Positions 1 to 64,000 of a DNA stretch of 64,000 nucleotides are shown here, piece by piece (position 1 is the stretch's first letter; every line of letters begins with the position of its first letter). Below the pieces are notes generated by a model. The model was not told the DNA's origin. It was given only the letters and a program-made list of their open reading frames with translations, and searched no databases. A program made the position numbers and the translations under genes. Source of the stretch: Protonemura montana (Eukaryota; Arthropoda; Insecta; Plecoptera; Nemouridae); NCBI GenBank assembly GCA_947568835.1, contig OX387605.1, forward strand, positions 17,674,418-17,738,417, given 5' to 3'.

Positions 1-1
1 A

Positions 2-235
2 GTCCACGAAACCGCAGCCAGAGTCTTCGGCTACCCAGTGCGCGTACCCAGACCGAGACTCCGCGCGGGGCTATTCAATGTGGCCGTCGGCACCAAGGGA
101 TGCAGGAGTGATTTGCAAGGGAAGTTTTTTTGTTGCTATACACATTGGGGTACAATTTTGAAGAGTTTTTCTTCGTGTGTATCGTTTAGACTATTAACGC
201 GTGGGGCTGTGCGTGATAAAAGTCGGTGCGTTTGA
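2..235 (+). CDS. Possible exon fragment at window edge, unrecognised
   Basis: The frame starting at base 2 is open to a stop at 233-235. Its first 36 codons are GC-rich, and about 25 of 36 third positions are G or C, more than in the other two frames. It includes the stretch FGYPVRVPRPRLRAGLFNV. After about base 122 the sequence turns AT-rich and loses coding character. I see no good GT donor at that boundary, which argues against an internal exon. It could be the end of an exon running in from the left, or a GC-rich noncoding patch. I do not recognise the protein. Confidence 0.15.
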   Translation, partial: VHETAARVFGYPVRVPRPRLRAGLFNVAVGTKGCRSDLQGKFFCCYTHWGTILKSFSSCVSFRLLTRGAVRDKSRCV

Positions 236-239
236 AAAG

Positions 240-3200
240 AGCCTCTGGTGTTCCGTGTCCTAATTATATCCTCGATAAAATTAATGAACAAGAGCGAAAT
301 TTTTAGATGGACTTCACGTACGTTAATGCTGCTCTCTCTGGAGACACGAATTAAGCTCTTTTAAAGAGATTCCCGGAGGTGCTATAACAAATATCATTAA
401 ATGTGTGATGCGAATAACTAATATCACTTCGCTACAAAGTCTGTAACGTAAACTGCCATAAAAGTTGCGCAGGTCCTATATATTAAAAAATATACAAATA
501 ATAAATGCAATTCTAAGCGATTTTTATTTTAGCTAGTAGCATGCAGGCATACGAAAACTGGGCTTACTGCTCTGGCTCCATGTTGTCCAGAATGGTAAAA
601 CATAAACTAAAACCGTTCGCGGAGCTTTCTAAAATAACAAGTAAACAAAATAAATCTCGCGCAAGCAATTCTTAAAGAGCTGTGACAGTAGAAATGACAG
701 TGCCTCTGGCCTTTGCTTTGTGCATTAACCATATAGTCAGCCGGACTGAAGAGAGTTTCTGGCCATCCACTCATAATTCCACGCCACCAAATCTCTTTAT
801 ACAACTCATTTAGCAGCAAATATGATCAAACGACCTGGACCCATGGCGTACTAATCGGACTTAACAATAAATTAATTAGTTCGACAAAGCTCGGAGTGCA
901 AAACATATTCCTCTGCGCTGAAATTCAAATTAATCGTAATATTTGTGTTTTTTTTTTGCCCCTTAAAAGCCAAAAAAATGAACAAAATTCCAGCAAGCGT
1001 ATCGAAAAAGGTCCATCGGGGGAGCATTGAAGTAGTCAAGTAAATTTGCATTCCTTCACAGAAAAAAAGAAAATCTCCACGCTTGGAAAAGCGTGGTTAA
1101 AAAACAATCGAACAAGAGAGTGGCACTCATTTGAGGATCTAAAGTTATCTACCATCAGTTTCTAACACCCAAATTTGCCAGTGCAGACATAAAAATCACC
1201 GGCTATCGGATGCTCGAATCAAATCATCCCAACTCGACACATCCGGCACAAAAAAACCACGTGAATCGATCTCCCGACGAGCTCGTTATCATTTCTCGTC
1301 TAGCCCTCTACCAGACACTCCATTGTCGGTGCCCATTGTAAGAAGCATGGAGCGTTGATCATCCGCGGGTCGCTGCTGTGCCCTGGCCGTCTGGCTAGCT
1401 ATCGATTGGGTTTCCGTCAGCCACGTCGGGCGTGCGGGTCACTAGTGGTGACCAACGCGACATGGCGTACACCGCCACGGCTCACATCCATTGTGTCCTT
1501 ACCCTCACAATCTTTCTTCGCTCTATCTCCCCGGCAACTATCTCTACAAGCCGACATTCCGTCTTCCTGCAGGCCACTAACTATTGTCATTGTCACCTCA
1601 CAGTTGGGCCTCCGCTCATTCACGGTTTGTTTGTGTTTACTCAGAGAAGTTTGTTTTCTTTCGGTACGTTGCTTGTGAGAACGTAAGCTATACTGTTTGA
1701 AGTGGGTGAGATTTAATACGTTATATACCCCGCAATGTGCAATTAGAGGGTAGGAAGGCTGTTGTTTGTATCGGTTGTCGATACACGTCACTTGTTTAAG
1801 ATTCGGTTGTCAGGGAAAACAAGATATTTTCATTGTGGTTTATCGAGTTTTCATGTTCAGCCAAAGTAATACTTGAAATCCCACCGAAAGGGCCACCAAA
1901 TGAAATGTAGAAACTGATTTTAGAAGTGATTGCTTTTAAAGATGTGCATCGTCTGGTCATAACAATAAGGGTGGATCTCACAACTTCCTCGGCTCCGTAA
2001 ACTGTCATCAAATCGGACAAAAACGAAGTGACTTTTAGTCATAAGTTTTCTCTAGAATAAATGTAGTATAAATGAACTTAAAACGAGTTTTGTATTTCAA
2101 TCCAAAATACCGCAAGTGTGGTAACACTTCTTTTTTCGCGTCTCTCTGTTATATCCCACCGACATGTCACCAAAATAACACTACGATAAATGTTTACGCA
2201 CATTTTTAAAAGTGCCCACTTAAAGCTGATATTCAGTTTTCTCTTTTTTATTCTGAGGAACAAATGGCACTAGACTTTACTATCCTATATCGTCTAAATT
2301 CCTTCATCGGCAAGCAAAAGCTCCATAACTACAGAAAGAAAAATCAATTTAAGCTTATTTCAGAGATAGCGATATTTTACTACCAGCTTTGTCCCGTTTC
2401 AACCAACCGCACCTTAGTGAAGCCTTAATAGAAAACAATTAGTACCGCTGCCACCAATTGTAACGACTGATTTAAAACTGAACAAACTGGGTGTGCCGAT
2501 AAACCATTGATATAAAAAGATTTGTTAGAAAGCTTTGACGAATTACCCGCAGGCTTCCAATTGTAATGGGGGATAAGAACCATGCTTACGTAGTATTTAT
2601 TAACACAGATGTTACAGCTAGGCATATTGGAAATCAAACAAGAAAAATCTACAAATATTATTTAGCTACCAAACATTTAAAACCTCGATGACCTTAAAAT
2701 ATCATTTACCAATGTCATCTGACTAAAAAATAAACAATACTTCTCAAGTTCTAGCCGCCAATCGTTTATTTTTACTCAGTTTCAATTACATTTCAAGGTA
2801 TTTCAAAATACCGTCAGCTGTCCATCTTCACGTTCTGTTAGCGAGTTAGCGAAGGTTTTGGTTTCACAAATTTTCCCGCGCGTTGGAGACCAGAGCAATC
2901 TATCAGTCAAGTAACCAACGGAAAATCTCCCTAGCTGCGTGGGAAATTTGCAGACTGGTGGGGTCACATTCTTTCAAGAGCTTAGCTATGCATCACAAAG
3001 AAGGTAAATTACTATTCGGTTCTTGATGCAACCGGGACCCGGGGCAGCTCATCAGCGTGATTAATGTTACCCCTGCTAATGACCTGTAGCCCCTCATTCC
3101 ACCCCCTAACCCTCAGTGCCAGGCCAAACACGTATATCTTAGGGTCACACGAGGTCTGGACTAAGTGACCGGCACGCATACCATGTCTGCTGACAACTCT

Positions 3201-5930
3201 TATCCAGAATAATTAATTTTAATTTAATTAAGACAAACGTCAAAAAGTGTTCACACCTAAAATATTTTAAATATGTTATTACATTTAAATAATTAATCAT
3301 AAATGTTTCGCTTGTATGAAAATAAAGTTAGAATTGCGGTTTCCCTTTAAAGGCTAGATGTAAAACTATTCGGTCTAGAGTTCTTGGAAATAAATTCTCG
3401 ACGAAAGCTTCTCTTTGACCCAAAGTTTCATATAAGAATACGGACCAGGGTCAGAGTAACGTCACTTGCCGATCCCTCAAAACGATACAAATTTAACTTT
3501 TTGACCAACTGCAAGAAGATGTATAAATCGTAACGGCAGTTTGTATCCCGAAAGATTATTGGCATTTTATTCAAATGCTGGCGCATTTTATGCAGGAGAA
3601 AGTCGCCGTGAGCGTGCAAGGAAATACTAAATATTTTTTTTACAAATACACTTTCGCGAGACGAAGAATTTTCCTGCGTTCATGCCACTTGTTTTTTCAC
3701 TTAACGGAAACGTCTAAAAGATATGATTCTAGAAGCCGCTCATAATTTGAATTCTTTTGTTAGCTTTGTAACTTTTACCACTTTAACGCCTAACATTTGG
3801 ATAGTCCTAGAGTCATTTACAAAACTACTTTGCCAAATAACTAAACCAATAATTAAAAAAACGAACATCTTTCATTTGTAACACTCTAAATTATTTCATA
3901 TTGAAACAAAAAGTACACTTAAACGAAAATCGGACCCCGCTGCACGTGTAACTCCGTGGTTTTAATACCGCTTAATTCGTATGACGTTACAAGATTTATG
4001 GCTGCCGACCGACCGACCAACTTTCAGCCCGTACACAATGCATACGCCGGAATTTAAATCAACGAAACATGCCGTCGCCCCATTTTTACCCATATACAAC
4101 GTTGTAGGGGCTGTGTGCTAGCACCAGCACGCATCGAGCAGCCCGCGAGGCCAGTCAGCCCTCGGACCGCGCAAAGCGGGCAACACGCACAATTCTCTGC
4201 TAATGGGGTTATTGTTTACGTCTTTCCTGGAGGCCCCACGATAGTGCGACCCGCATTGTTAAAGCTAGATGTACTTTAACACACACACATAAACTATTTT
4301 CAGCATTGTTTCTTTTCATTAAAAATTAAAGGGCATGTTTAATTACTAATCTTTAATAAAATAATTAATTAACTGTTCCTGGAGTGATTCGTGTACTTGG
4401 TAAGATTAATTAAATAAAATACGGAGAATATTGTTAGATTGTATTGTTTCTATTAAGCCACTTGACTGCATTAAAACCAAATGTACTTTCAATAATGCAA
4501 GAGTCTAATTATACATAATGTACATGCAACGTACCCGATGCAGCGCACCAAACAAATGCACGACTGTCGTCTGTTTTAATACTCTGCGGACCTTGGTATA
4601 TACATGTCTATTCTAGCAGCAATCGAATCGCTTGAAATCCACACTGCGATAAAACTGAACAATCATAATTATTGTATTGGTCTGTGACCATTTCACATTG
4701 AACTAAGCTTGACATCAGCTATCCACTTTATGAAATGCATTGACATCCGATGATTTACCGTCCCATCACTGGTCCGATCGCGAATTAATATTTGATTCCA
4801 AGTGAATACTAATTGGTTCGATCAACGATGAATCACGAAGTCATCCAGGCGAATGCCCGGGAGTGCTCGTTTTCCAACCCTTGTCGCGTAGCAGCGTTCA
4901 CTTCCGGCTAGTTGCAGGATCACTGCTTTGCAATAATAATTGTCGTTAGACGCCTTCGGCACTCCCAAAACCTATTCTATGTTTTTTTTTGTGAAGCAAA
5001 AATCGCGGGCGACGGCGTTCCTGTAAATTGCAAGCCCTCGTATTCCTCTGCACTCAGGAAATTAAACCATAACAATTCAGCGTTTGTTACCCGGATTTCG
5101 ATTTGTGCATATTTTTATTTTAACACCAGCGCCGAAAAATTTCAATCACACATGATTTTTTTTATGTACAGAATATGCAGATTAAAATTTCATTCTAAAA
5201 GGACATTTTCTATACGGTAATGACGCACTATCTGAAAATAAAGATAAATTCAAAAACATTTGCTAAATTTGAGTTGGAATCACGATTTGTTCTTGAAAAA
5301 TGAACTAGTTCAGATTTCAAACTCTCGATACCCAATTAGGTGTTTGTTTCAAAACTAGTAACAAGGATAGTGAGAAAAAGACACGCAAGAATATAACAAA
5401 AGCATATTGAGTTAATAAATCTAAGAACGTATCTTTAATGTGATAAGATAAAGGATGAACGTCGTTCCAAAGATACAATTAACTGCAGTATATAATGCCT
5501 CGAGAAGCTGAGCATACAGTCGCAAAGAGTGGACGCCGAGCCAACGTAGAGCATCGAGAACAGAAGAAGAGGAAGGAAGAGACGATGACACCGTCTCTGA
5601 TGTGGGCGAACTCTGGTGTGAAATAAACTCATTAAAAGACAGAAGATAAAGCAACATTGAATCAAGAAGTGGAAGAGGTTTTCTGGCTTGCGAAGTGAGA
5701 AGACTGTAAAGTAATCTCAAGACACAATTATCAGGGCGTGACAGAGGCGCATGTAGTTTTCAGCAAGTGATTAAGTCAAGTAATATCGAAGATGGCGATG
5801 CTTTATTCTTAAAGCGGTGATTACCCATTCAAATAGACATTGTTTTATGGATTTAAATGCACAAAGGAAGTCGAGTACGAGAAGTTTGTCTAGCAGACAG
5901 TAGAATTTCTTAAACAATAATTTTCGATTT
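240..5930. other. AT-rich stretch with no recognised gene
   Basis: No open frame in this stretch looks like a known protein. Several 60-130 codon frames exist, for example 1355-1678 on plus and 5421-5720 on minus, but these lengths are expected by chance. GC-richer patches without a recognised product lie at about 1330-1500, 3020-3190 and 4090-4260. The patch at 3.0-3.2 kb has TAAT/ATTA homeodomain-type cores among GC-rich words and could be regulatory, but this is unproven. A short GACC run lies near 4005-4017. Confidence 0.6.
1077..1096. other. Short perfect hairpin
   Basis: CCACGCTT and AAGCGTGG form an 8-bp perfect stem around a 4-nt GGAA loop. It is too short for a microRNA precursor by itself. 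No function is assigned. Confidence 0.5.
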
Positions 5931-5933
5931 CAG

Positions 5934-6025
5934 CCGGAGAGCACGGCACCTCCATCGGCCTGGATTTGCTCAAAATGTGGCTCCTTGTTAACTTGCTTCG
6001 GTCCTTGATCGAACGAAACTTCTGA
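5934..6025 (+). CDS. Candidate terminal coding exon, unrecognised
   Basis: A pyrimidine-rich acceptor (ATTTTCGATTTCAG) ends at 5933. It is followed by 2 nt and 29 codons ending in TGA at 6023-6025. The peptide begins GEHGTSIGLDLLKMW, continues with a leucine-rich hydrophobic run and ends in IERNF. About 21 of its 29 third positions are G or C, against roughly 40% GC in the surroundings, which is the strongest coding-like bias I found in a short segment. An AATAAA lies about 200 bp downstream. In the overlapping frame a WICSKCGS peptide also occurs but with weaker codon bias. No upstream partner exon is identified and the family is unknown. Confidence 0.25.
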
Positions 6026-6226
6026 TTTCAAAGATTTTTTTTGTAGTGCCCTTGGATGATCAACAAATATCACACTAATAATGGATATTTTTTCAATCTG
6101 CCCATTTTACTAGGTGCTAGGGGTTGAAAAATATCGAGGTGCTATTCGTATGGGCTATATATTTTTTTAATCACCCAAGTCGAAAAAAATTAACTTCCAA
6201 AATGTTTGCTCGGGTTTGCGCGATAT

Positions 6227-6232
6227 AATAAA
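6227..6232 (+). terminator. AATAAA candidate polyadenylation signal
   Basis: An AATAAA hexamer lies 202 bp after the stop of the candidate exon at 5934-6025, which is a plausible 3' UTR distance. AATAAA is frequent by chance in AT-rich DNA, so it only has weight together with the exon. Confidence 0.2.
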
Positions 6233-6426
6233 GTCATAAGTAATCTCCAAATTCTTAACCAGGAAACATAAATGAATGTTACAAATTAATTTTAAGAGGT
6301 AACATAGTCTTTAAAATGTTACGCTGTCTCCCGCACACTAAGGGTAAAATCTGTGTAGACTTTTTTTTATTTATTCAGTCTATAGCTTCAACATCAACTT
6401 TTCCATTAGCGAACTTAAACTCTGTT

Positions 6427-6525
6427 GCCAAAAAATCATTTTTAATCAGAAGTTTTGAAACGGCTTGCGGATCACAAGTAACAACAGCTCGAAGAGTGTT
6501 TAGAGTAAAATTGTCAAGAGGCATT
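6427..6525 (+). pseudogene. Possible transposase-type helix-turn-helix remnant
   Basis: Within an open frame from 6316 to 6708, residues 38-70 contain FLIRSF, then about nine residues, then VTTARRVFRVK. From memory this spacing resembles the N-terminal helix-turn-helix of mariner-like and DUF4817-type arthropod proteins, where F-[LIC]-[IV]-[RK]-x-[FY] is followed by a T-x-x-x-[FY]-R helix. Downstream the frame runs into a TA microsatellite encoding IYIYIY and shows no catalytic core. If real it is a short decayed piece. The match is by eye and could be coincidence. Confidence 0.22.
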
Positions 6526-6568
6526 AAAAAAGAACTTCGCTCTCCATTTCCCTATAGTACACCACTGA

Positions 6569-6587
6569 TATATATATATATATATAT
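6569..6587. repeat. (TA)n microsatellite
   Basis: An uninterrupted TA run sits between a short direct flank and an A-rich, lysine-encoding stretch. Confidence 0.9.
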
Positions 6588-6589
6588 GC

Positions 6590-8330
6590 AAAAGCTATGT
6601 GTTCGCAAATTTTTTAACAGAATTATGCCATCACTCCAATGTTTGCTCTGCGAAAAAAAAAAAAAGTTAAAAGTTAGAATAAAATCCAGAAACTGGAAAC
6701 CCGTATAATATTGACACAGCCGCGTATAGAAACAATCCAAATGTTGGAAACACAGATTTCACTACGGATTTACTAAAACAACTTGAAACTTTTTCTTTTT
6801 TCGCAGAATATATGTAGATGGCAAAATTTTTAAATAAACGTTGGTCGCGAAAAAGTTTCGAAAACAACCAATACTCAAAAAAATATGCTGCCACACATAA
6901 AACCAACAAAACTTTAGAGTGCGCGAAAATTATTAACGAGGATTTGAAAATAATGCGTCTTTTCTCGTGCGAGTCGAAAATGCCGGGGCTTTCTAGTTTT
7001 ACTTTTAACTGTTAAAGTTTCGGTTAAGTGTAGGAATACCCACCATTTGAATTTACATGCCATAAAACAAAAACGAATTACTCACACTTCAATGAAATGC
7101 TATTTAAAAAAAAGCATCCCTTCGAACTTAATTTATTAAATTCAAAATAACTCCTCTTTAATGAAACCAGAAACGGTATAAATATTTCAACCACTAAAAC
7201 CTTAGTATCTGATAAATAATGCATGCTCAGCAATTCTGGATTCTGGAAGTCTGGATGCATACATGCATCCAACGAATGCCACAAGAAAATCCTGGCGGGT
7301 TTCTGATTGTCGGCGTATCATGGCGGCAAGTACCCTCGGCCAGCACCTAGTAACCTTGCGGTGACAGCATGACCCATTCAAACATCCTTCCACTAGTGAT
7401 GTGGTCAATCTAGCCTGGAATGAACATCAACCTCCTCGGTGTTCTCGACTTGCTACCTTTCAGGTACGACACCGTTGTCTTTGATGTGGTATTGTAAGCT
7501 TGATAAAACTGTTAATAAAACAGCAAGCTGCTGAGATAGTTCTACCTCTGAGATTAATTCAGTTAAAAAAGCTCCAAATACCTCACCTTAACAACGAGCA
7601 GTAAATTGATTGTTAATTGGGACTTGAGGTATGGCTATGATATTACGGGTTAATGACACAGATTTGTGATTTACAGACAAATATTTGAAGCGAAAAAGAT
7701 CTGTTTTTGTATAATTCTCTATATCTACGAAATTACCTCTACGTTAGCGTGTGTAAGAAGAACACCCTAGACAGTGACCGGTTCTGTAACGGTTGGAAAT
7801 GCATGGCGGTGCATGAGTGCACTTGTATAATCATTCATTTTGAAAAAAATGGCCGAATGAAATATCACTGTTTCGCACGCCCTCACTTATACTAAACGAG
7901 AATCTGAGATGATACATTAGCAATCTACAAGACATAATGAGGGCGAAGAATGTGATAATACATCACATCTTATAAGATATGGAATTATTTGCGATAGGTG
8001 GAAAAGAAAAACTTGACAAGTTAAGATTGTTGAAATGCTTGAAAGTATAGTATTTATTAAACATCCCTTCTTGCCAGTTTTCTTGCCCTTTCTGCCCGCA
8101 ACCATTTCTTGCTAGATGAAAAACACATTCTCTTCAAAATAAACACTGAACTATTTTTAAGAAGGAAACAAAACACATGTTTTTTTTCATCCAACGAGTC
8201 TTTAAATCAGCAGATCAACCTAAGAACTCAAAATATTTTTTTAGGAAACCGATAAAAACAAAGTTATATTACCTCAATGTAGCAAAAACTAAAAAAAAAG
8301 CGAAACAAAAATAAAACTCGTGTAAAAGTT
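6590..8330. other. No recognised gene
   Basis: AT-rich sequence with chance-length open frames only. A GC-richer patch at about 7290-7470 is open on the minus strand (7202-7408) but its product is not recognised. An A-run of about 13 lies near 6652-6665. Confidence 0.6.
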
Positions 8331-8336
8331 CTTAAA

Positions 8337-8423
8337 ATGGCGTCGGCTAAATCCGTCGACCTTTCCCTTTCTAACACGTCTCGGTTGATTGATTTCCGCC
8401 CGGTGAAAATGACATCGGCATGA
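8337..8423 (+). CDS. Small ATG frame of 28 codons, hypothetical
   Basis: An ATG with A at -3 and G at +4 opens a 28-codon frame that starts MASAKSVDLSLSNTSR and ends with TGA at 8421-8423. About 18 of 28 third positions are G or C in an AT-rich neighbourhood. An AATAAA follows about 95 bp after the stop, near 8520. It could be a short peptide, an upstream frame, part of an exon, or chance. No family is recognised. Confidence 0.12.
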   Translation: MASAKSVDLSLSNTSRLIDFRPVKMTSA

Positions 8424-8664
8424 TGTGATAAGGAAACAATGAAAAGGGCACGGCGAGCAGCGCGCTACGCACTACCACCCACTCATCTCTGTCAGTCACT
8501 CACATAGCATGTGTCTTATAATAAATTCTGCCAACGAATGGGTGAAACAATAGGCGTCTGTCAGCGACAGAGATTCGGAACCAAAACAAATCCATCGGAC
8601 TGCATTTCAAATTCAAACATGTGTTCGAAAAATTTTGCCTTCAGTACGCCTATTTTTTTCCGAT

Positions 8665-8682
8665 GGGGGGGGGGGGGGGGGG
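8665..8682. repeat. Poly-G run of 18
   Basis: Eighteen consecutive G residues, flanked by GAT on the left and CTAAAAAA on the right. Such G-runs can form quadruplexes and are often mis-sized in sequencing. Confidence 0.95.
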
Positions 8683-8702
8683 CTAAAAAATGATGTGATA
8701 GG

Positions 8703-8710
8703 TATAAAAG
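8703..8710 (+). promoter_or_regulatory. Candidate TATA box
   Basis: TATAAAAG in the context GGTATAAAAGGCAG is a near-consensus TATA element. A start site about 30 bp downstream would fall near 8733, just before an ATG at 8748 that leads into a frame ending at a consensus donor (see 8748-8873). The arrangement is suggestive but unproven. Confidence 0.2.
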
Positions 8711-8747
8711 GCAGTTGAATGGCATTTCAAACCTTTATTTTATTGCT

Positions 8748-8873
8748 ATGTTTAAATTACGTGAGATCTGTGAGTTAGCATTGCGTTTACTACCAATATC
8801 AAATATGCAAAACCAATGCAAAACTCTTTTGCCTGTAACAACATCCCGCCCACAAGTCAGTTTTCTTGCATCG
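8748..8873 (+). CDS. Candidate first exon, 42 codons, unrecognised
   Basis: An ATG at 8748 opens 42 codons that begin MFKLREICELALRLLP and end exactly in phase 0 at 8873, where the donor TCG|GTAAGT starts. Without splicing the frame would stop at 8904-8906. The TATA-like element at 8703 is 45 bp upstream of the ATG. TATA box, short leader, ATG and strong donor are in the expected order, but each is common by chance. A second ATG at 8719 encodes a hydrophobic MAFQTFILLLCL start, but lies only 16 bp after the TATA motif. The product is not recognised. Confidence 0.15.
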
Positions 8874-10408
8874 GTAAGTTTTGTAAAAGGAAATAAAGGG
8901 CACTAAAATACGGACAGGAATACTTTCTGAAAGAAAAGCTCAAGGAAAATGCTACAACAATAAAGGAGTCCAATTTGCCGAAAATAAACCTTGATCGTTA
9001 AATAGAGGAAAATGTCTCGTCTAATTATAGAATTTTTCAGCGACCATTTGAGATTTCCAAATGCATGCCTTACCTTAACACTCATCAACTAAACAATAAC
9101 GCGAGTGGCAAAATGGAAAAAATTTGTATTGAATCTTTGACACAAGTCACCAAACACCATTTCACCGAAAGCCACCATTTCAGTAGAAATAGGCAAACCA
9201 ATTGAAAATCGCGCGTAAAGTCTGAACGGAGCACGCACGGCGCGTGACAAACGGGACGCAACATTTACTTTGTTCGAGGCGTCTCTCCAGTCACGTCCGC
9301 GCCTCGATCCGACGCCCGACGCGACGTTACGAGGGCGTCGGTCCTAATCCTGGCATTGGACGCGCGTCCGCGAGCCACAACCGCAATGGACCAACACATA
9401 GATTCGGAGTTAACGCATGAAATGTATGCGGTGTAGGCGGCGGTGGCGGTAACAGCGTCCGTTCCCTTGTATTTTCCATACAGAAACAGAGACGAACGGA
9501 AAAGTATTAGTGTTGTCATTGCCTAAACTAAACTTTGAATCGCGTGAGTTCAAAATAAACTTTCTCGTTTTATCTTTTTTGGATAAACGTGTCAGTGAAT
9601 TGGATTCCCAAACAATGAGATCTATTTAAAACAGATGTTTCATGTGCCATTTAATTTAACATTGTGACAAGATAAGGCGCGCCACCGAAACATTCGCTTG
9701 GCAGTTTGGGCACCTCCACTCAAAATTAAACACACTTTCCTTGCCTCACAGAAATACTTTCTATGCCGCTCGTGTTGCGGCGAAACCCAAAACGTAATTA
9801 ATCAAAACTATTATCAGGCTATCAACTGGCGTGATTTGAATTTCGGGCAAGGTACGCTCGTACAGTTCACGAAATCACGTCACGGACTTGCATGAGGTCG
9901 TACCAAACTGTGGTCACAGCACCACCGTGTGATGGCGCTCGCCTTGACCACCATATCCGTGAACACGACAGCCGATAGTGTTATATTATGTTGCATCTTG
10001 CGGTAGGCCAAATGGCATGTTGGCATAATCACTCCCCAGCCACCATTGTGTGTGTTGTCTGTACACATTTACCAATGCCACCGCCGACCAATGGTAAGCC
10101 ATGCGAATCGGCACAGATCAATCAATATTGTAAGGCAATTGAGTTAGATGGTGGGATAGCGGGATAGCGGGAAACTACAATTGAGATCGTCTGAATATGT
10201 ATATGCAGTATTAACGTGTAGCCACTGTGAGCGCAAATTGCTTTTGAGGAGTTCGTGGCCACGGTTGTGTGAGACTATAGATGTGAATTTCGTGAATTAT
10301 AACCAGGTGTTCTGAATTTATTTCGTGTGAAAGTATTGTAAAGTATATTTTATCCCCTCCCGCTAAGCATGTTGAGCTCATTTCTGGTGAAATATTTCTT
10401 ATCTTATC

Positions 10409-10424
10409 ATATATATATATATAT
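10409..10424. repeat. (TA)n microsatellite
   Basis: A short TA run, encoding IYIYIY on the minus strand. Confidence 0.8.
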
Positions 10425-12378
10425 TGCACAATGTAGGTTAGCTACTTTTTGAATGCAAAATGCAAGTTCACTGTAACAAAAAAGGCGTCTTGTTAAAAGA
10501 GTGGTGCAATTGAGGCGCACTGATTTTTTAAATTAGTATACCCTATCCCAATTTAAAACTTACTCAATCGCAGCAAAAGATGCAAGATTACACGGAATTC
10601 ATTAAAAAAGATCACAAGATCCACAATTTTAAATCCGCATGCGTTTTTTTTTTCAAACAAGTTAAGATACTTTCAGAGAAAAAGAATACCAACATTTACA
10701 AATCGTTCTTTTTAATCGCAAACGAATTCGCGTGGTCCGGGACTGGAACTGTGCAAACGTCCACGGCGTACTAACAAGGAAACCAATCACTCAAGAGTGG
10801 TCTGCGCGTCGCAATGTTATCAATTACAGTCAGTGCGTTCAGCGTGATAAACCACCCCAGTACGCACCCCTAGCTAGCGTTTTAATCACATAACTGGTCT
10901 AACGGTTCGCGAGCGCATTTGATTATTTTTACCACACGACCAGTTCTCAAATTAATATGTATCTGTGGACACAAATGGACGCGTTAGCCACTGCTTTGAA
11001 CATGTTACCCGCGGATCGGAACGGGGAGCTACCCGTACAAGGGCGAATGAGAAAGTGTCGCATGCTCTACACTCCACCGAGAGAGGGGTGCGTGCGATAT
11101 TGACATTGTTACGATGACCACGCGAGAGTTTTTAATCAAATCTTGTTTCATAACACCCGGCCGAGAGATACGAACGATTAGCATACAATATACGGCCGAA
11201 AACAGACGCTGCAAATTACGAAATAGCCCACGATGGATGTATAAATCGAGGCGAAGATATTTACAGTTGTGACAGTGGGAAATTATTATTCCATTAACGA
11301 ACCGCCTGTAAATGTTGCGAATATTTTTTAAATCAAACATTTTTTTGCTGTTCTCGCGTTTGCTGGTGTCAGAATTTTGGTTCCTTTTTCCGATAAGTTT
11401 TCCACGCAAATACGTACGAATAAAATGCTTTTGTAAGCTTTCACGGAAGCTTTCTCCCAACGATCGCTACTCAAGATTATCACAAGTTAACAAACGAATT
11501 TTGAACAAGTTCTCATTGGGCAAAGTGTTCGCGTGGAGCCCCCACCCCCAGCAGGGCGGCCGGTTGAGATTGCATGCGTGAGAGCAGCGCCGCGAATCCC
11601 AAAAGTGAGCATTTTTTCTTTTTCGCGCGCGCCACGGCGATATTGAAAGCAGGGTAGGTTACTTATGCGAATAGAAGCATTACACGACTGAATGAACATC
11701 GGCTTTGGGCCTCGGCTTTGCTCCACTTTGAGTTATTATTACCATTCGGGCTGAGCGCTAGGTCTGGGGAGACCATGCCGAGGTTTCGTACCGCGCGCCA
11801 GGGCTACCCTGCCCTGCCACGCCCCCCTCCCTGGCCACCAGCACGCAGAACACCCAATGGCAAATATTTTAGCAGACGTAGTAAAAAGGCACATTCAAAA
11901 AGTAAGAGTACCATTACTTTTTATTTCCGCAATGAAAATTGCTTTGTCTGTAGGTGCAACGCACTACATAGCTGGCAACACATTATAATTAAAAACAAAA
12001 ATTAGAAAACAAAAATATTTTTCAAATGCTATTAAAAAAATAAAGGTGCCTCTATCGCGAACCTGTAAGCGCGACGCTTATTTCACCCAGCGATGTTAAC
12101 AAACTATCAAGCAATAACCTAATTTTCTCCGCGCAACTTCATAGCGCCGACATCTCAAACTGTGCACCAAGGTAATTAGTTATAAAACAGTAATGACTGA
12201 TAGTTGTCTTTGCTGCAGCATCCAACCACGCTAGGTGGCATAATAACATCACCCCAGAAACTATAAATAATTCAGCAGACAATGATGCTAGTGGAGAGTT
12301 TCCCTTATAGTCTTTCATTAATAAAGCAATCCGAACTGCAAAGTCTAGCGGCGAGGTTGTGCGGTGTATCACATCGGT

Positions 12379-12404
12379 GGAGTCGGTGGCGTCGGTGGCG
12401 TCGG
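12379..12404. repeat. 9-bp tandem repeat, about 3 copies
   Basis: The unit GTCGGTGGC repeats almost three times. On the minus strand it reads as a PTPPTPPTPP-type proline repeat inside a chance-length frame. Confidence 0.75.
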
Positions 12405-14096
12405 CATCGACCTTATTAACTCAGAGTACAGTTTTGTCGAGTACTCGTGAGTCGACGCTTGCAACCCCGTGTTTTCTCTGATGCTGCTTGACCTTATGCC
12501 ACTTGAAACTGCAACTAGTGAAGTACATCTTGGCGTACACGATTGCTTTAGATAATAATTATGGAACATTTCATGACATTGCTGCTCACTCACTAGAAAA
12601 TGCAGGCAAAATTACATCTACAAACGGCAAACGAGATCGCATTGCAGGCGACATCAACGACCCGACGTAACGTGGGCGTAATTTGATTTAACAACGAAAA
12701 CGATTAACACCATAGAGAAACTGGTCAGAATGAGATTTAGTAATCACTGGCAAGAAACGTGATCGGGCGTGATATTGCATTCTACTCTCGGCGTGCATTT
12801 TAGATTGCACTCGATGTGCTATTTGCACTCTATGGAATATATTGGATGCTGGCACGTGTATGGCGTGTCTTAGAAGATTAATCGACAACTTTGATTGCAG
12901 TTGCAAGTGAGACGTTCGCGTATCACTTGACCTGAAACTGTCTGTCGCCACTTGTGCAATGAAAGCGTCGCCAAACTTCATTGCCGCATCTTAACCGTGT
13001 ACCCCCGTTAATGATTGAGTAGGAATAATTATAAGTTCATCAAGTCATGTCGTGGGAAGTTTGTTAGCTGTGCATAGGTGTGTGTATGTGTAAGCCAACA
13101 TACCGAGGTCTCCACTTGGAAATGTTACCTGTTTTACTTTTTGCGCAGTGGAAATGTGGGATGAATAACAGACCTTGCGTTGTGGAAACGTTGCGCGGGT
13201 TGTTTTGTATTATCGTGATTCATCGACATGCAATGAAAGAGATCAGCTCACCTGAAACAAAACAAAAAAATATCTTCAGATTATGATAATCACGTGAGGT
13301 TTTTGATAATATATTGGTAAAGTATAACTTGTAACGGGGAAGAGAAGCGGTGCGAAAAGTATCCTCATTTTACCTGTCGCAAGGATATCTTTAATCTTAA
13401 ATCGTATTTGGTACGAAATGTTTTATAGGTTATCTTTAACTGTAAGTACTTATCTATTTTACTGTTTATGACGTATCCAAATTCACATATATTATCAAAA
13501 GGAGTAAATAACATACAATATAAAAAGCATATGGAATCTGCTTTCTTGAATTTTCTGCGCGAAAATGAAAGCAAAGCTCAGGTCTTAAATCTAAAATTAC
13601 ATGTTAACCAAGATCCAAATTCGGTGAAGGCTCATAGGTAGATGTTAGTTGCAGATTGCAATTACTAGTCGTTTATTTATAGCTTTAGAGCTTTAAAATG
13701 CGGGTATAGGTATGCCTGCATTTCCCAGTTTAACATACAGGAACCCACTAACTTCTATTCGATCCCGATCTAAGGTCAGAATCAAAATCCAGCTCATAGA
13801 TCAAAGGTAACACGTTAAATAATAAGTGCAGAACAGATTAATAGCTGTGCGATGCTTAAGTGCGTTCTAATATATCACAATGAATTACAGGTCGGCTGCA
13901 AGTAGATAACGTGGATACATAAGTTCCGTGTGCTTGAGATTTGAAAGGCGGGTGTAATCCAGTGTGTTGGAGATAAAGTGTATATGGTCCCTGGGGAGAC
14001 TCGCCAGGGTTGACCTGCTTCTTCCAGCTTCGCACCCCCCGTCCCCACCCTACCCATTGGGCAACCACCGGGCACGACCAGTGTGACCCTCTGGGT

Positions 14097-14108
14097 GCAA
14101 CGCGTTGC
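14097..14108. repeat. 12-bp perfect palindrome
   Basis: GCAACGCGTTGC is its own reverse complement, at the end of a GC-rich patch. Confidence 0.6.
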
Positions 14109-14285
14109 CCTCGCCACTGACCAACTCTGATAGCCGGCCAACAGAATCGTTTTCCAATTCAAGCGTCGCAGAAAAATCCAATTCTCGATCTTGCGTTTTT
14201 TTGCCCATTTTTTTTTCTTTGGTCTACCAGATGAGCAACCTTAACTCTAAGGGTACACAAAGAGGTGGAAATAGCTGTGCAATGA

Positions 14286-14310
14286 ATATATATATATATA
14301 CACACACACA
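14286..14310. repeat. Compound (AT)n(CA)n microsatellite
   Basis: About 15 bases of alternating AT are followed directly by five CA units. Confidence 0.9.
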
Positions 14311-15927
14311 TATTAAAGGAAGCGACATAATAACCATCCCAAATAAACAATGGCTTTCCCAATTCAATTCGATGGCGAGGCGCAGTAAATTTAATCTCGT
14401 TCACCCAATTTGGCGACTTTATTCGGTAATGATCGGTAAAGCTATATCCGGCGGCGGCTTCAGCGCGCATTAAGTGACACAGTTTTCAGGTTGCCTGAAC
14501 TCGCATGCGACGAATAGTGATCATAAACCTTATCTGCAAAATGCATGCTGCACAATTTCTGTTGTTTCGATTTTCGCGGACACTTACGATACGCCGTTTG
14601 GGTGTTGATTGCAAAGGGACGTAACCTGGTTTCCGGACTCTCTTTGCCTCATTTTCATACGTATTTGGACGTAATTTTCCGTGTCGTGTTGGGAAAACGT
14701 TGTTTTTCTTTCCCTGTAGTTTGCTCTCGACTGTTTTCTAAGTTTCTAGCATAAATTGGCTAGAAAGATTGTTAAGAACATATTACTTTCAATATGCCTA
14801 GTAAATTTCATTGGTTTTCTTATAAAAAGCAAGTTTTAATCACTTTTAACATAAGCTTTAAAAACTGGCGCATGAATAAGAAAATCCGTTGAAAAACATG
14901 AGATGCTTGAGAAAAATATCGGGTAGGCACTTCAACGTTATAAAAAGTATCACCATAGAAAACAAAAATCAACGAATGTGAAATAATCTTAAACCCATTA
15001 CGGCTCTTTATCAAAAGCCTGCTACTGCAGTTGGCGACGAAGGGTGTAAGTGTTTCGTAGCATGGTAAACTGTAAATGACCGTTACGCGCACTGACCATG
15101 TGGTGGTACCGCAAGGCTTAATCGCGAGTAATATGTTACTCGCTGTTCGGGGCAGGTAATGCGTCTTCTCGGGCCGCTTATCTCGCGTGCCCATCCACGC
15201 CGGATGCTACCGAGCGTGATTTAACTGTAAGCCACGTGGATAGAGACTTGGACACAAACATTTCACATAAATAATCATTCCTGGGCTCCGATTTAAGCGC
15301 CTAATCCTAGTTTTGATTGCCGTTTGTTGCGGGATCCACATGACAATTTAATATCGTACAGATTTCGTGTAATAATAAATAAATTATGACAAAAATAAAA
15401 CGAATATGTTATGTTTTACCGACCATGTCACTTAATTTATAAACGAGACAATTAGAGGTTGACAATTACAATTCAGAATGTAATGCATTGTACTCTGGCA
15501 GCCATTAAATTGGGTGTAGAACACAAAATTATGTGAGATACGTTTCCCAACTCAATTATTGTTCATAAATATACTTGTTCGATTGCAGAAAGTCCTTGTG
15601 GCTAGTCCATTCTTTGGTATGAGCCCATTTCCTCTCTGGCTATTTCTGGTAAAAGAATGACTCTCGGAGTCTTGAGTGCTCGAGCCATTTCTTGTCACCG
15701 GCAGAAAACAAAGCTTCGATATTTTGTAAGGAAAATGGCGAGCCTTTGCCCCACAAAAGCTGACTCGACTGTTCACTTCCAGGACCGAGGCTTCTTAGTC
15801 TTGGGTTGGAAACCAGCACGTATAAGATGCAACTAGCAACTCGAAAAAAGCGTACACGCTCATAAAACTTATAGCAAAACAGCTTTTCTTATCAACTTTT
15901 TTTCTTGTATTAAACTTATTTTTACAG

Positions 15928-16020
15928 TTCACCATGGCATACTTTTTTATTTCTGTTTCCAAAGCGACTTTTCGGAACGATGCAGTTCGGGGCCCATGTT
16001 TTTACGACAAAAGACTGTAA
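15928..16020 (+). CDS. Possible terminal exon with short ATG frame
   Basis: A long T-rich tract ends in TTTTTACAG at 15927, which is a strong-looking splice acceptor. The next bases are TTCACCATGG, an ATG in good context at 15934. The frame runs 28 codons from MAYFFISVSKATFRND to TAA at 16018-16020. There is no protein match and no partner exon, so acceptor-like tracts in AT-rich DNA remain a simple explanation. Confidence 0.12.
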   Translation, partial: FTMAYFFISVSKATFRNDAVRGPCFYDKRL

Positions 16021-16029
16021 TACTTATTG

Positions 16030-17060
16030 GTAGACGTTTCAGGGGTGTGGTTTACTAATAAAACTCGGGATATGCGAGGCCGCACGCGGACATTCAATAC
16101 GCATGCTGCCCTTTTTTGGACAATAAAGGTCCCGTGGCAGTTTTCTTTCACTTACCAAATGGAATAAATTCGATTCCAAGAAAGGCTACCCAAAATATAT
16201 CGTCCCACTTGAGCGACGCAATATTGTTGTCGGGTTTAGCGAACCACCCCTAAAATAGAAAAAAACGCGTGTTTTCCCATCATTAACCCCCCCGCCAAAT
16301 CAAAAAAGCTGCACATTGCTATTCACAACAAGATCCCTTTTTCCAAATTACGACACGACATAAACTTGATAAAAATATTATTATTTTAAATGTCATGCCA
16401 TTAAAATAAACCCAACCCTAACCCTGTACACCCCCTCCTAATTATTCTCCAGAGCCTAGTCTCTATTATAATAATCTCGCCGGATGGGTTCAGTCATAAT
16501 GCCGCAGCCAGTATAATGCTTGATTATGCATAGAAGGCTACTAATGGGGTGTAATGTAACTATGTGTGACGTATGACGGTATTATCGTCATCCACAGAAC
16601 TCGCAATGAGGCTCCTTACCCGCTTGATTTACGAGTCATCGTGAAAACAGTACCAACGCAACAAACGCACCAACGTGGTGCACGTACCAGTGCCACCAAC
16701 ACATCACATGCACTTTACGATATATATATAGTACCACCATATTTGGAAATTTTGTTATTCTATGTTAATATCAAATTTTAACAAACATGCAACACTGGTG
16801 CTGTTTTCCAAGAACGGAATAAATTAATAAAATTATGAGTGTCACAACACAAGTACGAGCATTGAAAAGCATTCCCGTAATAGGTACTAATAATGAATAA
16901 ACATAATGTTTTAAATTTATTCAGCACTCATGTTACGAAATTTGCATTAGTAATAAGATGAACATGACAGCAAGTTCGTACGTCATACCTGTGTATGTGA
17001 TTTCTATATATTTTGCATACGGGACAACGAATGCAAAATGTTATTTGTTGGAAATTCGTG
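16030..17060. other. No recognised gene; CRE-half-site cluster
   Basis: No coding region is recognised. At 16569-16591 there are two TGACG words and one inverted CGTCA within about 25 bp, and ATGACG/CGTCAT pair across a 7-nt loop (16573-16591). This resembles CREB/ATF half-sites but is only suggestive. A short CCCTAACCCT-like run near 16411-16424 is noted as telomere-like only in words. Confidence 0.4.
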
Positions 17061-17062
17061 GA

Positions 17063-17433
17063 AGTGCCGGGTTTTTTGTTCTGCGGGCAGCGTTCAGGAG
17101 CTGCTAGTAGATATCGTTGGTTTAAGGCTGAGTTAACCTAAGTTAACACGGGTTGGTCATTCAATAAGATCTCAGCACAACTTTCTACGCTTTAACCGAA
17201 GAGCTGTCACAATGAAAATATTTTTAATACAAAGTGGAGGTGCCGTGTTTGCTCTGAGGGCTGCGTTCAGGGGCAAGAGGTAAAGATCTCCGACGCAAGG
17301 TCCAGCAAGGCATAATGTACACTTTAATTTGAGCGCAGCACATTTATCTTTGCCGAAACAAAGAGTTGACAAGACGACAGTGTTTATTATCAGGTAGATT
17401 TGCCGCGCTTGCTCTGCGGGCTGCGTTCAGGAG
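17063..17433 (+). repeat. Three spaced copies of a ~38-bp element
   Basis: Near-identical blocks lie at about 17063-17100, 17236-17271 and 17396-17433, starting 160-176 bp apart. They share TGCCG, then a T/G-rich bridge, then GCTCTGCGGGCTGCGTTCAG with one or two changes each. The sequence between copies is not obviously conserved. A fourth copy is inverted at 33791-33830. The spacing could reflect a decayed ~165-bp tandem satellite, or separate insertions of one element end. I do not recognise the family. Confidence 0.75.
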
Positions 17434-17439
17434 TAAGCA

Positions 17440-18150
17440 TTCTTAGACTATGGTTTTTAGACTCTTCTATTCGTTATTTAATCTTAGCGCTAGTTTTTTT
17501 TAGCGCTGGGTAAAGAGACTGCTTTAACCCATGATAAAGTAACAGGTACAAGTTATGAAACGTTGGGAAATTTACTTGTTCTTTACTTAGCATTCGAAAA
17601 CCCCGACTTTTTTGACACCCGGCAAAACCTGTATTCGTTGAAAAATTTCAGTATTCTGATAATCCCGCGATCTCAATATTAGTTGAAATAAATAAATATA
17701 TGGAAACTGCTGAATATTATCTATGTGTAAACCACTTCCTATGTGAAACAACTGAAAACGTATCAGACATTAGTGACACCTACAAAAACGAGCCTTCAAC
17801 CGGAATTCTTCCTCTAGCACGTTTCGCTCAAAATTCCCCGTCGCCTTGCGCCTGGCAGCGTCGTCTGACGTCACCTCGACACACCGAGCACATCACGTGC
17901 TTTTAATTACCGCTACAAGAAATTACACAGCGAGACTGTACGACAAAAAGTTCCAACATCTTAATTAAAGTGAAACAGCTAGCATCGCACTGTACATGGC
18001 GTTGGCATTTGACACGTTTTACCCGTCTAACATCTAAGATTCGGAAAATTGTACGGAAAAACTATAATTATTCGCAAGATTTGTTTTATTAGAAGCAGTT
18101 AAGTGATTAATAAATGTGGGTTTTCAGTAATTTCTGCCAATCCGTGGGTT
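17440..18150. other. No recognised gene
   Basis: AT-rich with only chance-length frames. TTAGCGCTAG and TTAGCGCT words near 17480-17510 form a small imperfect inverted repeat. Confidence 0.5.
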
Positions 18151-18181
18151 TGTGAAACGATATAAAAAAAAAAAAAATTTT

Positions 18182-18472
18182 ATGTTGGATATTGTTTCAT
18201 TGGATTGTGAATTTCCTCCACTTATTACGAGCTATTTAATAGTAGTTCAGATTTTATTGAAATACAACACCAAATTATCAAAATTCATTAACCAATACTA
18301 TGAGTGGTGTGATGATTGTTATGATTATCACGGTGAAATTCTGTGCAACAAACTTAAAATCAAGGAGCCATCAAATAAGGGTGATTCCAATTCAAGCGCG
18401 AAATTTTGGGTTGATCAACGTATTTCTTTGATGCATTCCAGCAAGTACCTCACCCTACACCTTTGTGTATAA
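18182..18472 (+). CDS. ATG frame of 96 codons, unrecognised
   Basis: An ATG directly after a T/A-rich tract opens 96 codons to TAA at 18470-18472. The predicted product has a hydrophobic segment near residues 10-24 (PPLITSYLIVVQILL). A cysteine- and acid-rich patch follows (YYEWCDDCYDYHGEILC, about residues 39-55), then a lysine/serine-rich region. Third positions are AT-rich, like the neighbourhood, so codon bias does not help. A frame of this length can occur by chance. No domain family is recognised. Confidence 0.18.
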   Translation: MLDIVSLDCEFPPLITSYLIVVQILLKYNTKLSKFINQYYEWCDDCYDYHGEILCNKLKIKEPSNKGDSNSSAKFWVDQRISLMHSSKYLTLHLCV

Positions 18473-19339
18473 AATTTGATAAGGTTTAGATACATTTTTT
18501 CTATCAGAAAGTATGTATTTAAGAAACTACGACACGTAGGCGCAGTTGAGAGGGAAAAGCAACGATCTTTCGTAAGACTATGATATATTCCAACGATTTG
18601 TAAATAAATAGTTCTCTCTCGGGGCGAAAATTGCTGTAACATCATTACTAGCGTAGCACCAGATCATACATTTCCATGGTGACACCAATAAATTACGCGC
18701 AAGTGTATTTTGAATAAGAAGATTGCCATGCGTTACGGCGCCCGGCAGACACTCATGCCCTTACAGAGAAGTAGCCGAGAAGGGAAGGTGTCATCTTTTC
18801 ACAAAATATACTGGTCTCTATGTAGCCAACACGCCCGTAATAAACCCTGGTTAAGTACGCGGGTAGGTATATCATGCTAGGAGTAATGTACATAAATCCT
18901 TATTTCTGCTCTCCTCGCATCTTGACCCTGTTTCTCATACAGAATGGGTTCACCAGACTCCAATGATGTTTTAATAAAAATGTGAAGAGCAGCTTCCCCA
19001 TTTTTATTGAGTACAAACTACATTGAGAAAAGAGATTCATTTTATTTCTGCAGTGAAATAAAATAGCGCGGCTTCTTTGAAAACGTCTCAACTTTGTGAG
19101 AATCTGGTATACTTCTGGCATCTTTCACCGTAATGTAAAAAGTTATCAAACAGAAAAAAAATGTTTTGCCTAAAGCTTCGTGTAGGTTATGAAAATTTCA
19201 GCGTTGATTTTGGTTAATTCCATCTTCTGGGTCTGGATGATCGGATAAACCATTTATAATCTCCGATTATAACGACCGAAAACTGCACCTTAATTTAAGA
19301 TATCCACGTTTTGATAAAGTTTCTGCAAGTCCGCTTATC

Positions 19340-19690
19340 CGTGGGTGTTCGAAATAGATAGCCTACTACGCGACGCCGGTTCGACGAGGTAAGGAATACC
19401 GGCGCCGGCGTCGGTGTTGTCGGGACGGGGGACCGCGCGACGCCGCAGGGAACCGGCGATCGGACGTCGAACGAACAGGTGCGGCGATTCTTGATAAGGG
19501 GTCGCGTTGCTCCAATTAGCAACGCGACGACGACGCCATCGCTTGGAAGCTGAACCTAAGCCAAATCCCTTGCCTGAACATATAACCGATGCCGATGGGA
19601 ACACGTCGTGCTTTGTGCCTAGCCGCTTTTCGCTGTCATTACTGTGAGATATAAGACTCCTGACAGGTAAAGCATCGGCGGGCAAAGTAT
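19340..19690. other. GC-rich island with open frames on minus strand
   Basis: This CpG-rich segment is open in two minus-strand frames (19335-19685 and 19295-19522) with arginine- and proline-rich composition such as PVPTTPTPAPV. Such compositions often arise from GC-rich noncoding DNA. On plus, a TTTCTGCAAG acceptor-like site and a CGAG|GTAAGG donor at 19388 bracket a short open segment. None is recognised. It contains the hairpin at 19501-19528. Confidence 0.3.
19501..19528. other. 11-bp perfect-stem hairpin
   Basis: GTCGCGTTGCT and AGCAACGCGAC are perfect reverse complements around a 6-nt CCAATT loop. This is among the most stable short hairpins in the window. Confidence 0.7.
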
Positions 19691-20394
19691 GCCGGATCGT
19701 ATTTCACACAGGTGACAAGGTTTTGGAAGGTAATTGGACAATAGTTGGACCATACGCACTTGACCTGTGTTTGAAAGCTGATTCATTAGGCATTTGCAGG
19801 CGTTAGTTTACCAGAAATCCGTAGCAACTTCCGCTTGGCTGGAAAGATTTCGAGTAAGAAATATAACGATCTGGCTATAAGTTTTAATATTATTCCTTTG
19901 AAAAAAAAACGGTTTTAATAAAAATTTCGAATGCTCGTTCATTCATCGACTGAACAACGCCCTTTTGTTTGAAATACACTTGCGTCGTTTGATGTTTTGA
20001 ATTCAGATCAAAGCAAATTTGTAATTTTGGCAAGTCGGTCACTTGAAATTGGCTACTGCGTAACCTTCTCTGTCGAATAAATTTAAAAGGAAGTCTGTTA
20101 TTTTTTTTGTAAACTAATTTAAGGTTATTGCACTCTTAGATTATGAAATAGCAGTTTTACAAAACATGATGCAAGTGCTTCGTACATTAATTAGTAGATA
20201 GCTAAAGCGTCGTCCAAATAATTGGAAATTTCAAAGTCCTCATTACTGAATGACGAAAACGTTACGGGTGGATCTTATCAAGAATTCAATTAAAGTTTAT
20301 TTCGAGACTTAAATGGATGCTCTTTTAACTATCCCGTTACCCGTGTGAGATATTCATCCACGCTAGGTTGGGGCCAGCAATCATTCTTGACTCC

Positions 20395-20465
20395 TACCGC
20401 ATTGCTCAACGACTTAGCCGCCTCGCAATAAAAAGTCCCTGGTTCGATTCCGCTGATTAGCATCT
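20395..20465 (+). mobile_element. tRNA-derived SINE-like head or tRNA pseudogene
   Basis: TTGCTCAACGAC (20402-20413) resembles a Pol III A box. GGTTCGATTCC (20441-20451) matches the B box consensus exactly. Their spacing of about 38 nt is typical. The word GCCGCCTCGC sits where a tRNA anticodon arm begins. The T-stem pairs only partly and no full cloverleaf or acceptor stem forms, so this is not a functional tRNA. Its 3' extent is not visible to me. Confidence 0.45.
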
Positions 20466-20469
20466 TAAC

Positions 20470-21160
20470 TCTTGAGTGCACGCTGACGTTATTTGAAATT
20501 CCCGTTTTAAGCGTATGTAAAATGCATCCGTACCCTACAAAAAAAAAACATCATCTAGTTCATCTCAAGTGTGTTCATCAGAATGATTAGTCTTCCAGGT
20601 ATTTCAGGTTTCTTTTACTCAGGAATTTCAATTTACCTGAAATAGTGGTAATAAGCTATCTGATAATGTACACCTTAAGACCACAAAATTGAGATAGATG
20701 AGTTTCAAGCTTGCTCACAGAAGTTGGATAAGTGTTAATAGTAAGTTTGCAAGACTGTAGATCCTTGGTAAGGACTCAGGGGTCAAACAATAGATGAACA
20801 AGACGCGTACACAGAAACCTACATAGAAGTGTATATTACCATTGTTCTAAGAGATGTAAACAACTGAGTGAAGTAAAATAAGCCTGGGCGCTGATTAATG
20901 TACCACCCTGTAATATACACAGGCGCACTTCCTATTGCGTAACTTCCGGGGGGTGAAACATTCCTCTAGGGAAGAAGATATGAGGAACCGTTGCGAGAAT
21001 TAGGCTAGAATATGGTGTGGCCTCCCGTGAGATTAGTGCACACAAGATTTGAAAGCTCATTGTACCATTGTGGCAAACCATTGTTGTGACATTCGCGTGG
21101 GTTGAGAATTGAGATGTCTGTAGAATAATGCGTTTCCATAATTCTTGATATAAACGCGAT
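20470..21160. other. No recognised gene
   Basis: AT-rich sequence; possible SINE body downstream of 20465 cannot be delimited. The minus-strand frame 20932-21186 is of chance length. Confidence 0.5.
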
Positions 21161-21162
21161 AA

Positions 21163-21465
21163 TCTCCGTTCAGCTAGAGAACACAATTTACCGGTAGAGG
21201 CTCCACCGGTCGTTTTGGGGTGACAAGCGAGCTGTCAGTTTTAAAAAACACTACTTATAATCTCCGCTGTTGTCCGCCATTTTCCCTTTACTCTTAAGTT
21301 GTAGTTGAGCCAATATGTATTTTTTAGCTGTTATAAGAATTTTTCATCATAACGTAACAATTATTTTGTGGGATGGTGCCACTTAAGTCATAACTGAAAT
21401 TGCATTCATGAGTTGGTAGCAATGTTGGGGGCAATCCTTGGGCTGGTTATTTCTCTCGCGGGCCA
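21163..21465 (+). repeat. Dispersed ~300-bp repeat, copy 1
   Basis: This segment aligns by eye along its length with 34318-34650. Shared blocks in the same order include GAGGC.CCACC, TTTTGG.GTGACA, GTCCG.CATTTTCC.TTTA, TAACTGAAATTG.ATTCA, GAGTTGGTAG.AATGTTGGGG and AGTCCTT or ATCCTT. The two copies are diverged by substitutions and small gaps and share no obvious flank, as expected for an old nonautonomous transposon or SINE. No coding content and no clear terminal inverted repeats are seen. Confidence 0.75.
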
Positions 21466-21479
21466 AACCGCAATGAGAT

Positions 21480-22590
21480 TTGACGTATTAGCTTTGACAA
21501 GAAAGAGGGATTAGTCTTACAGCTATTAGAACATCACATACAAATTAAAAATTTGCTAAACGTTGCTAAACACATACTTTTTCTCCAGATATATATTTTA
21601 TTTATTTCTTGCACATACTCTAATAATTAAATAGCATAGGTATAGAAGCTACAAATACATCACCAATGAGTGCAATTCGTGTATTTCTAATTCTACTATA
21701 TAAGTTTTTTTTTAAATGATAAATGATGCAACAATTTATAATGCCATGGAAAATCAATAAAGTCTCAAGATTCGTTCTTAGTTATGTTTGACCTATTTTA
21801 TACGACTCATGATTGAGGTGGTTTGTTCAAAAGTATCTGCTTCTGCAATCTCCCCACAATCGTAAACTGTTGGTTTCTTGATTTATTTCTGGATATACCT
21901 ACAGACGTAAAAAGGATTAATGCGTCTAGTCCGAGTCACCTTAATATCTCTTTGCTAACGAGTTTTCGATGAAGCCAAAGTGTCGGGTATGTAGAAGTGA
22001 GTCGCGGTGCACTTTTCGTTGCACCTTTGCTCTAGCCACTTTATGAGCCACTTGCACGGTGACTTAGGTGCTATAAACTTGTACCAGAATCAAAGCGCCG
22101 TCGACGATCACAGCGATTGTTCCTAATTGAGATTTGTACGTGTGCAAGATTGCTGTTCGTTTCGAGGTGAACATAAAAGGAGTTGAAATACGAGTTGGCT
22201 GATTCGCATTGTAATAGTACAAAACTTGCATGCTGAACACTATTTAAAGCAATCATTTCTACACAGATTACCTATGACTTTTGAATTTCAGGTTTTTAAA
22301 TTTAAAGATACTTTTCTATCATAGCATAATGTGAAGAAAACACTCATTTGTAGATTTATGAAAAAATAGAAGTAATAGCTTCGAAAAATATTTGGTGGCT
22401 TTTTTATGCTTTACGCATAGTGTAGTCACAAGCGTCAGTTACCGTCGTTACCGTTCTTGGTGTTGCGGTGAAGACTTTCCCATTTTGAATGAGGAAATTG
22501 ATATGCACACAAAGGTTTTGCAAAAATAAATGCAATCGAGTACCTATTCATTCGTAAGTTTTCCTCAAAAAGGACATGTATGACCTAAGT
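21480..22590. other. No recognised gene
   Basis: AT-rich; only short chance frames such as 22071-22256 minus. Confidence 0.55.
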
Positions 22591-22601
22591 TAATCGCTCG
22601 T

Positions 22602-22895
22602 TCAACCTAGCAATGGCATGAGCTTGGCATCGTCGGCTTTCAATTGAAATTTGAAAATCGACGCCGCCATGATTGCCAAATAATATGCTGATCCGAGTTT
22701 GGAGTTGTTGTTCCACCTTTGGAATAGTGTGGCAAGAGCCAAAGTGTTGACTTTAGGTGCGGGAGAAGGGGAGAAGGAAGTTGAAATCGAGTTAACGGAA
22801 TGGAACAAACCACTGACCACATTGTTCTTCAGAGGGACGGGGCGAGGAAGGCTTGCAAGAAGTTGACCAGAGTCCACAGAGACCAGGCCAAACAA
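22602..22895 (-). CDS. Open segment on both strands, unrecognised
   Basis: A GC-richer patch is open for 97 codons on minus, containing LPRPVPLKNNVVSGLFHSV. On plus it is open for about 60 codons, containing an acidic stretch GAGEGEKEVEIELTEWNK that ends with a stop near 22864. Neither is recognised. Because it lies just upstream of a retrotransposon-like tail it could be decayed element sequence. The strand is uncertain. Confidence 0.12.
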   Translation of the reverse strand: MFGLVSVDSGQLLASLPRPVPLKNNVVSGLFHSVNSISTSFSPSPAPKVNTLALATLFQRWNNNSKLGSAYYLAIMAASIFKFQLKADDAKLMPLLG

Positions 22896-22979
22896 TCCCT
22901 ACCTCAAATCCTGTCGATCAATAACACGGTACAGATCTGTGGTCCCGCCAAGATAATAATATTAATTTTCTTGCTTTAT

Positions 22980-23345
22980 CTCATTTCATGTTTGCAATGA
23001 AACATTATGTGTTAATGTTATGATAAGTATGAATGGAGCCATGTTTAACCACCTCCCTTTTATTATTAAAGCAAGATACAATGACAAAAATGTTGATAGG
23101 GTGCTAAACCAATGTTTAATGTTGCATTGTTTCTTCTCTGCAAACTTTTGTTACAAAGAAGATTTTTAATGTATGTAAAATTACTTTATATATATGTATG
23201 ATATAAAATGACTTTAATTATTTTAATGATTTTCAGTATATGTAAAATGTTTTTATGTATGTAAAATGACTTTCCAATGTTATACATGTATGTATGTATG
23301 TAACCAACCCTGGAATAAAATATATATCATTATTATTATTATTAT
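22980..23345 (+). mobile_element. Possible non-LTR retrotransposon 3' end
   Basis: The segment ends with ATGTATGTATGTA, an AATAAA at 23314-23319 and then an (ATT)n tail at 23329-23345. Upstream, ATGTATGTAAAAT-type words recur at about 23170, 23238, 23256 and 23287. A simple ATT-type tail just after AATAAA is typical of several insect LINE lineages. No reverse transcriptase motif is visible, so only a 5'-truncated piece could be present. Confidence 0.35.
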
Positions 23346-23359
23346 GTCTGTGTTCCGTG

Positions 23360-25030
23360 GTTAAGGTGGTGACCACGTCCAATATGGTCGATATTCAGTG
23401 CCTTACAATGGGTGAGAGCTTGATTAAATTATCGCCCGGTTTAAACACGATCACACGCACATTTCGTTTGATAAGAGGTGGGAAATGGTACAGTCACTAA
23501 TGGCTTGCTCTTTGACAACGACGCTTTGAAACTCATATGAATTGGTGTAGGGTACAACAGACACTTCCTAAGTAGGAAAATGATGAAATAGTACGAAATA
23601 TTACCTCTTTCCTGTGTACAACAGAAACAAGAAATATTTCGATGAGCAAAATTCTTTGCGGGTAAGTTGGAAACTATCTGGATAGTACATTAACCTTTTG
23701 AAACTTGTCTTCCTCACCTACCAAGAGTAATATAGAGTAGCTTAGTTAGCCAGTTGAGTTCGCATAGTTCATGTACCATCGCTTATTAGCAGTTACCTAG
23801 GAGAAGATTGTTTTACATTCGTTGCAACTCATCGACGGAGTAAGTTAAATTGCATTTTTCAAGTGCTTTAATTAACCAACCGCAATGTTAAAAAATGTAC
23901 TAGCATTGAGTGTATGGGTAACTACATCCAATATGTCAAATTTACATTGTGTATTAGCAATTATTACGGGGTCTGTGACACCCAAAATGCTCCACCGTTT
24001 CATCCGAACGATGCAACGCCGTTGTCATACATAACGTAGCAATGCAAACATTTCTCTTCGTGTCGTATCATTTCTCTGGTCTAACAATAAGAAGCTGGAG
24101 AGACTCCGAATGTATCCTAAACATTTCAGTACACAAGGCGTTCTAGAAATACCATTGAGGCTAATGCACTGCATCTTATAGCGTGCGGCAATGATGCATT
24201 ATTAAATGACAAATAGTAAAACAAGCGATGTACTGGATGTACTACATCCTTGCAACAGTATCATCTTTTTTTCAAGTGAATGTAATTGTCATGGATGCTT
24301 TTAGATTCGGATAAGAGCTCAGAAATTCGTTTTTAAATAACTTGGAATCCGTTTTTATTTGGCAAGATGCTATTTTTTTACTGCGGAAATAAACTTTTAT
24401 TTGAGAATTTTCGTAAGACCTAGCACTTTTGAAATAACAGCAAACAGCGCATTCCTTATTGCTCCACTTTCTATAGTTTTACAATTGATTATTTACATGA
24501 TGTGATAAAGACAATAAAGTTGTTCACTTCAATATCCTTTCATACCATAAAAAAAAATCAGTGTCGTGTAAAATTTGGCGTGGCATGTGCGCGCGAAACA
24601 CTGCACAATTGTTTATACCATTGAACGATTTTTCCCAAATGCTGAGCAGATCGATTGAAAAACAATTCCTAATTAGCCTCTATTATTATTTTCCCCGTAT
24701 TTTTACAAACGTGCAGGAAAACAAAATTTGTAATGCATTGAGGCCGCGTATATAACCAGAGGCTTGAACTCTATCCATTGACGATTTAATGGATGAATAG
24801 AAAGAAAACATCCATATATATTATTTATATCATGATTCCGATTGAAAACAAATAAGCCGAAAGCCCGGCTATCGAAACAAACGTGAATTTCGTTTAAAAG
24901 AAAAAAAAAGGGTTAAATAAACACCGATAACTGTCTGGTTGCATAATTATGTAATAATTGCAAGCAAATCAGTTCTGTGGCATGGTTTTATCTAAAATTA
25001 GACTTATACATGCACGTCCATACATAGAAG
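23360..25030. other. No recognised gene
   Basis: AT-rich. It contains a small TTCCTA-AG-TAGGAA palindrome near 23567. Open frames are of chance length. Confidence 0.55.
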
Positions 25031-25039
25031 CTCATACAT

Positions 25040-25440
25040 ATGTATCGTCCCCATTCTCGGGAAATTGCAGCATGCTCTCCGAGAAGCGTGGACCCTACAG
25101 CATCCTGGGATGCATTATTTATCCTTTCATCTTGCCGTCAAGACGCGATCACGAGACATCTCCCTATGTTCGTCGCTGGCCGGTCACATAGGGCACGCGA
25201 CCAGAATATTCGATACCTCGCTCGCCGTAACAACGGTGTCTTGTGGTGTGGTCGGCAACGTCGACAGACTTTTTGACATTAAAGGTTAGGGAGCGGCTTA
25301 CTGGAACGCACGTCAATGAGCCGATCTGTGTTGAAAGACGGCGGCGGCGACTTTGGAATTTCACGGCAAGAATTACTTATTTCAGAAGCACTCTATTTCT
25401 TAAAAAACGCGGGATATTGCGCATGCTTGATACAACTTGA
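25040..25440 (+). other. GC-richer patch with overlapping open frames
   Basis: Three plus-strand frames and one minus-strand frame of 60-78 codons overlap here. Openness in several frames at once points to composition rather than a gene. CCCTATGT and ACATAGGG form an 8-bp inverted repeat with a 16-nt loop at 25162-25193. Confidence 0.35.
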
Positions 25441-25861
25441 TACAGGCGTGCTTTTCTCATACATGTGTGCCAACTTGCGAGGCTAGAACTGCAGTTGCGA
25501 AACTAAAAGCTTTTCATCGCGTAAATGGAAAAGAAAATAACCTTCCCGATTTTAATTTTTTAAGAAGAACGACACATTGTTTAACAGAACAAATCGCTGG
25601 CTTATTCCTAAGATAACTGCGTGCTAGCTTTCGATGGTGTGTTATTACAGTTTCGAAGTGCCATGTATTTTTGGCTTTTCAAGTACAAACAACCAGCAAA
25701 GACGTGGAAAATTATTTCACGTCTGAAAACCGAGCCGTCTCCGTGCAGTGAGCACACGTCCTAACTACATTTCTCATTATAATTCTGTTTCGTCTAACAA
25801 AGCCCTAGAATAGATACAGGGCTGTCATCCGGCGCTGCTTAGGTGGAATAAACGCCCCGGC

Positions 25862-25890
25862 GCCCGAGCCCGACGCCCGAGACGCCCGAC
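25862..25890. repeat. GCCCGA minisatellite
   Basis: About four imperfect GCCCGA(C/G) units sit at the left edge of a GC-rich patch (25850-26060). A related CCGACGCCCGACGCGACG occurs near 9308. Confidence 0.65.
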
Positions 25891-26079
25891 TATGACGTGC
25901 GCCAAGCTACGGAGTGGCTCACTTTCGGTTCTGCGAGTTTCGCATTGAAAATCGGACGGCTCGGATAGCGCTAGAGTTTGGGCGAACTAGTTCGTCTTTT
26001 GGGATGGCACATCTCTCCAAGAGAGACGAGTAGCTCACAGTTTCCTACCAAGCTTCGACTGACAGTAAATGTCTAACTA

Positions 26080-29000
26080 TTACCATGGGCCAGGGCGGGA
26101 GACACGCTAGAGATAGATTCTCGCGCATAATACAACACTTCCTTCCATCACTTTATTCGCGTCTGCCACCTACAATACCTTATTATATTTAAGTCACAGA
26201 ACACAAGAAACTCGCATATAAATCAAGCAACACAAACAGATAAAAAGGAAGTCATTGTTTTTAAAGTAGGTGGATAGCGCTTTAAGCCAGCGATATGCAA
26301 TAAAACCATGTGACTTATTTTGATTGTACTGGCAGCGAGCGAACAGAGGCGGGTTTGTTTCGCAATTGAGTTTATTGACGGCAGAAAGGATACGCACAGG
26401 TGCTTTAGTATGCTGTACAAATGTCTAGAGACCGAAAACGTCGCCGTTCTTTCCTTTTGAATGGTCTGAAGAGGTGGGACTGCCGCGCGAAGATGGTTCG
26501 GGTTATCTCATTTCCTCTAAAAGTCTACACACCCTATCCACACTCGAGAAAATTGACACGTATTTATTTTTAAATTTCCATCGGCAGCATAAAAAATGTC
26601 AGCTGTATTGTATAGTAAAAAAAAAAACGTGATAATCATGTAGTGAATTTTGGAGGCATTTGTATCTCTATAAAAATGAAGATCATTCCGTAGCCCACCG
26701 CCACCCCTCTGGATCTTGGAATAAATATCTCATTCCATTGTGGAAGAAAAACAAGCTCGGTTCCCTCCAGGGAGTGTGAATAGGTAATGTTCTGCATGAA
26801 GCGTTGGCGTTGGCCTGGTGCTTTAGGGCACTGGCCTTGGTGTGGCATGACGAGGGTGTACTTTCGTCCCCCGGGGAAAAAGGCTCATCTTCAAGACGAT
26901 TGCCTGGAAAAGCTCGCCCTTCCCGAAGCCAGCCAGCTAATACATTACACATCCACATGAGGCCATTTCCTTGCATCGGCGGCAGCTGCCTCTCTTGTGA
27001 CATCCGGCAAAGAGAAAGGCGGATTATTATTACTATTTCATTCGTTTCGAACGCGCTCGTCTGGCTTGTCAGGATAAATATTCTTCACGCAGGTTAATAG
27101 TTTTATTTCGGCTACTGGATTTCACTTTCGTATTTATTGAGAGATGTAAGCACTGCGATGGACCATTTACATGCACTCAATTTACATGTAAAGCGAGCCT
27201 CATAAGTTGCATCATTTAACATTTCCTTAAAAAAAATTTATATTTAAATGAAAAGGGAGAAAAGACTTATTATGAGATCAACTTTGAAACTAGAGTGACT
27301 GGGACACAGGATGACAGATCAAGAAAAGATTGGCAGATGACAATAAGAAAATATAATAAATAAAAAACAAACATATAAATATAAATACAAAGTAACGAAG
27401 ATAAAATATCAAGGCGTTGTCCTGGTAGTTGCCTGAAGCATGTTTAATTTCATCTTGTGCAATCTTGAGACTCGTATAAAAATCTTCCCCTAGTCTCAAG
27501 AAATATCAGGTGTTTTACTGGGCCCGAAATTCATATTGCGTTGTTCCACTTTACGGTTAAGTTATCATCGAAGCGAATAAGATTTACATAAGACGCAGTT
27601 TAATTACTTTTGGGTATTATTTAAACTTCAATAGAGCTGCAAGACGAGGGGTTGGTATAAAATCAAGGCACCAGAAATGCTTGGTGGAGCTCAACACTGA
27701 ATCTCATAATCTCTTAATTGGAAAACCATTAAAAATTTTCTAATTTTGTCACAAGATGTGTGCCTAATGATCAGGGAATTTAGGCCCATTGAGTGGGGTT
27801 GGTGTGAGGTCAATTGAGACTCAAATATTTACGATGATTCTTACATACGATAGCTACGCTTTAATTTTAATGAAAAGCTTGAAAAATGACTTCAATTTTC
27901 AACATTTCCTTCATAAGGATGCGGAGAGGAATACTTAAAAAAATCTTTAAGAACCCTAGACTTTTAGGCATCAAAGATATTGAGCAGATGTGTTAAGATG
28001 TTCTGTCCAAATGTGGTGAACGAGAAATCTAACCTTCAGCTATGGAAGTTTCTAGCCTGAAAAGTGTTTTCGCATAATTTTATATTCCTACATAAACGTG
28101 CACACCAAAGCTTAACGTATCAACTTGATTCAAAAACTGATAGGCTATAAAATTTCAGCAAAATTGCCGCTTTTCTTCGAGTTGGTGTTTATTCGAAAAT
28201 CAGGCTTCGGATAACGAAGTGAGTTTAGGTCAAAGGTTACCAACGAAAACAAAGTAAACAGGCACGAAATATAATAATCAGGTCACAAATGTAAAACGCA
28301 TGGCGAGCTCGCAACACACTTCATGTTACAGACGTGTTTGCTGCAATGTGCAATGCATCACTAATATAGAGGTGGAGGTATAGAATTACTTCAAATTCCT
28401 TTAGACAGGCACATACTTGGCTTGAGTTATTCAGGCATAGTTTATCGCGTATCGAAATGCATGTTGCACTCCAAGTTATCATAATTGCATAAAGTGAGTA
28501 TTAATTGAAATATAACCACGTCATAAATGAAGGAACACAAAATATGAATTTGATTACGATTTTATAAATTGGAGCAGCTGAAAAGTACAGGTAATTAATA
28601 AAATAGTTCGCTGTCGGTGAGCGTTTTCTGATTGAAATGCGCTTTCCACAGAATGTATTAAATGCACTCAACTAATTTATTCCATCTGACAAAATTCATA
28701 TAAAAAACTATGAATTCATAAAATGTATAATATGAAAGGAATCATTACTAATACAAAATGGCAGGCAAAGAGAAAAACAACAGAAAAACCACCCTTATCT
28801 TGTTAACTGTAATGTAGTACTGTTCGTTATTTATGCCAGTCAAACAGTTCGCGAAATCGCAATCGTGCATCTTCTATCTTGAACAAAATGGCAACATTTT
28901 TCGGAGAGACAGCATAAATTTCATCGTCAGCTCCGGCTTAATTATTATTCTTGAGATTTAGCAATTTCAACCCCGCGTGCTCAATGATACCGATTTGAAC

Positions 29001-29300
29001 TCACAAGAGAGACTAAATTTTCACTGCTTTTGCGTTTAGGCTTTTGTTCTCAAGTCCCGATAACGAAATAATATACTGCTATTAATTTAAACGTTTTACG
29101 AGCCCCGTTGGCCCAGCAACCCACCCCCAAAAAGCGGCCCACAAAGGATTCACTCCCTTTAGAGAGACTGAAAACTGGCCGATGCCGACTGGCCCCCGAA
29201 ACTTCCTTCCGAAACTGAGGCGAATACTTCCACAGCACGCGATACAAGCATTCTCTAATCTACTTCCTATTGTGAATGGAAAACTGTGAGCCAGGAAAAT
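26080..29300. other. No recognised gene; one GC-rich patch
   Basis: The patch 26690-27010 is open on both strands (26683-27003 minus and 26804-27097 plus). On plus it carries near-tandem GTTGGCGTTGGCCTGG words. No homolog is recognised. A GC-rich patch at 29097-29230 is likewise unassigned. The rest is AT-rich. Confidence 0.5.
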
Positions 29301-29318
29301 ATCACTGTTTATTTACAG

Positions 29319-29532
29319 TTTCCGCAAGGTGTTCAACTTTGGTTGTGAACGCCGTGGCAAAGATATTTGTCTACACGTCAATCGCCAGTTGAAAAACAAG
29401 TTAAAAAAAAGGAAACCACGTTTAATTGAAGACACCTTTCAGAAAAATATGCGGTTTTGTTGCGTGGCATTAACGAAACCGAAACACATTTTCTATTACG
29501 ATTTCTCAAAATATTACCCTCGTTTATTCTGA
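29319..29532 (+). CDS. Candidate terminal exon, basic peptide, unrecognised
   Basis: The acceptor TGTTTATTTACAG ends at 29318. After 1 nt the frame is open for 70 codons to TGA at 29530-29532. The peptide begins FRKVFNFGCERRGKDICLHV and continues with a lysine-rich stretch (NKLKKRKPRL), then a cysteine pair and a tyrosine-rich end (FYYDFSKYYPRLF). The first six codons are all GC-ending but the bias fades later. There is no obvious polyadenylation signal nearby and no known domain. It could be an exon, a decayed element piece or chance. Confidence 0.22.
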
Positions 29533-29539
29533 AACGCCT

Positions 29540-31680
29540 TGTTTGAGAGCGCTTGCCTTTAGTAAAAACTCGCAGCGATTTCGTATTCAAGGAGTGAAAG
29601 CTAGGACAAGATTATTTCCATTAAAAAAAATCTCCCCACAGATTGTAAAAAAAAAAATCTATACAGCCATAATTTCTTTCCTCATTTCGCGATCGCAAAC
29701 ACATCCGTGCCCCGTCTAATTCGTTTACAGTGCAGAAAGGGGCCGATAAAACAAAACGTTACATTAGCATGGCTTTTCATTTACCCCCGGTCTACAACGC
29801 TTTTCCCGAGCTTTCCAATTACAAGCCACGAGCCGGGCGTTTAATATTATCGGCTCTTCGCACGGAAGAACACCACACACTTAAACGGCACCCAACTTCA
29901 ATACCTACCACCAGGGGTTTCTTTTTACTATGTCCTGGGCATGTGTTCTTCGCGACATCGACTTTAATTGCTTTTTTAATTTTCTTTTTTAAATAATTTA
30001 CGCTAAAAGGGTTAGAAGTGTAACATGTTTTCTCGTTCCCGCGTGTTTCCCAAAATATTTAAGCACATGCCTGATGCTTATTTAGAACGTTGGCAGACAC
30101 GAAAACTTGCGGAACGCGGATAATATAAATCCTAGCATTGTTTAGCTTATAAACTAAAGTAGAATGGTACAGCAAACATTCCAGATTAGAGTACAGGATA
30201 GGACGGGATAGGACGGTTGACACGGTAGGGAATTGCAGTAGGCATGGCACATAGCAAAGTAGAAACGGGAAGAATTAGTAAGCACAACAACATGCTTCAT
30301 TTGTTGGCTACGCAGTAACTTGTTGAGGCTACAGCATTGCAGTCGGATTAGAGTCGGCTTTCTGATACGTGATACACACAACTCTACCCACAGTCGAGCC
30401 ACGAAGGGTTGTAGTTCTTGGATCGTATATTGATCCCAGGATTTAATTTAGTAAAATAAATATTTTTTCGTTTCTACAATAAAACCACAGAGACTTTAAA
30501 TCTTTACACCATAAAATCTATCCGTGAACTGAGAGCTATAGCCACTATATACGTGAATTTTGTTGTTACACAGGGCAAGCAATGGTAGTACTGGTAGTAC
30601 CTACACAACGCCATAACTTACCTGGTCTCCTGCAAATGGAACTGAATTGCTCCCTTCTGCAACCTGTCTACCTTACTTTATAGCTTGGGCATTTTCCAAC
30701 CCTGACACCTTTCGCTGTCTGGCGATTACGTATTTCGACATCGCTTCCCAAAGTTCCGCATCTGAGCCAATTCAAGCTTTGATTGATCTAATCACAGTTA
30801 TCGCACATTCCATTGGCAGAATTACTTTTGAAAGCTGCGCAAACGTGACTCGAATGGAAACGTGACAAAAGCACGCACGCACGCTCGCACGCACCGAGTC
30901 GTCGTCGAGTTCGGTCTCGAGTAATGCGAAGAAGAAACTACAAAACGTCTGCCGCCGAGTTGCACTAAACATTACCACCTTGGAGGGAAAAGAAAATGGC
31001 ATCAGTTCTTTTTCTTTTACCAAATTTATACTAGCATCTAACAAAAGTTATTTAACCAATTTATTGCCACATTTTCACCCGATTAAGTAGCCATATAACG
31101 TCTCAGCATTGCCCTGTTATTTGCGGGTTTGCCATTAAGATTTCCCATCTATAGCTCAGAGGTTGCGCGACAGAATGAGCCAATGAATTGTACGCGTTTG
31201 CGTGGAAATAAACTCTAAACAGACACCCAACTTAAATCGATCGGAGTGTAACGCCAAGTTTTGCTTCCATTAGGCTGGGCAACATTTCAAAACGGTCTTT
31301 ACGAGTTGCGGATTTACGAGGATCTTAGCTCCGAGTAGCGTAGGTATACGTAACCAATCGGCAGCGAGCTAGAATCGGAAGAAAGAACCATTGTGGCTAT
31401 AAAAAAAAAGCATCCCGAGCGTTGACTTCGAAACATGGTCACTCGGGGCGACGGAGGGTAAAGCCCCAGGCCCCCCAGGGGTCAGCCGTTTGTGAATCAT
31501 CTACTTCATTCAATTACTCAAGATTGCTTATAAGGGAAGAAAGAAAACAATTATTTTCAAGGAGGAAACAAAAATCGAAAAGGAGGTAAAGATTGACTTT
31601 TTATTTGCTGATGTTTTTTAGGATTTCTAGTAGAACTGTTATTCGCCTAATCCATAGAATACACTTGCGACCTAGAATTT
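29540..31680. other. No recognised gene
   Basis: A hydrophobic frame at about 30623-30865 on plus lacks an early ATG and is unrecognised. A GGATAGGACG duplication lies near 30197-30217. A GC patch with AGGCCCCCCAGGGGTC lies near 31468. Confidence 0.5.
30871..30894. repeat. GCAC tetranucleotide microsatellite
   Basis: About six GCAC-type units with one C-to-T interruption. Confidence 0.8.
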
Positions 31681-31683
31681 AAC

Positions 31684-31920
31684 TGCCAATTGGTTTTGAT
31701 TGGATCATACTTAAGCGAAACCAACCCACTGAATAAAGACTATTTTTACGATCAATTCGACTATTATCCGAAAGAAAGATTAAACCATATAAGACGGCCT
31801 CATTTAATAATCCATGAAATTGTGCTTTCACATTGTTATGGGCTGAATAAGAAAAAACCATCGAAAATCGTACATCCAAAAGTTTTTAAACGACAAGTTC
31901 CCCGGCATTCGAAGCAATAA
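31684..31920 (+). CDS. Open frame of about 78 codons, unrecognised
   Basis: The frame lacks an early ATG. It encodes a tyrosine- and basic-rich peptide including SYLSETNPLNKDYFYDQFDY and ends KVFKRQVPRHSKQ before TAA. It has plausible amino-acid balance, but AT-rich third positions and a length near chance. No splice acceptor stands out. Confidence 0.1.
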   Translation, partial: CQLVLIGSYLSETNPLNKDYFYDQFDYYPKERLNHIRRPHLIIHEIVLSHCYGLNKKKPSKIVHPKVFKRQVPRHSKQ

Positions 31921-32059
31921 AGCAAGTGTTTAAGTTGGATAACGACTTTAACACGCTCGTCATTTTCTTCGTGCATCCCAACAGCACGACTCCCACGTTT
32001 GTGTGAAAACGTCGCCCGAGGCTCGCTGAAGCAGTTAGTCGGAAGTTTGGTATCACCAA

Positions 32060-33160
32060 GTCATTGACAATAAATTACTTCGACGGGCCTTTCTCTCTCA
32101 CTCTTAGCGTCCCCAACTTTCCATTCTTCGCCGCCGCAGCGTACCGCCCGCCCGGATCACAAGTCATTTCACACGACTCGAGTCTGTTCCTTCCGACGCT
32201 TGTAACACTATTAGCACACTTCCATAAACAACCCCGGTGCACCCCTCCCATCCCACCCCTAAACTTGCCTGTAATACTAGCTCGTGATAATATAGCAAGA
32301 GATCAACAGCCATGAGTTGATGTCAAAGAACAATCAACTTCACGAGTTTGATCCCCAGTACTATATACCAGTCTTTATTCAGGCAGTTTAATGAGGTTTA
32401 CTTAGTTCCTTTGAAATATTGTAATAACAGTATAAGCACACCATGGCTGTTAATCTGAGAGTCGAAAACAGGCTGGTTAACGGCATTCGAACTCTGCCTA
32501 AAAATGACACCAAGCGCCACCAAATGACCGCAAGGTTACATGGTATCGGACAAGGTGAAAACTCGATTGGAACGAAAGCGAATACAAACATCAAAATTGC
32601 AAATTTTTTCCATACCTCTCCCGTGCCAAATGTGGCGTAAAGCGTTTTGAAGTTTACTCGTGGTGTTCGCGGTGGTGGCGGCGGCGGCGAGGAAGTATTT
32701 TATCAAGCAACAAGAACGACCCGCCGTGGTGCTTACGTTACGGAGCTTGCTCGGGATAAGGTGGGAAACATCCGGAAGAGTTGCTCCGTCTCTCGAAGAA
32801 GAGTAATTTGTCATGCGCCTACCCCCTCACCCTAAGTCGCCCTTTTCGGCCTTGCCACAACAATCGCTCAAAATTTTGGAAACTCTCCAGAAATTGTGAC
32901 AACCCAGGAAACCAAAGACACACTCTGTGACCTCTACGCACGTTTCACGTTTTTTTGAATAAAGAATTTTTGCCTTTCGCCAGAATTTATCGTTTACATG
33001 AAAAAATCTACATCTGAATGAATGTATAAAGTGAAATTTATGTTAACGTTTCACAAAATTTACGAGTCAAAACAATTCATCGGCAGTTTTTTTTTCCTTT
33101 AAATCTGATGCGACGCGATCACTTTAAATTGAATAAATTTCTTATTAATATCTCAATAAT
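32060..33160. other. GC-richer open patches, no recognised gene
   Basis: The 32064-32315 plus frame is proline-rich at its end. The 32647-32835 plus frame has a glycine run (RGVRGGGGGGEEVFYQATR) followed by a basic tail. Neither begins with ATG or has a convincing acceptor. The glycine run comes from a GGC/GGT microsatellite-like stretch at about 32669-32689. Confidence 0.35.
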
Positions 33161-33316
33161 AACGATCGAACGCATTAAAAACCCAATTAATTGACTGCGC
33201 GGGGTGTGGAATAGAAGATCGAGTAACAAGTCTGGGTAATTACGACGGCATCAATGCGTCGACACCGATCCACCCACCAACTACCAGCAGACAAATAAGA
33301 CTGACATGCGCTAGAT

Positions 33317-33333
33317 GTTAATTAGTAATTAAC
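33317..33333. promoter_or_regulatory. Palindromic homeodomain-type site
   Basis: GTTAATTA and TAATTAAC are perfect inverted arms around a single G. The 33170-33340 segment also has AATTAATTGA and GGTAATTACG. It reads like a cis-regulatory block, but AT-rich DNA produces such words readily. Confidence 0.25.
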
Positions 33334-33790
33334 CCAGTTCACTCTAGCGTGGTTGCAGACGTGTTCTGATACCAGGCCCGCGCAACTCTCGCTGCTAACT
33401 GATATTATTATGATAGACATTCTTAACAGATACTAATATGCTAATGAAATGTTCAGTCTACTTGGGTACCAGCTACGAATATCAATGGGATACTAATAAC
33501 CCAGTCAAATATAGTTAATCAAAGTTGTGCGAAAAGGCAAGGTATGCTTCATCTTCTTACTCGCTCATATTTATCTGCCAATCCGATTTCTCCACCTAAT
33601 CAGGACATCTTCAAAGAAGCAAAACAAGAAGTAAGTAGGTATATACACTAGGCTACAAGCCATCCGAAAAGGAAAGCATGAATTATATTATGCGAGTGTA
33701 CATAGAATCAACGTTCTCTGTCAAAGAAAAGTAATAAAAATCTACAACAGTGAACAGAATCGTTGATTTTCGAGCAGTTTTAGCACAGTC

Positions 33791-33830
33791 CCTGAACGCA
33801 GCCCGCAGAGCAAATCGAACCCGGCTCCTC
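33791..33830 (-). repeat. Fourth, inverted copy of the 17-kb element
   Basis: On the minus strand this reads GGAGGAGCCGGGTT, then CGAT, then TTGCTCTGCGGGCTGCGTTCAG. It matches the three plus-strand copies at 17.06-17.43 kb apart from the 4-nt CGAT. With those 4 nt it contains GGTTCGATT, close to a Pol III B box, so a SINE origin is possible. Confidence 0.75.
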
Positions 33831-34000
33831 CACACAACATCCTTTTCGACAATTCTTTTTGCACGTTTGACATTAAACATGCAAGCAATAACAATTTCAC
33901 ATCACATTTTTCAATCTCAAACAAAGAAAAACAAAAGAAGCGTCGGTTGAACTGAGTTTTCTTTTCTCTCAAAATACACGCAAAAGTCTGAATCGGACGC

Positions 34001-34021
34001 CAGTTACCTACAAGGTAACTG
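34001..34021. other. 8-bp perfect-stem hairpin
   Basis: CAGTTACC and GGTAACTG pair around a 5-nt TACAA loop. Confidence 0.55.
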
Positions 34022-34317
34022 TAGTCGTCGTATGTAACGTACTTGGATTTTATTTCCTAGAACTCGACACGTAGGACGTCGGTCGGTGTAAAGAAGTCAG
34101 TAAGCAGGTCAAGCTTAGCTTTGCATTACGTGTTATCACCAAGTCCAATGGGAAGGTAACCTTTAAAACGCCACGGATAAGCCACTGGTATGGCATAACA
34201 TTGATTGACAATTCGGGGAAGGGGTATTAAAGATTCTTGTTTATCTCAAGTCGCAACCTTTGTTCTTGTATGCTAGCTTTTTATTTCTTTGTAGACGCAA
34301 TGTTTGTGCTATCGTAG

Positions 34318-34650
34318 AGCGTACAGCGAGGGAGAATACTTTAGCGACTGAGGCGCCACCAGTCTTTTTGGTGTGACACGAGAGCCAACTGACATTTTTA
34401 AAAGCAATACAAATCATCTTCGTCGATGTCCGTCATTTTCCTTTAGCACGAACGCTTTTGTAGTGTCAAGATATTTTGTTTTTCAAACTATTTTAAGCAT
34501 TTTTTTTCCAATTATAAGAAACATAATATTAATTTTGCAAATAGAATGAGTATTTGTAAGTGCCACAACCGAAAGCGTAACTGAAATTGTATTCACGAGT
34601 TGGTAGTAATGTTGGGGGACAGTCCTTAGTTTGGTTCCTTTCACGGGGTA
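34318..34650 (+). repeat. Dispersed ~300-bp repeat, copy 2
   Basis: Partner of 21163-21465, in the same orientation and with the same block order. Compared with copy 1 it has a longer T-rich middle (near 34480-34510). No coding content or terminal repeats are seen. Confidence 0.75.
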
Positions 34651-34659
34651 GACTGTAAG

Positions 34660-35800
34660 CACATATAATTTATTTTTCTAAATAACACCCAGTCGCAAAT
34701 CTTTCAATGTGCCTTTGTAGTTCGTTCTTTGGAGATGTTACACATATTATTAAAGTAATAACGCATTGCCACATAATGTAATGCCTCACTGTTAACAATT
34801 CGATCAACGATTGGATATTTTCTGAATTGCAAGCACTTTCACAGCCCTCCGAAATCCTAAGAAGTATTTCACGCACACATATCAACTGTTAGCACGTTTA
34901 TCCAATCTCTCGTTTATTTAAGTGCACTTACACACATGCAACGCCAACATGCAGTCCAAACACATGTTTAAGACGTACAAGCTTAAGCAAGATTAACCAA
35001 CTAATTACTTGTATAAAGCTTTCATTACAATTTGCTTGCTAATGATTTATGTCCCTTGATTAAACTGTTGGTAATAGCTTATAGCATTCAATTAATTTTG
35101 AATATATGGTTATGAGACAAATTATATTTTTCTTAAAAGTTTCTTCAGTTATTTCGACACGCCAACCAAAACCTTTGTGATCCAATCCATTTTAGAGAAC
35201 TGCATTTGTTGCAGAAGTTTATTTTAATTTGACCAATTCTGAGAAAACTATCTTACAAAGCCACAGTGGTACTTTAAAGTCGAGTTACTTTACTGGTGTG
35301 TTGGCCGCCCCAAGGATTATTTGAACTCTGGATGCTTCAGGTGGGTTTGGAGAGGTAATTTCAATATTAACTATTCCTGGTAACCTTTGTTATTACTAAC
35401 CTGTACAGCAGGGAGTTACAGAAGCCTTTGCGGGAATAAATTATGTAGGTACACACCTATATATCAGTTTGCAGGTACTTACTTAATTAGATGGTTTTAT
35501 TATCCGCAAAATTATTTTCGCTGATATCACGCGGGAAACCAATCATTTTTGGTGATTTCGTGTAATTGTAAAAGTCAAAAGACAAATAGCAGGGTGTCTA
35601 ACATTTTATAGATTCTCATCTGAACGTGACGTTAGGTGTTAATAAAAAAAAATCATGTTTTTAAGTAAACTTTTAGGTAATTAATAAACGCTCAAGCTAA
35701 AGAGAGGAAAGCATTTTCTGATCGACTGATTTGTGGGTTTTAGCGACGTACTATTTTGACAACGGGCCATGCGGCACTGGTTCAATGGCGTCAGTGAATG
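34660..35800. other. No recognised gene
   Basis: AT-rich with short chance frames only. Confidence 0.55.
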
Positions 35801-35804
35801 AGTG

Positions 35805-35995
35805 AATAGTGAATGATGATGATGAGGATGATAGTCAACTTTACCTGGCCTAGAAGGGAGGAGGTGAGACCCGATGCCGGCACGTAGCCTACTCCTGTCG
35901 AAGAGCACCAAGGGGACCAACTACTTAAAGTCCCTTCCGAAGGACGGTACAACTCGAACAACAGGATTCCTCCACAAATCCATGCTGTCGAGAGG
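35805..35995 (+). mobile_element. Copy of an arthropod-type interspersed repeat
   Basis: After a GATGATGATGAGGATGAT microsatellite the sequence reads GGTGAGACCCGATGCCGGCA, CGTAGCCTACTCCTGTCGAA, GAGCACCAAGGGGACC and AAAGTCCCTTCCGAAGGACG in order. From memory these words closely resemble a repeat seen in many insect and crustacean genomes, with a TTAACGTCCCATCCGA-type core. It is one diverged copy without clear ends. The minus-strand frame 35791-36168 across it is probably a by-product. Confidence 0.5.
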
Positions 35996-35999
35996 TTGA

Positions 36000-38630
36000 T
36001 AAGCAAGACGAATGAAGTTGCTGTACTAACTTTCATCCCTCCAACCTCTCCCCGAACAGAACTGGTCATGTGTATAATGGTCACCCATCTAAAACCTGAC
36101 TTACCGCAGTGTTGCTTAACTTCGGTGATCTCTAATCTAATTGCAGTATTTACATGCCTAATTTCCATACCTTTTACCTACGAGTCAGTCTATTGTCTTG
36201 ATTTTTCCAGGGAGCAAAGTCGTGGTTTATTGATAGCTATCATGGAATTAATTGCCCCCCAAGCAATTTGTGTTAAATAAAGTTTAACATTATGGAAATC
36301 CGCGAGGAAACCTTCGAAATGTCCCTGGGGTGCCGGACGTCGAACGCCAAACGAGAGATTTGTGTCAATCCAATTGCAACGTGAATCACTTTTCACCGAT
36401 TTGCATAATGAAATGAGAAGAGAGAGCGCCACGGTTACAACAAGATTATCCGGGTAAAGCTCTGTGGAAATTATTCGATGAGCTGACTGGCTACAGGTAT
36501 TGGTGAAATTATTTCGAATTTTGTTAATAATTTCAGGAAATTTTCCATCGTTGGTAGTTTCACTTGTTGTCTATAGAATGTCAGTACATTTAAAACTGTC
36601 TCAGCAAATGGATTGCTTACCATTTATCAAAAGCAATACAAACCGCAGAGCTAAAGTTAAAACAATGTTTGTTTATGCAAGCATGATTTAGTAATATTCC
36701 CGGAACAGTCATCTTCATTTCGCATCCTTGATGTTTATTGAGGCGCTCGTGAGGAGTATAGGAAAAGTGGTCCATATCTTAGAGAGTGCCCCAAGCTTTC
36801 AAAAAGTCCCCTAGTATATGACTCGCGGGAGCAATCGTTCTAAGGACCTCGGAAACCATAGGGCCGCCTCGCCCCTGCTCACACCGTACGCTCTTCAACT
36901 TTTATTTGAATTGGTCAACATTTAGGTCAGCAAAAGTCAACAATCATGCTGACAAAAAAAACTTTTCGCAAAATTTTATTCCTTCTTTTCTTGGAAAATA
37001 AACGAGTCCCCCACAGGCCCAAGGCGCTAAAGTTATCCTTCAATGCACACAAATAGATGAAATTTGAGTTTAAGCCAGAAACTTTTACAACTTTGATGCG
37101 ATATGAACAATAACATGAAATCGGCGACCACCAGTGATATGATTACTCATTGATGCAAGCCTTGCTATACCTTTAACCTCAATAAATGATCTTCGTGATA
37201 TAAAAACGCTCCTCGTAACCTACTTCTACAGAATTATATCATTACAAAGCACGTGATTACTCCAAAAACAACGAAGCGCTTCTTTTTGGGCAATACATAA
37301 TAATCCCTTGACCCACCACTACCAGATAAAATACTAGTACCGAAAGCTTTTATCTTTGATTTCGTGTGCCCCCAAGTGGGTGGATTATTTTAGATGGGGA
37401 TGAAAATGGGCTGGTTTTGACACAAGAATTATTTAAGGGTTGATTTATTCTAAGAGTCCCTCCTCCCTTCGATGTTATAAGGCGGTCCTGGCTGCCGACT
37501 AGAGATGTCAGTTACAAGCTTTCAGACCGGCTCGCAGCGCCATGGCTTCACGCTTCCAAAGGGGAATAAATGGGTACATTTACACTCTCTATCCTCGTTT
37601 ACAGAAAACATTACCACGACGGAATGAGCCAAGTTCGAACACTTGCCATTGGATTTCTAATGTATACCTACCCGAGTTTAAGTAAAAACACGTTTTCAAA
37701 CTATTTTGAGCCCGTTGATACCTTCTCAAATATTCAATTTTACGTATCTTTCTGTAAGTGACAGAGGCACGACTTGCTCTAAAAAGTTTTCCGATTTCGT
37801 TTCGTTGAAAGTTAGTTTTATCGATATCAAATTCAGCATGGCCGTCAGTTCCATCAGCCTGTCCTCCACTAAGTAGTAACGGTTGTCTGATGATGTCTTT
37901 AAGACACCATCTAAGCGTAACGTGGCAAAAAGTGTGACAAATAACAAGTTGTTTAACTACAGATATAGCAAAGCCATTTGGAGCTTAAGAGGTCGAAGAC
38001 GGCAAAATAACGCTAGGGTGCAAAGGTCTCACCCCCGATGAGGACATGAATCTGATAACTCTATTAGCGAGAAGAAAACAAAATGTCAGAATCAATTTGC
38101 TCGACAGATAAACAATGTTCTTGCCGTGAAGGCGCAAGATCCTCACGCGCTCCCCTGCCCGCGTTCTCCGCGCGTGTGTTTCGAAAACTTTTCCGATATC
38201 TTTGTTATATTATTCTGTCTCAACTTTTCCAAACAATAATTCAAGTTTTTATTCGCTTTCTTTTCAGATGAAGGGCAGCAAAATTTTATGGTTCATAACT
38301 AATAGTGTTTTATTCCTCAAGTTATAAGACATCGAATGTGCATGCCATTAAAAACCGGAAATAGTGCATTAGTCTACCCTAAAGTTAAAATATTTCTTAC
38401 AAAAAAAGTCACTTTATTATGGGTATTTTTCTTTGGATTTGAATAACGAATAAAAATTGCCTTTCCCTTATTGTACAGAAAGGCGAGTGATTTTTCCAGC
38501 ACGTTCGAGCTATACCACTTACTCTTAAACTAAAATGTACTTACAGCTGAAAAACTTATTCCAGTAAAACCCGCTCGGCTATAATCTACAAGAAACATCC
38601 CGGTAATCAAGTTAGCACGGTAGAAAAGGG
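36000..38630. other. No recognised gene
   Basis: The plus frame 35996-36280 follows the repeat and is hydrophobic but unrecognised. The rest is AT-rich and holds only chance frames. Confidence 0.5.
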
Positions 38631-38644
38631 GCACGCGTTATAAG

Positions 38645-38962
38645 CTAAAGGGGTTGACCGTCAAGTATACTAGGAATCACTTCCAGTGTCGTGCCAGAAA
38701 AGTGTTTGCCGTGGTATGCGTCTAGTATCGGTTCGTGAGCGCCTATCGAAGCCCCGGGCTGCAAATACAATACGTCATTTCCTGTTGTGGCGCCGGAGCT
38801 ATTAGCTGCCGAGTGGCGCTTAGGGCGTCGCGCGTAAAAAGCAGACGCCACACACCCGACGAACACTCGCAGCGTCGACCCATGGGTAACTACTTGCCAC
38901 CGACGCCTGCCGACGCCAGCCGTGTCAATAGCGCCTCTGGGCTTTTTTCGCTTTTTACTCAA
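38645..38962 (-). CDS. GC-rich open frame, about 105 codons, unrecognised
   Basis: A minus-strand frame starts with a basic KKRKKPRG stretch and ends IPSILDGQPL. An overlapping plus frame (38735-39037) is also open. The CpG-rich composition lowers stop frequency in all frames, so the length is weak evidence. No domain is recognised. Confidence 0.12.
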   Translation of the reverse strand: MSKKRKKPRGAIDTAGVGRRRWQVVTHGSTLRVFVGCVASAFYARRPKRHSAANSSGATTGNDVLYLQPGASIGAHEPILDAYHGKHFSGTTLEVIPSILDGQPL

Positions 38963-39116
38963 AAGCCGGATAGTAAAAGGAGAACAGCATTTGGCAGAAG
39001 TACGTATCTAGCTACACTCAAAGGCAAAATCGCATAAAGAACGGAACAGACCACGATTTTTTTTAATGGTAAATCCATTCCCAAAAAAAGGAGACCACTT
39101 GGAGGAGTTGCATTTT

Positions 39117-39689
39117 CTAGTCCCATTCCAATATTCGCATGCAGGTTCTGGTTAACCAATCACCTCTAGGGAAATGAGTTAAGGCTATCAAAAAGAGTGT
39201 CAAACAATTTCCACTCCGACCCCGCATAGTCTGGTTACTTTCCCATCTCTTTACCCGCGAGGGTTGCAATATTAACAGGTATCTGGTTAAAGCAAAGTTC
39301 TTTTCAAAAGAAAGCCTATAACCGTTACCCACGATGCGGCACTTTGCAGTTGCTTTCGGTGTTCTGTTTACACATAAAGAGAAATGCGCCCTCGTCGAAG
39401 ACACGACGGCAAGCCCAGTGGACGCGCACGGCGATGGGAAGGAAAGTATACACAGACGACGCCGGCGTCGACGGCGTCGCGTCGTGGGATTGGCGTGAAC
39501 AAAAGGAAAGAGAAAAGGATGGAGGTGAAGGGTTGCAAAAACCGAGAGCTCTGTCGGGGAAAATTGAATCGTGCGCAAACATCGCCATTCCGATGTAAAT
39601 GAGTAGCTGGGAGTGCGATTATGGCGATGCCAGGGGATGATTGGACGGGGGTATACGGGCGTTGGGGGTGCTAAGGTGCGTAGGTGCAA
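39117..39689 (-). CDS. Longest open frame (190 codons), probably not a gene
   Basis: This minus-strand frame is the longest in the window. It includes a run of eight arginines encoded by the minisatellite at 39455-39482, and proline/serine/histidine-rich low-complexity sequence. Two plus-strand frames overlap it. Composition explains the openness, and no conserved domain, signal peptide or exon boundary is evident. It could be a fortuitous frame through a GC-rich island. Confidence 0.12.
   Translation of the reverse strand: MHLRTLAPPTPVYPRPIIPWHRHNRTPSYSFTSEWRCLRTIQFSPTELSVFATLHLHPFLFPFVHANPTTRRRRRRRRLCILSFPSPCASTGLAVVSSTRAHFSLCVNRTPKATAKCRIVGNGYRLSFEKNFALTRYLLILQPSRVKRWESNQTMRGRSGNCLTLFLIALTHFPRGDWLTRTCMRILEWD
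39463..39479. repeat. GTCGAC-type GC minisatellite, shared 17-mer
   Basis: CGGCGTCGACGGCGTCG is repeated exactly at 48704-48720. A related GCGTCGACGTCGACGC palindrome lies at 57384-57399. Confidence 0.7.
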
Positions 39690-39719
39690 ATGCCAGACAG
39701 AAAGAGTAGAATGCTAGGC

Positions 39720-41160
39720 GGGGTGTCATTAGGTGATAATATGAAATTTGGGAGTCCTTTAAAGATGTACATTCTAGGAGGGGGCTGTCACATCTATATG
39801 CTAATGACGGTATCTGTCGATTTGACTCTTTTTAAGGTCCCCAAGCGGGCATAAATATAGGACATGTTTGGAAGAATACTTTTGTGACCTAGATTTCCTC
39901 GACGTTTTTATAGCAGTGGAAAACTGAAATGCAACTTAGGCGAAGACTTATTGATGAAAGAAAAGCAGTACTTTTTTTTAATACAAAACACTGAGTTCAC
40001 TTTTAAAATATTAATACATTGTAGATATTTATACGCCATCGAAAACAGGACATCCCTAGACAAATACTATTCTCCTGAATTGAAACATAAATTTTTTTAG
40101 AGAGTCATTATCTCGTAATTTGTTTTGTAACTTTCTGTCTTAAGACATTTGAAATCATTAAGAGCGCCGCGTTTCGTTCGTCTCCCAGTGCGCGTCATCA
40201 ATGTGACGAGAAGATAATTAACTTGCCGCGTCACGCCGGAGATATCAGACAAAAAAAGCACGCCGCCAGTTTAGTTATATTCCTGAAAGTATAATGGATT
40301 CCTCTTTTTGCCGACGAGGGAAACACACTGCTCAATTTGTTTTTGTCACGAATTCGGATTGTTTGGCGACGACGTTTATCATCAGCCATGTGCCTTTTTT
40401 TGGTCGGTACGACATGAGGAATTACTTTCTAACAAGTAAAACTTTAAGTACCGTTTTGTCATTCAAGAATACGAGAAGAATTTTAAATTATGACGCAATC
40501 GTTTTCAAAACTGTATACTTTTTGAAACTTAACTCTTGGGGCCATTGTTGATTTCAGACATTCTTTGTCACAGGTACGTTGAAAGATTACTAAAACCGCT
40601 GCGATTACTAAAATCGCGCTATCACAGCGCTTATGCCAAGCTGTCTTCGCGGAAAATGGCCTCAAAAATGGAGGAGAGTCACCGTCATTTCGAGTGTTTC
40701 GAAATTCGATTTTGTTTTTTCTCGCAGATTACTCACATTTGAAACTGGTTTTGTGCTCAATTGACCTGTATTTATGCCAACCTCAACGATTGGCAAATCT
40801 TTATCTATATTTTGAATAGTAATTATTTCATTTTAGAGGTTTGTTCAAAAGGACGCCACCGGGTGCCACCTACCATTACCACATGTTGCCAGCTCGTTTG
40901 CTCAGCACAAAGTTTAAAATAAACTCTGGTTATCTGACTACACCTAAACACTCAATGCTCTAACCAAAACTTTATAACAAATAGATATTATCATAGAGAA
41001 AATGGTAAGAAGCTACCGGTGTTTTATTAAAATGAATGTGAGGACCGCTTAGCACTTCCTTTCGCGGGAATTTCTCAGGCTAACCTCTCCAATTTCAGTT
41101 TCCAACTTTAAATTCCTTGTGGTCTTTATATAAAGATCCATCCTATTTCTTATTGCATTT
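39720..41160. other. No recognised gene
   Basis: An 85-codon ATG frame at 40294-40551 is unrecognised. It is followed by a TTTCAG acceptor and a CAG|GTACGT donor only 16 nt apart (40556-40571). GATTACTAAAA is duplicated with an 18-bp period at 40586 and 40604. Confidence 0.45.
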
Positions 41161-41207
41161 GTAAGGTGTTGAGATTTAGTTTAAGTACGAGACGGCTCTT
41201 TGCAAGG

Positions 41208-41291
41208 TTTCCCTCATGTGGGAAAACTTTAGGGCTTCGGTGTTCGAAACTCAATAGGCAGAATCTCACTGGAGAAAATACATTGTGCCAC
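41208..41291 (+). pseudogene. Possible decayed C2H2 zinc-finger fragment
   Basis: One open frame reads FPSCGKTLGLRCSKLNRQ followed by NLTGENTLCHF. The order C-G-K-T, S-K-L-x-R and then T-G-E resembles a C2H2 finger and its TGEKP linker. The first cysteine and both histidines of the finger are missing or replaced (Q where H is expected), so it could not bind zinc as a standard finger. It could be a remnant of a zinc-finger gene or transposon, or chance. Confidence 0.25.
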
Positions 41292-41549
41292 TTCTCTCTG
41301 TCGTCGCAACACGAGGAGAAGCACCGACTGAGTGCAAAGAAAAATTGTCACCACAGTGAGCGACTCAATCCGTGAAACTTTCATACAAGTTTTTTTCAAC
41401 CATTTTTTTAACCGGTACAATTAGAGAAAGTAATCGAATAGGGCAGCATGTCAAAAGTTTTGTACAGATGGATCTGACAATGGCAGCTATTTCGCCACAT
41501 GATAAATGAGATAAATTCTTTAAGAATAATGCCAGGCGGACAAAAAAAA

Positions 41550-41568
41550 ACCCTGCAGCCAGCAGGGT
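41550..41568. other. 7-bp perfect-stem hairpin
   Basis: ACCCTGC and GCAGGGT pair around AGCCA, right after an A-run. Confidence 0.55.
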
Positions 41569-41900
41569 ATCAAAAGAATATTCTTTTTGCCGTGTATCGA
41601 TGCGATTTCGATAAATTCACTTTGATTTAGATTTCGGAAATAGTTTCTGATTATATAGTGTAGTAATTGGCAAATGTATCCGGTTATTTCATCAATCATC
41701 CCGGCTTCGCCTAGAATGCCGATGAACTTTTATTCAGTCCGAATGCGTAGCTCGCAGTAAATCAAAAATGTCACGGATTTTGAACAACAACGCGATTCAA
41801 TATCACGACTAGCAACTACAAATCAACTGGCTATTAAATAATTGGGACGTGGAATGCAAGTGCATTAACTAGGATAACGAATCGTGCTCTCGAAAGTGTG

Positions 41901-41962
41901 CACAACTACTTTCAAAAGTGGTAAGAGCTAAGTGAATGAAAGAGCTCTCTCCAGTAGTTGTG
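41901..41962. other. 62-nt foldback with nested stems
   Basis: CACAACTACT (41901-41910) and AGTAGTTGTG (41953-41962) are perfect 10-bp inverted arms. Inside them AGAGCT (41924-41929) pairs with AGCTCT (41943-41948). The length resembles a microRNA precursor, but the pairing is interrupted by an unequal internal loop of 13 and 4 nt. It matches no mature microRNA I recall. Confidence 0.4.
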
Positions 41963-41969
41963 TGATTTT

Positions 41970-42600
41970 GTTGTGAGATATCATAGCACAGAGTAGTTGT
42001 TCTGTCATGTTCCTCAAAATCAAATGAGAAGATCATCAGCTATGTAATTGCCAACAAAATAAAATAAGACAAGCATCTCATTTTACACTAAGAAAGAAAC
42101 CAACCAGAAACGTTCTTGTCCTTGCAGTTATTACTGAACAAAAAATGGAGTTCCCTTCAGGTCCTAATTTAAAAAATTGTGCAATTCTTCAAGTAGGTAC
42201 GCAGTTAAAACCAAGCTTAGAGTTTGTTTATAGCTAAATAGTGCTGATGTTCATCATTCTTTTTGACCGAAGCCCCATGCCGAGAAATATAGGTTTCTAA
42301 ATCCAGGAGCCCAAAAGGACCAATCAAAAAATGTAACTAGTGAATCACTTCGGAGCCCTTTAGCTCAACTTTCCGTTGTCAAAATCATCGATTACTTCCA
42401 AACAAGTTCCGTACGCGACACGTTGCAACATAAAAAATGGATGCTTTCATGTCGTCACAATGCCCACATCGAGCGGTGCAGCACAATTGCCGCCTCCGTT
42501 ACGGTTATTATTTTAGAGTGGCCATCGCGCTAGCCACGCAATTTCGCGACTGCCCCGCGTTCGATGGAACTCAATCTCCAAATAATTAACCCCGTCAGGT
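41970..42600. other. No recognised gene
   Basis: AT-rich, then a GC-richer CpG patch from about 42440. ACCCCGTCAG|GTAAGC near 42597 looks like a strong splice donor, but no coding frame leads into it. Confidence 0.45.
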
Positions 42601-42611
42601 AAGCGAGGGGC

Positions 42612-42637
42612 GGCCGGGGCGACCGGGGCGACCGGCC
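42612..42637. repeat. Short GC repeat, CCGGGGCGA units
   Basis: CCGGGGCGA occurs twice in tandem and is bounded by GGCCGG and CCGGCC, giving a near-palindromic GC block. Confidence 0.6.
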
Positions 42638-42675
42638 AAACGGTTTATGCCATGTTTGCCTACACTCACGCAGCC

Positions 42676-42786
42676 ATGGCGTGGATGTCAGCCGCCCCCT
42701 GCGGCAAAAGCAGCTCTCGTGTACGCTCTCACCTAGAAGAAAACAGAAGAGAAACGGTGATATTATTTATAAATAATAAACAGTGA
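42676..42786 (+). CDS. Small ATG frame of 36 codons, hypothetical
   Basis: The start context CAGCCATGGCG is a near-ideal Kozak sequence. The frame opens MAWMSAAPCGKSSSRVRSHL and ends with TGA at 42784-42786. The first 16 codons are GC3-rich and the last 12 AT-rich. It could be a real first exon whose donor I miss, or chance. No family is recognised. Confidence 0.13.
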   Translation: MAWMSAAPCGKSSSRVRSHLEENRRETVILFINNKQ

Positions 42787-45700
42787 TGGCACGAGAGGTT
42801 AACAGAAACAAGATTACTAAAAAAAGCTTTCTTTTTACAGGAAAAACACCGAGGAAATGTACAGCAATTAAAAAAGTTTACTATAAGCAATCAATTTTCT
42901 AGGCTACCCGCCAAAAAAGAATGTTCTGTTTCGTGCTAAGAAAGAAACGCACTTGGGGTTTTCATAGAGAATACTAAATTCGCTTCTAGCTCGCCCACGA
43001 ATTAATTTATTTCTCGTTTTACAACTCCAAAATGGAATTACCCGGACTTTTATTTTTTGCTCTGGGTGCAATTAAAAATAGCAATACAAGCGTGAAACCT
43101 GGGGATGGCTTGTTTGCGGAGACCTAACGCACAGAAGACGTTAGCAGCTGCACACCCTGCGTCAGGGTTTGGACAAGAACGCCAAGTTGAGGACGATATT
43201 TAATCAATTCGTGTAGGTAAACGCTCACGTACGGTGATTTCATTTGTTTGCTGTGAAATCGCGCGATAGCTATTTGGCGATACTGTTTAATTGATTACAG
43301 CGATTTAATGAAAAAGCAAATATTAATTGATTTAATCCAAAATTCCTCGCTATGCATTTTGTGATATCAGAAGATCGGTATATAGTACCTACCTATGTAT
43401 GTACGGGCCTTTTACGAAGACACTAATTATCCGAAATCTGATTTACGTTCAGCATTAAAAGTTATTAATTACTCTTTTGCACCCCCGTCCCGGAAGCGAT
43501 AAATAATCAACGTTTAATTCATTCTTCTCGGGCGCCCGCAACCGATTGGCCACTTGGAATATTACGGCAATTATTCACGTTGTTTCGCACACTCCGACGG
43601 TCTCGGTGCGTCGAACGTGCATGCCATTGTTTGCAAGATAAGACTCGGCACAATTCTTCATCTTGCCTCTCCTCGTCATACCCTCAGACAGACGCTTAAT
43701 TATTTTCAAATGTGATAGCGACCATGTGCGTGTGCATCGTTTCATTGTTTTCCCAGCACCGAGCCATCACTCGCCGGCATTCTGCCGGCTAGTACGAAAA
43801 CAGATTCATGTCAGCGATCCTTATGAGATGAAACACTCATTTTCAAGGATAAGAACCACTAGAAAAAATAGCAAATCACAGGGCTGTCTGGCTCCATTAA
43901 CCTATAAAAAACTTACAGGGAAATGTCGCACGACTGTGTGGCGGCCATTTCTTCTGCTCCTCCAAACCCAGAAAATACTTAAAAACTTGAAATCACTTTC
44001 CCATGGAGAGAAAAAATCAAGAAACGGCAAGACTCGATATCATTAGCAATACAAAAATTTGAATCGACAACAGCGAGGGCGATATTTTTAAGCACATGGC
44101 TCATTAACTCCGCCTACTTTATTTTAATTGGGATTCCTGGATCGAATTCGCACACTTTTAAAACATGAAAGGTAATTAATGGAAGTTTAAAAAACAAATT
44201 AAACAGTGCGAATGGTATACCCACTAAAAACGGTTCGCCAATCGTAAGGCCCGGAAAACGGAAATGGTTGCGAACGCGATGGTTTAAAAGATTGCTTTTT
44301 GACCATCACGTTAGTAAAGGGTTAAAGCTTGCTCGCAACTAATGAGTGGTGGAAACGCTGTGAGCACGGGACCAGAAGCAGTGGGCTCCGGCACACGGTT
44401 GTCTCTGCACAGAGATTGATCGTCCCTAGCGCCTCCGCCCAGTGCTAGGCAAGGTCCGGGCTCACACGGACCTGACCGACGCGGTCCCACCAAGCCGACG
44501 GGACGCGATTTAGGAATGTCGTAATAACGTAATAAGTGAATGTCTGTTAAACGCAGTGTACGGCAAAGCAATTTTAAAACTCACCGTCGAATAAACGTCG
44601 AATTTGTCGGCTGTGAATTGATTGAATAAGGAATATATTTTTCATTGAAATGTTTAACCATTGCGTCACTGAATCGCTGAACTAAACTAATTGAACTGAC
44701 GAGATTTCGATTATGCCTGTTGAATTCTTTTATAATCTGCGAGTCATAGAGTGGATAATGATTATTTTATTAGTCGACGCTTTTAAAATATTATCTGGTC
44801 AAAGGTGATGTTGTGAATTTGAAAATAGAAGGTATCACGTGGCCATTGCTGTCGTGCCCGAAGGTATGTCGGTGGGACGACGTGAAACCCGCAACATCAA
44901 ACCCTTCACTTACCCTAGCGCTAGTTCTTTGGCTAATGCAATTCAGCCACGCTTAACCCTATAACGCAAGTCCACTCAATTGATGGCTAATGGATTCTCT
45001 TCAGATCCAATTGCCCGAGGACGAACTCCAATTGAGATGAAGCAATTTCAAGCAAATTAGGTGTGGATCGATGACTTGTACGAGGACACGACCTTATATC
45101 AAAGATGGGCAAAACAATCAGGGTCACAAGGCACGCACTTAAAATGGCATACATGCCGGTTTCGTACGCGTGCTACAAGTCTTGATTGTCTAGCTGTTAC
45201 GTGCCACTGGATTAAATTCATTTCAATCGGATAGTTTCGATGGACCACTGTTCACTTTAATTCATTTTGTGTCACCGCTTGACTGGTAATTGAAGGTCCA
45301 CTTACTTAATTGAACCCGAATGTACCATACACTTTTGCAAAGTATGTCGTTGAGTTGTCAACCTTTTGTGAGCTCGTTCGCTTTCATACGAATTGAGTAA
45401 TTGATTTACCTCGAACACGTTTGATTTCGGATCGACAACCAAAGCGGAGGTAAAATGGATTCACAAAACACCTTCGGCTTGCCTCATCTCAACTCGATTC
45501 TTCTATCGGCGCGACTCTATCGCCTCGCTGTTCACAACAATCATCTTTTATCTCCAAGCAAACGCAAACTTCGTACGACGTGAGCAAGCATTCGTTATCA
45601 TTTTTTCTGACAATCCTTTTCAATCTTACTGATCTTCGCATGGCTGTATCTATACACCATTATCAACTCTTTCAACTTTCACTTGATGTTTTATCTGTTT

Positions 45701-46050
45701 GTTTTGCATGCGTGGTTTGGTGAGGAAGGGGGGGTGGGGATGTATAGGTTTTTGGGGTAGAGCTAGAATGAAACGGGACTGTTTGGCCCACCCCCCAACG
45801 GAGTTACGGTGGTGCAAGAACAAAGAAAGAAATGATAAAGAAACAGATGAAAATTGCAATGCCACGGGTAAATCGAGGATATGGAAAGAGGAACGATGCT
45901 GGGATGAAATTGCTTCGGAACGTATTTTTTCATACAAAATAGGTAAACCTTTCACATTTGCCTTCAGTGCATGTTTTTTTTCCTGTAAATGATCATTTTC
46001 GTCTCTGGAATTTGAAGTTTGCCACGAAAAACACTATTTGGATTGATCTC

Positions 46051-46069
46051 GAGAGAGAGAGAGAGAGAG
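46051..46069. repeat. (GA)n microsatellite
   Basis: About nine GA units following TGATCTC. Confidence 0.9.
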
Positions 46070-48465
46070 CAAACCTCTATAGGTGATCGAAGCGAGATAT
46101 TCGTGTTCAAAAGCGAAAGACAAAGGCGAAATCACACAACTCGTGAAGAGTAATGGAGGATAAGGAATAAAAGACTTACTCGGAAAAACTAGAGGCTTAG
46201 CGAGCATATTTACGAGGGTCAATTCATCTTGATTTCAATCTGATAGTTCAGTTTTTAAAAACCATTCTTTTTGGCAAAGCGAGCATTTATTCGTAAGCGG
46301 CGCTACCTTGCCACCTTCGAGATTGAAAAGAAATGTGGTAAGACGAATTATTTAGAAAGATATCGACCTGCTGAGTCAAAATCGCGTTGTTTTTTACCAT
46401 AAAACCTTTCATGTATGTTGAGAGTATGTGAAGGTACATTCTCTCCCATACCAATAACTACCTGAACATATTGTGCATTGTGTAACGACGTGGATTTGGG
46501 TATGATTTCAGTTTCCCATTAAATAGAGAAACTTCTACATTGTTATCGTAACGGACCTTCCCTGCCGACAAACACGGAGATACCATTATCCATCCAACGA
46601 CGTCTGGTAAAACCTCTAGCTAAAACAAAACAAGCCTGCTGTTATTATGTATGCTAGATATATATCATAACATTGTAACTATCGGTTATTGATACCAAAT
46701 CCCTTTGGGGCACCGAGTTGATCCCTCAAAGAACCAAGTCAATTTCACGGGCATTAACTTGCACATTCACATAACTGGGTCACTACCGTTATTTCGCAGT
46801 GTCATTAAAGTTTACGGCAAGATCACGTTGAAACAGACAACGACACGGTATACGACTATGAGCTAGTACGTCACATTTACCATTACAATTAAATTACAAA
46901 ATGAGTTATACCCGCCCATACGGTTTTTTTTATTGTGTTATCCTTTTCTACCCCACCCACTAAAACTGTAATACACAATGTTCTGTGGAATCCCGTGGGT
47001 AAGTCCTCAGCGGACTTCGAAGCTAGGCCTTGTGGGCTTCCCTTTGCAGCGATAACCCTCAGAAAATGGAAGTTGAAAGTAGACCACAGTAACACAGGAT
47101 CGGACTAAGGAAGATCCTCCATGTCAGTCTATAGCATTAGTTATGTCCCCTTTGAGACTGCCAAGGATATGCTTCGGGCATAAAGGAAACATCTTATACG
47201 TTAGATGTTGTGTAGAGTGAAGACAATTTTAAGTACCTACTGTCCATTGCTCAGGGAGCCATCAAAAAGGAAGCTAATAATGTAACTCAACCATATGGGG
47301 GTGATACCGTTTACAATGACAGTGGCTTCGTACGGGGGCCGTTAAACTGGTACGTGTAATCAAGTCGTGAGACGCTATAGGATATTGAAATTCCCCATTA
47401 AATTTGCGTCTCGCTTTTCTGGATAATTTTTTGCCCGGAATTGGGTCCCAGTAGAGCACAACTTTTCCGTAAACTGTACTCTCATGGTGAAAAACTCATA
47501 AGAAGCTATGGGGAAAAGAACCGAATAAACTTTCGAGTTTCAATCGTGATCATTATAATTTCTAATGATCAGATGTTCGGACTAATTTCTATTCATTAAA
47601 TCCCTTGAAAAGGCCGCTTTTTCACAAACGTTAAACTTATTCCTTTAAATTAGCCTCTTCATTTTTATTTCCTACCGGGTTAAACATAAGCTGGTCATAT
47701 TTAAAAAAGAAAATTTTTAATTGGTAGCGAAAAGAATTTTGGAAAACTTAAACCGCTGTAAAGTGAGCTACGTTTTGAACGAAGATGACACAAAATCTTT
47801 ACTGCGCTTCGTCTCGAACAGTAGCTTTTGGGTATTTACAGTTTCTGCAGATTGTATTAACTAGATAGGAAGTTCAGTTTAAACGGTGAAGCCATAAAAT
47901 CGAGTAGTTAAACAGATTTAACTGCCGTCATTTCTACTCGCACGCGGCAAGGCAACTAACTCGCATCATTTGAATAGAAAATGTCCCAGGAGGCGACCCA
48001 GTAAGTGAATGCACAATTTCACTTTCCAAGGAGATCCAGCTTATACGGCTGCCATTAGCTATTGTATTCCTGAAATGAATTCGTTGGAAACGTCTCAGGA
48101 AACGCAGGACGAACTGTAGCCCGCCATTTTCTTTTATATTCCATTAACCCTTAATAATCACACAGTCGCCGTTCGCAAACATCATACCATCGAGTTTACA
48201 GGTATAGTCAGAGGACCAGCGCTAACTTTAAACTTTCTGCTGAGGAAACAAGCCGGCAACACGTGGTAAATGTAAACACCACCCGATGGCGCTTGCGGTA
48301 CCGATACGACGGTGACTCCACCTAGTAGCATCCTCCAGTTTTGTCGGTAAAGTAGTCACTTGGCGGCCATTTTTCGCAGACAATTAAATATTAGCGGTGT
48401 GACAGTACGGTCATACAATCAAAAATGACGATGGTTTTTAAACGCAACGTTGCCAGGTTACCCAT

Positions 48466-48478
48466 GACACACACACAC
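48466..48478. repeat. (AC)n microsatellite
   Basis: About six AC units followed by irregular ACT/AAC trinucleotides. Confidence 0.75.
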
Positions 48479-48693
48479 TACTACACCACTAACAACAACA
48501 GCATCACACAAGCACACTGTGCGAAATAAGCAATGTTTCATCTTTACTAATTATGTAATTACGTCATAAATCTGTGCGTTAAGTAATGACAATATAAATT
48601 GCACTGACATGTGACAGAGCCGTTAACACTGTGTGCATACATCGCATTCCGTTTGAAGGGTCCGAACGCCGTTTGGCCCAGGCAGCGTCCATT

Positions 48694-48722
48694 GCGTCGG
48701 CGTCGGCGTCGACGGCGTCGAC
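48694..48722. repeat. CGTCGG/CGTCGA GC minisatellite
   Basis: CGTCGG-type hexamers repeat about five times and include the 17-mer also found at 39463-39479. The block makes both plus-strand frames here (48611-49081 and 48631-48852) open, giving arginine or serine/alanine runs. I do not call those frames genes. Confidence 0.7.
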
Positions 48723-49305
48723 CCTCGGGCAGCTGTCCACTTTGTTTGCGCTCTCAATTGGCCTCGGCCCGAGCTGGCAAACATTTTGCTCCAATTGCGC
48801 ATTCCATTCGACACTCGTTAATTTCATTCAAGCCGCGGCATATCTTGTTTGAACCCACTGGAGTACCAGCTAAATCTAACGTATATAAATTGCAATTGTG
48901 TTCCACTGGGCGAAATACCCAAGTTAGGTTAAATATGAATTTGGAGTTTTTTAATCAGTTTTCGGACAGCAGTTTTCAAGAGATGAGTTGTATTTTGCAA
49001 GGTTTTAAACTTGTATTTCGGCAATGTTTCACATGTTTGAACCATGCTACTCTAACAACGCCAAAGCGCAAACGAGATTAGTCATTTCAATTCGAATATT
49101 TGTCTAAATTTACTCACTAATTAGATAATCTGGCACCTTTTTCCAAACGCCCTGGCAGCCTCCTCATCCAATGCTTTTAAGCATTTTCTTGTGAGTTGCG
49201 ATCTTGCACACCCAGCGTCGAGGCTAGGGGGTCCAAAGGGGGAGGGTGGATGGCGTGAGAGGGTTCCACTCTGCAATCTCCGTTGTTGAAGTGATATACG
49301 AGGGA

Positions 49306-49315
49306 GGTTCGAACC
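49306..49315. promoter_or_regulatory. B-box-like GGTTCGAACC
   Basis: The word is palindromic, so either strand could be meant. On minus, AGGGGTTCGAACCTCCC gives a partial T-arm. No A box at the right spacing is visible, so this is at best a SINE remnant. Confidence 0.2.
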
Positions 49316-50554
49316 CCTGTCCTCTTGCTACACTAAACTAACTTCTACGCTGGTACTCCGCGGGCTAGCTGGCTGGCTTGCTCGGGTGGTTGCCGTTCTA
49401 GCTCGACTTGCTTGCATGGGTATTGTGTTATGTGCGGTTATATTGGGTTTGGCATGTGGCCTAAAACACAAAGACGCGCTTTCACGCATTCTTAACGGGT
49501 AAAAAACATCGGCTAAGCACGAACGTGTTAAGCGCCAGAAATCGTTACCGTACAAAGATGAACAATAACACAACACTAGATTCGGGATGTTGTGGCAAGA
49601 TGTGACGTCACGTTGCGATGTCTGCAAGCCGTGGACTAGGACAAGACGATTTAATTAACTACCACCCTGGGTTAATCACGCTCCAAGCAAATGCTGGGAT
49701 CCAGAACCGCACTAGCTGCACCATAAGGGACTTATTCGGTGTAAGTCGAGGCACTTTACCTGTCCGTTGAAGCTACGTGTAATTCGGAAGTACTTCTAAT
49801 ATCTAAAGAAATTTTTAAAGAAGTATCAAACTAAAACTAAAACTGTTCATTCAAAACGGAATTCAGCAGATCACCTAAACACAGTCCACAGAAAAATTTC
49901 GTTACTTTATGCTGTTTACGAATTTCCAATTCCGAATAGAGAAATAAAGAGACAGAAAACGTCTTGACCTCTTTTTTGCGATCGATTCAATTAAATTCAG
50001 TGACGAAATGTGTGTTAGGTAATTATTTACGGTTGTTTAGCGAATGCCAGAAGCAATTAACTTCTTTTCTTCAAGAAAGTAACTCGAATTGTATAATAGT
50101 TTTATGTGTTTTGTTAGGCTACCATGGAAAAAAAAGAAGCGGGAGCGAAAAGTTTATTGTTTCTTCAGTGTTTTTCAGAGGACACATTTAGTAGGAATGT
50201 AGTTTGCAACTGTCTCGCGCTACGCTGTTGGGCGGGGAATAGACATTTCGTCGCCTCTCAAAAATCTGCTCTCCCTTTGACCGAGATTACTTAAAGCGCC
50301 TGCTGCGCCATTTTTCTCCAGCTGTCAACGACAGGATTGCCGGTTGCCAGTCCTTTTCGTCAACCATTTTCGCAAAAGAAGAAAATAAATAATCGTCATG
50401 GCCAGCCTAATATATTTGCTCCAGTTTGTAGAGAAAAATACAGCGATATACAGGGTATAGTTGTAACCCTAGGTCCAGTGAATTCAGATCGAAACGTTGT
50501 TTGTTATAGATTGACCGGATATTAAATTTAGAGGCGCATTCTTGGTTCAAACGG

Positions 50555-50593
50555 CCCCTCTCACAGCCCCTCTCACAGCCCCTCTCACAGCCC
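50555..50593. repeat. 12-bp tandem repeat, 3.25 copies
   Basis: CCCCTCTCACAG is repeated three times perfectly, followed by CCC. Confidence 0.95.
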
Positions 50594-53114
50594 AATATCA
50601 GACAGCAAATGTTGAACGCCTATGTACCAATCAGTTACGTTCTAGTTTACCTAACGCTTATTTAACCTTCGTTGTGCTATGAAATTTTAGCTTTTAAATT
50701 CATAAATATAATATTTTAAAAACTAAGCGGAATTACTAAAATTCCTCTTTATACAGCAGCAAAAATAAAAATCAGTCCAGCTGTTGCAAAAATTGTCAGT
50801 TACTTTCAGGTTTAGAATAAAAAATTATGCTTTGGATTGGGAAAGTAGACAACATTCATCTTCTTACATCTGTGTTCTTACCTTAATTAAAAGCCACTCA
50901 GGAAATCCTAGCGTTACAAATATTCTCGTGTGCGTAAATCCAATTCTCAGCACTAAACTATCTGTAAAAAAATATCGCCTATTTGAAGCGACGTTTCTTC
51001 GGACTTAAAAATGTGACTGTTAGCCATTGAGGTTCGCGACCTACTGATAGTTGTGGGTCGATCGCTTTCCAAGGCCTCACAAGTTTTCAACCATAACCCT
51101 CTCTGATCGATATATAACAAAAACATACAGAATTCACGGGTAAGCCACAATAATAACCAAAGGGTCATTCTCTACCAGTGAAATGATATTATTATCCTTA
51201 ACTTTATATCGAATTTTACGAGAACTGTAATGTATTTTGGTTGAAACGAATATCATCCATCTTTTTTCAAGTGGTTTACTATTCTTTGATCTCGTAATGA
51301 AACTTTTTACTAGAATGACCTACACTGGAATTTCCATGACCTGAAAGCCCAAGAGATTTATTTTGTCCGGCATCCGGAGTAAGACGAGCTATCAGCTTGA
51401 ATGCAAACACTGAGAGGAATGCCGACTATTCTCATTGCGGACGAGAATGTAATGCAAGTAAGGCGTGAGTGTCACATACCTTACATTCATTGTTCAGACA
51501 AGAATTCTTAGTTTTACAGCGTAGGGGAACGAGCACGAAGATGGGCAGGACTCAATCAGAACAGCGATATGAATGTATGGAAGACTGGCTTACTTTGAAA
51601 ATTTGATTTTATCAAAAAGACGCACTGGAATAATTCGATATATAAAAAAACTATCAAACACTTACATGGTAATTAAATGGTAATTAATTGAATTCAGAGA
51701 CGTGACATAGAATGTTTGATATTTAGAACTGAAGTATAACCAGATTATAATGCTGGTGAATTTCAACCAATTTAAATAGATTTTAACATTGGGTAGTAAT
51801 AATAATGTACTTGCCTAAGGGCAAGAGAGCAGGGAATCTGGTTTGGACCCGAAAACACATTTGAGGGACATATCTGCGTGCGCCTAAAAAAAGTGTATTT
51901 AGTTTGGAAAAATCAGTTCTGTATTTTCATGTTTTCATTCTTGCCTGGAGGTTCTGGACTATACGGGCCACGTATTAACAAGGTATCAAAAGTCAAAATA
52001 TTTTCCAATACATATCTTGTCTACATTGAATTTCAGTGAACGCGTACCAGAGAAAAAGCAGAAAACTGTTTTTCCTGAAAGGATTTCTCAATAATGTTAT
52101 TCTTACTTCACATATAAAAATATGCAATTTATGCCTTTTTTCCAGCTCTTCTGAAAATTCGTTAGATGAAATAAATATAAAAACGAAACTCTATATTAAA
52201 AAGTGTCTTTTGTAAACACTCCAGTTACATTTTTGTCTTCAATCTCAATGCAATAAAATTGTAATGCATACAGAACTCTTGCTGAATTTTAGACAATGTT
52301 CTGTAGGTATGGAAGAAAAGCGAATACTGGTTGAAATTTCTTTACATAGCGAGTAATACTGGGCTGAGAATGTAAGAAAATTTTGATATTATGGAATATG
52401 ATACCATTACTCACATGCTCTTGTCAAAGAACTAAAACCTCGAGCGACTATTCTTTTAATAAAAAAATCATTTAAAAAAAATAAAGCCGCAACCCCCAGA
52501 AGTGATCAGCAAGGCAACGTTCAATTTTCATGCGACATCGTACACCATCTTCCTCGAGTCGAAATTAAATCTCTAAGAATTAATAAAATGTCGCGGAGGG
52601 AACTCGTCGGAAATTGAAACAAAAGGACATATATTTTTTTCAGTCAGTGTTATCTTTGTAAGGAAATGAAGGCAAGCTCCATTAAGTCAAAAGCTCATCA
52701 CACTCATGGGCTGCAGAACACGTTCCGCATTGCGGGGACAAGAGATGACACCGCATTTTTTCCTTTCTTGGCTTCATGCTTGTCTTGTTTTAAAAAAATG
52801 TTTAAAAAAAACGCACACAATTATAGAACAAAGCAAACCCAAGTTTGATTTGACAGGGGGAAAACAAGTTTTAACTGATATGTTATAGTAATGGATGGTT
52901 AATTAAGGGATCATCCATTGCATGTATTTGATCAATTAGTCGCAGTCGTGTATCAAAAATTTTAATCAACAACCGACTTTGTATTAAATCATAAAGTTAT
53001 CCTTTATTTATTTTTTGGTTTTTTTTTAATTGCACCAACACCGCTAGCTAATTAAAAGCGGGGCTGTTCAGTTTTAATTTATTTTTATTAAAGAGCTATT
53101 TTAATTATTTAAGT

Positions 53115-53279
53115 ATGTCTGGATGTAACACCGCGGAGGTTCTAGTTATTAACTTCGCTGTATGGTTTATAGTTCATATTGTGTACCAAATTACACGATT
53201 TATTACAGAAGAGGAAAGTTCTGGATTATCAATTAAAATGAAGCTTAAATCCGAAGTAGAGGAATTGGTTAAAAAATAA
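53115..53279 (+). CDS. 54-residue single-pass membrane microprotein, hypothetical
   Basis: An ATG with A at -3 opens 54 codons to TAA at 53277-53279. The product starts MSGCNTAE and has one hydrophobic segment (VLVINFAVWFIVHIVYQI, residues 9-26). It then carries an acidic EEE patch (32-34) and an amphipathic charged tail ending KSEVEELVKK that could form a short coiled coil. An AATAAA follows about 195 bp later, near 53474. The layout of one N-terminal membrane helix then a charged helix loosely recalls the start of GET1/WRB-type insertase subunits, but I see no continuation and do not claim homology. It could be a genuine short gene, an exon, or a lucky frame in AT-rich DNA. Confidence 0.28.
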   Translation: MSGCNTAEVLVINFAVWFIVHIVYQITRFITEEESSGLSIKMKLKSEVEELVKK

Positions 53280-53289
53280 GCATAAACGT

Positions 53290-55670
53290 GTGTTACCAGT
53301 AAAAATCATTTTTAAGTTAAATGAAGATCCGATGATATTAAAAGTATTCTTATTTCCTATAAAAAATGTCAATGCAAGATCCACAAAACAAATCTGAAGG
53401 TTAACCTAATTGATCACAGACGGTATTCAGATTTTTAGGGATTTTTACCATGGCAATATCACATTTACCTCTAAATAAATGGAAATAACAGAAAGCATTT
53501 TTTTTTACATCACTAGCATCACCTTAAGCAAACTGTGCTTTAGCCCAAAAATTTAATTCCATAAAGCACGAAAATCCAACAAAAAACAAAAATTGTAAAA
53601 TTTGACTGACTCTAATTTCATAAAAATATTTTATTTGTGCTAGTCGACGCGCCGCCATTTTGGCGTATTCAAAATCCACATTATAAATCTAGTGGGAAAG
53701 TCCCGATATTTAAATGTTTCCCCTGGAGAGCGGCGTCTCGGGCCAGCGTGAAACCATCCCTCATCTCTCTCCCTGCCCTTCCAACCCCAACCCGGGTACA
53801 ACCGAAGCTAGCGGCCGAAGCGGACGACACAAACCAAAATTATGCAATATATTTTCATTCTGTCTTGTTTGCCAGACCTTTTGTGTGCTATAGCGAGACC
53901 GATGACAAAAGCACTCGGACTGATGTTTGTGCAGTAAAAATAGCTCTTTGCTGCTTGAGATTTGTTTACTATATCAAGAAAAAAAAAAGATAGATTATAT
54001 TTCCCTCTCAAGGTCAATATCTTTAATTATGTTTATTTTATTAATAAAAATACTCTTAAGGCATCGTGATAACATAAGTAAGAACGACTTTCCATATTTC
54101 ACAAAATCAACCCTAAGAACAGAATAAATTTGTCTACAGAAAACTTCTTGGCAATAACCCACGCATCCACATCTTCGATAAAAGTGTTATGTCAAAGTAA
54201 AAAAGGCAAACACAGTGTTTAATTTTATTATCTGACACTTTTGTGTAGCTTGCCCGGTGCTACCTTTCGATCTTGACTCCCGGGCACTTTTCGCCGTGTG
54301 GTCCTTCCACTCTCCGTCGTCTGGCTCGAATGCAGAGGACATTTTTATTCTAGGTTGATTCATGTAACAGCCCTTTCGCCTTCTACTAACTTCCTCTTAT
54401 CTCATAATTCGCTTGACATGCGGCTCCAAACCAGAACATCGCCGAGAAATATGATACTTTGCACCCTATCGCTGGAATTTTACCACCCCCGTTCACCCAC
54501 CCACTTCCTTGCTATCGCCGCTCAGTTCCTTGGCCCCCTCCCTACCCACCCGTAACTCGTTAAAATGGAAATATCATTGCGTATTATTTAAATGTAATAT
54601 GCATCGTTGGTATGGTGATGACGAGAGTATTGAAAGAATTGTCTAGACGTCTCACGAATCGTGCTATTTTTTTTTCATTTTAGGCATATGCGTATAGAAA
54701 CTTGATGACAAGATATCATTTTCAGCTGAAAGAAAAATTCATTTTGGCAACCACTTTCATAGAAATATGTTAAGAAAACCTTCACGTCAAGAATAACGAA
54801 TTAAATGAGAATGTATGTTCATTTTTTACTTACAAATAGAAGGGCTTTTCGTGTGAGTAACTAGTTTGCAAACAGACATACCTGAAACAACAGGAGAATA
54901 AAATTAGTATAGTTCCGGTAGGATAAGGAGGTAAATTTTTACTCAACCTTGAGGTTCCGCCTCTTTTGTGGCCAACCTGTAGGGAAGTCATTCTCAGTTA
55001 GTATAAATGGAGCCGGACGAACGCCGTATCACAGTTGATCATATTCGAATGCCTCATGCCACTGAGTTTGTAGGGATAGTCCCCTTTTACACATTTTCGA
55101 CCAACTCATAAGCAATAAGTAATAAGCTAAAGCGTGCTAAAGCCTTAAAAATTGAATATGTGAAGATTTCTAGTGACAGCTCGCAACCTAGCTGCAAACA
55201 GCTGTTATGTTGGCAATTCTGTAATGGCTGCCGAACGAGAGAAAAAATAACAGAAAGAGTAAAAAAACAATTTTGATTAACAACAAATCAGTAAATATGT
55301 AAATAATTATTAACAAAACTATAAAACACTGTTTTCCAACGCTTTCAAATGTAAGCAACAGTAATTTTTTTTTTGAAGTAATTATTTCTCAAAACTTTTT
55401 TTTTTTTTTTTTTGCTTATTGGCAACATAATTTACCAACTTAAGTATAAGGCGAGTTTTTTACTATGTCAACAACCCATTTCTACTAACTAAAAAAGTGT
55501 GTTTTTTTTTTCAATTCTAAAGTTTAATAGTATACAAATATAGTTGATCAACTTCCTTGAACGATAATACTTCATATATATATGGTTCCTCCATCGACGA
55601 GCTTCAAATTGTCACAATTTCTATGCACTCAATTTTATTTCTTTAAAACTAAATTCTAGCCAACCGCAAA
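53290..55670. other. No recognised gene; promoter-like spot at 55.0 kb
   Basis: GC patches at 53640-53830 and 54240-54560 are open on plus (53637-53993 and 54298-54555) but unrecognised. The region ends in T-rich runs, including 18 T at 55396-55413, shortly before the tandem array. Confidence 0.5.
55002..55037 (+). promoter_or_regulatory. TATA plus initiator-like pair
   Basis: TATAAATG at 55002 is followed 29 bp later by ATCACAGTTG (55028-55037), resembling an arthropod initiator. A 20-codon frame starts at an ATG at 55050 (MPHATEFVGIVPF) and stops at 55112. No gene body is identified. Confidence 0.15.
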
Positions 55671-55675
55671 GGAAG

Positions 55676-57327
55676 CATGTACACATTGTCTCAATATTTT
55701 ATCTCAAGTCCTAGTGAGATGTATCCAGCATGTACACATTGTCTCAATATTTTATCTCAAGTCCTAGTGAGATGTATCCAGCATGTACACATTGTCTCAA
55801 TATTTTATCTCAAGTCCTAGTGAGATGTATCCAGCATGTACACATTGTCTCAATATTTTATCTCAAGTCCTAGTGAGATGTATCCAGCATGTACACATTG
55901 TCTCAATATTTTATCTCAAGTCCTAGTGAGATGTATCCAGCATGTGCACATTGTCTCAATATTTTATCTCAAGTCCTAGTGAGATGTATCCAGCATGTGC
56001 ACATTGTCTCAATATTTTATCTCAAGTCCTAGTGAGATGTATCCAGCATGTGCACATTGTCTCAATATTTTATCTCAAGTCCTAGTGAGATGTATCCAGC
56101 ATGTACACATTGTCTCAATATTTTATCTCAAGTCCTAGTGAGATGTATCCAGCATGTGCACATTGTCTCAATATTTTATCTCAAGTCCTAGTGAGATGTA
56201 TCCAGCATGTGCACATTGTCTCAATATTTTATCTCAAGTCCTAGTGAGATGTATCCAGCATGTGCACATTGTCTCAATATTTTATCTCAAGTCCTAGTGA
56301 GATGTATCCAGCATGTACACATTGTCTCAATATTTTATCTCAAGTCCTAGTGAGATGTATCCAGCATGTGCACATTGTCTCAATATTTTATCTCAAGTCC
56401 TAGTGAGATGTATCCAGCATGTACACATTGTCTCAATATTTTATCTCAAGTCCTAGTGAGATGTATCCAGCATGTGCACATTGTCTCAATATTTTATCTC
56501 AAGTCCTAGTGAGATGTATCCAGCATGTACACATTGTCTCAATATTTTATCTCAAGTCCTAGTGAGATGTATCCAGCATGTGCACATTGTCTCAATATTT
56601 TATCTCAAGTCCTAGTGAGATGTATCCAGCATGTACACATTGTCTCAATATTTTATCTCAAGTCCTAGTGAGATGTATCCAGCATGTACACATTGTCTCA
56701 ATATTTTATCTCAAGTCCTAGTGAGATGTATCCAGCATGTACACATTGTCTCAATATTTTATCTCAAGTCCTAGTGAGATGTATCCAGCATGTGCACATT
56801 GTCTCAATATTTTATCTCAAGTCCTAGTGAGATGTATCCAGCATGTGCACATTGTCTCAATATTTTATCTCAAGTCCTAGTGAGATGTATCCAGCATGTG
56901 CACATTGTCTCAATATTTTATCTCAAGTCCTAGTGAGATGTATCCAGCATGTGCACATTGTCTCAATATTTTGTCTCAAGTCCTAGTGAGATGTATCCAG
57001 CATGTGCACATTGTCTCAATATTTTATCTCAAGTCCTAGTGAGATGTATCCAGCATGTACACATTGTCTCAATATTTTATCTCAAGTCCTAGTGAGATGT
57101 ATCCAGCATGTACACATTGTCTCAATATTTTATCTCAAGTCCTAGTGAGATGTATCCAGCATGTACACATTGTCTCAATATGTTATCTCAAGTCCTAGTG
57201 AGATGTATCCAGCATGTACACATTGTCTCAATATTTTATCTCAAGTCCTAGTGAGATGTATCCAGCATGTACACATTGTCTCAATATTTTATCTCAAGTC
57301 CTAGTGAGATGTATCCAGCATGTGCAC
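55676..57327. repeat. 53-bp tandem array, 31 copies plus 9 bp
   Basis: Thirty-one full units of exactly 53 bp run head to tail from 55676 to 57318 with no indels, followed by a 9-bp partial unit. Each unit begins CATGTRCACATTGTCTC and ends GATGTATCCAG. Only three sites vary: R at unit position 6, one A-to-G at 56973 and one T-to-G at 57182. Each unit contains ATCTCA-AGTCCTAG-TGAGAT, a 6-bp stem with an 8-nt loop. In G units ATGTGCACAT is a perfect 10-bp palindrome, which A units lack. The unit length is not a multiple of three and all frames soon stop, so it does not encode a repeat protein. The near-identity implies recent expansion or homogenisation, or an assembly product. Confidence 0.97.
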
Positions 57328-57363
57328 CATGTTAAGTGCAGACACAGTGTTGTTGTTTACGAC

Positions 57364-57409
57364 GCATCATTCTGGGCATCGCGGCGTCGACGTCGACGCA
57401 GAATGATGC
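57364..57409. repeat. Inverted repeat around a 16-bp palindrome
   Basis: GCATCATTCTG (57364-57374) and CAGAATGATGC (57399-57409) are perfect 11-bp inverted arms. Between and overlapping them is GCGTCGACGTCGACGC (57384-57399), a perfect 16-bp palindrome. The structure begins 37 bp after the tandem array ends. Confidence 0.8.
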
Positions 57410-57419
57410 CCTAGGGACG

Positions 57420-60400
57420 CGACCTCTAGCGCACTCTTATTCACATACCTACAGATGCAGTTACCTCATATGGGACATACAAGAGCAAACCTCTCCGGGA
57501 ATTTCCTCTATTCCTATATTAGCTCACATCAAATATTATTGTCGCTATACTTGAAAAGAAGTATGCTCGTATACCATTACGTTGGCGGAGCATTTAAATT
57601 TTACGAATATTTTTAGTGTTTATGCGATTCAAGAAATATTTCATTACAGCATGACCTAATTATATCCTTTGTTGTTGCTACAGAAGTATGCTGTTTGAAA
57701 ATCCCTGGTTGTAGACCCTCCTCTTGGTACATGTGCAGAAAAACTAGGGAAATTCAAGAGCAATGTGCATTTTCGAGGAAATAACTAACGGAAAATTATT
57801 GGAAGGTATGAAAATCTAAAATTTTTTTTAATTACTAACACGTTTCTTTCCAATTTGTTGTCTTGTTAAAAGGTTTTCTGTGATCTGATCAATTTCAGGG
57901 CTCTGTCATTCCCCCCCCCCCCCCCCCCCCCCCTTTCACAGCAACGAACGGAAAACTCTCTTGTCTTTCATGTAGATCATACATTAAACATTCATGATTC
58001 ATTACACCGAGATGCCGTACAAATCGAATGCTCTAAGCGTATTGAATGCAATGCCAGATGAAAGGAGCTTCTTAAGGAATTCATTTTCAGGAGGTCGTAA
58101 CTCACCGAAGCAGCAGCCGCCGTTGCTGCCTCGTCTCCTGAAATGTGTTTCTTTCCTCTCACTAGCTCCACTATTGAGCTCATCTATAAAACATATCGCA
58201 ACACGAAGCAAATGAGTTGTATTTGAGATCGAGACGGTACTTGGCACTTAAAGACGGCACTGTTAACGAGACAATAAAAGAATACGCGTTACAAGAAGAT
58301 ATAAAGATCTATATCCGCTTAGTTGAATGAATTATGTACAATTTAATCTATTTGTTTGTGCCGTGTAGTTCCCCATACGGAGGAAATTAAAGAGCGGTGA
58401 CGCTGTTCAGGATTCAGGACTCGTTTCGTGGCTGCATATAAGGACGCTACACATGAGCACCTAGAGATGATTATACTCTTGCTATAAAGGTGGAAAGTTG
58501 ATGTCATTAAAAGCAGATTTTCCCTAATGCAAGCTTTACATATATGATATTGCAGAGGAACAGGTAATGAGCACAGCAATTTTGCGTTGCAGGAATATCG
58601 AGAGGGTTTCTTTTAGATGGCCGGCTACGAGCATTATGTAAATATCGGGTATCTTCCATCTGGAATTATCGTATCAGGGAGTAATAGTGAAATGGGTCGA
58701 GTGGTATTAAGGGTGATGGGCGGTTTCTTACAATGATACATGGTATCGATTTGAACGGAAACCACCGTTTATCACTGTCATTCGAAAAGCATCTTTTTCA
58801 ATCGTGATTGGCCTGCTTTTGACGCAAAGTCGATTTCAATACGTATGATTTTTTTTTCAAATTGATATTATATGATCATGGTATATCGATTACTGCATAA
58901 ACATAGTCTCTATCAATGTCAGGGTAGGTGAAGCAAACATAACCATGATTAATAGAAATCTGACAGAGCTAAATAATCCGCTATATTGATGTTGGCTTAT
59001 TTACAATTTTTCACATGACAAAAGTAAAATCGAAGATAAATAATTCGTAAGTTAATCATTTGTGTTTGTATTCTTTGAGAAGCTAGAAAAACCGACACGA
59101 CCGAAGTTTTAAGTTCTAATTTACTACAAAGACGGAAATAAAAATTCTCGCCGTCGCTCATCCTGAAAGAATAAAGGAAAATCTCTCTTTTATTTTGTGC
59201 ACATCAAATACCCTTTTGTACAAGATGACAAAAACTTTGTTGAACCAAATGCGAAATTACGCGCAAATGAAAAGTACCCGAGAGCACTGGCATGCACTCA
59301 GACCACGTGTTATCTGTATGCAAATGTGCAGCCTTTCAGCCCCAACTCTAGCCACCCTCGAGTGTGTGTGTATTTCCTCTAAATGAACCCTTCTCAACGG
59401 AATATAACGACAACATCTGTTTATAATCTGTCATGTTGGCACACGTATTGTTCTCTGCTAAATAAACTGTTATTTCACCGAGCGATTTTCATTTCAACCA
59501 CCCGAAAAGTTATTACTAGAAACGTGACGTCACGAAATATTTTCCAAACAAAAGTGTAGTTGCAGGGAAATGCTTAAATAATGTCTGTGCCATGTTTAAT
59601 TTATAAATCTGGCAATCGCGGTCAGCCTTATGTTATAATGACCGTCACTACACAATGTTCTGAGTGAAGGATGCTTCGAGGAAAGCGTGTTTAGTGGAAA
59701 ATCGAGTCCTATGGGTGTGTGTGTTTGTGTGCAGGGACCGAGGTGTGTGTGACAAACTTATATCGTTTCCATGTGTCGAACAACTTGAGCACTAATTAAT
59801 TTATGTTCCCTAACAACAACGCTGCACTGGCTTAATTAGCTATGGATCAAATGCACTCGAGCACGCTTCGAGGCTTGATTATATATAAATAAACGCGCAT
59901 AATATGCTTTTACTAATTTCTAATTAGCCAAGATAATGCTATTTTATGAATTATAAAGTCCAGTATTTTTCTTTGTCGAAATTGCTTATGAAAATATAAT
60001 GCAACTTACCATGTAACCAACACTCGTGGGTAAAAAGTAGCAAAGAAGCTTGCAGTTTGCATGCATTTTACCACGTTACAGTGACATTGTGCACCCATGC
60101 TAAGGAGGTCAAATTATTCATAGACTGTTAATTTCAAACCACACAGATTAGTGCTGTCTTCAACCCCTATTATTCTTCTTATGAAGCGTAAACGCAAGCA
60201 TGTGTAATGGTACCTATGAGGATCGTAAATGCATTTTTATCTTACAATACGTAAAAATAAATGTAGTAGGTATTAATAATAGGTGATCTTCCATATTATA
60301 TGGTGTGTTTTCGTTACAACGTTGTAAAAGTTAACGTTCCAAGCGTAATCCAGTTTTGCTAGTCTTATCGGGAAGTTTCCGTGTGAAAGCATGTAGTTCC

Positions 60401-60610
60401 TTAGAGAGACGGCTTTGCTGCATTGTGCATTCACAATTTGCATAGTCCTGGCAAATACTGGGATGGATACTGAGATGATCCCAAAACATAGCAAGTACTT
60501 GTCAGGTACGTACATGATAATGCGGATAATATTAACAGGGTTCTTTGTAAATAGGATCATAATTGAACTGAAATTTCAACAGCTTGTGACTAGGACAATG
60601 GAAAGATAAG
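57420..60610. other. No recognised gene
   Basis: AT-rich. The minus frames 57992-58183 and 58002-58247 overlap a plus frame at 57994-58215; all are unrecognised. A GT-rich run lies near 59714-59731. Confidence 0.5.
57911..57933. repeat. Poly-C run of 23
   Basis: Twenty-three consecutive C residues. The complementary strand is a G-run able to form a quadruplex, and length errors are likely. Confidence 0.95.
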
Positions 60611-60620
60611 CGAAACCTGG

Positions 60621-60737
60621 CACTTCCATCAAGGAACGGCACTTCCACTCGAGGCTCACCACCTCCACTCGAGGGAAGGCAGTTTCAACAAGGAATGGAA
60701 CCTCCTCTCAAGGAACGGCACCTCCACTCAAACATGG
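60621..60737. repeat. Degenerate ~20-bp tandem repeat, six copies
   Basis: Units of 19-20 bp close to CACCTCCACTCAAGGAACGG start near 60621, 60640, 60660, 60680, 60699 and 60719, with substitutions in each. This is an older minisatellite than the 53-bp array. Confidence 0.8.
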
Positions 60738-60769
60738 CAAACATTCAAATGTTCTCCGGAGCATTTACT

Positions 60770-62330
60770 TGTTAGAAAATCCGAAAACTCCGAAGAGTTT
60801 TCTTTGGAACTTGCTACCCATTACAATAAAAGTGAATAGTTTTCGCCACAACACAACAGCGAAGGGTAAGCAAAAGCTGCGATCCAATCGTAACATTTTG
60901 TCGAGAATGATGTTGCATATAACTATCAAAGATTTACAAGACTACCGCCAAGTTTCTAACTACTTCTAGGCAAAGTTTACAAGTAAATAGTATAACAATG
61001 CTTCATGTCGGCTAGGAAACTATCTTCAAAACCATACATGTATAGCTGCACACTATCACTCTTACTCGAAATACGTATAAAGAAATAAAAGTAGTTGCAG
61101 ATATTTCAGATACCTAGAAATGGGTTCACTAGGAAGGCTTGGTTAACGCGATCACATCCACAACACATCATTTCGAATAAACTAAAGAAAGTAATGGGTA
61201 AATATCGACGAAACAAATTTCCTATCTCGAAAATAACTATGTTAGTAGTATCATGTTATAGCATGCTCGTCCTTCATAGGTCCATCAACCACGCTATCCG
61301 ATTAAAGCTGTGTTATAACATGAAAACAGTGAAACCAATTAACCATCTCATCTAAATCAACAATGTTTCAATTATAGTGGCTCTTTGATAAAATAATCAA
61401 CGTCATCATTCGTTAATTCCCTGCCAGTCCACCCACCGCATGCCCAGGTTTCTTATGACACAATTATCAGCTTATGCCATCGAGAAAATGTCGGACCATG
61501 CTTGGCCACATGGAATAGAAATGCCACTCAACGAATGTCAGTCTTCGTCCTTCTGGAATTAACATAGCGACGCAGGGAATCTAAATAACTTTCCGAATAA
61601 TCTACTTAATGCGAATGTATCAATCAAAGAAACATCGGTGTTACACGGGGTTTATAATTGACAGAACCCTATTTGTAGAATAAAACGTAGCACATTCGAA
61701 CTAGTAACTCGTCGAAATTCATTACTATAAACTCAGAAAGTAAACGAAATGCATGTCACATACAGGCACGGAAAATTGCTACTGTGTATAACATTATGGT
61801 GCCACGAACACAAAATAAAAAAGAGAAATATCTGACTGTTGACACAATCCCGAAATTGACCTGTTTTATTTTTGATGTATGATTTTCGAATTGCAGCCAA
61901 GTAAATGTGTTTGTGTCCTGACCCAATTTAAAATTTCGTATGAAACGAGCTAGTAAATTTGGTGCTACTGTTACTTTGGGGGCTGAAACAATCAAGTAAT
62001 GACATGGCGAGCTGGCTGCACGAAGGGTGGGAACAATAATTACATTTTGTGCTTTGGCCCTTATGTCTAGCTATCCTGGCAAGGTGATTGTGAGGTGTGA
62101 TTGTGACTCAAGTAATTGAAAGGAGATTCACCAAGCACTAGACTTCCACTGCATTTAAAGAGGTCATTACATTTTAAAATTGAATCTTACAACTTATTCT
62201 TGGTCTATAATTTTGAATTGAGAGACAACTTGAATAAAAATGCCACAACCCTGTGTGGTTATCAAAGTTGCCGGTTATCGACTAGAATGCATCTAACAAT
62301 CATTATCCTATAAAATAACACAGACAAATT
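60770..62330. other. No recognised gene
   Basis: AT-rich. Basic, chance-length frames occur at 60769-60969 and 61095-61355 on plus; the latter follows a TATTTCAG acceptor-like site. Neither is recognised. Confidence 0.5.
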
Positions 62331-62336
62331 GTTTGA

Positions 62337-62385
62337 CACCTAGCACCTAGTTCCTAGTTCCTAGTTCCTAGTTCCTAGCACCTAG
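62337..62385. repeat. 7-bp tandem repeat, seven copies
   Basis: CACCTAG and TTCCTAG units follow each other in the order CAC, CAC, TTC four times, CAC. The array abuts the next 17-bp array without spacer. Confidence 0.95.
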
Positions 62386-62549
62386 TAATGTAGTCATGTA
62401 AGTAATGTAGCCATGTGGGTAATGTAGTCATGTAAGTAATGTAGTCATGTAAGTAATGTAGTCATGTAAGTAATGTAGTCATGTAAGTAATGTAGCCATG
62501 TAAGTAATGTAGCCATGTAAGTAATGTAAGTAAGTAATGTAGTTGTGAA
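62386..62549. repeat. 17-bp tandem repeat, about 9.5 copies
   Basis: TAATGTAGTCATGTAAG repeats with exact 17-bp spacing from 62386 to 62521. Variants carry GCC for GTC (copies 2, 7 and 8) and GGG for AAG (copy 2). Copy 9 lacks 4 bp and copy 10 is partial. Confidence 0.95.
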
Positions 62550-64000
62550 CGTATTCCAATGATTTTGTCAATTCGGGTTGACGGAGGAGCCTTGTACTAC
62601 AGCTATTTTTTTATATGTAAATTATGTGGCTGCTCGTCATACCACTGTACAAGAGATTAGACTTTCTCTAGGCATCGTATTTTAAGTTCGTACAAAACCA
62701 TAATTTTAAGAGGAATATTCCTCTAGAGACGAGCTAGTGCAAGGCAAAGTTGAACAAACTGAACTTATTTACTAGTAAAACAAATTTATTTGTCCGTCAG
62801 ATATTTTGCTTCTGCTTGAATAGACGCTTCTGCGTTTCAGTATCAGTTTAGTCTGTCTTATTTTTCTTCTCGATTAATAATTGATCCGAAGTCTCTCGAA
62901 TGCTTGAGTTATTTAAAAAAAAAAAACGCCATAAAACTACAATTATAACACATAATAAGCTATAACCATTAACCTCCAAACTCTTTGGCACTCGACATAC
63001 AGCCAGTTCAACAAATTATCTGTAATTTCATAAATTTAAGCGCAATTTCCAATCACCGCTTCTCACACGGGCAAATCGTTGCAATTAAACCGTATTTGAA
63101 GGCCAAACCAAGGTATTGCACGTAACGAGAGAAACCCATACAGCTTACTCATACATGTAATAATTGCAATCAATTTTCACAATCCGATCTCACCTGCACG
63201 ACATAGGTGATGGAGAACATGCAAAAACTTCCCGTCGAAACCGCTTGTAAATCTATTCTTGGAAGCGTTTAACAGACGACGACGTTAACTTGAAGATAAC
63301 GGTGCATTTGTGCCATTCGACGCCTGTAATTATGCATGGACGTCGGTATAGTAACGATTATGATTATGGCGCCCGTCAAAGTGTTGGTGCGTGCGTTGGC
63401 CGCTCCAAGCGCTCAGGTCTAGTGGAATCTCTGATGCATGACGTACTTTTGCCGTTTGCCATTTGCTGTCGTCACGACCTATCGCACATTGCTCAGCTGT
63501 GTATGCTTCTGCATCCAACCGTGAATTCCGTTGCATGCTGGGCGTATAATTATTGGAAAAATGCAACAACTGTATCAGTGCCTGGTTTACAGTGTAGGAA
63601 ATTGTGTATGTTGATATGCTAAAACATAATAAAAATATGCATACGATGTTATTACTAAAGCCAAAAAAACATCTCAATTTTGTATGAAAATGTAGGTATG
63701 ATATAATGCATTATCATAGAAGCACCTGCTTCGTGTAAATTATACTACGTCAACACATAAATCAGCGGGATAGAACAATTAATCACTTGATAACAGACCG
63801 TGAATCAGATTTTTTGAGAGTTTGTGAAGCTATGCATATTTTGTTTGAAAAGTGCTTTTACCCGAGACAAACATATTTTCTTACCGCTGAATGCTTTAAG
63901 AAATAAAAACGAAAAATACACGAATTTTTGGTAAAAGGAACAACCTGGATTTCTGTTTTAATCGTCCCAAACCCCTTATTAATTTCAAAATACCAGCACA
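62550..64000. other. No recognised gene
   Basis: AT-rich. A patch at 63290-63622 is open on both strands (110 and 115 codons) but matches nothing I know. Confidence 0.5.

Follow-up and report, generated by a model that had tools for sequence, protein, structure and literature searches.

A near-uniform 53-bp tandem array in the stonefly Protonemura montana, very likely a single-locus minisatellite

The 53-bp tandem array at positions 55674-57327 of the window is very likely an ordinary single-locus minisatellite that grew by slippage or unequal exchange and was homogenised by multi-unit exchange or conversion in which the register of the units was kept. The window is the whole stretch of DNA that was analysed, 64,000 bases long (C3:17674418-17738417), and it comes from an assembly that totals 258,480,905 bases over 34 contigs, some of which are perhaps scaffolds. 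Minisatellites are tandem arrays with units of about 10-100 bp. With 31.2 copies of a 53-bp unit and a total length of 1654 bp (TRF: period 53, 0% indels, score 3189), the array falls within this size class, and it is probably a VNTR. In one passage of a published account, minisatellite arrays are given a span of 0.5 kb to several kb (PMC2820488). The array resembles minisatellites and VNTRs in the lengths of its unit and of the whole array, in its head-to-tail order, in having variant units interspersed among the others, and in its restriction to a single locus; short direct repeats at its edges are a further likeness, though a partial end unit would also produce them. It differs from them in that it is not rich in GC (a hand count of the A-type unit gives 19 of 53 bases) and in being known here from one assembly. 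Its DNA is apparently non-coding, whether intergenic or intronic.

Uniformity of the array

The coordinates of the array and of the features discussed with it are collected in Table 1. TRF and unit-by-unit comparison bear out the preliminary description of 31 near-identical 53-bp units with zero indels, and likewise its count of two private substitutions and one two-state site. Its limits for the array were exact apart from a start placed 2 bp late, the true left edge being 55674. The two-state site is A or G at unit position 8 and separates 16 plain A-type units from 13 plain G-type units in the unit-by-unit comparison. The 25th unit (start 56946) is G-type with a private A>G substitution, and the 29th (start 57158) is A-type with a private T>G substitution. 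Along the array, the two states follow the order AAAAAGGGAGGGAGAGAGAAAGGGGGAAAAA, with G in the partial unit at the right. When the region of this partial unit is scored as a 32nd unit, 32 mismatches result. Mean pairwise divergence between the units is 0.0121 (1.2%), without indels. With up to three mismatches allowed, a 22-mer taken from the unit finds 31 matches in the window as compared to a mean of 0.01 over 100 shuffles, which excludes a chance origin of the array.

Table 1. Features of the 53-bp array and uniform tandem arrays elsewhere in the assembly
Feature	Position	Description	Basis
Full 53-bp units	55674..57316	31 units, head to tail, no indels	TRF and unit-by-unit comparison
Partial unit	57317..57327	11 bp, AGCATGTGCAC, G state, closes the array	Sequence; unit-by-unit comparison
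Left-edge repeat	55674..55684	First 11 bp of the array, AGCATGTACAC, A state; imperfect direct repeat of 57317-57327	Sequence
Inverted repeat in the unit	55701..55720	ATCTCA / TGAGAT, 8-nt loop (first unit)	Sequence
GC-rich stem-loop	57374..57411	Outside the array, 46 bp past its end	RNA and DNA folding
98 bp x 63	L032:1-6202	Divergence 0.0049; 13 inserted or deleted bases; starts at the contig's first base	
73 bp x 51	L034:4490-8186	Divergence 0.0291; no indels	
105 bp x 52	L035:1-5418	Divergence 0.0123; no indels; starts at the contig's first base	
89 bp x 31	L035:7200-10000	Divergence 0.0119; one inserted or deleted base; runs past the end of its locus	

The homogeneity of the array was compared with that of other TRF arrays having a period of at least 20, at least five copies, and a consensus length equal to the period. 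The sample comprised the window and 18 of 20 loci, the mitochondrial contig (L037) and the repeat contig C20 (L038) being excluded, and it yielded 11 other array rows, some of which overlap (those of L033). Four of these rows, with 31-63 units, show mean pairwise divergences of 0.5-2.9%, two of them without indels. The remaining seven range from 0.018 to 0.29 and include a 32-bp array with 40 units and a divergence of 0.29. The preliminary description had held that an array of this length should be far more decayed; the four uniform rows speak against this expectation, though all of them sit within the first 10 kb of their contigs, perhaps near chromosome ends. The presence of four comparably uniform arrays indicates that the 53-bp array is not exceptional for this genome. 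The contig-start arrays of C1, C3, and C4 resemble it in their similar or larger number of units, similar divergence, and few or no indels, whereas their units and arrays are longer, their sequences are different, and the 53-bp array lies deep inside its contig. Two other interior arrays were measured (24 bp x 22.6, divergence 0.074; 20 bp x 5.3, divergence 0.28). Both are more decayed, and the 53-bp array is the cleanest among the three interior arrays measured.

Several further repeats were observed. No TTAGG run is present in the first 150 bases of C1, C3, C4, and C5, and C2 begins with N. The first 10 kb of contig C20 (16,879 bases) consist mostly of nested 35-bp repeats that build longer units of 94, 129, 164, and 223 bp. 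Within the window, TRF reports a pair of short tandem repeats side by side at 62337-62543, one with units of 7 or 21 bp and the other with units of 17 bp, 5 kb beyond the right edge of the array.

The array is unlikely to be an assembly artefact; the probability is small that its copy number was collapsed or expanded, or that polishing smoothed one unit across the copies. Near-identical arrays are prone to miscounted copy number, and homopolymers of 18 T (55396-55413) and 23 C (57911-57933) lie within 600 bases of the array edges. However, 1.65 kb is short relative to long reads, and neither the mosaic of two states nor the private variants would survive smoothing. The assembly of 258 Mb into only 34 contigs suggests that long reads were used. 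The mitochondrial genome (contig C34, 15,885 bases) begins with tRNA-Phe, and starting the mitochondrial contig there is a habit of long-read pipelines. Its cytochrome oxidase and, over the first 10 kb, its order of tRNA genes resemble those of insects.

A separate observation concerns contig C4 (25.9 Mb), which contains cytochrome oxidase stretches at C4:5760925-5762262 (L026) and C4:5776811-5777755 (L028). The distance between their starts, 15,886 bases, exceeds the length of the mitochondrial contig by one, and identity to C34 (L027) is 99.84% over 4338 bases for the first surrounding locus and 99.88% over 2434 bases for the second. A recent insertion of more than one genome length of mitochondrial DNA may explain these stretches, as may a misjoin.

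Turnover and birth of the array

The order of A and G units points to exchange of blocks of several units. The mosaic comprises 13 runs, with six separate G blocks, as compared to 16.3 runs expected by shuffling (p = 0.15). An origin of the six G blocks by independent mutations is unlikely, because only two other substitutions were seen; the probability that at least six of eight independent substitutions fall at one named site of 53 is 1.2e-9. Mosaic formation was simulated in a toy model with one starting mutation and a bounded array length, in which the states recorded in one trial depend on each other. Duplication and deletion of single units gave at most 3 runs, and 13 runs were reached in 0 of 1443 recorded states. 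When blocks of up to 2, 3, 5, or 8 units were allowed, 13 runs occurred in 3%, 21%, 62%, and 83% of recorded states, respectively. Because single-unit duplication and deletion cannot add blocks from one mutation, we infer that segments of several units were moved by unequal exchange or conversion. Exchange or gene conversion of such segments, out of register yet preserving the 53-bp phase of the units, could account for both growth and homogenisation of the array, and the recent amplification or strong homogenisation suggested in the preliminary description fits the data. The two private substitutions date the array to ~4e5 generations (5e4-1.5e6) on a star tree, a value that is good to an order of magnitude at best and assumes a rate of 3e-9 per base that does not come from this species. 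Five A units stand at each end of the array (p = 0.00045 by shuffling), a pattern noticed post hoc. It counts against the reading preferred here, which does not specifically predict it.

Production of the whole array in one step, by a rolling-circle or similar burst, is very unlikely. Such a burst would explain the near identity of the units and the lack of indels, but it predicts either a single unit type or a strict higher-order period. None of the eight lags tested for such a period is strong: the best, lag 2, shows agreement in 19 of 29 comparisons (p = 0.05), and agreement at lag 5 (6 of 26) lies below that of the shuffles.

For the minisatellite reading, the edges of the array suggest how it may have begun. 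The array could have been born when one copy, flanked on both sides by the imperfect 11-bp direct repeat AGCATGTRCAC, underwent slippage or unequal exchange between the two repeats. The repeat carries A at the left edge and G at the right edge, as would be expected under birth between imperfect repeats; a break point placed at random would leave the same arrangement. Under such a birth, the two states of the variable site may date back to the origin of the array. Derivation of minisatellites from short direct repeats is a published model, given in a passage of PMC2820488 that cites Haber and Louis 1998.

Foldable sequence occurs both within the unit and beside the array (Table 1). Dimers of the unit fold weakly to moderately, with z values of -0.96, -1.73, -1.43, and -3.37 in four folds. 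The stem-loop to the right of the array has a z of -2.01 as RNA, with 7 of 200 shuffles folding equally well, and in a scan of DNA folding over 60-base sites of the window it is the fourth most stable, with a rounded value equal to that of the fifth. In a test for hairpins at array edges, the right edge of the 53-bp array gave p = 0.014 and the left edge p = 0.91, and two other edges gave p = 0.005 and 0.047. Over 19 edges together, p = 0.17; hairpins at array edges are thus unsupported as a general cause, and a link between hairpins and arrays is not established in this genome. The stem-loop at 57374-57411 may be involved in array growth or may be unrelated to it. For the sugar-beet minisatellite BvMSat05, a passage of PMC2820488 describes palindromic sequence beside the array that is proposed to promote slippage. 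As described there, BvMSat05 resembles the 53-bp array in having a palindrome within tens of bp; it differs in being a family of arrays, whereas the 53-bp array is one locus, in a genome where the hairpin link is non-significant over 19 edges.

Neighbouring genes and possible function

No molecular function is required to explain the array. Judged by sequence similarity, it lies between a putative dpr-like immunoglobulin gene and a putative sina-like gene. Among solved structures, the dpr-like frame finds Drosophila Dpr6 (E 7e-15) and Dpr10 (4.5e-12); it has no Pfam match and lies on the minus strand ~3 kb left of the window, at a distance of ~59 kb from the array. Two frames farther left give weak immunoglobulin matches under the Pfam cut-offs, and beyond these lie carboxylesterase frames over the Pfam cut-off. 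The sina-like frame, ~54 kb right of the array, has a RING finger just over and a zinc finger just under the Pfam cut-offs. No gene adjoining the array was recognised among four window frames compared with Pfam and the long frames inspected by eye, a search that small exons may escape. The four nearby window reading frames tested have no match in Pfam, and the window has none in Rfam at the gathering threshold. The array may be intergenic, or the dpr-like gene may hold it in a 5' intron. A protein-coding repeat was rejected, since none of the six frames of the repeated unit is free of stops; its plus frames run into a double stop every three units.

It is highly improbable that the array is kept uniform by a cis-acting role, exerted through candidate GATA-like sites on the dpr-like cell-recognition gene nearby. 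AGATAA, which we take to be a GATA-type motif, is found on the minus strand in 30 of the 31 units at a spacing of 53 bp, a distance of about five helical turns. If this cis-regulatory reading were true, unit number could tune expression of the dpr-like gene. The preliminary description had also remarked that three units, at 159 bp, approach nucleosome scale. This idea finds no support in the periods of other arrays (24, 73, 89, 98, and 105 bp), a comparison that concerns periods alone.

Confinement to one locus

A 26-mer from the unit was searched against the whole assembly with up to three mismatches. All 31 of 31 matches fall inside the array and on one strand, and the reversed control gives 0. 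The array therefore occupies a single locus, the alternative raised in the preliminary description being a dispersed satellite, and it shows the confinement of a minisatellite, with one locus and no megabase arrays. Dispersed or centromeric satellite DNA was rejected because the whole assembly holds one 1.65-kb locus. In a DNA search that skips very common words, a 271-base query of the left flank plus the first 17 array bases matches only itself, as does a 244-base query of the right flank plus the partial unit. Since the unit and both flanks are unique in these searches, the array does not belong to a dispersed satellite, and no membership of a transposon family is evident.

Some Helitron-related elements carry their own tandem repeats. 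The most improbable of the readings considered is that the array belongs to a transposable element or dispersed satellite that brought its own repeats: the GC-rich stem-loop followed by a nearby CTAG, 46 bp past the array, bears a superficial likeness to a Helitron 3' end, but the flanks that such an element would share among many copies are, like the unit, found in one place only, the DNA search skipping very common words. A loose pattern drawn from the stem-loop side gives six matches with at most one mismatch, where ~6 are expected by hand estimate. Two of these are exact, where 0.1 is expected, one being the array locus itself and the other lying on contig C1; the reversed control gives 0.

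Near-perfect arrays recur in this genome, and uniformity alone is thus no sign of an artefact or of a special function. The 53-bp array provides a clean single-locus marker, and its map of A and G units could be used to track minisatellite turnover between individuals.
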